A stretch of 64,000 nucleotides of DNA from Trogon surrucura (taxonomy: Eukaryota; Chordata; Aves; Trogoniformes; Trogonidae). The stretch lies in assembly GCA_020746105.1 (NCBI GenBank), contig CM036617.1, positions 134,443,845 through 134,507,844 of the forward strand, written 5' to 3'. Of the stretch, positions 1-64,000 are shown piece after piece (within the stretch, counting starts at the first letter, position 1; every line of letters begins with the position of its first letter). The notes under the pieces are model-generated. The model was given only the letters and a program-made list of their open reading frames with translations, was not told the DNA's origin and searched no databases. The position numbers were made by a program, and so were the translations under genes.

Positions 1-500
1 GGGCCCGGCCCGGCTGCGAGGCTGTGCCGTGCGTGCCGCTCCCAGGGCGCCGGTCGGGGCCGGCCCGGGCTTGCGTGTCCTGCCGGCCCGAGGCTGGGTG
101 GCCTCATGCCCGCTGCCCGCGGGAGGTGCCCCCGCCCTGCACCCCGAGCCTCCCAGCAGCGCCCGGACCCGGGGCCCTGCCGGCGTCTGGGTAGTGCAGG
201 CAGCTGGGTGTCTCGGCGCCTGCCGGCACCTCCTGCTTCGCTTGAGTTGGTTGATGGAGACGCTGCCTCGGGGATGTGAGCCGGTCTGGTCGGCTGGTGC
301 CTGCCCGGTCACCTCCTGGGTTTGTCCCTTCGCCCCGATGTCCCCCATGCCGTTCCCTGCCTGTGCTCCCACTCCCTAGGAGACGTGCTGTCTCCCTGCC
401 AGGCAGCTCTGTTGCTGGAAGGAACTCGCCTTCACCCCCGGTGGGTACAGCAGGTGTGGACTGGGGATGGAGCCGCACTGGTGCCTAGGCCTGAAGGAGG
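1..500. other. GC- and CpG-rich tract upstream of the first EPHA1 exon in the window
   Basis: The first half kilobase is much richer in G+C and CpG than what follows, with many CCGG, GGGCGCC and GCCGGC runs, and then gives way to ordinary AT-balanced sequence. It looks like a CpG island or its edge. The three frames I translated near the left end do not resemble an Eph ligand-binding domain, so I do not call coding sequence. It may lie in an EPHA1 intron or be a promoter region. The left edge is cut by the window. Confidence 0.5.
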
Positions 501-1781
501 GAAGGGGCCTGAGCGAACTGTTCTTGCAAAGGTTCCCAACCCCAAATTTTTGTAATTTGCTTGCTGACCAGCAGGGGCCAATAGGAATGAGATGAAGCCA
601 CTCCTGTGGTGACAATCTAGAGATCTCAACATACATTGAGGATAATGACTTCCTGAGACTGATGGTGAGGAGTCTTGTTTGGCCTTCGTTGGTGGAATTT
701 TTTTAGGTCCCTCAGGCGTTCCTTTGCATCATATAGTAGGAATGGCTGGACTCTTTTTGTCTTCTGGATAAAGGGTCATTTTGTATGCCAAGCTGTACCA
801 CAGTAAGTGTCAGGCTCCTGAGCGGGTGACTTTCTCCCTTGGGGTCTCCTAAGGGATTACACAAGACATTGTTGCTTGCATAGTGCAATGTGAAGAGGGT
901 CATTCCTTCAACGCTCAAGTTAAATGCAAGGCGGTAGCCATGGCAGAAAATTAGTGTATGCATTCCTCAACCATCTGATTAGTGATGGTTTGTTTTTGGT
1001 TTAGTTTAAGAACATTTAATAAATTAATTTAGCACAGGCTGGTAAACCGTTAAAATCACACATTACTTCAACCTCTCTCATTTTCTTCTTGCTACCTGCC
1101 AACAGAGGTGAAGCATTGACCCAGAGATAACTGGTAGACAAACCAGTGCTTCTGTAGATCAATCTAATAGTAATGCAGGAAAAACAGTATGTCAGATGTT
1201 ATACTAGAGAACGATGTGGATGCTTATTTTTGTAGGACTGGAAGTAGAAAACACATGGGGTCTGACTCCGTAGCTCGTTATGCTCAGTGCTGTTAGGTGA
1301 ACAGCAGTGTTAGTTATCTCGATGCTCCCCAGGGCCCTGCTAGGTGATGCTCTGGTAGGAAATCTGAAAAGATGCTTCGGAAGTCAGGAAGCAGAGGACT
1401 TGGATCTAGTGTTTACAGCTCTTATTTATGATGTGGAAAGCTTGAAGAGCGAGGTGGGGACCAGTCTGGGTTTATATTGAAAGAAATCTCTGAGGTTGGC
1501 CACCTTCTGTTTTCATACAGCATCTGTGAGGTATGAGATCTCCCTTTTCAGTCTATAGGTCCTATCATAACATTGATCCTACCTTGAGTTTGCATTTCCT
1601 CTCTATCTGCTCTGAGAAGATGATTTGTCTAGGTGGCCTCCAGGGGTCCCTTTTCAGCCTAAATATTTCTGTGAGCTAAGAAAATGGAAGAAAAGCAAGC
1701 AGAAGAAGCTAAACAAAACTGACAGGTGGTTTCTTGCTGGTTTGTTGTTGATCCTATGTTGACTTGTTTGTCTCTTCACAG

Positions 1782-1937
1782 CCTGCCAGCGAGGATTCTA
1801 CCGTCACTCCCTGGAGACTAAACAATGCCTGAAGTGCCCCCCCAACAGCTTGTCCAATGAGTCAGGGGCTACATCATGTTCCTGCAATGCAGGCTTCTAC
1901 CGAGCACCTTCAGAGGGCGAGAATGTAGCTTGCACCC
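1782..1937 (+). CDS. EPHA1: EPHA1 exon: cysteine-rich EGF-like region
   Basis: This 156-bp exon is bounded by TCTTCACAG and CCC|GTGAGT. It encodes a cysteine-rich repeat ([25 protein letters not shown]) matching the Eph exon that follows the ligand-binding domain. It begins with two bases that finish a codon started in an exon outside the window. Confidence 0.92.
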
Positions 1938-4900
1938 GTGAGTTGCAGATATAAAGAAAGAGAGAACAATATCTATACAGGCTGGGGGATGAACTTATTG
2001 AGAACAGCCCTAAAGAGAAGAATTTAGGGATACTGGTGGGCAAAAAAATAGACAGGAGCTGACAATGTGCACTTGCAGCCCAGAAGGCCAGTCATATCCT
2101 GGGCTGCATAAGAAAGAAGTGTGGCTGGGGGGTCGAGGGAAGTGATTCTCTCCCTCTGCTTTGGTGACACTTCACCTGAACTACTGCATCCAGCTCTGCT
2201 GTCCCCAGTACAAAAGAGCAAGTCCAGAGGAGGGTCACAAAAATCATCAGAGGGCTGGAACACCTCACCTAATGAAGAAAGGCTGAGAGCCTGGAGAAGT
2301 GAAGGCTTTGGGGAGACTGTATAGAGGCCTTCCAGTACCTGAAGGGGGCTTATAAGAAAGATGGAGAGAGACTTTTTACCAGCACCTGTAGTGAATGGAC
2401 AAGGGGCAATGGTTTCAAAATGGAAGAGGGTAGACTTAGGTTGAATATACAGAAGAAGTTTTTTATTCATTGGAGAAGGCGAGACAGTGGAGCAGATTGC
2501 TTAGAGAAGTTGTAGATGCCCCATCACTGGATGTGTTCAGGGTCAGGTTGAATGGGGCTTTGAGCAAGCTGATCTAGTGAGACATGTCCCTGTCCATGGC
2601 AACAGGGTTGGACTAGATGATCTTTAAAGGTCCCTTCCAGCCCAAACCGTTCTGTGATTCTATGATAAAGGAGATGGGAGGAAACAAATGGGAAATGGGG
2701 ATAAGAGATGAGAGAGGGGGAGGCTGGGGGAACAAAGAGCTCTGTTGAAAACACATCAGCAGATGGGAAAATGCCACAGTACTTTCGGTATTAACGGCTG
2801 GATCTAATACTTTCTTTCCTGCTTCTTGTAGGCCCCCCCTCAGCTCCCCGCAATGTCAGCTTCTCCCTCATTGGCACGCAGCTGAGTCTGTGGTGGCAGC
2901 CACCCAGCGACCATGGTGGGCGAAAGGACCTAACTTACACAGTCTTCTGTCAGCGCTGCCATTTCCTGTCGTGTGAACCGTGTGAGGCTGGTGTGGTTTT
3001 CTCACCCAGTGCTTCTGGTCTCACTAAGCCTGCTGTGGATGTGGACGGCCTAGAAGCTTACACCAACTACACGTTTGCTGTGGAAGCCCATAATGGTGTC
3101 TCAGGAATGGGACCTGCCCCACAGAGAACTGCTCCAGCTGTCTGGGTTGCAGTTGGACATGCAGGTTAGCAGAAGCAGAGAGAAGTTATTCCTGCTCATC
3201 AGGAAATGGAGCAGGAATCTCTATGAATGTTTAAGCTTTCTCCATCTTCTCCTTCTGTCTGCTGCATGTCTTGGTATGATATGATAAGGACTGAAGTTAC
3301 CTCTGCCTCTGGCATGTTAAGTCCATCAGTCATATTCCCTGCAAGTCAAAGCAGTGGTCATCATTACTCACCAAGGGCTAGGAATCCACAAAGGACTTAA
3401 ATGAAGTGAGGAGGATAAAGCCCTCCCTGTCATATAGGAGGATGGTTCAGCCTAACTATTGTTACTTGTTGTAAAAAATCCAACCAAACACAACAGAAAC
3501 CCTGCTGTAAATGGAAAAAAAACCCCAAAAAACCCACACTTTGAAAGCATGGAGAAATGAGGATGCTAAAAACATGCACATTCTTGACACATTTCTGTAG
3601 TTTAGCTTCAAGCTGGCTAGTTTGGCTGCTCTGTCCAGAGTGCTGTGATACATGTTTATGGAAAACTGACATGGCAGTACCCCATAGCTTTTGGTGCTTT
3701 TCCCAAGTTCTGATTTATTGACAAAATACGACTTTTTTTGTCTGACACTATGTGAGGACAGCACAACTCAGCTAGAAAAGCAGAGCTTTTCTAGCCTCAT
3801 CACTTCTTGGTGGTGATGAAGTACAAGGAGAGCCAAGCTAGACTCTTCGGTCCTTGCGGGCTGTTGAGAGTTCTCTTTTTAGTCTTGAACAACATGCATT
3901 TGCAGTCAGATTCTGAGCACTGAATTTCACTGTACTCTTATGAAATGGAGCTGTATTCATAAATCACATAGTAAGTGCGTAAAATTGTAACACTTTTATT
4001 TCAAATTGAACACTTTCAGTGCAGTGCTGGTTTAAATGTAATTTCTTGGAACACTGATTCTGTTTTGAGGGCCAAAGTTATGCTTCCAGTGTTGGGGTAG
4101 AAGCATCCTATTCAAGAGAAATAATTGTTTACAACTAGAGACCTCATTTCCCTTTCACCACACAAGAGAAAATGAAGGAGCGGCAGTGGTAATGAGAGCC
4201 AGTTCCAGTTGCATGGTATGACCAGAGAAGGAAAAAGAGAGCTTCTGGTAGAGAGAGGGCCTAGTTTGCATCGTGTTTGTATTTCTTCCTGATGTTCTCT
4301 GGTCTCTATTCTGCAGCTCCAGTGACAGTGTCCCAGTTTATTCTGACACAAAGAGATGACAGTAGTCTTTCTGTTTCTTGGCTTGCCCCACGGCAGCGTA
4401 GCCGGACCTCAGTGGAGTATGAGGTCATGTTCTTTGAGAAGGTGAGGTCTGCCTTATTTGTATTTCTTCTGTCACCCAAAGGGGTGGAAGTGTCCTCTTC
4501 ATTCAGTGTGTTTGTTACTTGACCCTGTTTGATTTCTGCAGGGAGAGGAAGCACGTTACACAGTGAAGCACCTTCTTGAACCAAATGTCACTCTGAGAGA
4601 CCTACAGCCAGACACAGCCTACCTGCTTCGTGTGAGATCCATCACACCCCTCGGGCCTGGGCCCTACTCCCCAGAGCAGGAATTCCGCACCCTTCCACCA
4701 GGTAAAGGACAACCACTGGTATCTCATTTAGGAGAAACTCACTTCTCCATCAAATTGTGTATTCATATAGCATATGGATCTCTTTTTGTGTTCTGCTAGC
4801 TGTAAGGCACAGACACCACACTCCTGTGTTCCTTGTCACCAGAGTCAAGCCTGTTGCTTTGTAAAAATGTTGAACAAAGAGACGTTTATTTTGTTTCCTT

Positions 4901-7900
4901 GCTGTCATTAAAAAATCTGCGTGTGTTTTGTGGGTCACAATAGATCAGTTTCAGGTTTGCATGTTGTACTGGCAAATTATTTAACCAGTTCTTCATCTAG
5001 TTCTTCTGAAAGACATTTTGATCCTGGCTAATGTTTCTGAGTGTTAAGCAAGAAGTTTACCATATGCTTCCTTTTCTGTGAAAGTTACTGGTGAAAAGGA
5101 GAACTCAAAGGACCTCACCACTGTTCTTTTCCAGCTTTATCATTTCCACTCTATGTAGTCCAGCCCCTGAACGTAGCTCTGCCCAAAAAGATGGTATGTG
5201 CTGGTGGAAAAAGTTCTTCACCAAAGCATGAAGTGCAGAAGGCCAAGCTACTGAGATCCTAAGGCCTTTCTCCTGTGTCAAAGAACAGGCCTCACATCTA
5301 ACCACCTCTTTCCCTGGGTTACCCAGAGACTTGCCCTTTATAAAAAGTTTTCTGTAATGGAGTTTGCTCTCTTCATTGCACACATTTACGGATCCTCCTA
5401 TTGAACCTATGGATAATTTTAGAAATACATCCAGGGAAATGATGCCTTTGAAAGGCTAATTTTGTTGTAATGAAATAAAGACAGGGAAGAAAGTGAAGGC
5501 ATACCTTAATATAACTAAATATTTGACTGTGTAAAAGTCAATGAGTTGTGATATCATGATTGGAATGTAATTTAAAGGTTGGGCTTTTTTTGACACCAAG
5601 AGCTTTTAGTAAAATTTTTATGAAGTCGCAGTGCCAAATGATGGTGACGTAAATGATCTTTAACCAATAGAAAAACGTACCACGAAGGTTCTGTGGAAAA
5701 TATGTAAGGTCACATGTAGCTTAGATGGTTTTGATTATAGAAGAACATGTTACAAAATACTTTTGTCAGGATTGTGCTTTTTTTTAAATAAAAGTTCATC
5801 ACCTCATCATGCCAAGACAAAGGTATTTTGAATATGAAAGGGATTAAAAAGAGGTGCCAGCAAGGTTTCATTTGGTGGTAGTTCTTTGATGATACTAAAA
5901 GCATTGTCTTAAGTGTAGTGTTCTAGGGATAGTAGTGGAAGAAGATTTTCAGAGAAAGGCAATTTTTTAAAATCTGAATTTGAGAATTTAGATCCTTTAA
6001 TTTCCTGCAGAAGTGCCATGTACTTAAAAGCTTGTTCACTCTATTAAAAGATACTATTTCACTTTCCAAATCTCGGCTTTTTGATTTTAACAAAAAAGAA
6101 CATTAGCTTTGTCTCGTGATTTCTGCTTAACTAAGATGGTGATTTTTCATAATTCTAGTGGGATGAGTCAGCATCAAATTGAGCAAGAATAACAAGTGTT
6201 AATTAGGTTTTACGGATTCTCACTGTTGGACTGGATGTTAAGAAACACCTCCAGACATAGTTGTTGTGTCATACAGGCTGTTCACTGTTTTAAAATCTGT
6301 TCATTTATTGAAACAACTTCTTCAGGAATTTTCTTTCTTCTGGATATTTTCCTAAATCTCTTTAGGGAAAATATATATAAAAAAAAGAGTAGATTCTCAT
6401 TAGATATAGATATAAACACTTTTCATTAGTTTATTTTTGAGGATTTTTTAAATATTTTTTTAAGCAATAGGAAATAAGGTTTAAGAGCATATACTTCACC
6501 AACAGACGTCATTTAGCATTTCCTTTGATGAATTCAAATATACTGTATGGAAGTGGGAGTGGAGTTAGACTGCTGGAGAAAATTGTGTCTTTGCTCTACC
6601 ATAGTCTAAATCAGCTACAGAGCAGGAAGGAGGGTCTGATCTGAAGGAATAGTTGGAGAGGAATGGGAGGGAAGGAACAGCTGTTCTTCATTTTTGAAGG
6701 TGTCATAGAGATGAGGCATAGGGGTAAACTACTCAACTAGAAGACTGCAGAAGAAGATTGTAGATAAGAGCCAGCCAGATACCCACCAGAAGGTGCTCCG
6801 TACAGATGAGTGACAGTATGATAGGACTTGAATCAGGTGACTCTGGTGGCTCTGCGGCCTGGAAGACAACTGGCTGTAGCGACCTAATACCATTGGCTGG
6901 TAGAGGCTGGTTGCTACATTCCAGACAAATGGGTCTTGGTCATCTAACTGATATAGGCTTTGTTTCTGCAGACACAGGAGCTCTATCTGGTGGAGTCATA
7001 GTCTCTATTATCTTCGGAGTTCTACTATTTATTGGGCTGCTTCTGGGACTTCTCATCTTTCGGCAAAAGTAAGTGTTGATTTTCAGTATTAAAAAAGGTA
7101 TAGATGTAGGAATGGTTGAGCTATGGGAGCGTCAGAAGGAGAGGGAGGCCCTTATTTCTCACAGGATATTTGTTAGATAGAGGTTAGCTAGAGAAGAAAG
7201 AGTAAGACCAGTTTGCTGTGGCAAGATGGAATGAGTCTCAGTTGAATTTTGATTAGCAAGACTGGAGGGATTGATAAGTCTGTAAAATAATGCTTGCTGC
7301 TGAGGACGGAGGAAAATGTGTTGTTTTCTCAGTTTTGTTGTAATCCAGCACTATCATACTGTTATCATGACAGATGAATAAAAACATTGTTATGGTACAA
7401 TCATTTCTATAGCTGCTGATCAGTTAGATGTGCAATACATGTATGTAGTAATTTCAAACCATTTTCCATATGTCATTACTTTAGTGCTCCTCTACTCAGA
7501 TACAAACTGCTACTTGCTTTCTAATTTCTATATATTCAGTTTTAAGATCAGGTATTGTACTGAAAGTGTACAGTGAACATAAAATAAATAGAAATTTATC
7601 TGTTATTCAACAAGCAGAAGGATGGAAACAAAGCTTCATTTCTAAATGTAAATGAAGCATCACATTTTCTTGCTAGACCTACTCTACCAAGTAGGTGTGG
7701 TGTCAGGTTCCACTTTGCTCTGCGCTACTCTGAACTCTGTCCCTGACCAAAGAGGACAGACACCCTGGAAGTCTTGCTTTTCTATTTGCTATCTGCTGAC
7801 CCATTTTATTTTCATGACTGCTTCTTGTTTTCCAGGCAGGCTCGTCGGAGACAAGCACGGCCAGATTACAATACTTCAGGCTTTGATCGAGGTGAGCTTC

Positions 7901-10900
7901 AAAGGGCTAGTAGAACCAGGGAAAAGCCTGGAATGGGTTGGAAGGAATGAAAAGAAACAGAGATTTCAAACCAAACACTGGCACGTATTTTTCTGATGTA
8001 ATTTACCTCTTTCCATAACAGCTGTAGTCTTCCATGTATGTCTGGTAGATTTGTTTACTGCCGTTGTCAGAATCCCATGGATTCACCTCTGCTTCTCTAG
8101 TTTTGCCCTGTAAAGCTTGTCCAAAGAGTTGACAGTTTAATTTGCTCTTTTGTTTCACTTTATCATAGAGAAGGTCTGGTTGAAGCCCTATGTAGACCTG
8201 CAGCCATATGATGATCCCAGCAGAGGGGTGCTGGAATTCACTAAGGAACTGGATGTCTCTTGCGTCACTATGGAGAATGTGATTGGAGAGGGTGAGTTAC
8301 TTGTCTCTCTCCCCGTCTTTCAGTTCCTCCACACTGTTATTTTGCTGCCTGTCCCTGAGTTTCTCTCTGACCTTTTATGTCTGATTGTCCTCAGGGGAGT
8401 TTGGGGAGGTCTATCGTGGGTCCCTGCGGCTCCCAGGAAAAGAACGTATTGTGGTTGCCATCAAAACCTTGAAGTCAACGTATTCAGACTCACAGTGGTG
8501 GAACTTTCTGCGTGAGGCAACAATTATGGGGCAATTCAATCACCCGAACATTGTGCGTCTGGAAGGAGTTGTCACCAAAAGTAAGAGTGTGTGGGAGAGA
8601 GTCCTGGAATGAGAGCAAAAACTGGCACGTTTCTCAGGCCTTACTTTGAGAGGATGCTGTCGGAAAGGCTGTGCTGAGAGAAGACAGGTATTGTCATGTT
8701 AGTCTATGGCAGAGAATGGAGAGATGTGGATTTCCAACAGAGAGATGAGGCAATGTTAGGAGAGGTCTTCTTGAGTTGGTGAGTGGATGAGAAGTTGAGA
8801 CAGGGTAAGGGATGCTGTAAGGTTGTATGTGTGACACAAGGAGGAATACAAAATCATCAGGGGAGATCTAAGAAAAAAGGTCAGCCAGCTGTGCCAGTGG
8901 AGTGAGGATGTTGGCTGGGGTTCTCTGTGTTTGGGCAGTGTGGAGAGTGTTGAAAGGCAAGAGTAAGAGAATTTTAAAAAACCTGACACCTTCTTGTCTT
9001 CCTCAAGGGAGGCCAATGATGATCATCACTGAGTATATGGAGAATGGGGCGCTGGATACCTTCCTCCGGGTGAGAGACTCCAATCTGTAGTAGGCTTGTG
9101 TACTGCCAGAACTTGCACTTCACCTTGATTTAGGACCCTAAAAGAAGGCTAGATCTAGACATCCACTTGCCTTCTGTTCACTGCCATTTGCAGTTTCAGC
9201 AGTTGAAGCTTGATGCCATCCAGTTTGTTCAGTGCTCAGAGTGCTGTCTTTGGTAATTGGAGTGCAGGTGCCTAGTGATGAATCTGGAGACCAGCACTGG
9301 TCCCTTAATGAGGACCTGTTGGATGCTTTGGGCTGCAGCATTGCCCTTTTGCTTGCTCATCAATGCCCACTTTTGCAAGTTGATAGTAACTAGAAACTAA
9401 GCATGCTGATGTCACTTGACCAGGATTTTCTCTCACTTGTTTTTGCATGCAGGAGAATGAGGAAAAATTTAGCCCTGTGCAGCTTGTCAGCATGCTGCAG
9501 GGAATAGCTTCTGGCATGACCTACCTCTCAGAGCACAACTATGTGCACCGGGATCTGGCTGCTCGCAACATTCTGGTAACACGCAGTCTTCAGTGCAAGG
9601 TTTCTGACTTTGGTCTCTCCCGAATATTGGAGAATGATGCGGAGGGGACCTATGAAACCAAGGTAATGCAAAACCAATCTCTCAGTCTTGGAAATTAACT
9701 ATAGTCCCAGGGGGATTTGGGTTCTGCCAGACAAGAATGACAGAGTTTCTTCACAATAGGAAATACCACACCAGGGGAAGATTTGGGTGGAAAATCTCTG
9801 AGCGAAACCCCTATTAAAATGGCAAGTCACCACATGGATGTTTCAGAAGGTTGTACTCTTCTTTCTGGAGTCCACATTGATTTAGTTTGCTAAGATAGTG
9901 AGAAGGATTGTGGTTTTGAAATGAGAAGAGAAATAAGAGGTCTGATCTTTTGGACTCGATTAACTAAATCTGGCTTTGAAGAGAGCCCTGCTAGTTTGGA
10001 CTAGAGACGGCTACAGGTCCCTTTCAATGAAATTGCCAGTGATTCTAGTATCTGGCATCATTCAAAGTAGGGCTATGACCCATGTCAGTCTCATTCCCAC
10101 AGCAGTGGTTTTGTGTAACATTCGACTGAACAGAAGGCTTAAATTCATGCACTTTACAAGAATGTTTCTGTCCTTTTGAGAAATTTCCCCAGAGGTGGTT
10201 TTTCATCTCTTCAAGTGAAGTGGGCTCAGTCTTTGAACAACTTTGTAAGCTACTCGCATGAAAGCACTGGACAAATAAATGCACTATGTCTCTGCTTTTT
10301 CATAGGGTGGTAAGATTCCCATCCGATGGACAGCCCCAGAAGCCATTGCTCATCGTATTTTCACATCAGCCAGTGATGTCTGGAGCTTTGGAATTGTCAT
10401 GTGGGAGGTGCTGTCATTTGGTGACAAGCCATATGGGAACATGTCCAATCAAGAGGTAATGACACTGAGCTCAAGTGCTGATATACAAAAGTAAACAAGG
10501 CATGCCTAACTTTTGTAGATCTCCTTCAGCCTGCAATCTTGACATTGGTTTGAACACAGGTCTCCCCTCCCTGCCAAAAGTCAATGCAATTAAGTCAAGG
10601 GCAATGAGTGTTTGGGCCTTTGAACCATGTTCAGGTGTCAACAGCGATTAGTCAAATTAAAGACTGGTTAAATTAGCCCTGGCCTTTGGGTCTGGAGATG
10701 TACTCTGTTGGCTTCTTTCTCTCCTTTCTCTGGCTCTGGAGTATTATATCTGGTCTCATTCTAGGTTCAGCCCATTTGTGAGGTTAGCACATCATCATCA
10801 TCATCATCATGGCTAAGCTTTGCAAACGAAGATATGGGAAGGGCTCTACCCACACTTGCTACAAGCGCGCTGACGGCTACAAAGGCCGATGCAGGATAGG

Positions 10901-13900
10901 CAAGTCCAGTTGCAAAAGGCACAGTGGAAAGTCTCCTTAGGCAGTATTGACGAGGCACGGTTCTTTCTGCGTTGTCTTTTCTCCTCGAGACTAATTCTAC
11001 ATGCGTTCTCAAAGGAGGCAGCAGCGTTCTGGATGGTGTGTCTCCACGTCTGCCAATTGGAGGCCAGAGTGGACCACTGATGGTAGTTAATATGGCCAAA
11101 GCTGAGGTATTGTGTCAGAGAGTCCTTGTATCTCCTCTTTGGGGCTCCTCTGTTGCAGCAGCCGGCGGCAAGTTCACCATAGAGCACAACCTTAGGGAGG
11201 CAGTGATCCTCCATCCTGGAGACGTGACCTGCCCAGCACAGCTGCGTCCTCAGCACCACGGCCTCAGTACTGGTGACCCCTGCCTGTTCAGGGACAGTGA
11301 CATTAGTCACATAGTCAGTCCAGTGGATGTTTAGGGTTGCACAGAGGCAGCGCTGATGGAAGCGTTCGAGGAGTCGCAGGTGGTGGCAGTAGATAACCCA
11401 TGATTCAGACCCATATGAAAGAGTAGACAGTACAATGGCTCTGTAGACACTGATCTTTGTACTTTTCTTCAGGTGTTTATTGCACAGACTCTTTTATGGA
11501 GTTTTCCAAAAGCTCTGTATGCCTTTGCTAATCTGTTGTCTATCTCTTTGTCAATCTTACCATCTGAGGAAATGATACTTCCTAGATAGTTGAACTGCTG
11601 GACTGACTTAAGCTCTGATTTGCCTATGGTGATGTGGGGATGATGGGAGACTTCCTGAGGTGCAGGCTGGTACAGAACTTCTGTCTTCTTCAAGCTGACC
11701 TCCAGCCCGAAAACCTCGGCAGCCTCTGCAAAGCAGGATGTTAAGCGCTGCAGAGCAGCGTGTGTGAGCAACGAGGGCGGCATCATCAGCAAAAAGCAGC
11801 TCACGGACAAGGTGATTTAGGGTCTTAGTGTGGGCCTTCAGCCACTTTATGTTGAATAGGTTACCATCGGTACGACAACGGATGTAAATGCCGTTATCTT
11901 CATTGAGGTCTGCCATGGCCCTTTGGAGCATCATGCTGAAGAAGATTGTGAATAGAGTTGGTGCGAGAACGCAACCTTGTTTCACACCATTGGTTATTGA
12001 GAAGGGCTCAGAGAGTGCGTCACCATATGCATTGCCATATATCGGCCACGCTGATCCTTGTGTAACAGGATAATCATTCTGAGGAACTTGGGAGGACATC
12101 CTAGTTGTTCCAAGATCTGCCACAGGCCTTTTCTGCTCACAGTGTCAAAAGCTTTGGTGAGGTCAACGAAAACTACATAGAGTTCTTTGTTCTGTTTTCT
12201 ACACTTCTCTTGCAGTTGTCTGAGAACAAATACCATGTCTGTGGTACTCCTGTTGGCTCTGAAACCACATTGGCTTTCAGGTGGAAGTTCTTCTGAGAGA
12301 GCTGGTACTAGTCTGTTCAAAAGTATTCTTGCAAGGATGTTTACCAGCAATAGAGAGCAAAGTAATTTGAACAGTCTGATTTTTCTCCTTTCTTCTTGTA
12401 CAGGGTTAGCACATACTGTTGAAATTATTCCTTAGAGTCTGATTCCCCTTTTCTCACCAGTCCTGTGCCAGGATTATTTGAGCACATGATATGAATGGCA
12501 AATGTGAGCTAACCTAATAAAGGATTGAAAGTATGTGCATATTCCACTTCACTTTTTTGACATCCCTTAGGTGTCCTGATCCTTTGCTTTGCTGCCCAAA
12601 CCCTGCTTCATACATGTGTCGTCTGCTTCAAAACCCCTCTGTCTGCACACTGTGAACTGCCTGCTTCCAGAGATCTCTGGCTCTTCTTTTGCACTCTCTG
12701 CTCTTGTCCAGAATTCTCTGTCCTCTGTGCAGGTGATGAAAAGCTTAGAGGATGGGTACCGGCTTCCCCCACCTGTGGACTGTCCGTCTATCCTCTATGA
12801 ACTCATGAAGAGCTGTTGGTCACATGATCGGATAAGGAGGCCTCATTTTCAGGAAATACGGGCACAGCTGCAACATTTCATCTCGAGTCCCCACCTTCTC
12901 CGGCCTGTTGCAGACTTTGATCCCAGGTAAGCAGGCTATCACTGGAGGAGGTTAACTGGAAGATTTTCACCTTCCTGTCTCCAGCAGGAGGAGAAGTAGT
13001 GCTAGCAATGCAGGCTGGCAAGAGGCACCTTGAGTGCTCTATGTGCAGAAGACAGTGGACATCTACGGAGGCCCCATCCCCGGAGATATTCGAGGTTGGG
13101 CTTGATGGAGCTCTGAGCAACCTGATCTAGTTAAAGATGTCCCTGCCTACTGCAGAGGGTTGAACTAGATGGCCTTTAAAGGTCCCTTCCAACCCGACAC
13201 ATTCTATGATCTCTCTCTCATGGTGTCAAAGGGCATAGCCATTGGCCTGGGCAGAGAGCAGAAAAATTGGCCTAGTCCTGGCAGAGGGTGTTTGTCCTCT
13301 AGCTACCATCTCATATTACTGGTTAAGGTAGTTGGCTGGCTAATGAGGGTTTTATGTGTCTTTAGGGTAACACTCCGGCTCCCCAGCTGCAGTGGATCTG
13401 ATGGGATCCCCTATCGATCCATCCCTGAGTGGCTGGAATCCATTCGCATGAAACGCTACATCTCCAACTTTCGCACTGCTGGCCTGGACACGATGGAGTC
13501 TATTCTGGAGCTCACTGCTGAGTAAGGGCAGGCTAAGCTTCCACAGGGCACAGCAAGCTATGCTCATATAGCTGTGTCTGGCCCTGTGCTATCTGAAAAA
13601 GCACTCATACTTACCTGGAAGGCTTCTCTCCATCCATCTCTATAACATTAAATGGAAGTGGTCTGGCTTCTTGTCTTAAAAGGGAAGAATAAGTCCAGGA
13701 GAGCTGGGATCAGCCCAGACTGTGAGACTAATTCCCTGACTGTCCATGCTTGAGGCTCTCAGAGGCCTGAGCTGCTCTGAACTCGTATCAAACACAAGCA
13801 GCAAGGGGAAACAATAGATGGCAGACAGTTCTCTGACCATCTCCCCATGCTTGTAGGACTTCACAAGATAATTTTCTTGCCTTGAACCCCACATGGGCTA

Positions 13901-14461
13901 GTGATAGTCCCCCTCCACATCAGCCAGGCACTGTTCTATCATAGAGCAAAGTCCTTAGAAGGGCTCAGGTCAGATGCTTTAACCAACACAGCTGTGTTCC
14001 GTTGTAGGGTTAGAGACATACAGCCAGCTCCAACCAGGGCAGTTACGTAAAAAACAAATGAGAAGGCACAGTGGAGGGATGGACCTGCTAAAGGGCTAAG
14101 ATATAGTCCATATCACAAGCTGATGTGAACACAGTCCTGATTTAAAGGGAGCACAGGCCGTGAGGTGGGAGAAGCCAATTGACTGGTTGGGCAGAGGTAG
14201 CCAGGGAAGGGCAGGAACCAGAATCCAGAAGTTTCTTCCCTCTAGAGAAGAGACCGGCATAGTAGGAGGCACCGAGGGAAAGGAAGCTTTCTGAACTAGT
14301 GCTTGGTAACAGTTTCTGCCCTTACCCACATGCCAGTCTGCAAGGAACAAGAATTAATTTTCTCATTTCTCATTTCCTACAGGGACTTGAAACAGATGGG
14401 AGTGTCGCTTCCAGGACACCAAAAGAGGATCCTGTGTAGCATCCAAGGCTTTAAGGAGTGA
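1782..14461 (+). CDS. EPHA1: EPHA1, ephrin type-A receptor 1 (partial, 14 exons, cysteine-rich region to stop)
   Basis: Receptor tyrosine kinase of the plasma membrane that binds ephrin-A ligands on neighbouring cells. Exons: 1782-1937, 2832-3164, 4317-4441, 4542-4701, 6972-7068, 7836-7891, 8169-8291, 8395-8580, 9008-9069, 9453-9662, 10306-10455, 12733-12926, 13366-13521, 14383-14461. All introns are GT-AG and the phases agree throughout, giving 694 complete codons before TGA. Order: cysteine-rich EGF-like exon, two fibronectin III domains, transmembrane helix, juxtamembrane segment, kinase, SAM. Kinase landmarks are [33 protein letters not shown] and [12 protein letters not shown]1 rather than another Eph is indicated by the juxtamembrane [12 protein letters not shown], by the C-terminus ending CSIQGFKE (human ends CSIQGFKD), and by convergent ZYX next door. 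The signal peptide and ligand-binding exons are not in the window. An RTE-type LINE lies antisense in the intron at 10456-12732. I see no frameshift or stop in the coding exons. Confidence 0.93.
1980..2666 (+). mobile_element. CR1 LINE, 3' part
   Basis: This is a 5'-truncated, diverged CR1 copy in the EPHA1 intron after the cysteine-rich exon. It carries the end of ORF2 followed by the 3' region with TTGGACTAGATGATCTTTAA and AGGTCCCTTCCAGCCC, and ends TTCTGTGATTCTATGAT. Orientation is sense to EPHA1. Confidence 0.88.
2832..3164 (+). CDS. EPHA1: EPHA1 exon: first fibronectin type III domain
   Basis: This 333-bp exon follows the acceptor TTCTTGTAG and ends before GTTAGC. It encodes [22 protein letters not shown], the cysteines of [12 protein letters not shown], and [16 protein letters not shown], the conserved first Eph FN3 domain that also contacts the cysteine-rich region. 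The NYT sequon is a probable N-glycosylation site. Confidence 0.93.
4317..4441 (+). CDS. EPHA1: EPHA1 exon: second fibronectin III domain, first half
   Basis: This 125-bp exon lies between TATTCTGCAG and GAAG|GTGAGG. It encodes [20 protein letters not shown] and [10 protein letters not shown], the first strands of FN3-2. The exon ends in phase 0. Confidence 0.92.
4542..4701 (+). CDS. EPHA1: EPHA1 exon: second fibronectin III domain, second half
   Basis: This 160-bp exon lies between TTTCTGCAG and CCAG|GTAAAG. It encodes [20 protein letters not shown] and FRTLPP, the typical end of the second Eph FN3 domain. Only 100 bp of intron separates it from the preceding exon. Confidence 0.93.
4702..6971 (+). 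other. EPHA1: EPHA1 intron before the transmembrane exon
   Basis: This is the longest intron seen in the gene apart from the one holding the RTE element. It is AT-rich, and I recognise no repeat family, RNA gene or additional exon in it. Confidence 0.6.
6972..7068 (+). CDS. EPHA1: EPHA1 exon: transmembrane helix
   Basis: This 97-bp exon lies between TTTCTGCAG and CAAAA|GTAAGT. It encodes the single membrane-spanning segment ([20 protein letters not shown]) followed by the positively charged stop-transfer FRQK. Confidence 0.93.
7836..7891 (+). CDS. EPHA1: EPHA1 exon: cytoplasmic stop-transfer region
   Basis: This 56-bp exon lies between TTTTCCAG and CGAG|GTGAGC. It encodes basic [18 protein letters not shown] immediately inside the membrane. 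Confidence 0.9.
8169..8291 (+). CDS. EPHA1: EPHA1 exon: juxtamembrane segment and kinase start
   Basis: This 123-bp exon encodes [17 protein letters not shown], which holds the two juxtamembrane tyrosines whose phosphorylation relieves Eph autoinhibition, and ends with VIGE at the start of the glycine loop. The acceptor is ATCATAG and the donor is GAGG|GTGAGT. Confidence 0.93.
8395..8580 (+). CDS. EPHA1: EPHA1 exon: kinase N-lobe
   Basis: This 186-bp exon encodes the glycine loop GEFGEVYRG, the ATP-binding lysine in VAIKTLK, and the helix-C glutamate in [14 protein letters not shown], then LEGVVTK. It lies between TCCTCAG and AAAA|GTAAGA. Confidence 0.95.
9008..9069 (+). CDS. EPHA1: EPHA1 exon: kinase hinge
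   Basis: This 62-bp exon, the usual size for this Eph exon, encodes [20 protein letters not shown]. It includes the gatekeeper and hinge region, and its donor is CCGG|GTGAGA. Confidence 0.93.
9453..9662 (+). CDS. EPHA1: EPHA1 exon: catalytic and activation loops
   Basis: This 210-bp phase-0 exon encodes [20 protein letters not shown], the catalytic HRDLAARN, the metal-binding SDFG, and the activation-loop tyrosine in GTYETK. The catalytic residues are intact. Confidence 0.95.
9955..10060 (+). mobile_element. CR1 LINE 3' fragment, degraded
   Basis: The run GTTTGGACTAGAGACGGCTA, then CAGGTCCCTTTCAA and GTGATTCTAGTAT, follows the CR1 3' consensus with many substitutions. It lies in an EPHA1 intron. 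Confidence 0.5.
10306..10455 (+). CDS. EPHA1: EPHA1 exon: kinase C-lobe
   Basis: This 150-bp phase-0 exon encodes [19 protein letters not shown] and [20 protein letters not shown], the substrate-binding and APE segment with helix F. The donor is AGAG|GTAATG. Confidence 0.95.
10782..10792. repeat. Target-site duplication, left copy
   Basis: GGTTAGCACAT occurs here and again at 12404-12414, flanking the RTE-type LINE exactly. Confidence 0.85.
10793..12403 (-). mobile_element. RTE-clade LINE (AviRTE-like), 5'-truncated, antisense in an EPHA1 intron
   Basis: Read on the minus strand this is the RT and C-terminal part of a non-LTR retrotransposon. Recognisable segments are [55 protein letters not shown], the active-site [11 protein letters not shown] (about 11770-11793), [23 protein letters not shown], and a C-terminal region with [13 protein letters not shown] and GAPKRRYKD. 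The frame changes several times, so the copy is not coding-competent. It ends with a short (ATG)n tail on the minus strand (plus-strand ATC repeats at 10791-10810) and is flanked by an 11-bp duplication. This structure fits the RTE clade rather than CR1. Assignment to AviRTE is from recall of the family and was not tested by alignment. It is about 1.6 kb, roughly half a full element. Confidence 0.85.
12404..12414. repeat. Target-site duplication, right copy
   Basis: GGTTAGCACAT is identical to 10782-10792 and marks the 5'-truncated end of the RTE-type LINE. Confidence 0.85.
12733..12926 (+). CDS. EPHA1: EPHA1 exon: end of kinase domain
   Basis: This 194-bp exon lies between TCTGTGCAG and CCAG|GTAAGC. 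It encodes [37 protein letters not shown] and VADFDPR, which complete the kinase fold and begin the linker to the SAM domain. Confidence 0.94.
13060..13210 (+). mobile_element. CR1 LINE 3' end
   Basis: This is a short 5'-truncated CR1 copy with GGGTTGAACTAGATGGCCTT, AGGTCCCTTCCAACCC and terminal ATTCTATGAT. It lies in the intron before the SAM exon. Confidence 0.85.
13366..13521 (+). CDS. EPHA1: EPHA1 exon: SAM domain, first part
   Basis: This 156-bp exon encodes [33 protein letters not shown] and [13 protein letters not shown], the SAM domain that mediates receptor clustering. It follows GTCTTTAG and ends at GA|GTAAGG. Confidence 0.94.
14383..14461 (+). CDS. EPHA1: EPHA1 last coding exon: SAM end and stop
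   Basis: After TTTCCTACAG the exon encodes [20 protein letters not shown] and ends QGFKE followed by TGA at 14459-14461. This matches the C-terminus specific to EPHA1. No canonical PDZ-binding tail is visible. Confidence 0.94.
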
Positions 14462-15415
14462 TCGGTCGTTGCTTTCTTAAGCTTGCTAAGTGCCCATTCT
14501 TACCAGATATCACTTGGAATCATTCCTATGGCAATTGCTTCCAAATGAGTGACTGGGATAAGCAAAGCAAAACCACCAGAACTGAAAAGGCTCATGAGGC
14601 ACCACCACCTGCTCTCGTTTCTGTTCCCCCTTGCTTTAGCTCTACAGCAGCCATCAGTACGTTTCAGAGCACTGGTCTTAGAAACGATTCTCAACCCTGT
14701 ATTCTGACTGCACTAAGTAATCCCTGTAGTCTACATACTGGAGTTTCAGACTCTCAGTACATCACGTGGAAACATAAGGATACATACAAAACGGGTTGAG
14801 GGGTGGTGGATAATATTTTAAGATTGGAGATGAAGGTTCAGAGAGACTGGGTCATTCCAAGAACAGGCACAAGGACACAGACACGCAGAGGTTGGGCCTG
14901 TTCGCTTCCTGGCATGCATCCTTTCTTGTTTCAGCAGCTTTCTATCTTCCTTATTTTACAACAGGAACAAACTATTCAGTCTTTCACAAAGCTGCTGGTA
15001 AGGGATGTTTTTTTAATTTGCTGTTCTTGCCTTGAACACTTAACTCGTGGTGTACTTCTGTCTCTGGAGAAGTTGGGAGTAGCAGCGCACCCTGCTGTTA
15101 ACTTGTGTGCTCAGGTAACCTCAGCATGTTGCTGTTTTGCACATACACTCTTCAGTGGGGAGATGTACATCTCTCCAGCCCACTTAATACTTTGTGCCAT
15201 GGTCAGAAAACCTTCAGGTACTCATTTTTCTCTGCCCCTTTTTAAAAGAGTGAATAGTCTTGTTTGGCTGGGTAGGGTATTTGTAACAGAAAAATGCCTA
15301 GGTGGTCTGCCTTATTCCTTCTCTGTGGAGGAAATGTTATTATTTATCAGAGCTCAAGACAATTATAGACTGTAAATAATATTTTCTAAATAAACCTGTG
15401 GCAGAGCAGGCTGTG
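14462..15415 (+). other. EPHA1: EPHA1 3' untranslated region
   Basis: Sequence from the stop codon to about 20 bp past an AATAAA. It contains a 190-codon open stretch (14803-15375) that resembles no family I know and is treated as chance. Confidence 0.75.
15389..15394 (+). promoter_or_regulatory. EPHA1: EPHA1 polyadenylation signal AATAAA
   Basis: Canonical AATAAA about 930 bp after the stop codon, followed within 30 bp by TG-rich sequence (GCTGTGTTGGAGTTCTTTGG) suited to cleavage and polyadenylation. Confidence 0.75.
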
Positions 15416-16550
15416 TTGGAGTTCTTTGGCTTATTTCAAATACAGTTAGGACCTTTAATTTAGCATATATGTATTCTAAGTTCCTGCAGGGTCCTTACAT
15501 CCATGTTTAGTTGCTTCAGCCAATGATCTTTTGTCCATTTAACTCCAGATTTCATCTGGAAATGCAGTTGCAGTAGGATTAAAGGGTATGCATGCAGCTG
15601 GTCACTTCAGATTCTTTTCTCTAAACCCACTTACAGCTGTAGCCCTCTATTAGCCAAGTTCACCTTTTTACAGCTCTTATGTTTATTCCTAAATCATAGG
15701 ACACAGAAGCTACTGCTGTAGTTTCCTGAAATCCATGGGAGTAGTACTTCACTCTGATGTTCCTAAGACTTTCTCCTACCTGGAAAGAGTAGTCACCTCA
15801 AGATTATTTTTCAGTGCTTGAGCTAAGTCTAGATTGGCAAAGAAGGTGCTAGCCAGTCAGCAATCAGTTACTTGCTGTAGATAGCTATCAGAGTTTCCAT
15901 AATTGTGGAATAATAGCTCCAAATTCTTAAAGCTATAGATTATAAATTCCTTGCTTGTGAACGTCTTGCCTAACCATAAATCACTGAAGGGTAAGAAGCA
16001 GAGAACTCAAGAACTGCAACCTAAAGAAAGAAGGCTGGTTTCCGTTCAACATGAGAAGCAGTAGAGTATACACAAGGAACCATAGTATAAACGTACCTTC
16101 GCTACTCAAGTAGTAGTAAGAGATACAGCTCACATGATAAACTCCTACTGTGAGTCTTTTCAGTGTATCAGTAAGTTCAGACTTAAGTACTTTTAACATG
16201 AAATATAGATAATAAAGTTGCTACACAGCAGATAGTCAGGCTAGAAGATAAGGCTTGAATGAGGCTGATGCAAGATTATGAGATTGTGTCATGTATATGT
16301 AAATGTTAGCCTGTCTTTGCACATGACAGAAAATTGGGAGCGGTTGATACATCAGATAGTCGTGGAACTGTAACAGACAGGAGAAATGGGAATGGAAGGA
16401 GACTCATGAAGTTAGGCAAAACGCAAAGCCCTATGGCTGGGGAGGAATAGCCCCATGCACCAGTACACACTGGGGACTGACTGGCTGGAAGCAGCTGTGC
16501 AGGAAAGGGCTTACAGGTTATAAAGAACAGCAAGTGGCACTTGAGCCAGC
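15416..16550. other. Intergenic sequence after EPHA1
   Basis: AT-balanced sequence between the EPHA1 poly(A) site and a CR1 insertion. I recognise no gene, RNA or repeat family here. Confidence 0.5.
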
Positions 16551-18303
16551 AATCACAGAATCACAGAAGCACAGAATGTCAGGGATTGGAAGGGACCTCG
16601 AAAGATCATCAAGTCCAATCCCCCTGCCATAGCAGGAACGCCCAGATAATGCTACATAGGAACGTGTCCAGGCAGGTCTTGAATGTCTCCAGAGAAGGAG
16701 ACTCCACGACCTCCCTGGGCAGCCTCTTCCAGTGTTCCGTCACCCTCACTGAGAAGTTTCTTCTCAAGTTTAAGCGGAACCTCTTATGTTCCACTTTCAG
16801 CCCATTACCCCTTGTCCTATCATTGGTTGTCACCGAGGAGAGCCTGGCTCCATCCTCGTGACACTCACCCTTGATATATTTGTAAACATTAATGAGGTCA
16901 CCCCTCAGTCTCCTCTTCTCCAAACTAAAGAGCCCCAGCTCCCTCAGCCTTTCCTCATAAGGGAGATGCTCCACTCCCTTAATCATCCTAGTTGCCCTGG
17001 GCTGGACTCTCTCCAGCAGTTCCCTGTCTTTCTTGAACTGAGGGGCCCAGAACTGGACACAATATTCCAGATGGGGTCTCACCAGGGCAGAGTAGAGGGG
17101 AAGGAGAACCTCTCTTGACCTACTAACCACCCCCCTTCTAATACACCCCAGGATGCCATTGGCCTTCCTGGCCACAAGGTCACAGTGCTGGCTCATGGTC
17201 ATCCTGCTGTCCACCAAGACTCCCAGGTCCCTTTCCCCTACACTGCTCTCTAGTAAGTCATTCCCCAGCTTATACTGGAACCTGGGGTTGTTCCTACCCA
17301 GATGCAAGACTCTACCTTTACCCTTGTTATACTTCATTAAATTTTTCCCCGCCCAACTCTCCAGCCTGTCCCGGTCTCTCTGAATGGCAGCACAGCCTTC
17401 TGGTGTGTCAGCCACTCCTCCCAGCTTGGTGTCATCAGCAAACTTGCTGATAGTACTCTCCAGTCCCTCATCCAAGTCATCAATGAATATATTGAATAAT
17501 ACTGGTCCCAGTACCAACCCTTGAGGGACTCCACTGGATACAGGCCTCCAACCAGACTCCGCCCCATTGACCACAACTCTTTGGCTTCTTCCCCTTAGCC
17601 AGTTCACAGTCCACCTCACTACCTGAGAGTCTAGACCACACTTCCTCAGCTCAGCAGCAAGGATGCTGTGGGAGACTGTGTCAAATGCTTTACTGAAGTC
17701 AAGGTAGACCACATCCACCGCTCTGCCATCATCTATCCACCTTGTTATATCCTTGTAAAAGGCTATGAGGTTAGCCAAGCACGACTTCCCCTTGGTGAAG
17801 CCATGTTGACTGTCTCTAATGACCCTCTTATCCTTGATATGCCTTGAGATGGCACCAAGGATAAGTCGTTCCATCACTTTCCCAGGGATGGAGGTGAGGC
17901 TGACCGGTCTATAGTTTCCCGGGTCCTCCTTCTTGCCCTTTTTGAAGACTGGAGTGACATTTGCTTCCCTCCAGTCCTCAGGCACCTCTCCCGTCTCCCA
18001 AGACTTGGCAAAGATGATGGAGAGTGGTCCAGCAATGACATCAGCCAGCTCCCTCAGCACCCGTGGATGCATCCCGTCTGGACCCATGGATTTATGGATG
18101 TCCAGATTGCTTAATTGGTCCCTAACCCAGTCCTCATCGACTAAAGCAAACTCCTCCACTGCCCTGACTTCCTGTGGGGCCTCAGGGGAACAGGGCTCCT
18201 CAGGACAGCCTCCGACAGAGTAGACAGAGACAAAGAAGGCATTCAGTAACTCTGCCTTCTCTGTATCTTCTGTCACCAATGCGCCCTTGTAGCAAAGGAG
18301 GCC
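16551..18303 (-). mobile_element. CR1 LINE, 5'-truncated, with open ORF2 segment
   Basis: The minus-strand copy ends at low coordinates with the CR1 3' repeat (AATCACAGAATCACAGAA on the plus strand) followed by GGATTGGAAGGGACCTCGAA. The upstream end is truncated within ORF2 near 18303. Because the reading frame is undamaged this is probably a young insertion. It sits between the 3' ends of EPHA1 and ZYX. Confidence 0.93.
16609..18279 (-). CDS. CR1 ORF2 fragment: reverse transcriptase and C-terminal region, 556 codons open
   Basis: This is a single open frame of 556 codons within the 5'-truncated CR1. It carries RT motifs in order: [69 protein letters not shown], and the catalytic FADDTKLGG. 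After these comes the usual CR1 C-terminal region ([33 protein letters not shown]). The endonuclease and ORF1 are missing, so it cannot mobilise on its own. The first in-frame ATG is at 18279, but that codon is internal to the family's ORF2, so translation from it is unlikely to be meaningful. Confidence 0.88.
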
Positions 18304-18334
18304 AACAGCATCAGAGCTACTTTAGCAAATGCAT

Positions 18335-18815
18335 CACAAGTAGCTGGAGCGAGGCAATTCTTCCTCTATTCAGCATTGGTCAGATGTCCAGAGTGTTGCG
18401 TCCAAAGAAGGACACAACACTGAAGCAATTCCAGTGAAGGTATTAGAGCATCTGACAGAGCATATGAGGAGAGGCTGAGAGAGCTGTGACTGTTCAGCCT
18501 CAAGATGAGAACGCTTGGGTGGGCGTTATGCTTGTGTATTACTATCTGCTGGGAGAAAGTGAAGAAGAGGAAGCCAGACTCTCCTCAGTTGGATCCAGTG
18601 AAAGAAGTGGGAACACATCAAAACACAATGAATTCCATCTGAAGGTAAGAAAAAGCCCAACTTACTGCAAGAGTTGTTAAACACTGGAACAGGTTACCCA
18701 GGAAGGTTGTTGAGTTTCCATCCTTGGAGGTATCAAAAAAAATAAGGGGCTACATTCCTGAGCAACCTGCTCTGGTTGACCCTGCTCTGTCCCTTCCTTT
18801 TGAGAGCTGCTGAAT
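18335..18815 (+). mobile_element. CR1 LINE 3' part, old
   Basis: This is a degraded plus-strand CR1 copy with GAGAGGCTGAGAGAGCTGTG, AGAAAGTGAAGAAGAGGAAGC, AACACTGGAACAGGTTACCC and AGCAACCTGCTCTGGTTGAC. It adjoins the young minus-strand CR1 in opposite orientation. Confidence 0.75.
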
Positions 18816-18903
18816 CAGCTGGCCTGATAGAGAAAAGGCTGCTCAGTTCCACGTCCTCAGGTACGGTCACTAGCAAGCCTGAGCACGTATTCCCAATAGG
18901 CAG

Positions 18904-18960
18904 TCACACACACAAAATATACATGTATAATGTGTGCATGTATATATATGCACACACACC
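18904..18960. repeat. CA/TA microsatellite
   Basis: Interrupted (CA)n, (TG)n and (TA)n runs: CACACACACA, TATATATATG, CACACACACC. Confidence 0.7.
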
Positions 18961-19095
18961 GTACATGACTGGCCTGAGGCAGAAGGCACAGCAGTCATGC
19001 AAGCACAGCACAAACAGCCTGATCCTACTACCTTCTCTGGCTCATCAGGATGAACCTGTTAGCAGGAAATATATGTATATATACCGTGGATCCCT

Positions 19096-19160
19096 CTCAC
19101 AGAATGTTGCGGCTCGGAAGGGACCTCTAAAGATCATCTAGTCCAACCGCCTCATGTCTG
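19096..19160 (-). mobile_element. CR1 LINE 3' end fragment
   Basis: CACAGAATGTTGCGGCTCGG, AAGGGACCTCTAAAGATCAT and CTAGTCCAAC are the reverse complement of the CR1 3' end. Confidence 0.7.
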
Positions 19161-19650
19161 AAACCAGCTATCTAGTAGCCAGCTCTACAATCTGGAGCCT
19201 GAGCTGGTCTCCCCAGTTGCTGGCACCAGGTCCCACTCCAGTGGTGGGCATTCAGACCCCTCATGTACACACACACAACTCCTCCAGGAATTAACCTTAG
19301 ACATTGGCTCTACCCAGCAGCTGGCCCCACGATTGCCTGGTCTCCCACTCACATCACACAGAGTCAAACTGTTCTCTAGTAGCTAGGAACAGCTACTGGC
19401 TTACAAGTAGCTGGCTTGGACCAGGAGGTAGTTCTAGCAACCAATTCTCAAGACTGGTCTTTCCAGCATCTGGCCAGACTTGCAGCCATGCCAACTCCTG
19501 GCTCTCAAGTCTCTCACCAGCTACTCTGACTTGATTTTTGCTAGTGATTAAGCATGGACATGCACACCCACACAATATGCCTCCACTCAGGTATTTCCAG
19601 TTGCTGGCACTTAGATCTCCACACACACTGAACAGTCTTCACACAGTGAG
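19161..19650. repeat. Unclassified tract with recurring CCAGTTGCTGGCAC-like motif
   Basis: CAGTTGCTGGCAC occurs near 19210 and again near 19600, with looser relatives (CAGCAGCTGGCCCC, AAGTAGCTGGCTTGG, CAGCATCTGGCC) about every 60-100 bp between them, often followed by CA-rich runs. It looks like an imperfect repeat array or an unclassified interspersed element. I cannot assign a family. Confidence 0.35.
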
Positions 19651-20710
19651 TGGAGAAGGAAAAGAAAAAAAAAAAAAGTTCATTAAGAAGACAGGACTGT
19701 GCAGATGACACACAGGACGAGGCCAGACAAGTGTACTGCATACATACAGCAAGCCCCTTCTGTCCCCTTTTCCCCTGTTTTCCCATACTGCTTCCTCTTC
19801 TTAAATCACTCTCTTTACCTGCCTTTGATCATGCCCCTAACCATCCCATAACCAAAGTGGTATATAGTCCCCAAGTGCTCTTCCCCCTACACACCATGCC
19901 CCTCAGAGGGACTAACCTCCCCTTAACCTGCAAGGTGATGCAAAGAGCCCTTTCCATCGACTCCATTGAGCAGGTTTCAGAGACTGGGGCTACAGTCCTC
20001 CTCTGCTAGCTCTGGGAGGAGCTAGGTTAGAGTGCATCTCTCCCGCATCACTGTCTCTCTCCTCTGTGCTCCACGGGCATGAGCTTTTAATCGCATAATC
20101 TAGAAACAACTACTCAAAACCATGTCTACAAACCAGCAAGAATTCAAGCAAGAGAATAAAGCAAATGTACAATTCACTTATTCTTTGCTCATCCTGTAGG
20201 AAACCTCATTTACTGGATCACTTTGCAAGGAGTCACTAAAAAAATCTCAAAATTGGCAAGAAAACAAGAGTAGGTTCCATGTCTGATTCACAGAAACACT
20301 GATGCTTACCACAAAGAGGAGTTTCACCTGTAGCAACCAAGGCAGCACCATGCTTAAAACTATAAACATCAAGCATACACTTTCTGAGTACCAATAGTTA
20401 CGGCAAAGAGACCACTTTATTCCAGTCTGATGCAAGCAGCTTGTAGTAACTCACCTCCCAGTGACTCATCAAGCAACCACAGTCTTGCTGTGCTGAAATG
20501 CAGTCTTCCACTGCCTTAAATGAGAGCTGCTCTTCAGGCACAGAGAAGTAGAAAAGTAAATTTGAAAAGGAGTGCAAGAGGTGGAGAGAGAGAAAGGCCA
20601 CTTGGAGATCACTTCACCTCTGGAGGCTAGGTGGAATAGCAAGCGGACATTCTCTACCACCTAAGATAGCAATTCTCATGGGTAGTTGAACAAATACAGA
20701 AGACACATGT
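19651..20710. other. Intergenic sequence between the convergent genes
   Basis: No gene or family recognised beyond a 13-base A run near 19665. It ends just past the likely ZYX cleavage site. Confidence 0.5.
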
Positions 20711-20732
20711 TAACGGAAAAGAAAACCCACAT

Positions 20733-20738
20733 TTTATT
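20733..20738 (-). promoter_or_regulatory. ZYX: ZYX polyadenylation signal AATAAA
   Basis: TTTATT on the plus strand is AATAAA on the minus strand (CATTCAATAAAATGTGGG), about 1.06 kb past the stop codon. Confidence 0.8.
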
Positions 20739-21170
20739 GAATGCAAACACTGGTCAGACAGTATAGTTATTCAAAAGGTTTGTCCGGTTTGAGAGTTTCT
20801 AGTCCAAGAAATGGGGCTCAGTGCAGTGACGCTTAGAGCCAGACAGTACATTGCAATTACACTGCAGCTTTCACTGACAGCAGTGAAAGAACTCCTGCTG
20901 CAAGACATTCCTCAGCCTGCTGAATCCTCATCCACACACTGAGACACCTCTCCTCACTGTGTGCTGCCCCATCCTTGTGACAGCCTTTATTTGTAAACAT
21001 GCATTCTTTGGACTGCTTTGCTACTCTGGTGCCCAGCCCGGCTGTTCAGAAACCACACTGGGAAATGACTCATTTTGGGGAGGGAAAAAGTTTCTTTAAA
21101 GAACCAAAAGTTTCCAAATTCAGGAACAGAGGAGGATTCCAAACATTGCCAGTTTAATCTGGCTAAGGAA

Positions 21171-21254
21171 GAAAAAGTGACAAGACAGGTAGCCAGCAAA
21201 ATCCATTTAAAGACAGAAAAGCTATAGAAGGTTAGCTTTTTCCAGCAACAGTGA
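21171..21254. repeat. 84-bp direct repeat, copy 1 (ZYX 3' UTR)
   Basis: Pairs without gaps with 22564-22647. The shared core includes GTAGCCAGCAAAATCCATTT, AAAGACAGAAAAGCTAT and TAGCTTTTTCCAGCAACA. Identity by eye is about 90 percent. Confidence 0.85.
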
Positions 21255-21801
21255 TTCCCAATATGTTCTGTCCCCACACTCTAACGTAGGAGTGAGAGAG
21301 GGGACAGGGAAAGACATCTGATAATGAGGTGACACAAGAGAAAAAAAAAAAAAGTCAAAAAGCCAGAAGCGGTGCCAACATGGAGGCTTCCACCTTCTAA
21401 GGGCAAACCATCACTCTTGGCTCCATGCAAACAGAAGAATGATCAGCCCTTCCCAGCAGCTGCCACCAGGTCATTTTTATTACTTCCATCAGGTGGTGGA
21501 GAAGGTCTGGTCTTTCTCCTCCAGAGTCTTGAGGGAAGAGAGAGATTGTGCACCTGCCTTGATCACAGCCCCCATCCTGGAACACACTGTGGCAAGGAAG
21601 CGGCAACAGGAGAAGACGACCCTTCTTGGTGGGTGTGCAGACTGAAGCCCAAGAGCGTTGAATCCTGCGTGAGTAAAGAACTGTGCTGGCATAGTCTCCA
21701 TTGGTAGCAATCCACCTTTTCAGGTGGAGGGATAGATCAATGGCAGGGAGGGAAAGAGTATTGAGTGCAGGGGTCTCAAGGGTATGGCCACTTCGAGCTC
21801 C

Positions 21802-21912
21802 TCAGCGTGCCGTTTTGGCACGAATCGTGTGACATCTGATACACAACACGTGCCCATCCAGTGGAAAGCATCCATTCTCATCTGCTTCAATAGACAAGGG
21901 CTTCCCACAGTC
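21802..21912 (-). CDS. ZYX: ZYX last coding exon: end of LIM3
   Basis: Acceptor TATTTAG then [36 protein letters not shown] and TGA. It supplies the final zinc ligands of LIM3 and the C-terminus. Confidence 0.94.
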
Positions 21913-24900
21913 CTAAATAGGGAAAGAGAAGAGGGAGGGAGCTCACTAACAGCCAATGGCAGGGTAAGTGCATTCAAGGATGTCAGAAATGCCCCACTGG
22001 ATCAGGGTAATGTCTCACAGCCCACTGCCCTGTCTCTGACGGTGCTAATGAGAGATACTATTCTGAGGGAAGAGCAAGTCCCTTCCGTGATCCCCTGGTG
22101 TATATACAGCTGTTGCACTGGGGACATTAGAGACTACAACCCTGCATAGTCCTTGTTCATGGACTCGTCATCTGTGAATGTCTCACCTTTTTCTGAACCT
22201 GCTTCAAAAATGCTCCAGATTCATTCAAAAATCACCTTAGTATTTGGTCAGGATAGGCAACTAAGGTGTCCAGCTGGTGGTGATGAGCATGTGGGAGATG
22301 GAAGGAGTGGAGTCACCAGGCTTACCTCACACTTGTAACATTTCATGTGGAAGTTTTTCTCTAGTGCCACCACACGCACTGTCTCATCCTTTCCAGGCTC
22401 TGGCATGATAGGCTCACTACAGACTGAGCAGCGTGGAGCATACTTTCTGCAACACAGAAAAATGTGGAAGAGACCATGACCATGTAGTGACATTCAATGC
22501 AAGTTTCTCACTGCAGTAAAACAGTACTAGCAGCAGAGAAATGATAAATCACAAAGAAGTTTAGGGAAAGCGACAAGACAAGTAGCCAGCAAAATCCATT
22601 TAAAGACAGAAAAGCTATGGTAGGCTAGCTTTTTCCAGCAACAATGACTGCTACAAGGTACACTGTTGACTCATTTTTAACTTCATGTCCAACAGATCAC
22701 ATGGGCAACTCAATGCCACATTCCAACAAAATTAAACAGGTGTAAGGCAATCTGCCTTCTTTCAGACATCACACACATGCTGTCTCCATACCTGTGGTAG
22801 TCACTGACACAGTGAGGCTGGTTGGCCTGGTCCACAATAAAAGAGGCCCCCTCCAGAGGGGTATGGCACATCACACAGGTGAAGCACTGGGGATGGTATG
22901 AGTTACCAGTGGCCTTCAGCATCCGGTCTGTGATGGTCTGTTTGCAGACACTGCACTTTTCCAAGGTCCCCTGAGAGCAGAGGAACAAGTCAGACACATT
23001 AATCCAACCCCTGACTCCTGGAAGGCTACACCACAGACAGACAAGATAGAAGGAGGAAGGGAAAACAAGAGAGAAAAACCACAGCAAGCTCAGCTCTCTC
23101 CAGCAGCTTTCATCCCACTGACTCACAGCATAGCAGTCCTCACAGAAGGGCTTCTCATCCACATTGTAGAACTGCTGCCCCTGCAGCTGCTTCTCACATT
23201 TGAAGCAGGTGAAGCACTCCACATGGAAGAGGCAGTCCAAGGCCCTCACAGCTGGCTGAGTTCGTGACAGGGGCTTCCGGCAGAAGCCACAGAGCTCTGT
23301 CAATGGAAGAAAGGGACTATGAGATGAAAATCCACCATAGTCTTAGTCCTACTTGCTGTCCACTGAGGGAACGCACCAGAAGTAGCAGCCTCTGCTGGGG
23401 GTGGATGCTCCATATCCTTCATTAGTTTTTGGGTCAACTTCTCCAGCTCTTCTACCTCCTTCATGGTCAGACAGGAATTCCCCCTGGGTGGATCTGCACT
23501 CGAGCCTGTGGGTCTATGCTGCAGGAAGAGGAAACATTCAATCCCAAAAGACACATATAGACAAGACTCCTTGCCACCCTGTCCCTAATAAATCTACTTC
23601 TCTCACGTTTACTTCTCTCTGTCTCTAGGGGCCAATCTCCCACTCACTGTGCTTGCTTCCTTCCACCTTTATGTGAAGTCCTATCCCTCTCCACCACTGT
23701 CTCTAGTTACATCTCTCAGATTGCTAACAGCTTCCCCGAGCCTGGGACATATCCTCTCTCCTTATCCTCCAAGTTCACTCTCAGTGATACTGTGCCTTTT
23801 CAAAGGCACTGGGTCCCATGGCTTTATCCCTTACCATGTCTTTTGCAGCAGCAGGATGTTCTGTGGGACGTGGCTTTTCCTGCACTTGGGGTTTTTCCCT
23901 CTGCTGGGCATAGGTGAAATTGGGAGGCTGTGGCCGAGAGGAGGGACCTGAAGGTGAAGGAGCTGTGAACTGAGTCTGAAGGGAGGTAGGATATCTTGTG
24001 GAGTTTGAGGGAGCCACAGGATCGCTGGCACTTGATTTGGACCCAGACTTAGGAGAGCCAGAAACAAGTGGTGTGGTGAGTTTAGCGGTAGGCTGGGCAA
24101 GAGGAAGAGAAGGGGGTGGAGGGACTGGTGCTAGGGGTTCCCTGTGTTGCTGTGGGGCTGCCCATGGAGTTGGAGAGGGGTTCAAATCCACTCCAGTGGG
24201 CTTGAAAGATAAATTTCCACTTGGCTTTGGAGTGAACTTGGAAGGAAAGGAATGAGGAGTATCTCTAGGTGTACATGGTATTTCCACATGTGCTTTTGGG
24301 GCCGATGGTTTCTCAAGAGAACCTGTAGATCCTGGAGATATCTGTAAAGGGAAGCAGCAGAGGGAAACAGGCACTTATCAGCAAGGTAGAAAATGTGCTG
24401 TCTATAGCAGTAAGTCAGCAGCTATTCCAGACCCACAACACTGAGCTCCCACGTTGTTATGTATTTAGCAGACCTAACAAGTTACAAGATCTATGCTTTC
24501 TGGTCCTTCATATACACTTCTGTGCTATGGTTTATCCAGACATTTTAATCTTCAGTAGCATCCTTCTTTATACCTCCGTTCAGTAAACCAGTCATCGCTT
24601 CTTCCACCTGCAACAGTCTCGAGAGCTCACCTGGGATTTGAAGGGGTCATTCTTCTCCATGTCATCCAACATTATGGACAGTGAGTCAATCTCAAGATCA
24701 ATGCTGCTCATCTTGCCACGTACCTACACCACCATCCATGAGGAAAGAGGGAGCAGAGCACATTACAGGAACAGCCAGAGAACTGGGTATATCCCCTTAC
24801 AATAGCAGATTTTGACACTTTAGACTGTGGTACAGATCTGCTCCTTGCTTTGAGGGGACAGCAAGTCGGTGAGGTTGAACAGTCTCCAAGGTGGTCAGAC

Positions 24901-27900
24901 ACTGGAATAGACTGCCTAGGGAGGTGGCTGAGTCGCCATCCCTGGATGTGTTTAAGTGTCACTTAGATGTGGTGTTGGGTGATACGGTTTAGGGGTGAAC
25001 TTGTAGTGGTTGGACTCTATGATCCCAAGGGTCTTTTCCAACCTGCAACTGTTCTATGATTCTATGTCTATGAACAGTGGGGAAAATGCAGAGCCTGAAG
25101 AAACTCACAGAGAGACTTAGGTGGGAAAAAGACATCCGGAGGTCTCTAGTTCAACAGCCTGCTCACAGCAGGGCTAACTCCCAAGTGAGACCATGTTGCT
25201 CAAAAGCCTTGTCCAGATGACTTCTAAACATCCTCAAAGATATGGATTCCCCAGCCTCCCTGGGCATCTGTGCCAATGTTGAGCCACCCTGATTTTAATT
25301 CTGTCCAATGGGAACTTCCCTTGCTGCAACATGTGTCCATTGTCTCTTGTTCTCTTGTTGTGCCCCAGTAAGAAGAATCTGTCTTCTCTCCAGCTCTCCT
25401 TTAGGTATTGCAGACTGTAGTTAAGAGCCCTACCTTGGCCTCCTCTTCTGCAGCCTGAACAAACCCAGCTCTCACATCAGGTGCCCCAAACCCAATGACC
25501 ACTATCATCTTTTTTTGGACCGCACCTAGTTCAGTATTCCTCTGGGGTTACTATACCAAGGAGCCCAGTCAGATACAGTCCTCCAAGATGCAGTCTCACC
25601 AGCACAGAAGAGAGAAATAATCACTGTCCTCGTCCTGCTGACTCCACTCTCGCAAAATGCAGCCCAGCATGTGGTTGGCTTTTATTGCCAAAAGGGTGCA
25701 CTGCTAGCTCACATTCAACTCGCAGTCCACCAAGAACCCCAAGTCCTTCATCTGCAGAGCTGTAGCCTGGCCAGTTGACTCTAAGCTGTGCTGGTGCATT
25801 TTCCACTTGCCCAGATCTCAGGGCTTTCTGCTGCTGAGTTCAGAGAGTAACAAGAAGCTGTCCCAACTCAGAAAGCATCACAAGAAACTATACTTCTCTT
25901 GATCTCACTCACCTCTGGGGCAGGTACCTTGCTCACAGGCCCTTCATCGAACATTGGTGGAGGAGGAGGAGAAGGAAAAACTTCTTCTGGGGCTGGTGGA
26001 AAAGGCTCTTCAAAGGGTGGTGGAGGTGGGGGAAAAGCACAGTTTAAGGAGAAACTTGCCTCTTCTCCAGGTGGGGGAGGAGGTGGCAGTGGCAGCTCTA
26101 TGAGGAAGAGTGAGAATAAAAGGAAGCTTGGATTATTTCTTACTCTTAGCCAGTACAAACCCCTGGAGGGGTCTTAAAGGTATTACAGCAAGTAATTCCA
26201 CAGTACCCAGGGGAACCCAGCACCCATCAAAGACAGTTGAACTCTACAGGCTGTCTTTCACCTTGTCCAAAGCTATTTGCCATCACGTAAACTTTCCTCA
26301 GTAGCTACTGCAATTAGTCTCTAGGAATAGTTGTATAATTGGAAAACATGTCCTTTCCCACTCCTCCTCTCATACTTCGGTCCCTAGCACATGCTTCCAA
26401 GTGAGGAACCATCTCAGACTGCTGAATACTGAGCAGCATTAGAAGGAACGACAGCAGACAACCCAGGACCCTAAAGAGCCTGCATTATTACAGGAAAATA
26501 AACTAGTACCTCACAGCTGGCTAGTAACCACTACAAGAAACAAGTGGAGGGGAAAAAAGCATGTAGGACCAACTACTACTTAAGTGTATGAGGAATCTTT
26601 GAAACTGCTTTATTTTTCTGGGAGATGAAAACAGCTTTCCTTTTGGAGGCTAAAATGCCCCCATACTTGATACAGATTAGGACATGAGTAATTTTCCAGA
26701 ACCCTTTTAAGCAGGCTGAAAAGCACCAGAGTGCCTCAGTCTCCAAGAAAAAAAAAACACAACACACCATAGTTTGCACCTATTCATATTTGCTGAAGAT
26801 GTAGTAAAAAATGTCTCTTTTTGCATGTTCCACAACACAGTCAAATAAATGTGAATCCTCTTCCCTTTACCATGTATAGAAGAAGTTGGCCTCCTATTCA
26901 AGCAGGGAAGAACACCGAAGGCAAGGAGGCATAACTTCCATATGCCTTCTTCTGCACATCCACCTTTCTTCCTAGCTAACCCCAATCAGCAGTAGGGTGA
27001 AAGAACACATTTTTCACTCCTGCTACTCCATGTGCAACTTTTAATAGCAATAATGGAATTGTGTCATCTTTATATCCAGCTGTTGTCAGGACTTCTCATC
27101 TGTAACCTAAGGGAGATAATACTGCCCTTTCAGAAAATGAAATCTGAAATCTTATTAGCCAGTGGAATGCATAAACTGCACTGGTATGCACCACCTCTTC
27201 CAAGCCTTCTTGTGCCAAAAAAATTCTGCTGGGTGCAGGCTGGGGGAGGGGGGAATACTAGGTTTGTACTTTTTCTTTGAAACTGTGTACAGTTTGGGAT
27301 CAAGTTTGTATTTGTGTTTACGGAACTGATAAAGAATATTGCAGGAACGAAGTCCTGATCTGCTGTCACATTGTTTCAGATGCACCAGAAGTCTGTTCTA
27401 TGAATTATACAAACAAAAAAGTTCCCCACAAAGTTATTATACCAGATTTATAGAACGACCAATACTAAATATAACATTCCTACAGCAATACTAATTTAGA
27501 CCTTCTGTCATTTAAGACAATGTGACCAATTGCTATGGCTTTATGATAAACCACTGTTTGTTTGGGAAGTGTATAAGAAAGGGAGAGAAGGACTGAAGAG
27601 ATGCATCACAGAAGGATCAAATCAGATGCACTTCTCTCACGGCTGAGTTTTGGTGGTTCACCTGTACAGATGCCTTGCTGGCAGCCCTCACCCAGTGGTG
27701 AGGCAGCAGCTTAACCCAAATGGTTCTTTTGTTCATCTCCCTGTCAAGTTAGTTCCTCCATAATAAGCTTTATAAGGAAGGGAGACGTGGAGAAAACACC
27801 ACCCAATCCTCCATTCGCACCATATTGAGAAATAATTTTTAACATCTATTTGTCTGCTTTGGTAATTCACATAATATATTTGTGTCAGTTTGAGATCTTC

Positions 27901-29373
27901 CAATAGATACATCCCTAATCCACACAACTAGGGCAGAAAATCATAAAGTCTAAACTGGGACCTTGGATTAGAGATACAAGATTCCAGCCAACAACACACG
28001 AGAAAAAGATCAGAGTTAGCTGGTACAGTTCTAGGAGATAGAAGCACCAACATGCTGAAGCCCTCATGACTTCAGAAATAATAAAAATGGCTTAATAACT
28101 TGTCTTCTCTGAGGACAGCACCAGCCTTCCTCCTATCAGGTCAGCTGCCCACTAACTTAGCGTGCTAATCCAGAAAACATTAGTGCTGCACAGTCTATGC
28201 TAGACAGTGAAAGAAATTTAAAACAGCAGTTAGCATTATCTGAAAATACATATCCCAACTGAGGTGAACCCTGATAGAGAGTCAGGGTAATGTGAAGCAT
28301 CAAGCATTAGCAAGAGGTCCCCAGGGAAATTTCCAGCAGTCCCAGGCTGATCAATTCCAACTACGGAGTCACACAACCAGGAACCTTCTGCTTCTTAGAG
28401 GGCACAAAACCAGCCAACCAATGAAAACAAAACAACAAAAAAACCAACACCCCATCACCACAGGAAATAAAAAACAAAAAACAAAAAAAACACAAAAAAC
28501 TAAAACAAAACCCCCCCACACTAAAGCAAGAAGTCACTCTACACAGGAAAACACACCCAAACCACTAAGAAAAAGTGTAAAATACAACAAGTCATGCAAA
28601 CTCTAAGTCTCACTTCCTGTTTATGACAGCTTTCACCATTTTTTCATACAATTATTTCTTTCTCCCCATCTCTAGCAGCAAAGATGGCAATTGTAGAGCC
28701 TATGAGAAGGATCTCTACAGCCAGAGACAAGGAACTTGAGCTGAGCTGAACCAACAAGAAGGAGAATAGCATGATTCATCACCATCAGGGTTAACTTTAC
28801 TGAAACATATTTGGTCTCAAACACGCTGGCCAGAAACTGATTGCAGTTACACAATTATGCACTCAGGGAATATTATGAAAAATCCATTGCATTTCTCCAG
28901 CATGAGATCAGGACTGCCTTCCTGCCTCTTTTCCTAATGGCAGTACTATACACTTTGAGATCCCTTTACTATCATTTTTAACTCCTCCTGGAATTTGCCA
29001 TCCTCTAGAGCAAGAGTATCCATCACTTATGCCCATGTTCTCATGTCTAGCCTAGTTACAGACCTCACATCCCGAGAATTTAGAAATGCATATTCTCGTC
29101 TGCCACGGCAGCCCTTCACCTACCTTCTGTCAGCAGGGACGTGGATGCTGATGGAATCTCCCCCACCTTCCCTATCTGAGCTCGCTGGGCACCAGCTCCA
29201 GGAGGTGGAGGCAGCGGTGACTCTGATGTACCCCCAGCCTTGAAGGGGTTCACCTTGGGTTTAGGGGCAACCACAGGTGCAAACTTTTTCTGTGGGTTGT
29301 AGAAGGAAGGGGTAGAAATGTTGATACTGACTGTGGATGTCATGCGGGTCCCTGAGGCACCTGGGGAGGCCAT
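21802..29373 (-). CDS. ZYX: ZYX, zyxin (complete, 585 residues, 9 coding exons)
   Basis: Adaptor protein of focal adhesions and actin stress fibres that recruits Ena/VASP proteins and alpha-actinin and can shuttle to the nucleus. Minus-strand coding exons in order: 29373-29124, 26097-25913, 24723-24631, 24341-23835, 23518-23377, 23296-23127, 22970-22792, 22446-22326, 21912-21802. The phases close exactly to 1758 bases with TGA. Residues 29-44 ([16 protein letters not shown]) are the alpha-actinin-binding region. Proline-rich EVH1 ligands follow at F105 (FPPPPPP), F116 (FPPAP) and F124 (FPSPPPPP). A leucine-rich export-signal candidate lies near 361-380 ([20 protein letters not shown]). Three LIM zinc domains fill about 395-582. 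Chicken zyxin is 542 and human 572 residues. The start ATG is chosen because [11 protein letters not shown] resembles the chicken N-terminus. The gene is convergent with EPHA1, as in mammals. Confidence 0.95.
22326..22446 (-). CDS. ZYX: ZYX exon: LIM2 end and LIM3 start
   Basis: This 121-bp exon encodes [34 protein letters not shown] and carries the first zinc ligands of LIM3. It follows TGTTGCAG and ends GAG|GTAAGC. Confidence 0.95.
22564..22647. repeat. 84-bp direct repeat, copy 2 (ZYX intron)
   Basis: Direct, ungapped partner of 21171-21254, in the intron between exons 22446-22326 and 22970-22792. Confidence 0.85.
22792..22970 (-). CDS. ZYX: ZYX exon: LIM2
   Basis: This 179-bp exon encodes [38 protein letters not shown] and [13 protein letters not shown], the LIM2 zinc-binding Cys and His set. 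It is bounded by TGCTCTCAG and ACAG|GTATGG. Confidence 0.95.
23127..23296 (-). CDS. ZYX: ZYX exon: LIM1
   Basis: This 170-bp exon encodes [38 protein letters not shown] and KPFCEDCYA, a complete LIM1 ligand set. It is bounded by CATTGACAG and GCT|GTGAGT. Confidence 0.95.
23377..23518 (-). CDS. ZYX: ZYX exon: linker with candidate nuclear-export signal
   Basis: This 142-bp exon encodes [20 protein letters not shown], the conserved leucine-rich segment known in zyxin to act in nuclear export. The donor is TCTG|GTGCGT. Confidence 0.92.
23835..24341 (-). CDS. ZYX: ZYX exon: central proline- and serine-rich region
   Basis: This 507-bp exon (169 codons, phase 0 at both ends) encodes a low-complexity region rich in Pro, Ser and Thr, ending in the conserved zyxin segment [18 protein letters not shown] and then KDM. 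It is bounded by TTTACAG and ATG|GTAAGG. It is the least conserved part of the protein. Confidence 0.92.
24631..24723 (-). CDS. ZYX: ZYX exon: conserved DLEIDSL segment
   Basis: This 93-bp, phase-0 exon encodes [20 protein letters not shown] and DPFKSQ, a short acidic motif preserved in vertebrate zyxins. The acceptor is GTGTAG and the donor CCAG|GTGAGC. Confidence 0.92.
24870..25066 (+). mobile_element. CR1 LINE 3' end
   Basis: CCATCCCTGGATGTGTTTAA, GTGGTTGGACTCTATGATCC, TCTTTTCCAACCTGCAA and TTCTATGATTCTATG mark a short CR1 copy in a ZYX intron, antisense to ZYX. Confidence 0.85.
25110..25840 (-). mobile_element. CR1 LINE, older subfamily, 3' half
   Basis: The reverse complement shows the end of CR1 ORF2 and 3' region: GATTCCCCAGCCTCCCTGGG, TTGTGCCCCAGTAAGAAGAA, CTCCTCTTCTGCAGCCTGAA and GTGGTTGGCTTTTATTGCCA. 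It is heavily mutated. It lies head to head with the plus-strand CR1 at 24870-25066. Confidence 0.8.
25913..26097 (-). CDS. ZYX: ZYX exon: Ena/VASP-binding proline repeats
   Basis: This 185-bp exon encodes [48 protein letters not shown] and KVPAPE. The phenylalanine-led polyproline motifs are the ligands for EVH1 domains of Ena, Mena and VASP. On the plus strand the exon is a G-rich purine tract. Confidence 0.95.
26098..29123 (-). other. ZYX: ZYX intron between its first two coding exons
   Basis: About 3.0 kb with no family recognised except an A/C-rich low-complexity block at 28425-28530. Confidence 0.6.
28425..28530. repeat. A-rich (CAAAA)n-like low-complexity block
   Basis: Runs such as AACAAAACAACAAAAAAACC, AAAAAACAAAAAACAAAAAA and CTAAAACAAAACCCCCCC. 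No adjacent retroposed gene is recognisable. Confidence 0.7.
29124..29373 (-). CDS. ZYX: ZYX first coding exon: start codon and alpha-actinin-binding region
   Basis: The exon begins at acceptor CTGCCAG|GTGC (first base 29384) and the ATG is at 29373. It encodes [20 protein letters not shown] and [13 protein letters not shown], then [12 protein letters not shown], all conserved in chicken zyxin. The donor is GAAG|GTAGGT. The 11 bases before the ATG are 5' UTR. Confidence 0.95.
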
Positions 29374-29660
29374 GTTCTTAGCACCTGGCAGGAAAGAAGA
29401 GGGAGCAAACCTATATTAAGTCAGCCACAGTAGGGAGAAACATGTGAAACACAATACAGGAGTTTAAGTCCAGCCAGAGGCTGAGGCACCTGAGCAGAGC
29501 AGAGAGCACTCGCAGGATCAGTGCAGGAGAAAGGAGGAACAGAAACTGCAGACAGATCAAATGAGGCAGCACGCTTCACCATTTCGACTCAGGATGGCAT
29601 CAACCACAAAGGGGTTCTTGCCACAGAGAAAACCAGGCTCTTCGCTGCACTCACACAAAG

Positions 29661-29935
29661 AATCATAGAATAGTTTCAGCTGGAAGAGACCTTGAAGATC
29701 ATCTAGTCCAGCCTTTGTCCCAGCTCTATCAACCTACCAAACCACATCCCTCAGCACAACATCCACCCATCTCTTAAACACCTCCAGGGACGGTGACTCA
29801 ATCACCTCCCTGGGCAGCCTGTTCCAATGGCTGACAACCCTCTCCGTAACGAAATTCTTCCTAATATCTAATCTGAACATCCCCCAGCACAACTTAAGGC
29901 CGTTTCCCCTTGTCCTGTCACTCGCCACTAGGGAG
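29661..29935 (-). mobile_element. CR1 LINE 3' end
   Basis: AATCATAGAATAGTTTCAGC, GGAAGAGACCTTGAAGATCA and TCTAGTCCAGC, then ORF2 end sequence (CTCCAGGGACGGTGACTCAA, CCTTGTCCTGTCACTCGCCA) on the minus strand. It lies between the first coding exon of ZYX and the CpG-rich tract. Confidence 0.88.
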
Positions 29936-30173
29936 AACAGACATGCTGGAGAGGCCAGCGGAGGGTCAGCAGAAGGCGCATCACCAGCTTTGCACACCAA
30001 GGCCCAGGTGCCCTAAGGAGGGTGCCCTCGTACCTGCTCAACCAGAACTGGAATCAGCATTTCCTCTCCCCCACCCACCCGATCACGACAGCCTGTTTCG
30101 CTCGACCTCAGCCTGCGACATGCTCCCCCTCCGCCCAACCCCGGCACCTTCCTCTGCATCTCCCATCCTTTAC

Positions 30174-30650
30174 CTGCAGGCCCCTGCATGCCGGAGGAGC
30201 CCGGGCAGCCGCGGCAGAACAACAGGGCGGGCGGGCAGGTCCTTGGCTGTCACATCCCCGGCCAGAGCCCACCCTGCTCTCTGGATCCCGCCTCCGCTTT
30301 CTCTTCTTCCCGCCCCAGGCGAGGCTGGCAGCGGCTCCCGCCACCCCCCGACCGGCTGCGCCGGCGCCCGCTCCGCCCCCGCCAGGAAGCGCCCGCTCCT
30401 CGGGTGCCGCCTCCCGGCCCTCTGGGGAGCCCGGGGCAGAGCCGGCGCCGCTGCGGCCGGGGCTCCGGTCCCGGGGAGCGGGGCGGGGGGAGTGCGGCAG
30501 CGGTTCTGCCCCGCGCCAGGCCCAGGCTGCGGAGTGGAGGCGGGGGCGAGCGCGGCGCTCGCAGCGTGCGGGCCTGCGAGCTCCTCCGGGCCACCTGAGC
30601 GGCACAGCCCCGCCAAGGCGGCGGCTATTTCGGGAGCCGCAGGTCCCTAA
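30174..30650 (-). promoter_or_regulatory. ZYX: CpG island with candidate ZYX non-coding first exon (proximal)
   Basis: Dense G+C and CpG. At its ZYX-facing edge a good minus-strand donor, GCCTGCAG|GTAAAG, ends an exon at 30174, and the next acceptor in this direction is that of the start-codon exon at 29384. The transcription start cannot be fixed from sequence. Long open frames here are compositional. Confidence 0.6.
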
Positions 30651-33099
30651 CGAGAGCCACCGATCTGGGATTTCCTCAGTCCTGCCATCCAGGCCAGAAA
30701 GCTCATCCGTGCTAGAAATCAACACGAGGTCAGTCAGAGGCTTTGTTGCAAAGCCTGGCGTGCCAACAGGCTTCCTAACACCCCAGCACAATAGCGCTTC
30801 CGCCAGCACGGGGGTTCTGTGCCAGCCTTGCAAGCTGGCATGTTCAAATCGGTGCCCCGCCACACTGCCGGTCTCTCTCACAAGGACAATAACAGCTGCT
30901 GGGACAGACAGCCCTGGCAGCATCAACATCCACGCACTGCTAACTCACGCTGGAGACGTGCGTTCCCTGTTCTAAACGCTCCTTCGATTCAGTGCGGTAT
31001 GGCAAGATACCTACAACTTGTAAGGGTTTCTTCACATCACACCCATGGGACAACACCGACAAATGTTAAGCCCACGCTGCTGCACTTTTGTTCCCTTCAC
31101 GCAGGGCTGAGGAGTTGTGTGGCTCTTTGACCAAACTCTTCTGCAGTTTCCCAAAGGAGGGAGAGGCTGCAACAGCCAGCAGCAGCCAAAAAGCTGCGCT
31201 GAACATCTCCCTCATGATCCAGCAAGGGAAAGGGCCAAAGCAGAAGAATAATTAGCAAGGTCTGTTCTCCATCCCTCAGACTTGTAAGGGCCACCAGACT
31301 TGCAAGTTGGAAGCAACTGACCAACTCCCTCCAATCTTCAGCTTCCCACCAAGCTACAGAAGCTATTAAAAGGATCTTCAGCCTCTCTTTAGAGACTTCT
31401 GCCCCAAGCTCCACTGTTTCACTATAGTGTAATAAGCTACCTGGTAGTAGTTCTTCCAGAATTGGAAGCATTATGAGCAGAACATCACAGTGACAACACC
31501 ACTTCTGCTTAAGATCCATACTGGGGTCAGTCAATGCAGAGACAGTCTTGGGACATTGGCTGCCTCACTTAAAAATACTGGCTTTGCTCTCAGCAGCTGC
31601 TATCTCCCTTAACCCAAAGCAGTCCATTTCCTGGCATGCCATGGCACACTAAAGGCCCTTTCTGCTCAGAGCTGTCTCCATCCAGCAGCTGCCCCTGCTC
31701 ATCCTCATGCCTATTTGCTGGTCCGCCCCCACAGAGACCGAACAGGCTGAGAGAGGCCAGCCTTGCAGAGTCACCCCCCTGGCCCCATGCCTTGCAGCAC
31801 TACCAATACCACCTAAGCCTAACCTGAAACACACAGCTTATGGGAGTCCTGTGGTGCTAAGTGTTTGTAAAAGCTACTGGAGAGGGAGTGTCACGCCAGC
31901 TGACCTAATCTCAGGTCCTTCTCACCCTCACATTTTCCCCGAGGGGAGAGATTTTTCTGCGTGCTGTAACAGCGCTTAAAATGACTCAAGTGGAGCTATG
32001 AGGAAAGGCGTCCCCAAAGGACACAGTCAGGATAGTTGCCTCATACACCCTTTCCCTCTAACAGAGGGCAAGATGTAGGAAGACAAAATCACGTGACAAC
32101 TCCCCCAGCAGCAGGGTCACCTCCCAGAAGGTCCCATGGTGGGTCTGCCACCTCTTACGCACCAGACAGCTTTCAGTTCTTTGACCCCAAGACACCACTT
32201 TCAATAGCTTGTGTTCTTTCCTGGAGTAGCAAAACAAAGAGGAACCTGAGGAAGCAGAGAGCTGAGTCTTCTTCTACACCTTTGTTGGCAGAAAGCACTA
32301 CCGTGGCTCCAGCCATACAGGGAGTCCCCAGAAAAACTAGCCCAGTACTGTGCTCCGACACACCACATCTGTCCTACCCCTGTTTGCCAACTTTCTACCA
32401 ACAAAGAGCGGTCAGAAGTAGAACTATAGCAAAAAACAACAACAACAAAAACCCCAGAATATGAAGTGAACAGGTTAAACAGATTTAGGCATTTTGCTTG
32501 TTTTCATCCTCTCCTACAAACTAATTCCAGAAAGTTCTCCTAGCCTGGCCCAAAGTTACAAAGCTTCAAAGAGAGCAAAGTCCTATCAGCTATGCAAGCT
32601 GCAAGGTAGAGGCTTAAAACTGGGCTGGGGGAGGGGGGGGTATTCAGAAGTAAAACTTCTCCCACATATGCTAGGCTTGCCTCCTCCCTGTGCAGGAAGG
32701 GGGCAAAAAAAAAAGAGGAAAGCCTCCAAGAGCTACGCAAACACATTTAAAACATTAGGAGGGTCTACGACTCTGCAAGCACTTGCATCTTCACATTCTC
32801 AGCGCACTCCCAGAGAGACAGAAACTCATACACAAATTTCATGCACAAAAGAGGCCCAGATTCCTCTCTCTCAAGCACATCTGGAAAAAAGGCTCCATAG
32901 GTGTCTCACTCATCCGTACGCACACAAAAGAGAGCTTGTCCCGAGGAAAACCAGGCAACACCCCCTTCCTCCCTCTTCCTCACCGCTGGAGCCATACACG
33001 TTTAGCTGACTCCATTTCACTGCGAAGGAAGAAAACTCAGACTCGCACACACGCGAACATCTTTTGCAAAAAAATCCCCTAGCAGCCACGACCACAGCT
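30651..33099. other. Sequence between the two ZYX first-exon candidates
   Basis: No repeat family, RNA gene or coding exon recognised. It would be ZYX intron if the distal first exon is used. Confidence 0.5.
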
Positions 33100-33239
33100 C
33101 AACCCCAAGGAGGCTGAAAGACTTTGCAGGAGCGGCGGTAGCGGCAAGGAACCCGCACCCCCCGACATGGGCGCACCCCTTACGCCAGCCCCAGAGCTGC
33201 GACAACAGCTTCTTCGCTGAGCAAAGAGAACAGACTCAC

Positions 33240-33600
33240 CTCAGGCAACTAGGCTCGAGGGACTGGAAAATGCCGCCTCTGGGGCTGGAGATCGCGGAGC
33301 CGGACTGCTCTGCCCCCGCCCGCCCAGCCGGGAAAGGCAGCAGAAGTGAAAGGTGGGGGAGCTACTGAGCCCAAAAAGCTTCCTACCAACTCGTGAAAAA
33401 AAAAGCCTCGCCCAGGCAAAGTTGTTTGACCATAAAAGGAGAGAGGCTGCGCGAACAGCTGAGCTCACTCGCTGGGGAATGTAGCAATGAGGTAACGGGG
33501 GAGAAGGCGAGTCTCGCCGGCTGACAGGGCTGGAGCGGCGGCGCGGAGCCCGCGGCTGCCACACGGCCCCTCTGCCTTTGTCGGGAATGGGGAGTTACCC
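33240..33600 (-). promoter_or_regulatory. ZYX: CpG-rich tract with candidate ZYX distal first exon and promoter
   Basis: A GC-rich region ending toward ZYX in a strong minus-strand donor, TGCCTGAG|GTGAGTCTG (last exon base 33240). A perfect CArG box lies about 190 bp upstream of that donor. Together these suggest a non-coding first exon within 33240-33420, with SRF control. Start site and exon limits are inferred. Confidence 0.6.
33430..33439. promoter_or_regulatory. CArG box (serum response factor site), CCATAAAAGG
   Basis: An exact match to CC(A/T)6GG, upstream of the candidate distal ZYX first exon. Zyxin is an established MRTF/SRF target in mammals. The same bases can be read as a TATA-like box on the plus strand (CATAAAAG). 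Confidence 0.65.
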
Positions 33601-33604
33601 CTCT

Positions 33605-36600
33605 GCCTGTCAGCGCTCACTCAGAAGACGTGTTTGCTGGGGGTTTTCCCTCGGCAGGGCTTGCCACCTTCCACCCCAGAGACGCCCCCAGCCCGACTGG
33701 ACGTTTCCTTTCCAGTCGCTCGCTTGGACGTTCGGAGGAAATGTAGCAGCTCTGTGAGTCGGGGTCCCCGCTGGCCTCTTCTTCGCAAGAATCAGCTGCA
33801 AGAGCGTCTGACTCACACTGGTGAAATTAAAGCAAACGTTAGATGACTGCATCGTGTAGAAAAGCGACTTGTTCTCCTTGTACTGGCTGCGAGGCAAAGA
33901 GTAAACTGGTTTCTATCAGACAGTAGCCACTTGAATTGCATTGTTGGGTTGCCTGTACTGCACATCGGGTTTGTTTCTATCCCAGTGCTACTTGGGAGTT
34001 CAGCCCTGCTCTAGACCAGGGACAGTCTGACCCAGAACAACAGAGCATGTAATTTTCAACCCCAGGTTTTTCTTCTTCTCCTTGCTTCTAAGCCTATCAG
34101 GGAGGAGGGATACCAGTAAAGACAGAATTCCTGTGCTTTGAGAAATCATTGTATTTTGTCTTTGGAATTTGGCCTTAATGTTGGGGTTGCAAATTCCCTG
34201 TATTTGGTAATGCTCAGGAGATGTGGGGCTTATCTGCTCCTAAGACTTACCTTACCTTTGAGTACTGGTAACTTACTCACAGGTGGGTGAATGAGCCACA
34301 AACCATACAAGTTAGACTCCCAGTGAGCACTACTGCAAAATGTTACATTAGAGGGCTATGTGAAGAGGTTCATCAAGGCTTCAGAAATCCAGCATAAACA
34401 AATCTTTAATTTTACAAGCAAGGTTTGTACAAAGAAGTAATATCTTTTGTTTAACCAGCTGATACAGTTGGAAAAATTGGGCCCTCTGTGAGGTTTTTCA
34501 TCTTTACATAACATAAGAAAATGTCACACATCGCAACATGTAGCACTGAGCATCTCCTTACATAGCTGCAACCACTGTGCTATTGACCTATAGCTGTGAA
34601 TTGCTTAGGGATATGTAGCTCTTGTGTGGGTGCTAAATAATCCTGAAGTTACTGCTGCTTTTGTAGGCATGGCATCAGCCTAGTAATCTCCCATGATTAA
34701 TGCACGAGGTAACTATATAGGATAAGGAAGGCATCTCTGTGCTGAGTCTTCTAATATTGTCACTTTTCTAGTGCTGTCTTTTTCCCTCTTGCTCAGGTAA
34801 AGATGACAGTGCACAGCTAAAAAGATTTCACTGTGGAATCACTACCCAAATTCATCACAGCACACCTTACTATCAGCCCGACCTCAAGAGTACTTTGCCG
34901 CTGTTCCCTGGGCTAACCCTGACCCCAGAGAAAACAAAGAATGTCTCAGACTGAGATTAAAAAAGTGCTGAGAGAATATGGAAAAAATCTGCACACTCAC
35001 ACTTTCTGATCACATCCCCATAAATACAAATGCTTGCATGTTTGATTGTCTGACCAACATGGTGATGTTAAAAGCTCAAAAGGCAGATTAAGCAAAGTGG
35101 GAATACGGGGAAAAAAAAGCAGACCCTCTTAGACTTTTTGTATTAATGTCTTACTATGAGGAAAGAAATATGAAACAGAGAAGTGTTTAGCAGGTCAGAC
35201 ATGTAAAAGCTAAAATTCTCAAAATAGGAATACATCAGAATACAGAAAGGGAAACTAATCGCATTTTGTGCTTGCCATATAGTGGATTTAAAGTTTGTGC
35301 TCTTGTAATGGGAAATGAAGATGAACTAACTTCCCTATGTTAGTTCTGATTCCTTGGGAAATAAAATAAGAATCTCCTTATGCTAGCAACCTTCCTATAT
35401 GCAATTCTTTGGTTGGAAGAGTAGACACTTTGCTGCTGCAAGGTGAAATTAGTGCCTTGAGATGTACACAGCTATAGTTAATCTCATTAGTTGAAGAAAA
35501 ATATTAGTCCTGAACAAGCATTTAGCTAGCTGGTACAGAGACGGATCAGCAAGTATACTCAGCTTGTTGTGCCAGACCTTGTAATTTATGGAATTAGCAG
35601 CAGTCCTCTGCAATAATCACTTTGGCTGTCCCATGCCATGAAAAAAATGATCTGGTATTATGGAGTATGTTGTGGTGTGAATGCTACTCTAAACCATGGG
35701 TGAAATGACAGCCCACTACAAAGCAGATGTTGGGAGGGATTTAGAATATACAGTTCAAGCTGGGCACTTCTTTGAGAAGAGTGACAGGGAGCAAGCCCCA
35801 GCATTGGCTGTCAAATCAAAGTTTAGAAATTCTTAAGAGTTCCAGAAACCCACCTCAGAGATACTAAGTTTTCATGGAGACATATAAAAAATCTTCACCG
35901 GTAATTCAGCTTCGTAATGCAATGAGTAAATAAAGAATAATTCCAAACAGAAGTGATGTGGCAAATTCATGTGCTGCATTGAGAAGAGGACTACACTAGC
36001 ATTGGTTAGGTGCCTATAGAATGAAAGTAAAAACAGATGTAAGAGAAGAAAAAATAAGTCCCTGAATGCAAAGGAAGGATTATTTGCAAGAACACTAACA
36101 GGGAATTAAACTTGTCTGGCAGAAAATCTTACCCAGATTCAAGAGAGTTCAGGTAACTGCAGATGGGAATCTGTGTTAACAATAGGTTTAAGGTCAGAAG
36201 AAAGCAATCTGGATGCTGGACAGGATGCTTTATTTGTGTTAATAACGTAAAAAGTCTGTATCACTTCCATCCATATCAACAGATCAATTAGTACCATTTT
36301 ATCTCAGCATTAATAATTAGTGATGCCACACAGGACTTCATCTTTTTCCTAACCAATGAAAAGTTCTGACTCATATCTGTGTTGCATCTCTGATACTTCT
36401 TTAGTCATATAACTTCTGTTTAGTCTAACCACATTTTACTGATTAATGCTAAGCTCCTACTCATAAGCTTTCCCTGTGCTGTATTAAATGCTATGTTTGG
36501 GCCTACTGGAAGAGTTCAGAAGGTATAAATGGGTCCACTTTGGTCCCTAAGCCAAGAGTTACAGACGAGGTAAACCCCACACTGTCCAGGGCAGGGCCAC

Positions 36601-39600
36601 CTGCAGCAAATTGTCTGCATCCGTATGGACCAACAGATATAAAGTATCCTGGTACAAGCTCTCCTAAGATGTGCTCCCCCAGCACAACCCTCTCCTGGTG
36701 TGCTCCTTCCCTCCCTCATGCAGGGTGTTCTCCATGTGAAAGGCTATATCTGGCACAGGCTGACACTTGCCAAGGCTGCTGCTCCCACTCTTTGTGGAGG
36801 CCATGGCATATGCAGAGCTGCCTTTCTCCTGACCAAATGGCCATTTCAAGTTGGAGTGCCTCAGTCCCACTGCAGGATGCACATTGACAGCTGGGCGTCA
36901 AACACGGAGATCTCCACTGGGGATGGTAGAGCCTCCAGTCCTAGAGCCTCCATCAAGGCCCTAGTCACCTTCCTGCATCTCTGAAACTGGCATGCAGACA
37001 AGAATGGTATTTGCATAGGTCATGAATTCTCTGAGAGAAGTCCCCAAAATCAGCTACCCAGGACAGATAAATAGTATCTCTCTGCTGCTTACCTTCAAAA
37101 CAGAGTCTCCTGTGCAAAGCACACTTTGGAAGTGTCCTTTCCCAAGCAGGGGAGCTGTTTAGCAGCTACAGAGAGCCTCCATCATCTCTGAAAAGTGTCA
37201 CTGGAAGGCCTTCAAACTCCTGTGGAAGTATTGCATCACATATGTCCGTACTTCAGAAGGCCTTTCTAGCCATACACATACAAGTAGATGACCCTGACTA
37301 AAACACCAGAACAGGCCACAAGCTGTAAAAAAGAAACAACACAAAAAACTCAAAGCCCTGTTTTGCAGGAAACGTTTTTAGTGAGGCAAATCAGCTATAT
37401 ATAAATAAGAGGGAGCAAAGTATTTCTGTGGTATGACCTTGGTCATACCAGCATGCAACAGACCATCAGAATGGTCAGGCAGTCAGGGGAGCAGGGGTCT
37501 GAGGTGGTGTCTGTCCACGGAAGCAGCTTCATTTCCAGCAGGGCTGGCAGATCTTTCCTAGACAGAGCTATGCAAGGGGCTCCTGGACAGGTGATGCAGC
37601 TCCCAGATGAGTTATTGCTGCCATTTCATTGTATCCTGCCACTAAAACTTGCTGCTGAGCCACTGCCTCTTCGCTTCTCAGCAGAGCAGCAGGCTTGTAG
37701 CTCCATGGCTCCTGGGACTTGCTCACTCGCATGCTTCCTCCTGCTCACACTACTCTCCCACACCTCTGGCTCTCTGCTGCCGGGCCCTGTGCCTGAGGCA
37801 TGAGGGAAGCAAGCAGGCTGACCCACACGTGAAGTATGAGCTGGTCTGCAACTCTGGAAAACCATAAGCAGCCAGCCAAGGTCTGGAGAAGAAGGCAGTG
37901 GGATGCTGCTAACCACAGATGGGTAACGGGGCATGCCCAATGTATGCAGCTGAGTATGGATGGCTGCCAGGGCCTATTCTGCTTGGAAAGTAGCCATTTC
38001 CACATTCCAAGGTACCCTTGCCATTTCCTCAACCGTATGCCCCACCCCTTGCTACCAGCAAGATAAGCGGTGACGTATTTGGTTGTTCTGTGGCAAATAT
38101 TGCTTGTCAGAACTGTCAAAGAAACAGATCTGTCAGTCTGCTAATTATAGAGTTCCTGTGTGTGATGCAAGCCTCTTTCTCCCCGAGTGCCGTGCTCTTG
38201 TGATAAAAGTCTCCTTTCTTCACTTTGTTATGTAGTCTTGTATAGCGTGGCACAAACAAGCCATGTTCCTTCCTGTAAATGAGTGTAATCAAATAGATGT
38301 ATGTATTCAACAGAGCTGGGTGAACACCTCATTGCATCCCAGGGGATTCTGACAAGAAGTTCCAGGAATAATTTCAGTGTGTGTATGTGTTGGGAGAAGG
38401 GTGTCATGTCCTTGGAGAAGGGTTCTTCCCCCATATCCTTCCTGTGACAGAAGCTAAGAGGCAAAACAGGTTCTCAACTCCCATGGTCTCATACTGAGCC
38501 TCCTCCTATGTCATATAAGAGAAGTTCTGTGGTGGCTTCCCAGAGAAGCATCTGGTGCAGCTGCTCAGTACTGGAACGAGAGAGATGCCAAACTACAATG
38601 TCTGTAATATTAACTTAGGACAGGATCCTGGTCACTCCAGTCCCCACGTGGCCTCTTTTTACCGCAGTGCTATTATTTTCTTGCAGAAGTAGTGAGATAG
38701 CTAAATAAGCAGTGACAGGCTTTGGAGAGTGCTTATTGTGTATTATGTAGTGCACCTACAAAGATGTGCCATGCATATGGCAGGGCACGTTGGACTTGTG
38801 AGTACATTAGGAATACGTGAAGAATGTTCTGGTCAGGAAGAACGAAGCCTGGTGCAGTCCGCACCTGCGTAATTTATAGGGTGTGGATCCTGAACCAAGC
38901 TATCCTCTTTTAGTTTCACAAAACCAAATAATTGGTTAACTCTAGATTGGAGTCCTGACAAAACTTCGTTACGCACGCAGTGTAGATGTTTAAGTAACCA
39001 AGGCCCTGGAGCAAAGCAACAAAGAAACCAAACAGACAATATAGGCATATGGTCCGATAGTCTGCGCGCAAAAATATTAGGCCAAATGTTATCTACAAAC
39101 TGCACAGTAAAACTGAGTTTGAGCATGGCTTTAAGAGGTGCAGCCCCTCAAGCCCTTGTTTTCCAAAAGTAAAGTTGTGGAGCTATATGAAGTTTTCTGC
39201 AGTTCTCAGGTATAGTATATGTGGCTACTAGTATGTTTGCTAGTTAATTGACTGCCAGTACGAATAAGAGGATGGCCACAGGCCAGACAAAAATCTTTGA
39301 CTGTTTCATGGGATAGCAGGGCCTTGCAGTGGAGCCATGGTCCTTTCAGTGGCAGCTAGGAGTCTGTGACAAGTGACAACTTATGGCAGAGATCTGGTCT
39401 TCAAGCAGAGTATCATTTTCAGTAGGTTGAACATACAAGGATGACAGGCCTTACTGAAGATTTATGCTAAGTTCATTCCATTTCTAGCAAAGTGATCAAG
39501 CACTACATGAAAGCTACTGACTCTGGAGGTTGTGGTGGCAGCAGTTACAGGCCACTGTTGCCAGTACTTTGTAGCTAGTCTAAGTGATACTGAGAGATTG

Positions 39601-41616
39601 GTAGCTATTGTTCAAAATGCAGAAGTCCTCAAAGTGTTCCAGCTCATGTTACCAATTCATTGACAATTTGCACATTGGGCTCTCCAGAGGTGTGCTGGGA
39701 TGACAGAGGCATAGCTTAATTTCTGGATCAGTTGACTATCACCACTTTACACCAATGCAAAGGCTTTTCCTTCCTTAACTCTAAACCATCCCTGCCTGTC
39801 AGTAGTAGATGCTTGACCAAGGGCTCAAAGCATAACATTAAATAACTCATATGCAGATGTACACTTCTGGTGGAGATGCATTTTCCTCAATCAAGGCATG
39901 CTCCAGTTGCCTTGATAAAGGTCATATGATGACCATATCTCCTAGGTACTTGGCAAACCTGACTCTTTGCTTCCATGGCTCGTGAAAACAGTTGCTTAGA
40001 ACCTTTAACCTCATCCAAACCACTTCAGTTTTCATGTGGCAACTTTATGTATTTGGCCAGTTGAAATCTTCATGAATGTCATCTGTGTTTAGGCTTCATA
40101 TGGAAATATACTTCTTCCCTGGGATTCTTGAATCCCACGTGATGTCTGTGACAATGCTGGCTAAAAGTTGGGAGCAGCAGGTAGTGAGAAATACATGAAA
40201 ACTAAGCCAGCAGAATCTCATCAGGCTGCTAATGAAAATAGGGTGTGTCAGGTTATGAGAAAAGCTGTATCAAACTCTTTTCTGCTGAGTGACTGAAGGT
40301 TTCAGAGACAGTGTTAGACTTGCTGCTGCCAAAAGAAATAAATAGCTTTATGAAGCTATTTGCTCTTCCTGGGCCTCCCATCAACACCTTTCTTCCCAAC
40401 ACCTTGGTACATAGAATTCAACATCATGAAAAAGGGAAGGAGCCTTCTTAGTTGGTTCCAGTTGTACACTTGCTTTGGGGCACACTGGACAGCCTGCATT
40501 TTTCCAATGCAATCAAATGGTCCCAATTCTTCTCCTGATCCAAGAAAATCTGTAGAGACGTCCAAATTTGAATGTAAATATGGCATACTGTCTGTATCCA
40601 TTCCCTCCCGAGTTTCAAAATTGTCCATTGCGCAGGGGCTAGACTACACACTGCAAATGAGACTTTTTGAGAAATGGGAAGAAGGTATGAAGGGTAGAGG
40701 TACTGAGAGGAATGGTTTGAAGATAGATAAAGGTCTGGTCTAGTTGATGCTGTTCATTGTTTCAAACTCCTCAGACTTGATATTACTGCCGACAGATATT
40801 TGGCACCCAAAAACCTAAATTCAATTTAACGACCTTAGCTTGCAGTCAAGATTAGAGGGACGCTAAGTTGTAGACTCTTCTTAACTCTTCCATGTGCCAT
40901 ACTGTCAGGCTCCTGGCTCGGTTTTGAGGTTGGAATGACTCCTTCATTAGACTCAGAATTAATTTTGTCTTTCAGCCTACACTGTTGAAAAACTTACAGT
41001 ATGCTGCATCCTATATGCATTGCTTTCTTATCAGATTATATGAGACTCCTAGAGTTTCAATTTGTGTTTGCTTTTGACTTGAAAATTACTGTCCTCCAAA
41101 CTACTGCACCTCCAAGCAAGGAATGGAATTTCAAATTACATAGTCGGTGCCTGAAGAATTCAACTCTCCTAGACATAGCAATTATTTATGTGATTTGAGG
41201 GACTGTGAGACCAGAACTCTTCTTGTCTACAGTTGTTTCAACTGAAGAAGAGATAATAAATATGGAAATATGATAAATGTTCCCTTGCCTACTGCAGATT
41301 AAAACCAACTTTGGGGAGATAGGAAGGAGAACAGTCTTCAGTGACAGCAGAGAAAAGCTAAGACCCGCCCCCCCAAACCAGAAGACACACATGCATTAAC
41401 TGCACTTTATGTTTCAGGGCCTTACCAAGTAAGACTGGGCCTACTACACATGAGAGTGTGAGAAGTGGGAAACTTTTGGAAAAATGGTGATGGCTGATTA
41501 TAGTATTATACTGTGAAAAAAGCCCATATATTGAACCAATGTATACCTTGATTCCATTTAAAGTTGCCTTTCTGTCAAAAACATGGATGAACAAAGATGC
41601 TGGGTAAGGACAAGCC
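33605..41616. other. Intergenic region between ZYX and FAM131B, first part
   Basis: About 8 kb with no recognisable gene, RNA gene or repeat family. Open frames are short and do not resemble known proteins. Between about 36.5 and 38.0 kb the G+C rises modestly. Confidence 0.5.
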
Positions 41617-41735
41617 ACTGCCCCTCAGATTGGACAGGGCTTTGAGGAACCTGATCTAGTGAAAAATGTCCCCACGGCAGGAGAATGCTGGACTGGATAA
41701 CCTTTAAAGGTCCCTTCTAACCCAAACATTTTTTA
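41617..41735 (+). mobile_element. CR1 LINE 3' end
   Basis: GAACCTGATCTAGTGAAAAA, GCTGGACTGGATAACCTTTA and AAGGTCCCTTCTAACCCAAA identify a short 5'-truncated CR1. The terminal octamers have decayed. Confidence 0.8.
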
Positions 41736-44700
41736 AAAAAATACTTGCAGGCATTAAAACCACTAAAGATTCATGGCAGGGGTACCCAAATGCAGTTGCG
41801 GGCCAGCCACAAATTCAAACAGGTTCAAGAAAAAATAGTGCAACTGTCTGCTAGCATGAAAACACAGGAGGGTTAAAGAAGGCTCTCTTCAGCACTGAAC
41901 AGCAGGTATTGTCACCCCATGGTTGCGTAGTTCCAAGGCAGTAGTGCTCCTTCTTATATGTGGGAAGTGACAGGATTACCGATTGCTGGACATAATGCTG
42001 CCCAGGCCTTTGCCTTAGCCCAGTACCAATATCTATGCTTCCATATACTGTACAGTGCAACAGTAAACATTATTCCAGGAGTTTCTAGTGGCCTTTGAAT
42101 TGAATTGCTGCCAGAAAACCCAGGAGGTCACAGGATTTCTTTCAAGGATCAGCTGTGATCACAATGGGTCCAAGGACAGGGTGCTCTTGTTCCCTGGCCT
42201 GCTTCTGGTAGGGAATGCCTCCTAGTCAGAACCTGAGGGTACTGTGAGGATGTCAAGAGTCACGAGACAATGAGAACACAGTAGAGAACACAGAAAGAAG
42301 CAAGGCCCAAGTGTGCTTATTAAAGCAGCTCTCAGCAGGTGAAAACATCTGACCTCAGAAGACTTACAAACACAGATGGGAAGGGAAAGGTTACCTCCAA
42401 ATAAGCACAGAGACAAGCATTCTGAATCCCATCATACTCTTTATGGAGTGTGGCACAGCAGAGCAGGTAGATATAGTCACATCGTCCAGAAACATCAGCA
42501 GGACTGACTTGATTCCAAAAATAGCTTGAGTCAATGTTGATTTGCCAGAGCTACTCACAGCAGCTGTGTGCTCTACGTTATATGGTAGAGGGTACTTTCT
42601 GGAGATTTTTTTAATATGACAGCTGTTCTGTCAGTCTATAAGTGAACAGTTTAAGTAAAATTTTTGCTTCTGGATGCATTATACTATTGTTATTCCAGAT
42701 ATAAGAATTCACAGCACTAAGGACACAATCACGAGCTTTTTATGTAGGAAGTACTTTCTTCAGACTTGATTTCAAGGTTTTGGGTATTTTCATATATTTT
42801 TATTAAGATTTCTATAACTCCAAAATCACACTGCAGAAAAAAAAAATTATTTTAAAAAAAGTTAGTATCTACAGTTTCTGTAAGCTTCCAGTCCTCCATC
42901 TCCAATTATCAAAGGGAGAGAGTGAGGAGATGACAACTGATATTTTGTAAGGCTAAAAATATTGTGCCTTTTTACATAACACTGGGAATTTAAAAAGCAC
43001 ATTAGCTGCTTGCAGATTATTTTTAAAAATGCAGTTTGAGCAACAGCACTAGTATAGATTCAACTGACATTTAGGAGAAATAGCTGCTGTACGTTTCACT
43101 GTTTGGAAATGAGACATTCAGTAGAGAATAAAGTAGATGTTTTTAAAAAGGCAAAATAAGACTCAGACTGCACCAAAAATGTCTGTGTCTTAATATACAC
43201 CTCATGTTTATGTCATTGGTGGTGTGTTTTCCTAGTGTATACCATGGACCCTTTTGGACCCTACAGAGTCACCTGCACTCTTGGCACTACCCACCTGATG
43301 GTGGAGAACCTGTGTACTCTCAGTGTGACTGACAGAGACTCACCAAGTTCCCTTTTTTTTACATTCCTGGAATTCCCTTTCTTTTTTCCTCCTCATTTGT
43401 TACCATCTCCCCTCTTGTCAGGGAGTGGGAGACTCCCTCCTCTACGAACTCACTCATCTTCCCATTTCATATGTCACCCAGGCCATGGCAGTAGAAACTG
43501 GAATTTCAGAGCGTGGCCCAGCCTACCTCCAGTCTAATTCCATTTAGCTGGTTCAGACACAAGGTAAGAACATATGAGGATGCAGAATAGATTTATGAAA
43601 GATACTCACCAGAATGGTGTTGCTGAGTGGGTAAAGTTTGTGACAAATGAAGCAGGCTAGACTTGCTAATTCTTTGATGCTGAGCTGCAGTTCCGGAGTC
43701 CAGCAGCTCTGTGCTCAAATGGAAAGTGATGCCTGATCACATGCAGTAGGTCAGTGTGCTACAAAGGCACTGGTGAAATGCTAACAGAACAAACCGCACC
43801 ACCGCAGTTCCACATGGTAAATTTCTTCTCTGTGTAAAGTCTAGAAATGGGAACTGTATGAAAGATGAGATTTTTCTTAATATATATAGAACAGAACATG
43901 ACACTTCTGCATGACTGAATAAAAATCAAACATGGATGAAGAGGCTGAAAAAATATTAGACTTGCTAAAAATCTGCAAAAGAGCAAAATGAGAAAGGAAT
44001 GGTGAACACTGAGCATTGAACATTTAACTACGTGTGTACCAATATGCCAAACCAATGTGTTAAAAAGGTGATTGTATCTTAATAGACTATTGCCAGATAG
44101 GCAGATACCAAATAAGGGATCTTGCAGCAAAGCAGGTATGGAAGTACTGTCTGCTGTTAGATTACAGCTAGCCCACTGCTTTGCCTGCTCTTTATGTGTT
44201 GGGATGACATACTTCTCCACTGTAGAAATTCTTGAATTTTGTTTCAGAAATATATATTTTTTAAATTCAACCTGCATTGAAATGAGTGTGATTTTAAAGT
44301 ATCTGGCTAACACCAAAGTATATCATTCCTCTGAGTAAGATTGTCCTTAATTTGGGACATTCCGTCAATGCTCAGTTTCCAATAGATGATGCCAAGATAT
44401 CCAAGGCATGCATGTCTTATTTTGGCAGCATAAGCCAATTCGAGAACTCATCATGCAGGGGAAGAGGAAAAATAATGTTCTGGTGCTCACCATTACCTCT
44501 GTTCAGCGATGTGGGACAAAATACCCAGGATGATTTTTTTTGATAAATACACTGTTGAGGGGGTGGATTGACTAGCTCTGTCTTAGCACTAAACTAATAT
44601 GCTCGCATAAAGTTTTTTGTGACTTCTGGGTGCTGGCAGAACAAGATCACATTTGCTTACATGAGAGTGTAGGCAGGCACAAGCTTATATCACAACATGC

Positions 44701-47700
44701 AATGCAAACATATCTTACGTCTATACCTCCACCTATTGTCCCTTTTAATCTTTCGTTGATTCACACAGCCTCAAATATTTTCCCAGCTTGAAAGGACCCA
44801 GCCTTCCACTTATGTCAGATAAGTTACACCACTTTCAGGATCTGAACTACATTGGCACTGCTTTTTTTTTTGTTCTTTGAACCTCATAAAAAGCCTTTCT
44901 GTTTGTCTCCTGCACCAAAGGAGCTCTGAACAAGAAAGAAGAACTGTATGAGTCATTTTGCTATCTCATTTCCTTTTCAGTCCACATGAAAATCCTATCA
45001 GTAGCTAATACAGCTTGATGTAGAATTAAATCTTGTGGCATCTACTCCATTATTTCTATGAAGCAGTTACAGAGATCTTTGCCAGAAGCAGCATTTACTG
45101 GGGAATCTATACTGCCAGTGGCAGGAAGCCAGCAGAGAAGCATATTGGAGCAACAGTCCCCTGAGGACGATTCCTGCCTCTATAGATCTTATACAGATAC
45201 TATTTTTGTAAACATCTCCTACTCATGAACTTCACAGGCCTCTGCATATTTTCCACAGCTGAAGACACAACTTGCAAGAAGCATGTAAGAAGTTCCTCCA
45301 TGTCTTTCTGTGTAGTAGTTGGTCAGGCCACAGGATTTTAAATAAGGATTTTAAAAAGAGACAGAGAAGGATAAGAAGGTGAACAACCATTTTTTCAGAG
45401 CCTTTTCAGGAGGGGATAGACATGGTTGCCAGTGAGACCTCTGGGGACAGGAACTAATGTTAGGATGAATGATAGACAGAAAGAAGACTTTTGAAATTAT
45501 TTGGGGGTTGGCAATGTTTGCCTGAAAGTGGTACACTAGGTGGCAAGATTTAAAGATTTATACTGGTAATTTTTTCATTTTAACTGGTTTAAATGGCAGC
45601 TAAGGAAGACAACAGGGCCGCATTACCTACTGTGATATAATCTGCATCCCTGATAATTAATTGATGAAAAGACTAAATTTACTCAGCAGGTACGACAGTG
45701 ACAATAGCTCTGTGTTTTATAAGCTGTGTTTCTTAGGAAGCTGTTCCAGCATTTATGAGATCTTTATATTTATATTGAGCTATAGGAACACCTGGAAAAA
45801 TCAGTTTAATAGATTCCTCAAATGCTTATAGAAAAGATAAACAATGCTAAAAAGGCAACTCTTAAAAACTGAACAGTAAGTTTACAGCATAAGCATGTAT
45901 TCAGGGTTAAAATGGAGGTGCCTCAGTGCAGATTTGGAACAAGATGTTAAAAATCAAGAGTTTTTTCTGAAACTGCTTTGCTCTCTTCTGTTACTCTACC
46001 AAGCATAAAGTCACTATCTTTGGCTTTGCTGAAGTACGTTTTCATTCCTCACCCATCCCTACTCAGACCTAGTGTGAGTACTCTGCCTGTGTGCAGGGGA
46101 TGGGGGGAAGAGACCACTGGAGGCGTGAATCCTCATCTTTTCCCAACTCACCTCGACATTCAACCCCAAAACCAGGTAGTACTCACCTGGGAGAACACAC
46201 TTGATTAGTTGATTAGGGCACCTCTGTTAACTTCTCTGTTGCATTCATGGCAAAGATGCAGGAGTAGGGGGAAGAAAAAGGTAAAGAGAGCTTTATGTTG
46301 CCCTTCCACTAGCAGCATCCTTGGTCTAGTTTGGGCAGCCCTGAAGCTCTGCTCTGGAGGTAGAAGCTCCTGATGGCAGTGACCTACAGCCCAGGACAGC
46401 TTGAATGCAGCCATACTCTTCCTTCTCTCTTGCCCAGCATGCCTCTCACCACAGTGGCTGTGGAGGGGGGTGCCTAGAGCTCGATATACAGAGGAGCACA
46501 TAATCTCACCCATCATAATTTAGGAGGTTGCAAGTGGCTGTTTCCTACTGAATCTTCCTTCTGAGATACCCAGCTATGTAAAAAATCTGCCTGTTTTTCA
46601 CTCTAGATAATGTCTCCACCCTAGATAAAGTCTTTCACTCTAGATAAATGTCTCCATATCCTACTCCATATGAAAACTTACACAGATCTTTGACCAGAAT
46701 TTAGATCAGCACTCCCAAAATGTATCGTGTACACCATTTCCCACATGAAATTATAGCCTCATTGTTTTAAGAAAGCACCCGCAATGCTTAGAGAAAATAC
46801 TCAAAGCCTGTCAGAAAGTGTTTCAAAGAAAACAAAACAATTTATGTTTTGTCATTTTCCTCCTGCTCCTTGCAGCAGCAGGGGGAATATTGTTGCTCAG
46901 GAAGAGCAAGGAGAGAAAATGCGGGGGACAGTCAGATTTACGCTCTGTTTTAATCCCTTGTTCAAAGATTCAGTCCTGTCATTTCCCTCCTACATGATAA
47001 CTGTTACAAAATCATGTATTTCTTCAAAATGTAAAATAGCCACTGTTGTCTTATGCTATTACATGACAAATGTATTTTAATGAATTTAGGAAGTAAGTCA
47101 GGTGTTGGCCTATTAAACACTAGAAACTGTTCAATGATGAGCTCCTTATCATATGGAACCTACTGTATGGAAGAGCCAAGCAACTGTGTTAAAACTGATA
47201 GCATAGAGTCTAACAAAGCCTTCACAACTTCTAATGAGAATGAAATTTGCTTTAAATATGGACATTTATGTACACAAGGTCCATAATGAATAAATGCATG
47301 AGTAAGAACCAAAAGATGGTGAAGAGTGTATCCTTTGATTGGCTATTTTAAAAATAGCAAAGCATGTCTGTAGGAGCCAAGACAGGTAGTGCTTTCAGCA
47401 GCTAAGTGATACCGATTACAATTTAAAAAAGGAGAGAGCTTGTAGCATCAGGACATGTGAGACAGCCATGACACAGGCCAATAGTTCTGTGGATTGAATG
47501 TAAGGACACCTGGGTATAATCCTCGTCCTTTCCAGTTCTCTTTCTCTGCTGTGCACGCCTGACACTTGCCTTGCAGTAACATGGGTGCTTGCCAGATTCC
47601 TATGTAAACTACCACCTCGCTAAAGCAGCAGAAGACAAACCCATTCAAGAACTAGAAAGCTGCTTTTCAGGCAGGGTAAGTGCTAGGACTTGCTCACCTG

Positions 47701-48959
47701 GCTGTGGAATCACACCCCGAGGCAGAAGTCAGAGCAGACTGATGTAGATGATATTGTAGCTTAATGAAAGGAAAGCCAAATGTGTAGTTGCTACGAGCTG
47801 GGATATGACTTTGAGCTTGAGACAAAGTGATAGACAAGCTAAGGCATTACACGGGGAATAAACTAAGAAGAGTCAATGTGACTTACCTGAAATCTTCACT
47901 GAAAAGGAAACCACAGCAGAGATCATTCACAGTGCAGAGAAGAGGTTCACAGAGGAACAGATTTAGATTGGGTCGGTGGGTCAGGGGGAGAAGGGGATCA
48001 ACACAAAACCATGAATCTCTCTGGACAGCAGAAAAGAAATTGCCCACAGCTGTGTCAGTAATACATCTTTTCAGGCTAGGATGAGATGCAAATACTGTTC
48101 GGTGGGGCTTGTGGTAAAACTCCCAAGGACAGCTGTCCTGATCAATCTATCTACAAGAGACTCTGGATGACAACAGTTGGCTGGGGAGCCACTAACTTAC
48201 AACACATTTATCCCAGACAGGCCTTAGGTCTTAATATACCACTCTTCCCATTCCAATATGCTTTTTTCCTCCCCTTTCCTTGCATTTAGCCCTGGAAGTC
48301 AATATGGATCTGCTTTTCAGAGATGCTGAAACATCTCTGGTTAACGTAAACTTCCACCAGATCTACAATTTCCCAGCATTTTTACAACTTAGGTTTCGGG
48401 AGCACAGGTACATTGGGGAAAAATATTCTTAGTGTCATTCAGAAAGACTAGATGAAAACTGATAGGTTTGGAAATATATGGGGGAGGTGGAAGGAGAAGT
48501 AAAATAAGGAAAGAATTCTGGCTGTGGAAATACTTCACCCTCAGTGGAGATCTAATGTGCTGTACCCAGTGATAAGCATTATAGCACCAGAGCACACTCT
48601 CAGTGGCCTCAGGCACCTAGACAGGAGGAGAGTATGATCTCGTACACTTCAGTGGTGTCATGTGCCCCATGCTTAGTGATTCCTCAGTGCCATGAAGAAG
48701 GGAAGAGATACAACAGCTACATATATTCAGACATTGCTATCTTTTTTTCTGCTCATGTCCTTCCTACATAAATTTTAGCTTCTTGTGTGAGTAGACTTCC
48801 TGCTTCTTGTTTCAGAGGGTCAGGAAAAATATCTTCTATGCAAAGTCTTTTTTAATTTTTTTTTTCTTCCTTAGACTGACTGTAAGTTGTGAGTGGAAAA
48901 ACGAATGAACTTACCTATTCCCCGCTACGGCTGTTAATCAGAGCTGTCAGCTGCCTTAG
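41736..48959. other. Intergenic region between ZYX and FAM131B, second part
   Basis: About 7.2 kb in which I find no supported coding exon, RNA gene or identifiable repeat family. Some A/T runs (for example near 42840) are the only low-complexity features. Confidence 0.5.
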
Positions 48960-49065
48960 AATCATAGAATTGTCAGGGTTGGAAGGGACCTTAAAGATCA
49001 TTTGGCTACAACTCCCCTGCCACAGGCAGGGACAGCCCCTATTAGATCAGGCTGCCCACAGCAAT
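48960..49065 (-). mobile_element. CR1 LINE 3' end
   Basis: AATCATAGAATTGTCAGGGT, TGGAAGGGACCTTAAAGATC and CTCCCCTGCCACAGGCAGGG on the plus strand are the reverse complement of a CR1 3' end. It lies about 0.5 kb outside the FAM131B CpG island. Confidence 0.88.
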
Positions 49066-49400
49066 GCAGACAACACCTGAATTTTCCAGGCCCAACGAAG
49101 AGAACAAAATGGCTCGTTCGGGATCAGCAAAAGTCAATTTACTGTTACCAGAGATTGGTGGAAGGAAGCTGATGAGAGCAGTGAGGCTTCTGGGGTAAAG
49201 GAAGCACAAGGGGGCTGGGAGAAATCATAAGCATTTTAGAGAGGGAAGGTGGAAGCAGCAGACTGGGAAGTTTATGGTGCTGAGGAAGCAGGCCAGGAGG
49301 ACGCTGCCTGTTGCTGCTGTTACCAGGTGAGGAAGAATTTGGGCTGCGAAGGGAGCAGACCTAACTGCGTCTTCTCCATCTGCAGAGATCCCTCCTCACT

Positions 49401-49408
49401 GCCATCTT
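49401..49408 (-). promoter_or_regulatory. YY1-like motif AAGATGGC
   Basis: GCCATCTT on the plus strand at the left edge of the CpG island matches the YY1 core. Short motif, so support is weak. Confidence 0.25.
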
Positions 49409-50140
49409 AGCGGGGAGGATGTGGGAAAGGCCTCAATTATCTTCCACGGGACTGACCGAGCGTGCTTCTTTACTGTTCTGCAGGGCGCTGGGGAGAGGGG
49501 AGGGCAGCACCGCACGTCTGCGCCCCGCAGGAAAACCCTCAGCTCCCCGGGGCTCCGGCAGCTCGCACGGCGGACCGCCCTCCTCGCGAACGAGCCAGTC
49601 GCCGGCGCAGCTCCGCGGGCTGCAGCTGCCCGCCCGCTCCTCGGCCGCTCCCGCAGTCCCCGCGGGGGCTGCGGCGGGGCCGCTCCTCGGGGACCGCGCC
49701 GCCCCGTCCGGCTCCGCCGGCAGCGAGAGCAAGCGAGCGCGCCGGGCCCGCCCCGGGGGAGGCTGCCGTGCGGCCGCTAGGGGGCTGCCGGTAATTGAGT
49801 CGAGTCCGCAAGTGTAGTTACCGGGAAATCGTGCCGGCTCCCTCCCGCCCCGCCGCCGCCGCCTGCGTCCCCAGCGCCGCCGCGCCTCTCCCTTCTCCTT
49901 CCGGGGGCGCTCCCGCTCGCCTCGTCCGCACCTGCTCTACTCCCGCCTCGGCCTGCGGGGCCGCCCGCCCCTTACCTGTGCCGGCCCCCCGCCCCACTCC
50001 GCTCCGCTCCCCTGGCAGGCGGGAGGGGCCCCGCGCCGCCTGCCCCGCCCCACCTCGCTCCGCCCGCACCTGTCCACCCGCCGCGCCGTGCCTCGCCTCC
50101 GCCCCGCCGCCAGCCCCATCCCGCGCTCCCCGAGGGCAGG

Positions 50141-50166
50141 CGGCCCGGCCCGGCCCGGCCCGGCCC
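50141..50166. repeat. (CGGCC)n microsatellite
   Basis: Five uninterrupted CGGCC units inside the CpG island. Confidence 0.8.
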
Positions 50167-50578
50167 TGCCTCCCCGGGCCGCGGAGGCCGGCAGCCAATC
50201 GGCGCGGCGCTGCCGGGCCGGAGCTGTTTACCCAATCTCATCCCGCCTCCCCGACGGGGAGCCGCCGAGGGGGGAGCGGGCGGAGAGGGGCACGGCGGCG
50301 GCAGGGACGCGGCCGCGGCGAAGCAGCCGCAGGGGCGGCGGAACAAAGCGCGAAGGCGCGGCGGGGGCAGATGACCGCCTAGCCCGCGGGCTCCCCTCCC
50401 GCCTGCGTCGCCCCGGCGGGAGCAACCCCGCGCTCGTACCTGACCATGACCCCACGCCGGTCCCGCCTGGGCCACCCCGGCGTTTGCCGCTGAAGGGACC
50501 GGCTCCTTTCCGACCTCCCTCCTCCTCTGCCTCCTCGCCGCTGAGGCTGCCGCCTCCCCCCGGAGCCCTGCCGAAGTG

Positions 50579-50606
50579 ATGGGCTGCATCGGATCCCGCA
50601 CTGTGG
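50579..50606 (+). CDS. FAM131B: FAM131B exon 1 (start codon exon, partial gene)
   Basis: ATG GGC TGC ATC GGA TCC CGC ACT GTG G, then the donor GTAAGG, encodes MGCIGSRTVG when completed by the next exon. This matches, from recall, the N-terminus of a vertebrate FAM131B isoform. Strand and place agree: FAM131B lies next to ZYX and in opposite orientation in mammals. The Gly2 and Ser6 fit an N-myristoylation consensus, and Cys3 could be palmitoylated, so the protein may be membrane-anchored. This is inference, and the molecular function of FAM131B is not established. The remaining exons must lie beyond the right edge, since I find no match to the expected next segment in the 13.4 kb that follow. 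Confidence 0.72.
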
Positions 50607-52205
50607 GTAAGGCGTTGGCGGGGACGGCGCTAGAAGATGATCGGGCGGCCGCGGCCCCCGCCCGGGTAACGGCGCCGCGGCCCCCGGGCACGGCGGGCGG
50701 CGAGCCGCTCCTTGCAGCCCCCCTGCCGGCTGCCCGGGGCCCGTCCAGCGCCATTAGCTGCGCGCCGCCGTTCCCCGCCTCCTCTGCCCCGGTCCCCCGT
50801 GGCGCGGCGGGCAGCGAGGCTCCGGGGAGCCCCGGCCGCTGGCCGAGGTGCTGGCAGCCGCGACGGGGCAGAGGAGCTGCGGGGCGTGCCCGGGGCTGGG
50901 GGGTGTCTCCCCGAGTCAGCCGTGGCGGAAGGTCGCGGAACATGTGGGTCAGTGCGGTGCCTCCGGAGAAGGGGGTGGGTGCGGGGCGTGCCTCCCGAAG
51001 CGGGATCAGGCAGCCGACGGCTTTCTGCTTTGCTCGGTGGCGGTTTATTGTTATCTGAGGATACATAACGTTGCATGATCTGCGCGTCTTCTCTACCCCT
51101 TCCCCCTCCGTAGACTTCAATGGAGAACAGCAAACAAAATCCCTTCCCTCTCGCAGAGCTGTTGCGAGGGGACACGGTGGGCGGAATCGCATCTTTCCGC
51201 TGGGCCACGCACATTTCACAGCAGAGGCTCCCAAGCCTTTGGGCTATGTGACCTAGCTCTCCCCTCCTACACACATATGGATACCACGAGATCCCTTGAT
51301 CCCTAAGAGCAGATTTCTACAGGTAAAAACAGGATCCTGTGGCACACTTTCCTCCCCGCAGGAATATTTCTTCCTGCGCAAAACGCATGTACTAACATCA
51401 GTTACATGGGGACAGGCATGTCATTCAAGCCACCAAAACAATCTCTGAGAGAAAACCACAGCTCTTTTGGTAGTACGTCTCTTTCTCGAGCCTTTCCACA
51501 AAACTCATGGCTGCTGTGACATCTGTGGGAAAAGGAAAGCTCCATGGATAAGAGAGCTGAACCATCTCCCCAGAATAAATCTGAGGGACTGTGTCAAAGC
51601 CTGGTGCTGTGACGCTTCTTGCCTCGATGGGACAGCCCTTTGGAAGCGCTTCCAGGGATCCAACTACTGCAGCAGCAAACTTTAGACTCCAGTTTCTACT
51701 TTGGGATTTAATTCCCACATCTAGCCTATGTCTCTTACCAGTCTCAAACACCCTCACTACCTAAAGAAATCTGTCTTCTGTAATGTCCACATGACAAAGA
51801 GCACTGCAATATTTTCCTTAAGATTCTTCAAGATCACCTGGATCTGTGTCTCTATAGCACATCAAAATGTGTATTGCCTTCCTCTCCTGCTTTACCCATA
51901 TCCTCCACACATACACACTGCCAAGGGCGTTGTTAGCCTGTTAGCTGGCAAATTATCTATACCCTTTTTATCAGTGTGCCTAAACTAGCAGCATTAATTC
52001 TTATTCTCTCTACCCAAAACACTGCCCAAATAAAGAACAAACATGAGTCTAGTAACATCCACTCTCCACTCCAAAATGTCGTTAAGCTGTCATACTTAAC
52101 CACATAGGTAGTTATTCCTATGCATGGCAGCATTTTTATGATCTGTGACTTGGAGTCTGTGTTACAAAAAGGCCTTGCATAACTGAGCTATTGCAAGTAT
52201 TATTC

Positions 52206-52262
52206 TCATATATATAAAAACATATTTATATGAGGATATATATATTTATTTATATGTGTTTA
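52206..52262. repeat. AT-rich low-complexity tract
   Basis: Interrupted (TA)n with CATATATATAAAAACATATT and GATATATATATTTATTTATA. Confidence 0.7.
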
Positions 52263-53047
52263 TGAATGTCATACAGATATGTGGGCATAGATGAAAATAG
52301 AGCATATATGCATTAAAATGATGATGAGATGATAATAGAAAATTCACTTTGTTTGCAAATCACACTCCTTAAATGTAGACCTTAATGGTACAGACAGTAG
52401 ACTTTCCATACTACAGTGTCTTTTTGGTTTATGCAACATATGCTCATTTTGGAGAGCAGTAGCACAGGGGACATTAGGGACACGTTTATACAGTTAACTG
52501 AGGAATTTTCTTTGACCTCGTGTTGTGGAGCTGTGTCTTAAGGGGGATTGCACAGCTGTGATTCTGATCTCTGTGGAATCAGATATGAATGTAGTAATAG
52601 TGCCTGATGTCTGCTTCATGTGAAACATTTACATCATTTTGCTTCAGCAGAGGCTTAATCTATTCTGAGTCCTAGAGGTTGGACTGGGTGAAGGTGAGAT
52701 CCTTGAGTTTTACTTGGTCTCTTCCACTTAAGGAGGTTTGTGCGGAACAATTCTTTGGCAGTCTAGATTTTTCACTCCAGCCTTTCCGCAGTTATTGAGA
52801 AGTTATTGGGAGGCTTCTTCAGACCTATTTTGGAAAATCAGTGCTTTTAAGTGCTAGGTCTGAGCTCTAGAATGGGGTTGGAAACTAGCACCTAGCATGA
52901 GTAGACCTTTGTGTTCTTGTTATATAGTGTATCTGGTTAGGTTTTTGCAGAATTAGTTGAATATACAGGCTCCATATTGCCTTTCCCAGACCAGGGAGGT
53001 CCTGGAGATAGAAGAAGGGTGGTACACATGTATTGGTTTTACTTGGG

Positions 53048-53075
53048 AATTTGCATGTAGCAATTTGCATGTAGC
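53048..53075. repeat. 14-bp tandem duplication carrying two octamer motifs
   Basis: AATTTGCATGTAGC occurs twice without a gap (53048-53061, 53062-53075). Each copy holds ATTTGCAT, the POU/Oct octamer, at 53049 and 53063. Confidence 0.85.
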
Positions 53076-54184
53076 AGATTTTGAACTCTGAATTTGGGAG
53101 GCTTTAATGAGTGATAGAAAGCTTATAATCAGTCACATTTAGTTTATTCACCACACAAGGGCCAGTGCAGGATTGTGCCCTGAGCTTGCTCCAGGCCTTT
53201 TTCCATTCCAGTTTTGAGCAAGCCACATGATTTCTCTATCTCTCGCAGGGACGTTTTACTATGATCTAGTTAGATGTCATAGTTTGCACATGTTTAGTGA
53301 TGTGCAACTTCACATTTTCTTTCCTGAGTATGAGTTTTCCTGTTATTTTTCCCCAGGGAAAAGTAATTGAGAGGGTCATAACAGAGCAGCTCCATATGCG
53401 TAAAACTGAAATGGAGTCATATAACATCTTTTAATCGTATAGAGGATGTGAGAAACCACAATGGCAATGATCAGATCAGGATTTTCTAGGGTGTGAAAAG
53501 TGATCTCAGAAGGCTAAACTGACAGGAAAACATCTTCTCCACAGATGCACCCACTCACTCCTCAGCATCACATATGTGCTTTGTATTTCATGGCATGGTA
53601 GCAATTACACAGTGAGCATTGCAGCTGGCTTCTGCCACTGATAATAGCTAGAAGTCAGGTCTGTATTTTGGTGATAATTACCCCATCATAGTTCCCAAGG
53701 AGCTGCCTAGTGACTCTCACCATAGCCGGGACTCAATTTCAGTGAATGGAAAGGAGGTTTTCACTGGGGTTGCTGGACAGTTAAGTCTGCAAAATCCAGC
53801 TGGGAACTTGTAGGTATTTGAGTGCCAGCTAAATGGAAAGATCAGCTTGATTACTGTCAGTAACCGAATTAGCCAAATTTAAGATTTCAGGCCTGCATAG
53901 ATGTATGAATGCATTGCAAATGCACCTTTGACCACAGCTTAGACATCTTCTAATATTGGCTGTTCTGATTAGTGTGACAAGATCTCTCTTAATTCCTTGA
54001 ATGGATTTAAATGAATTGAAAGCTCAAGCCTATTAAGCTCAAGATTGCTCTCTGTTTTTTTTTTTTCTGGTGACGTTTCTGATTTCTCTCATGTCTTTGT
54101 ACAGAAGCCTGCAGCAAACATGTTTTGTGAAGTGACATAAAATGGTGGAAGAATATTCCAAGAAAACTAGTAGTCCTTTTGGAG

Positions 54185-54427
54185 TGTAGGGGAGGAGAAA
54201 CTAGAGATGCTTACACTGGGTATCAGGAAAAACTTTGGCCGTGAGGAGTGTCAAGCATTGGAAGGGGTTTCTCAGAGAGACTGTAGTTTCCAGTCTTTTG
54301 AGATTTTTCAAACCAGACTGGATAAAGCCTTGAGTAACCTGATCTAACCTCATAGCTGACTCTGCTTTGAGCAGGAATTTGAGCCTCAAGAGATGCCTTC
54401 CAAACTGAATTACCCTGTGATCCTATA
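54185..54427 (+). mobile_element. CR1 LINE 3' end, degraded
   Basis: GAGTGTCAAGCATTGGAAGG, AAAGCCTTGAGTAACCTGAT, CTTCCAAACTGAATTA and CTGTGATCCTAT follow the CR1 3' region with substitutions. Confidence 0.75.
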
Positions 54428-55714
54428 CTTAGGACCTAAAGCCTGGAGTGGTTGCCTTTCTGAGTCAGGTTAGACCCACTGCTTTAATTCTGTTGTGCCA
54501 GAGGACCCCAAGTCTTTTACATGTTGTTAGTAAACTACTACACCTTTCCCCCATGACAATTTTCCTTTAACTACTGAGAGTATCATGTTCCACAAACCCC
54601 CTCACCCTAATAACCCCAGCTGTCAGCTGAAGTCCTCTCCTCCCCATGTTGTTGCGGTTTTGGTGGTTTTTTTTTGTCTGGTGATTTTGCAAGAAAAAGC
54701 TCAAGTGCTGGCTGGTTTAGGCTTGTACACAGAGTATGTCATTGGCCACACAGAGTGGAAAAGGCAGTGCTCTTCATTTATCAATGTCTGGGCCAAATCT
54801 GATCTGCTAAAGCCAGCTAACTGGACTCCCCTCTACAAGGAATGGCCAGTGTACCGTTAGAGGAAGAAGTACATGCTTCCTATGTTGCTTTCTCACTGGA
54901 TGTGCTATGCTAAGTGTAAATTAATGGCTCATAGCATCCATAGTAGGAGAAGTGAAGCCAATGATGATCCATTTCTCATCCAGCCACTTCACATTCAGCA
55001 GAGTGGGAACAAGGTAGGAGACGGACAGAAGAGAGGGTAAGCAAGTGGAACAATCGGTGAACATCCCCTTCATTTTATTCCTTACCCACATACCTGAGAT
55101 CTGGTATGGCAAGTGTAGTCTATGCACTACCAGGATGAAAAAGTGAGACATCCATCTGCAAGTGTACATCATACCAAGGGTCTTAGTTTCCAGTTCATTC
55201 CTCCTTCACCATCAGCATATAAGCAAGTCAGTGAAAAGAAATAAAGAGAGGGAGAAATCTAGGATAGGCAATGGTAATGCAGATGGAAATTGAACTACGG
55301 CCTTAGGGATATTCATTTACTTGCATGAACACTGGTGGAAGGGGAAGGAGCACAGAGCTCCGTGTAGAAAATGCCACTTTGTAGGTAATGTGGGTAGAAG
55401 ACTGGGAATACACGAAGAGCATCTAAGTGTCTTGTTCCTCTCTTTACCTGGACGGGAAACAAGCAGAAGAGAGGGACAAAGGGACACTTTTCCTTCTAGA
55501 TTGGACTGCTTTGTGCTTGGTCTCACTTCATTACTCCTCTTTCTTCCTTATCTGGCCTTTCTTCTTTTGAGCAGCTCTCCGTTTGATCACTTTAAAAACT
55601 CAGCTGAAGAGCTTTGGGCTAAGAACTTATTTCTGTCAGTAAAGATCTGAACAGAGGCTGTCTCCTGGACCTAACAGCCAGTTGTCATAAAGTTTGTACA
55701 AACTAACAATCTTC

Positions 55715-55774
55715 GAGACCCCTCTCTCTCGTGTCAGGGTTTCTGAGACCCCTCTCTCTCTCGTCAGGGTTACT
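55715..55774. repeat. 30-bp tandem duplication
   Basis: Two adjacent 30-bp units, each beginning GAGACCCCTCTCTCTC and containing GTCAGGGTT, with a few differences. Confidence 0.85.
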
Positions 55775-55979
55775 GAAATAGGCTAGTGATTTCAAAGGTG
55801 TTGTGAGGAGAGGGCTAACAAAGAGCATGATTGTATAAGCCTAGCTTTTAAAGGAAGCCATGCTAAAAAACATGTGCTAGATAAATTTACTAGAAACAGT
55901 CATTAGTATAAAAAGACGGTCTTTGGCATGTTGCTGATTGACTGAAAACTTTTTTTTTAATGTGCAGACAACACAACAG

Positions 55980-57690
55980 ATATGATTTTGAGGAACAGAA
56001 CTGAAGGACAACATAATGACTTTATGAACTCTTATGGGCAGTAACCTGAGATAATTACGAGAAAAATTACAAAGGAACTGATGGGAAATGAACAGTATTT
56101 CTTGATAAAGCTGGGAATCTGACTTATAGAGACTGACGCATATTGAAGCAGAAGAAGCGAACTAATCAATATTTTAGGCCTGTTTTCTTGGGAGCAAGTA
56201 GGAGAAAACTAGTAGTTTTCAGGTCATTTACTAAGGACATGCTCTCCAACAGGAAACAACCATGATTTTAGACTGGTATTTACAACAGCCAATTCAAGAT
56301 AACTTGCACTCAAGAGTTTTTAAGCAGTTGGATAAAAAGTCAAAGTTTTGTTTTTCAGTAAGTCTTGAAATAGTGAGAAAGATCTGGAAGTGAAAAGCTG
56401 GGGTTTTATCAAAACTTTAAAAGTCCTGTGAGATGACCTAGGTCCTTAATTTTATCAGTCTGATAAAATTCCCAATAGAATATTGGAAGGACAATATGCC
56501 AGTCACAGTGGGTTTATGCAGAACAGATCCTGTCAAGCTAATTTCATTTCATGAAGCTTGCAGCCGAGTACTTCTGTGATAGAAATACCTTTACTTACAA
56601 TCATGGTAATGGGTCTAAAATACTGGATTGATAAAAGATAAAACCGTGAATCAGTTAGCAACCAACTTAGTACCACATGATTCTTTCACTAGTGATATAT
56701 GAATATGGTGCATTTTAAGTGCATCAAAATTCAATAGATAGCAAAATAGTAACAAAGAAAGAATTGTTGTAAAGCTTGTGTTTATTATGTGATCCCACAT
56801 TTCTCAGTACCATGTGATTTTAAGATATTTCTCAAAATCCTGAGGGAAATCTAGAATACTGATAAACTTGATAGCATATACAAAGACTGGAAGAACTGCT
56901 AAAAATGAAAATAAAATGAAAAGGATAAAACACTGATATGGAACAGTCTGATTCATTTGGAGTACTGAATCCTGATAGACTGTGTGTTTCAATCTAACCA
57001 AACATGAGTTCACATATTTAATAACAGAGTATGAACAGTATTTACAAGGCCAGAGCTCTGTGTTGGAAAGCTTATAGATACCTAAACAGATAATCAGGAG
57101 ATCAACAGCTGCTATTGTGATGCTGCAGCTAAAGAAGCTAATGTGGTTCTTTGATCTATTCAGAGCTGAGTATTGAACAGGAGGAGAGAAGGTTACATTT
57201 TCTCTGCATTTGGCACTTGTGAAAACATTATTTTTCATCTACTTTGTCTAATTCTATTATTATCACTTTGATAAGTACTGCAAAACTGAGGAATGGCCAG
57301 AAAATAAACATGGAAGCATGAATAAAAATTTACATAAGTGACTCAATGACGGTCTTACTAAGTGTTTCAGTGAAGAAAAAAACACCCAAAACCATCTGAC
57401 TCTTCAACGTAGCAGAAAACAGTTAAGATGCTATGGCAAATACATTCAGACTGGAAACGAGGCAAAAAAAATCAAATAGTAAGAATACTTAACTACTGGA
57501 ATAATTTGCTAAGAGTTGTACTGAGTCCTCTGTCACCTGAACACATAAAAATTAAGATTAAAAAAATACTCTAGTTCATGCACAACAACAGAAAGTATAA
57601 TTAACAGAGGGAAGGCCTTTAGCCTCTCTTATTTTAAGGAGGTCAGATTATTTGATCAGGATGATGTTACTCTGTGAGTTTAAGCAACAA
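55980..57690 (+). mobile_element. Ancient CR1/L3-like LINE relic
   Basis: Around 56480-56570 a plus-strand frame reads like a decayed CR1 RT segment: SHSGFMQNRSCQANFISFHE compares with the family's [10 protein letters not shown] and LIAF. Near 57496-57560 the run CTACTGGAATAATTTGCTAA resembles the ORF2 end (WNNLLR), and 57640-57680 resembles a decayed L3-type 3' end. Limits are approximate and continuity between the pieces is inferred. Confidence 0.45.
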
Positions 57691-60600
57691 GCTTTTAGGT
57701 GTAGGAGTCTGCTAAACTTTTAAAGGAAATGTATTTCTGTATCCTAGGAAGATGTGATTATGTTGACAGATGCTGATCAGACATGGCTTATGGGGAAAGT
57801 TTCAGTGCAAAAATTTCGTAGCTAAATTGGAGAAGAACTAAACTGGAGAATCACCCAACTATGGTGATTCACATGGCTAGCTTTTGATTGACATTCCACA
57901 TGAAAAAAATAGTTTTAGGTATCTATTACTGACCATTTAGTTAAGATGGTGATGGGAGGAAGATCAGAGGCTGTGAAGGCAGGAAACTCATTACTAATAA
58001 GGACTTCAGTTAATCCTATGTGTAGTCTGGCAAATTAAATTTTTACTTCAGGAGCCATTCAAAGAGCCTGGAAAAGACAAGTGACTTGCCTTGTGCAATG
58101 ATCAGGAGGATGTAGTGCATGATGTTACTACTAAGGAGGCTTTAGGTGACTCAGATTAAGACTACAACAGACAACAGTCCTCTGCCCCAAAGCTCAAAAA
58201 ACCAAAGAACAATTTTGTATCTGTTCACTGGGAAGAAAGTTTTGGTGTTTTGTCCTGTGGAACTTTTCCATGTTGAAGATACTTCAAAACCTCAGTAAAT
58301 GAAGTTGTAGAGCAGGTAGACAAAAGAGTGGCTGGTAGCACGGAAGTGGGTTCTGAAAGCAATCTTGCACATACCTTACTGGCGTGAAATTGGAAGGTTG
58401 CTAGCTGCCTGCTTAGCCTCTATTTTCAAACATGTGGTGAGACCTCTTGAGTCAGTTGACTTGAGCAGAGAAAGGTGCTATCTGTATACATGACTTGGTT
58501 TACCTGTGCATGCCAGGTCTTCTGGGTACCAACATGTGAGGAGGCATGTCAGCAGGATTAAATGCACATGACTACACACAGCTATAGTTCTGTGAGCGGT
58601 TGGCCTATCGTGCCCTAACCGACAATACAAAGGAAGGAGTCTACGGTGATGGGGTGGCAATGGCTGGAGTAGGGCAGCCCTGACTCACTCTCTTTCTGAA
58701 GCCAAAAGGACCCTGTTGAGCTTCACCAAGTACTCTGCAGTTGTACACAGCTGCTGGAGAAGCACTATTAAGCAGGAGTTGAAACTGAATGCCTTCAGGA
58801 TCCCCATAAAATAGCCACTACCTGTTCTGTTAAACACTTCCTCCTTGTTGAAGTACCAAGAGGAGAACTAATGACATACTGTCTCTTTGTGGTCTTAGAT
58901 CATACACAATTTCATGCTTTGGCCTGGTGACTCTGGTCTGGGTTGACCAGATACACCAGCACAAACTTTAGCTACATTATAGTTTTTGCTGTAATCTGTG
59001 CTGAGGAGAAATACTGTGTGGCAGTCCCTCCCTTTGCAGAGGTCACATTTTTTTTTGGCAGAGGAACCCTCATGCCTCTCTCTCATGAGAAGCAAAGCTC
59101 TTCACTCCTGAGAGGCTCAGTCTGGCAGCCTTGGAGAACCTGGAGTGTTGTTACTGGAGATGTTGTGGAGAGTTTTTGAACTCTCAGCCACAGCAGGAAG
59201 GAGCTCCAGTGAGTCCTGGTCAGCCGTTGGATACTTTTGTTTAGAACATGGCAAATGCAGAAATCAATGTTTTCCAAACAGAAGTGGCCTGGCACATGAA
59301 GTCCTTCCTCCTTGCCTCTTCTCTGGACCAATGTGAGGGGTAGTACCCTTGCAAGGATGCAAGCATGTATTTTTGTCACCTCACTTGTGGAAGAAGCGAG
59401 TGCCATGATCCATCTCCCAAAGAAGCTGGCTCTGCAACCAGGCAATAGTGTTCTGGACCTGAACTTCTTTCAGGATCCAGAGCTTGCCCCACTCAGTGTG
59501 GCACCCACTCATTTCCTGAGAGTAGCCTGCCTTCTCCAACCTGAGAATATTCTGTTTGTTCTGCCACATTCCTCCACTGCCTTGGTGCCATGATGTAGCT
59601 GTAGAGGAGAACTTGGCCCACAACTTCCTACTCTACCTTCTAGCACCTTTGGGACAAGGGAAAGGATGTCTCTTTTTTTCATGTGTCAATACAGAGGTCC
59701 TATGAGGCTGCTATAAAGCTTGTATTCTTTAATAGGTTGTTAAATTATTGGAAGGGCAGCCTCATGCTATGGGAGATGGTGGCAAGCACCATGGATGGTG
59801 ATGTGAGAAGAATAAGTTTATAACATGTTGTTGTGTGAAACAGGTGTCATATAGCCAGGAGTGCCTCATGCTCTGCCACTCAGATTGAGCTGAAGTCAGG
59901 TGTATGGAGTTTGCACCAGGGTATGATCTTCAGATGGACACCTGTTGTGACCTCTTTTCTGCCCCTGCCAGTCCAGTTCAGTGGGATATTTTAAAAACCC
60001 AGTCCAGGAATAGCACTTAGGAGAAACCAGACCAACAAAGAAGGCAAATATAAGTTAGAAGAATTATAAGTGTACCGGGTCTAGTTTTAGATTGCAGACC
60101 AACTGGAATACTGACCCCCATTCTATACAGAGTAGAAGGTGCATGAGGTGATGGGCATGTCTTCAGTGACTTCCAGCACCTTGGGTTGCATTTCCAAGAT
60201 GCACAGGGTTGCTGTTCCATCAGAGGTAGCGGCAAGAGACTTCATCCATAAGGCAGCTAAATTAGACTGTGCTTTTCCACCACTGCAGTAACTAGGCTTG
60301 GCAATTAGATAGGTGAAGATCTGCAGAAACACATTGGTGAACCATCCTGCCCAAAGCAAGTAGGATACCTTTCCCCTACAGAGACTTTCGCTCCATTCCA
60401 TGATGAGATTTTGAACTTTTTCACTTAGAGGGAGAGAGGGGGGTGAGGAAACTGCTGGCCAGCAGCAGTGGTACCAGCAGTGCTGTATACCAGCAAGTTC
60501 TGTAGCTAGAGCTGGGGTCCCTGTGGTACAGGAAAGCACTCTGCTCTCTGAGACCCCTTCCCTTCTTGAGCAGAGCACTCACTGATGAAGATGAAGTTAT

Positions 60601-60779
60601 AATTTGCCATGGCAAGAGTCAGCTGCACCGTCCTTCCAGAAAGACTGTGAAGAACAACTTTGGTTTCTTTCACAGTAGAATGGCCTATGCAGCACCAGCC
60701 TCAAATGGGAGTCACCTTTCCCAAAGAGGGAAGAGCGTCTTTGCCCAAGATATTTCAGGGCTGATCGACAGGGCTTTAA

Positions 60780-61965
60780 ACTAGTTGCAAATGAGGAGGG
60801 GGATAGCAATATCAGGCTTGTCTGTGACAAGCTGTGGGATGACACACCAGAGTTACAGGGACAGAGTGCTACTAAAGGCCTTCAAGCGATTACTCTGTGG
60901 TGAGCTGGGGATGCAGCAGCACAGTTAAAGTCTCGCAGAGATGAACCACGGGCTCCTGAGGTAGTAGGACCCAACAGGGAAACATCTACAGAACACCTCG
61001 AGAGAATTAAGGGATGTTCCACCAAGAAGGTGACATCGCTGACAGCCCAGCTGAAGTGCCTCTACATGAATACACACAGCATGGGCAACAAACAGGAAGA
61101 GTTAGAAATCTGCATGCAGTCAAGGAGTGATGATCTGGTGGCAAATAAAGAGACATGGTGGGACAGCTCACGTGACTGGAATGTGGTCCTTGATGGCTCT
61201 GTCCTTTTTAGGAAAGATCGGCCAACAAAGCGAGGTGGTGGAGTTGCTCTGTATGTGAGAGCAACTGGAATGTGTCGAGTTCTGTCCAGGGATGGATGAG
61301 GAGCGAGTTGAGAGTTTGTGGGTGAGAATTACAGGGCAGGCTAGCACAGGTGATACTGTGGTGGGTGTCTATTACAGACCACCTGATCAGGAGGAGGAAG
61401 TTGATGAGGCCTTTTACAGGCAGCTGTCAGCAGCCTCTCAATCACAGGTCCTGGTTCTCATGGGAGATTTCAACTACCCAGATATTTGCTGGAAGGCCCA
61501 CACAACCAGCCATCCTCAGTCCAGGAGGTTGCTCCAGTGCATCGATGATAATTTCTTCATGCAAATGGTGAATGAGCCAACCAGGAGAGGAACACTGCTG
61601 GATCTTGTACTCACCAACAAGGAAGGTCTGGTTGAAGCAGTGAAGACTGAGGGCAGCCTTGGCTGCAGCAACCATGAGGTGGTGGAGTTCATGATCTTGT
61701 GTCATAGGAACACAATACCAAGCAAGATCACAACCCTGGACTTCAGCAGGGCCAACTTTGGCCTTTTTAATCAATTGCCAGGGGAAATCCCATGAGACAG
61801 GGTGTTAGAAGGTAAAGGGGTCCAAGATAGTTGGTTGGTGTTCAAGGACCACTTCTTTGAGGCTCAGGATCAGTGCATCCCATCAGGTAGGAAATCAAGA
61901 AAGAGATCCAGGAGACCTGCATGGTTAACCAGGGATCTGCTGGGCAGACTCAGGTGGAAGGAGAG
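60780..61965 (+). mobile_element. CR1 LINE, endonuclease part of ORF2, lacking the reverse transcriptase
   Basis: The start of CR1 ORF2 is recognisable: LKCLYMNTHSMGNKQEEL, ETWWDSSRDWNVVLDG, KRGGGVALYVRA, ESLWVRITG, VVGVYYRPPDQEEEVDEAF, LMGDFNYPDICW and RRGTLLDLVLTNKEGLV. The frame shifts once near 61295 and meets a TGA near 61794 (expected Trp in the segment PWDRV). The SDH catalytic motif of this endonuclease family reads SNH (CSNHEVVEF). Similarity ends near 61965 in RSRRPAWLTRDLL, before any RT motif. The upstream 0.2 kb may be ORF1-ORF2 junction sequence. Confidence 0.85.
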
Positions 61966-64000
61966 GCCTCACCCTATCAGATACTGGGATGGGCAATCAG
62001 GGGCGAAGTTGAGCACCTGGTGCTGGCAGCTCTGCCTGGTGAGCTCAGCTGCTGCAGTCTCATTGCCAGCAGGTCTTTGTCATTTTCCCCTGTTGCTTAG
62101 GGGACTGTTGTGCTCTGTGTGGTGAGGACACCTGAAGCCCTCTTGGTGGCTTTTTAGGATTCTGCTTCACTGCCCTGTCTGAAGGGAGCCAAGTCATTCT
62201 TGGCAGCTTCACTGCATCATTGCCATGGGAAGGAACGGATTGGTAAAGGGGGTGGTCCCTCAGGCAGGGCCTGTCTCGTCGAAAATAGTATCCTGTCCTC
62301 CCACTGGCCAAGATGTTCTAAATCAGTGCTGACTGTGGTGACCAAAGGCACAAAGACGGGTGAACTGTTCTGAGATCCCGTAGGTTGGGCCTTCAAAGAG
62401 GAATAGCCGCAATGGCCTCATTCTACCTTGTTAGCCCTGGCCAGGCTTGCCCTCTTGGCTGTCTTTGAGCATCCAGCCGTAGGCTGAAGTGGCCTCCTCT
62501 GGGGGTATGGAGGAGGCCTGTCTTCTCTCAACTGATGGGAGAGGTTAGGGCCCACAAGTATGTTACCCATATCTGTCCACAAAATGAGGGCTGTCAGTGG
62601 AGAGAGTTTGGGTCTCCAGGTAACAATGCACAGAGGAAGAAGGCATGAGAAGTAACAATTTTTCCCTGTAAACAGCTCTCTTAGTCCCTGTGTTGAGTTC
62701 TCCCAGGGGGTGTGGGTATCTTCTTATGTTCTGACCACTTCCATCCTTCACTGTCTGGAGGGCTAATGACCCTTTCCTGGGCCGGAAAGCAGTCAATTCA
62801 GGAATATCCCAGGCTCAGCAAGGTAAACTCTGTGTCCTTTGAGAAGCTATGGATGTACACGAAGATTCCTGATGTTGAATGATAAAGGACTCAGCAGCTC
62901 TCTATGCAGTGTCTTGCCCTCACTGCCTGGATGGGGACTTCCTGGAAGAGGGAGTTGTCTTTTGCAGCCCTGGAGGAGGGAATTGATGGAAAATACCAGC
63001 TTCTTCAGGGCAGTCAGTGGGATGATAATGAGGAGAGCAGCATTGGGAAGAGAGGTGAGACAGAAGTTAGTGTAACCTCTACACCTAGCACCTGGAGGGG
63101 CTTGAGGAGAATGAAGAGCCCCTTTTTGAGAGCCCTTTACCCATTGCCTGGCTTGTGTTGCTGGGAAGAAAACCTACTATGGCTTGGAGGGCATTGTCAT
63201 GGCCTAGTGTATCACTCCCTCTGCAAACTCCCACACTTTGGTTTTCAGGAAGGATGATGAGAGAGAGGCAGCAGTTGATGCCTTCTGTCTGGGTCTGGTT
63301 ATAGCTGCTGTTCCCAAACCAGATTCTTGATGGAAAGACTGTGGCCAGGGAAGGATGTAGCCACCTGGTTGTATACTCTGAGGCTGCCAGAATGATACCT
63401 CACAGGACAGGTAAGGAGAGTGGAGCTTGGAGCTGGCAGGCTGCTGCTGTCCCCAAGAGCTGGTGTTTTGAGCATGCTCTTGTTCTGCTTCCTTCGACTT
63501 GTCCTGCTGGCTGGGCAATAGTGGTGGGCCCGAAGATACAGCTGTGGTCTGTTGACATCACCTTGGCAGCGGTGCTGCCCGCTGCACAGAGACTAGGAGC
63601 GTCCCTGGGGTGAGAAATGTGCATTGTAATCTGCAGGTTGACTGCCAAGGAGTATTTGGGATGATTCTTCTTCCCTGCTATAGGAAACTGCAGGACATAT
63701 ATGTCACAACTAATGATATTCTTATGCTCTAGGACTGTGCCCATGTGACATGCTGGCCATAGAGATTAAAATTTAAACACACATGGAGAGCCACATATGA
63801 AATTGCCTGCTGCATATTACTTCTGCAATGTTGGCTATAGGCCAGCAAGAAAGGGCTGCTACCTTGGTTCATATTGACGTTTTCATACTTACTGTGCTGA
63901 ATGAGGCCCCTAGGGACACATTCTCTGCACTTCAGAGAGGCAGTGAAGAATGAGGATAAACCCATTGCCACTGTTCATGCTGGCTGCTACTTGCTCTGCA
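61966..64000. other. Unassigned sequence after the CR1 endonuclease fragment
   Basis: About 2 kb, slightly GC-richer than neighbouring intron. No gene, repeat family or continuation of the CR1 is recognised. Confidence 0.5.

Follow-up and report, generated by a model that had tools for sequence, protein, structure and literature searches.

The window analysed here, a stretch of 64,000 nucleotides from Trogon surrucura (GCA_020746105.1, contig CM036617.1), contains at positions 10793-12403, on the minus strand, 1.6 kb from the 3' end of an RTE-type LINE. This copy is very probably a 5'-truncated AviRTE (the last ~1.6 of ~4.0 kb), inserted antisense into an EPHA1 intron. Its sister copies elsewhere in the genome suggest that AviRTE chooses where to insert by a signal resembling the one followed by distantly related elements of lizards, cattle and plants.

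Insertion site and anatomy of the element

The element lies antisense within an EPHA1-like gene, in an intron between two plus-strand exons that match Eph-receptor kinases. For the upstream exon (10306..10455) the top match is a chain labelled EGFR (9p9u), followed by many Eph receptors; in the downstream exon (12733..12926), positions 12733-12924 match EPHA2 best. The name EPHA1 is given because the best match of the SAM exon, further downstream, is EPHA1. The first-pass annotation, made from the sequence alone, had placed the element in an EPHA1 intron, and its placement holds at the level of an EPHA1-like gene; its coordinates for the element were exact.

Both flanks carry a perfect 11-bp target-site duplication (TSD), GGTTAGCACAT, at 10782..10792 beside the 3' tail of the element and at 12404..12414 at its truncated 5' end. 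The same word occurs nowhere else in the window, even when one mismatch is allowed, and under random placement a repeat of at least 11 bp abutted an insert of similar size in 1 of 4000 trials (slack 150 bp). Read on the minus strand, the element consists of the 3' part of the AviRTE ORF (10846..12403), which runs from within the reverse transcriptase (RT) domain to the stop codon and carries five private indels, a short 3' UTR of 35 nt (10811..10845) that spans part of the site of primer 4R, and an (ATG)6 tail (10793..10810), which reads (CAT)6 on the plus strand. Thus both the perfect duplication and the (ATG)n tail described in the first-pass annotation are present. A search of the window for a second AviRTE-like tail gave one extra match with 3 mismatches, which is within chance. 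Next to the truncated end, the element strand shows a Tn-TA-like context (12415..12424, minus strand), with T at -1 (12415), a TSD that starts with A, and TTT at -10..-8 (12422-12424).

Reverse transcriptase domain and clade

The RT domain was recognized by the Pfam model RVT_1 in two frame pieces, with E=5.2e-14 and 3.9e-5, the second being below the Pfam cut-off. RVT_1 was the only credible model among those matched to the element pieces, and none of the models separates RTE from CR1; no Pfam model matches the C-terminal region, which contains what we take to be an RTE-type motif. In the PDB, most relatives of the RT piece are R2 and L1 proteins; they leave the clade unsettled. No RTE relative was found in viral contigs scanned with two window peptides, nor in viral and prokaryote contigs scanned with a degenerate RT motif.

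The dominant LINE of birds is CR1, and a CR1 copy might be mistaken for an RTE element, the more readily here in that an ORF close by (16609-18321), presumably CR1-like, also belongs to a non-LTR retrotransposon with an RVT_1 domain. Within part of the RT, however, the two sequences are only 23% identical (98 aa), in agreement with the earlier remark that the RT motifs are unlike those of CR1, and the C-terminal domain of the element has no meaningful match to that ORF (E=0.078). The 3' end of CR1 is unlike (ATG)n. The low identity, the (ATG)n tail, the clear TSD and the AviRTE primer sites described below exclude CR1 identity, the likelihood of which we consider negligible.

Assignment to AviRTE

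The published primers for AviRTE (Gymnopithys AviRTE) served as the test of identity in place of a consensus alignment, and family identity was judged from 205 published primer bases and the size of the element rather than from an alignment or a tree. All three primer sites expected in the window copy are present and in order (3R, 4F, 4R): 3R at 11813-11833 (20/21 bases matching), 4F at 11839-11860 (17/22) and 4R at 10803-10821 (16/19). The other seven primers, which belong further 5', match nothing in the window better than expected by chance, which is what 5' truncation predicts.

Primer searches covered 13 loci (L009-L021) in one test and six in another. Four sister copies of ~4.0 kb (L012, L016, L018 and L021) contain all ten primers in the published order, with 183-187 of the 205 bases matching (89-91% primer-site identity). 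In each of the four, primer 1F matches weakly (12-14/18), and in L018 it ties with an unrelated place; intR is weak in L012 (14/19); and the 5'-UTR primer intF matches at 19-20 of 21 bases. In the 13-locus test the primers were also in order in L019, and the remaining loci lack the 5' primers because they are truncated. L069 lacks 1F, and L050 lacks 4F and 3R owing to an internal deletion. The 5'-UTR amplicon measures 126 bp in L016, L018, L021 and L050, 127 bp in L069 and 128 bp in L012. These copies indicate that the host genome carries full-length AviRTE, and the proposal of an AviRTE-like element of the RTE clade is supported by the three ordered sites in the window and the ten in each of the four long copies.

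In the AviRTE study of Suh et al. (2016; PMC4844689), the published layout comprises a 5' UTR of ~0.8 kb, 3.2 kb and a 3' UTR of ~40 bp, with a 5'-UTR amplicon of 126 bp and 141-8,306 copies per bird. A first look at the present genome gave 836 AviRTE candidates, 40 of which were scored. This genome, of bird type and 1.17 Gb in size, contains CR1-like LINEs and, on C67, three DM hits inside 100 kb. The copies described here resemble the published family in full length (~4.0 kb), primer order, amplicon, short 3' UTR and low divergence. TSD size is also similar, a 13-bp TSD in an intron being reported in that paper. A further likeness is that no fully open long frame was seen among the copies fetched here, the longest open stretch being 660 codons. 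The window copy differs from the published elements in being 5'-truncated and degraded. Two or more ATG/GTG units end 63 of 65 copies. The 5' 793 bases of L016, used as a query with 40 of 172 candidates scored, matched long LINEs and, next to these, three short pieces, and nothing else; no AviRTE-driven SINE was seen among them.

The element might instead be a vertically inherited RTE of archosaur or turtle type, related to AviRTE and distinct from it. The primer matches are imperfect, the same study groups AviRTE within the RTEs of crocodilians, turtles and aquatic animals, and close crocodilian and turtle relatives might share some primer sites. Yet intF matches at nearly every base and the amplicon is exactly 126 bp in three of the four full copies, while primer-site identity falls inside the 83-99% published for AviRTE subfamilies. 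Moreover, sister copies differ by a mean of only 7.7% (K2P), and the tree of 65 copies is nearly star-like; in this sample, which leans toward well-preserved copies, the family looks far too young for inheritance from before the birds. An old vertical RTE was accordingly rejected on low divergence, tree shape and AviRTE primer sites, and we hold it to be very improbable. For AviRTE itself, horizontal entry into bird lineages (seven published), involving nematodes, is reported in PMC4844689, and the window copy, as an AviRTE, would likewise trace to horizontal transfer.

Age and decay of the window copy

The window copy is a broken, fairly young AviRTE. It differs from its sister copies by 6.2-10.1%, and its own divergence amounts to ~2-4%, in a copy sample that leans toward well-preserved copies. 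Its reading frame is broken by five private indels: four are common to none of 24 long copies, and the fifth is listed for six of the 24, in all of which the alignment starts at or past it. At 2-4% divergence, the probability of a perfect 11-bp TSD is 0.64-0.41. The combination of a perfect duplication and a lost reading frame had previously been read as a mixed age signal; with private lesions and a divergence of ~2-4% there is no such conflict, and that reading was rejected.

The intronic position in a receptor gene raises the question of co-option, in which the copy might, for instance, regulate EPHA1 as an antisense element and not be a neutral relic. Against this, the copy has accumulated its five private lesions within 1.6 kb and occupies an ordinary terminal branch among the 65 copies. 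A functional EPHA1 element was rejected on these two grounds and is very unlikely; the window copy probably has no present function.

Target-site signature of AviRTE

TSDs were called over 64 sister copies with the exact-match version of the procedure at score 7, which identified them in 24 copies and left 40 without; at the stricter score of 8.5, 46 of the 64 were without a TSD. The null gave 8/1286 at score 7 (exact-match version) and 0/386 at score 8.5, and ~0.4 false sites are therefore expected among 64 copies. A further 21 newer places were left out of the counts, among them L073, which was aligned.

A T|A cut is found in 18 of the 24 sister copies with a TSD, compared with a background of 7% and 10/55 in a mispaired control. 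Upstream, T occupies 72 of 120 positions at -13..-9 (32% background), and TTT occurs within -14..-7 in 15/24 copies (background 17%). Both of these intervals were chosen with the sites of the two sample halves already in view, and the halves at -13..-9 therefore test consistency and do not amount to a blind replication. A rule formulated before the sister copies were examined, TTT inside -12..-7, gave 6/24 (background 13%); T|A together with TTT by this rule occurs in 5/24 copies (2/13 and 3/11 by halves), as against a background of 0.9% (P about 2e-6) and 3/55 mispaired sites. The window site also has T|A with TTT upstream, a rule that fits 0.43% of window positions. The T|A cut is thus clear and the T-run upstream is enriched, much like the RTE "Tn-TA" signature.

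This signature was defined in a 2026 paper on BovB (PMC13295347), which states that the RTE LINE signature in birds "remains to be elucidated" and suspects Tn-TA to be common to most RTE LINEs; the present result therefore meets a stated expectation. BovB of squamates and ruminants shares with AviRTE the RTE clade, a TSD that starts with A and is preceded by T, and a T-run at a distance of roughly one helical turn upstream, the last being a likeness of approximate distance only, with the peak here at ~-13..-9. The BovB tails are (CAA)n or (CTGAA)n, whereas here the tail is (ATG)n, and the sequences are distantly related. The parts of PMC4844689 used here mention no target-site motif.

The window copy probably arose by target-primed reverse transcription. 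The element endonuclease would nick the plus strand immediately after ...GGTTAGCACAT; on the element strand this point is a T|A step ~10 nt downstream of the TTT, and the T-run presumably has a role in the choice of site. The freed 3' end, ...CAT, would base-pair with the (AUG)n repeat that ends the element RNA and prime cDNA synthesis. This would halt prematurely, and the 11-bp duplication would result when the staggered break was repaired. The copy then decayed, its frame being lost through the five private indels.

Significance

The window copy itself is unremarkable within a known family with a history of horizontal transfer, and it can serve as a presence/absence marker. We would give even odds to the broader proposal that AviRTE brings a target-site code of its own to each new host, consisting of a T|A cut and, roughly one helical turn upstream, a T-run. 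Target choice in RTEs would then be element-encoded and, as with BovB and the RTEs of plants, would survive horizontal transfer across birds and nematodes; the present host may also lie outside the seven published bird carriers. The result supports the idea of an integration machinery that moves together with the element and has been conserved across the RTE clade.

Structure of the element and its host gene

Two exact copies of GGTTAGCACAT flank an insert at 10793-12403; the exact flanking repeat and the (ATG)n tail noted at first pass for the whole feature (10782-12414) were both confirmed. Even with one mismatch allowed, the window holds no copy beyond the flanking pair, and when an insert of equal length was placed at random 4000 times (slack 150 bases), a repeat of at least 11 bases turned up only once. 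On the minus strand the insert codes for a fragmented reverse transcriptase (RT), one piece matching RVT_1 at E=5.2e-14 and a second at E=3.9e-5, which fails Pfam's cut-off; its 3' end consists of a stop codon, a 3' UTR of 35 nt and (ATG)6. The RT is indeed unlike CR1: BLASTP against the CR1-like ORF of the window gave just 23% identity over 98 residues of RT and no useful match for the C-terminal part. That ORF (16609-18321, minus strand; 570 codons spanning the RT; RVT_1 E=1.7e-30) has survived in a much more intact state than the AviRTE copy. An overlapping ORF pair on the plus strand at 60904-61795, the second member of which (61259-61795) contains an Exo_endo_phos_2 endonuclease domain, probably represents the 5' portion of a LINE.

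The insert is antisense to its gene, and the GT and AG ends of the surrounding intron are intact. Its assignment to an intron of an EPHA1-like gene is upheld by the SAM exon (13.4-13.5 kb), which matches EPHA1 best (7.9e-16, with EPHA2 second at 1.4e-12), and by the adjoining exons, which match Eph receptors. The exon 3' of the insert (searched span 12733-12924) has EPHA2 as its top match, followed by other Eph receptors; for the exon 5' of it (10306-10455) the top match is a chain labelled EGFR (9p9u, E=4e-34), followed by many Eph receptors from E=2.6e-24. Minus-strand LIM exons near 23 kb have TRIP6 as top match and, judged by neighbourhood, probably belong to ZYX.

Family identity and genomic copies

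The genome (1,165,559,148 bases in 164 contigs) yielded 836 first-look candidates for the element, 40 of which were scored. We retrieved 64 sister copies, 39 from one search and 25 from a second, making 65 with the window copy. As family probes, in place of an AviRTE consensus, we used the primers published by Suh et al. 2016 (PMC4844689). Three of the ten (3R, 4F and 4R) are located in the last 1.6 kb of AviRTE, and these match the window copy at 20/21, 17/22 and 16/19 bases, in correct order and orientation; for each of them, 0 of 300 shuffled primers equalled the real match within the element. The remaining seven have no above-chance match anywhere in the window, as expected because the window copy is 5'-truncated.

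Primer probing covered 13 of the 65 copies in one round and six in another. Four sister copies (L012, L016, L018 and L021) contain all ten primers, ordered as in that paper and identical at 183-187 of 205 bases, 1F being weak in all four (12-14/18, and equalled by another place in L018) and intR in L012 (14/19). The spacing from intF to intR is 126 bp in three of them and 128 in L012, the published amplicon being 126 bp (PMC4844689). The primers of L019 are likewise in order, and single primers are missing from L069 and L050. Full-length copies in this genome measure about 4.0 kb, compared with a published 0.8 + 3.2 + 0.04 kb (PMC4844689), and at least two ATG/GTG units form the 3' terminus in 63 of the 65 copies. 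Judged by primer sites and element size, the window copy is a member of the known family AviRTE; the horizontal transfer of that family is a claim of PMC4844689, taken from there.

Among the best-scored places listed, contigs C60, C61 and C62 (16.1 Mb, 1.4% of the genome) carry 10 of the 65 copies, and the 40 best-scored places for the AviRTE 5' end include nine on C60-C63 and nine on C67. Three DM-domain matches occur inside 100 kb on C67, and the DMRT cluster is Z-linked in birds; C67 is likely the Z chromosome, and C60-C63 may be pieces of the W. These DM-domain matches, together with the size of the genome and its CR1-like LINEs, are what mark the genome as bird-type. A build-up of AviRTE on the sex chromosomes of Trogon surrucura has been reported (PMC12651973).

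Three copies with an intact AviRTE 5' end then jump, in L016 element coordinates, from about 586 to 2813 (L061, C1:122.47 Mb), 129 to 2620 (L071, C61:3.65 Mb) and 160 to 2793 (L035, C10:22.96 Mb), and are thus internally deleted, with differing breakpoints. In L045 (C1:215.69 Mb) the 5' end is inverted over 116 bases, like a twin priming product. Branch length is zero within the pairs L069/L070 (C62) and L027/L034 (C61), the latter having their 3' flank in common; both pairs are probably segmental duplications or assembly doubles, and therefore not independent insertions.

Age and decay

The tree of the 65 copies, built from the last ~950 bases as available per copy, is nearly star-like. The median terminal length (three-point mean) is 3.8%, or 2.7% with CpG sites excluded, in a sample biased young since the best-scoring copies were retrieved; the window copy has 4.4% (3.1%). 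Its closest tree relative, L009 (C1:135.56 Mb), is on the same contig at a distance of 1.1 Mb, the flanks as compared having no similarity, and the window copy's own branch since that split is 2.3% (support 0.997). Comparison with 24 long copies out of the 64 shows five frame-breaking indels in the window copy (11, 1, 8, 2 and 1 bases), four of which recur in none of the 24; the 11-base gap is listed in six, each with an alignment starting at or after that place. Inspection by eye revealed no in-frame stops between the indels. The first-pass annotation had read the lost frame beside a perfect duplication as a mixed age signal. With four of the five indels private, and an 11-bp duplication expected to stay perfect with a chance of 0.64 at 2% divergence and 0.41 at 4%, the two agree, and the signal is therefore not mixed. 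The neutral rate of birds is 2-3 x 10^-9 per site per year, at which a divergence of 2.3-4.4% corresponds to roughly 8-22 million years, a figure that is only indicative.

Target-site signature

In the Tn-TA signature of BovB the target-site duplication (TSD) starts with A, is preceded by T and has three T about ten nt upstream (PMC13295347); the same source regards it as possibly common to most RTE LINEs, with birds still to be elucidated. The window copy resembles BovB in having both the T|A cut (T at -1, A at +1, element strand) and TTT at -10..-8. T|A with TTT inside -12..-7 occurs at 0.43% of window positions.

An exact TSD with a score of at least 7 was found in 24 of the 64 sister copies (40 had none at that score), compared with 8 of 1286 mispaired flanks; L069, L070, L027 and L034 are not among the 24. 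T|A is present at 18 of these sites, as against 7.1% at shifted positions and 10 of 55 false TSDs from mispaired flanks; of the 24 sites, 20 have T at -1 and 19 have A at +1. The six sites lacking T|A are L010, L012, L022, L047, L059 and L064. The T|A cut is thus firm at these sites.

Under the -12..-7 rule, set before the sister copies were seen, TTT occurs at only 6 of the 24 sites (background 13%), and together with T|A at 5 (background 0.9%, P 2e-6; false TSDs 3/55). Within -14..-7, a window chosen after the sites were seen, TTT occurs at 15 (background 17%, false TSDs 11/55) and the combination at 13 (background 1.2%, false TSDs 4/55), or 6/13 and 7/11 by copy source. At -13..-9, T makes up 72 of 120 bases versus 32% (P 3e-10, uncorrected for choice of place). 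A T-run centred near -11, looser than T|A, is therefore likely, on the sample that also set the window.

The target of the window copy reads, on the element strand, ...TTTCAACAGT|ATGTGCTAACC. Nicking of the opposite strand would free a 3' end ...CAT, which could pair with the (AUG)n tail of the element RNA. Target-primed reverse transcription with such tail-target pairing fits the junctions, and the 5' truncation of the window copy is proposed to result from an early stop of cDNA synthesis. In the limited collection of literature searched, we found no description of an AviRTE target-site motif, and PMC13295347 was the only source found on an RTE-clade target site with thymine. The window copy is a further member of a known family; the observation that takes the analysis past the first-pass annotation is that a bird-type genome shows a signature like Tn-TA.
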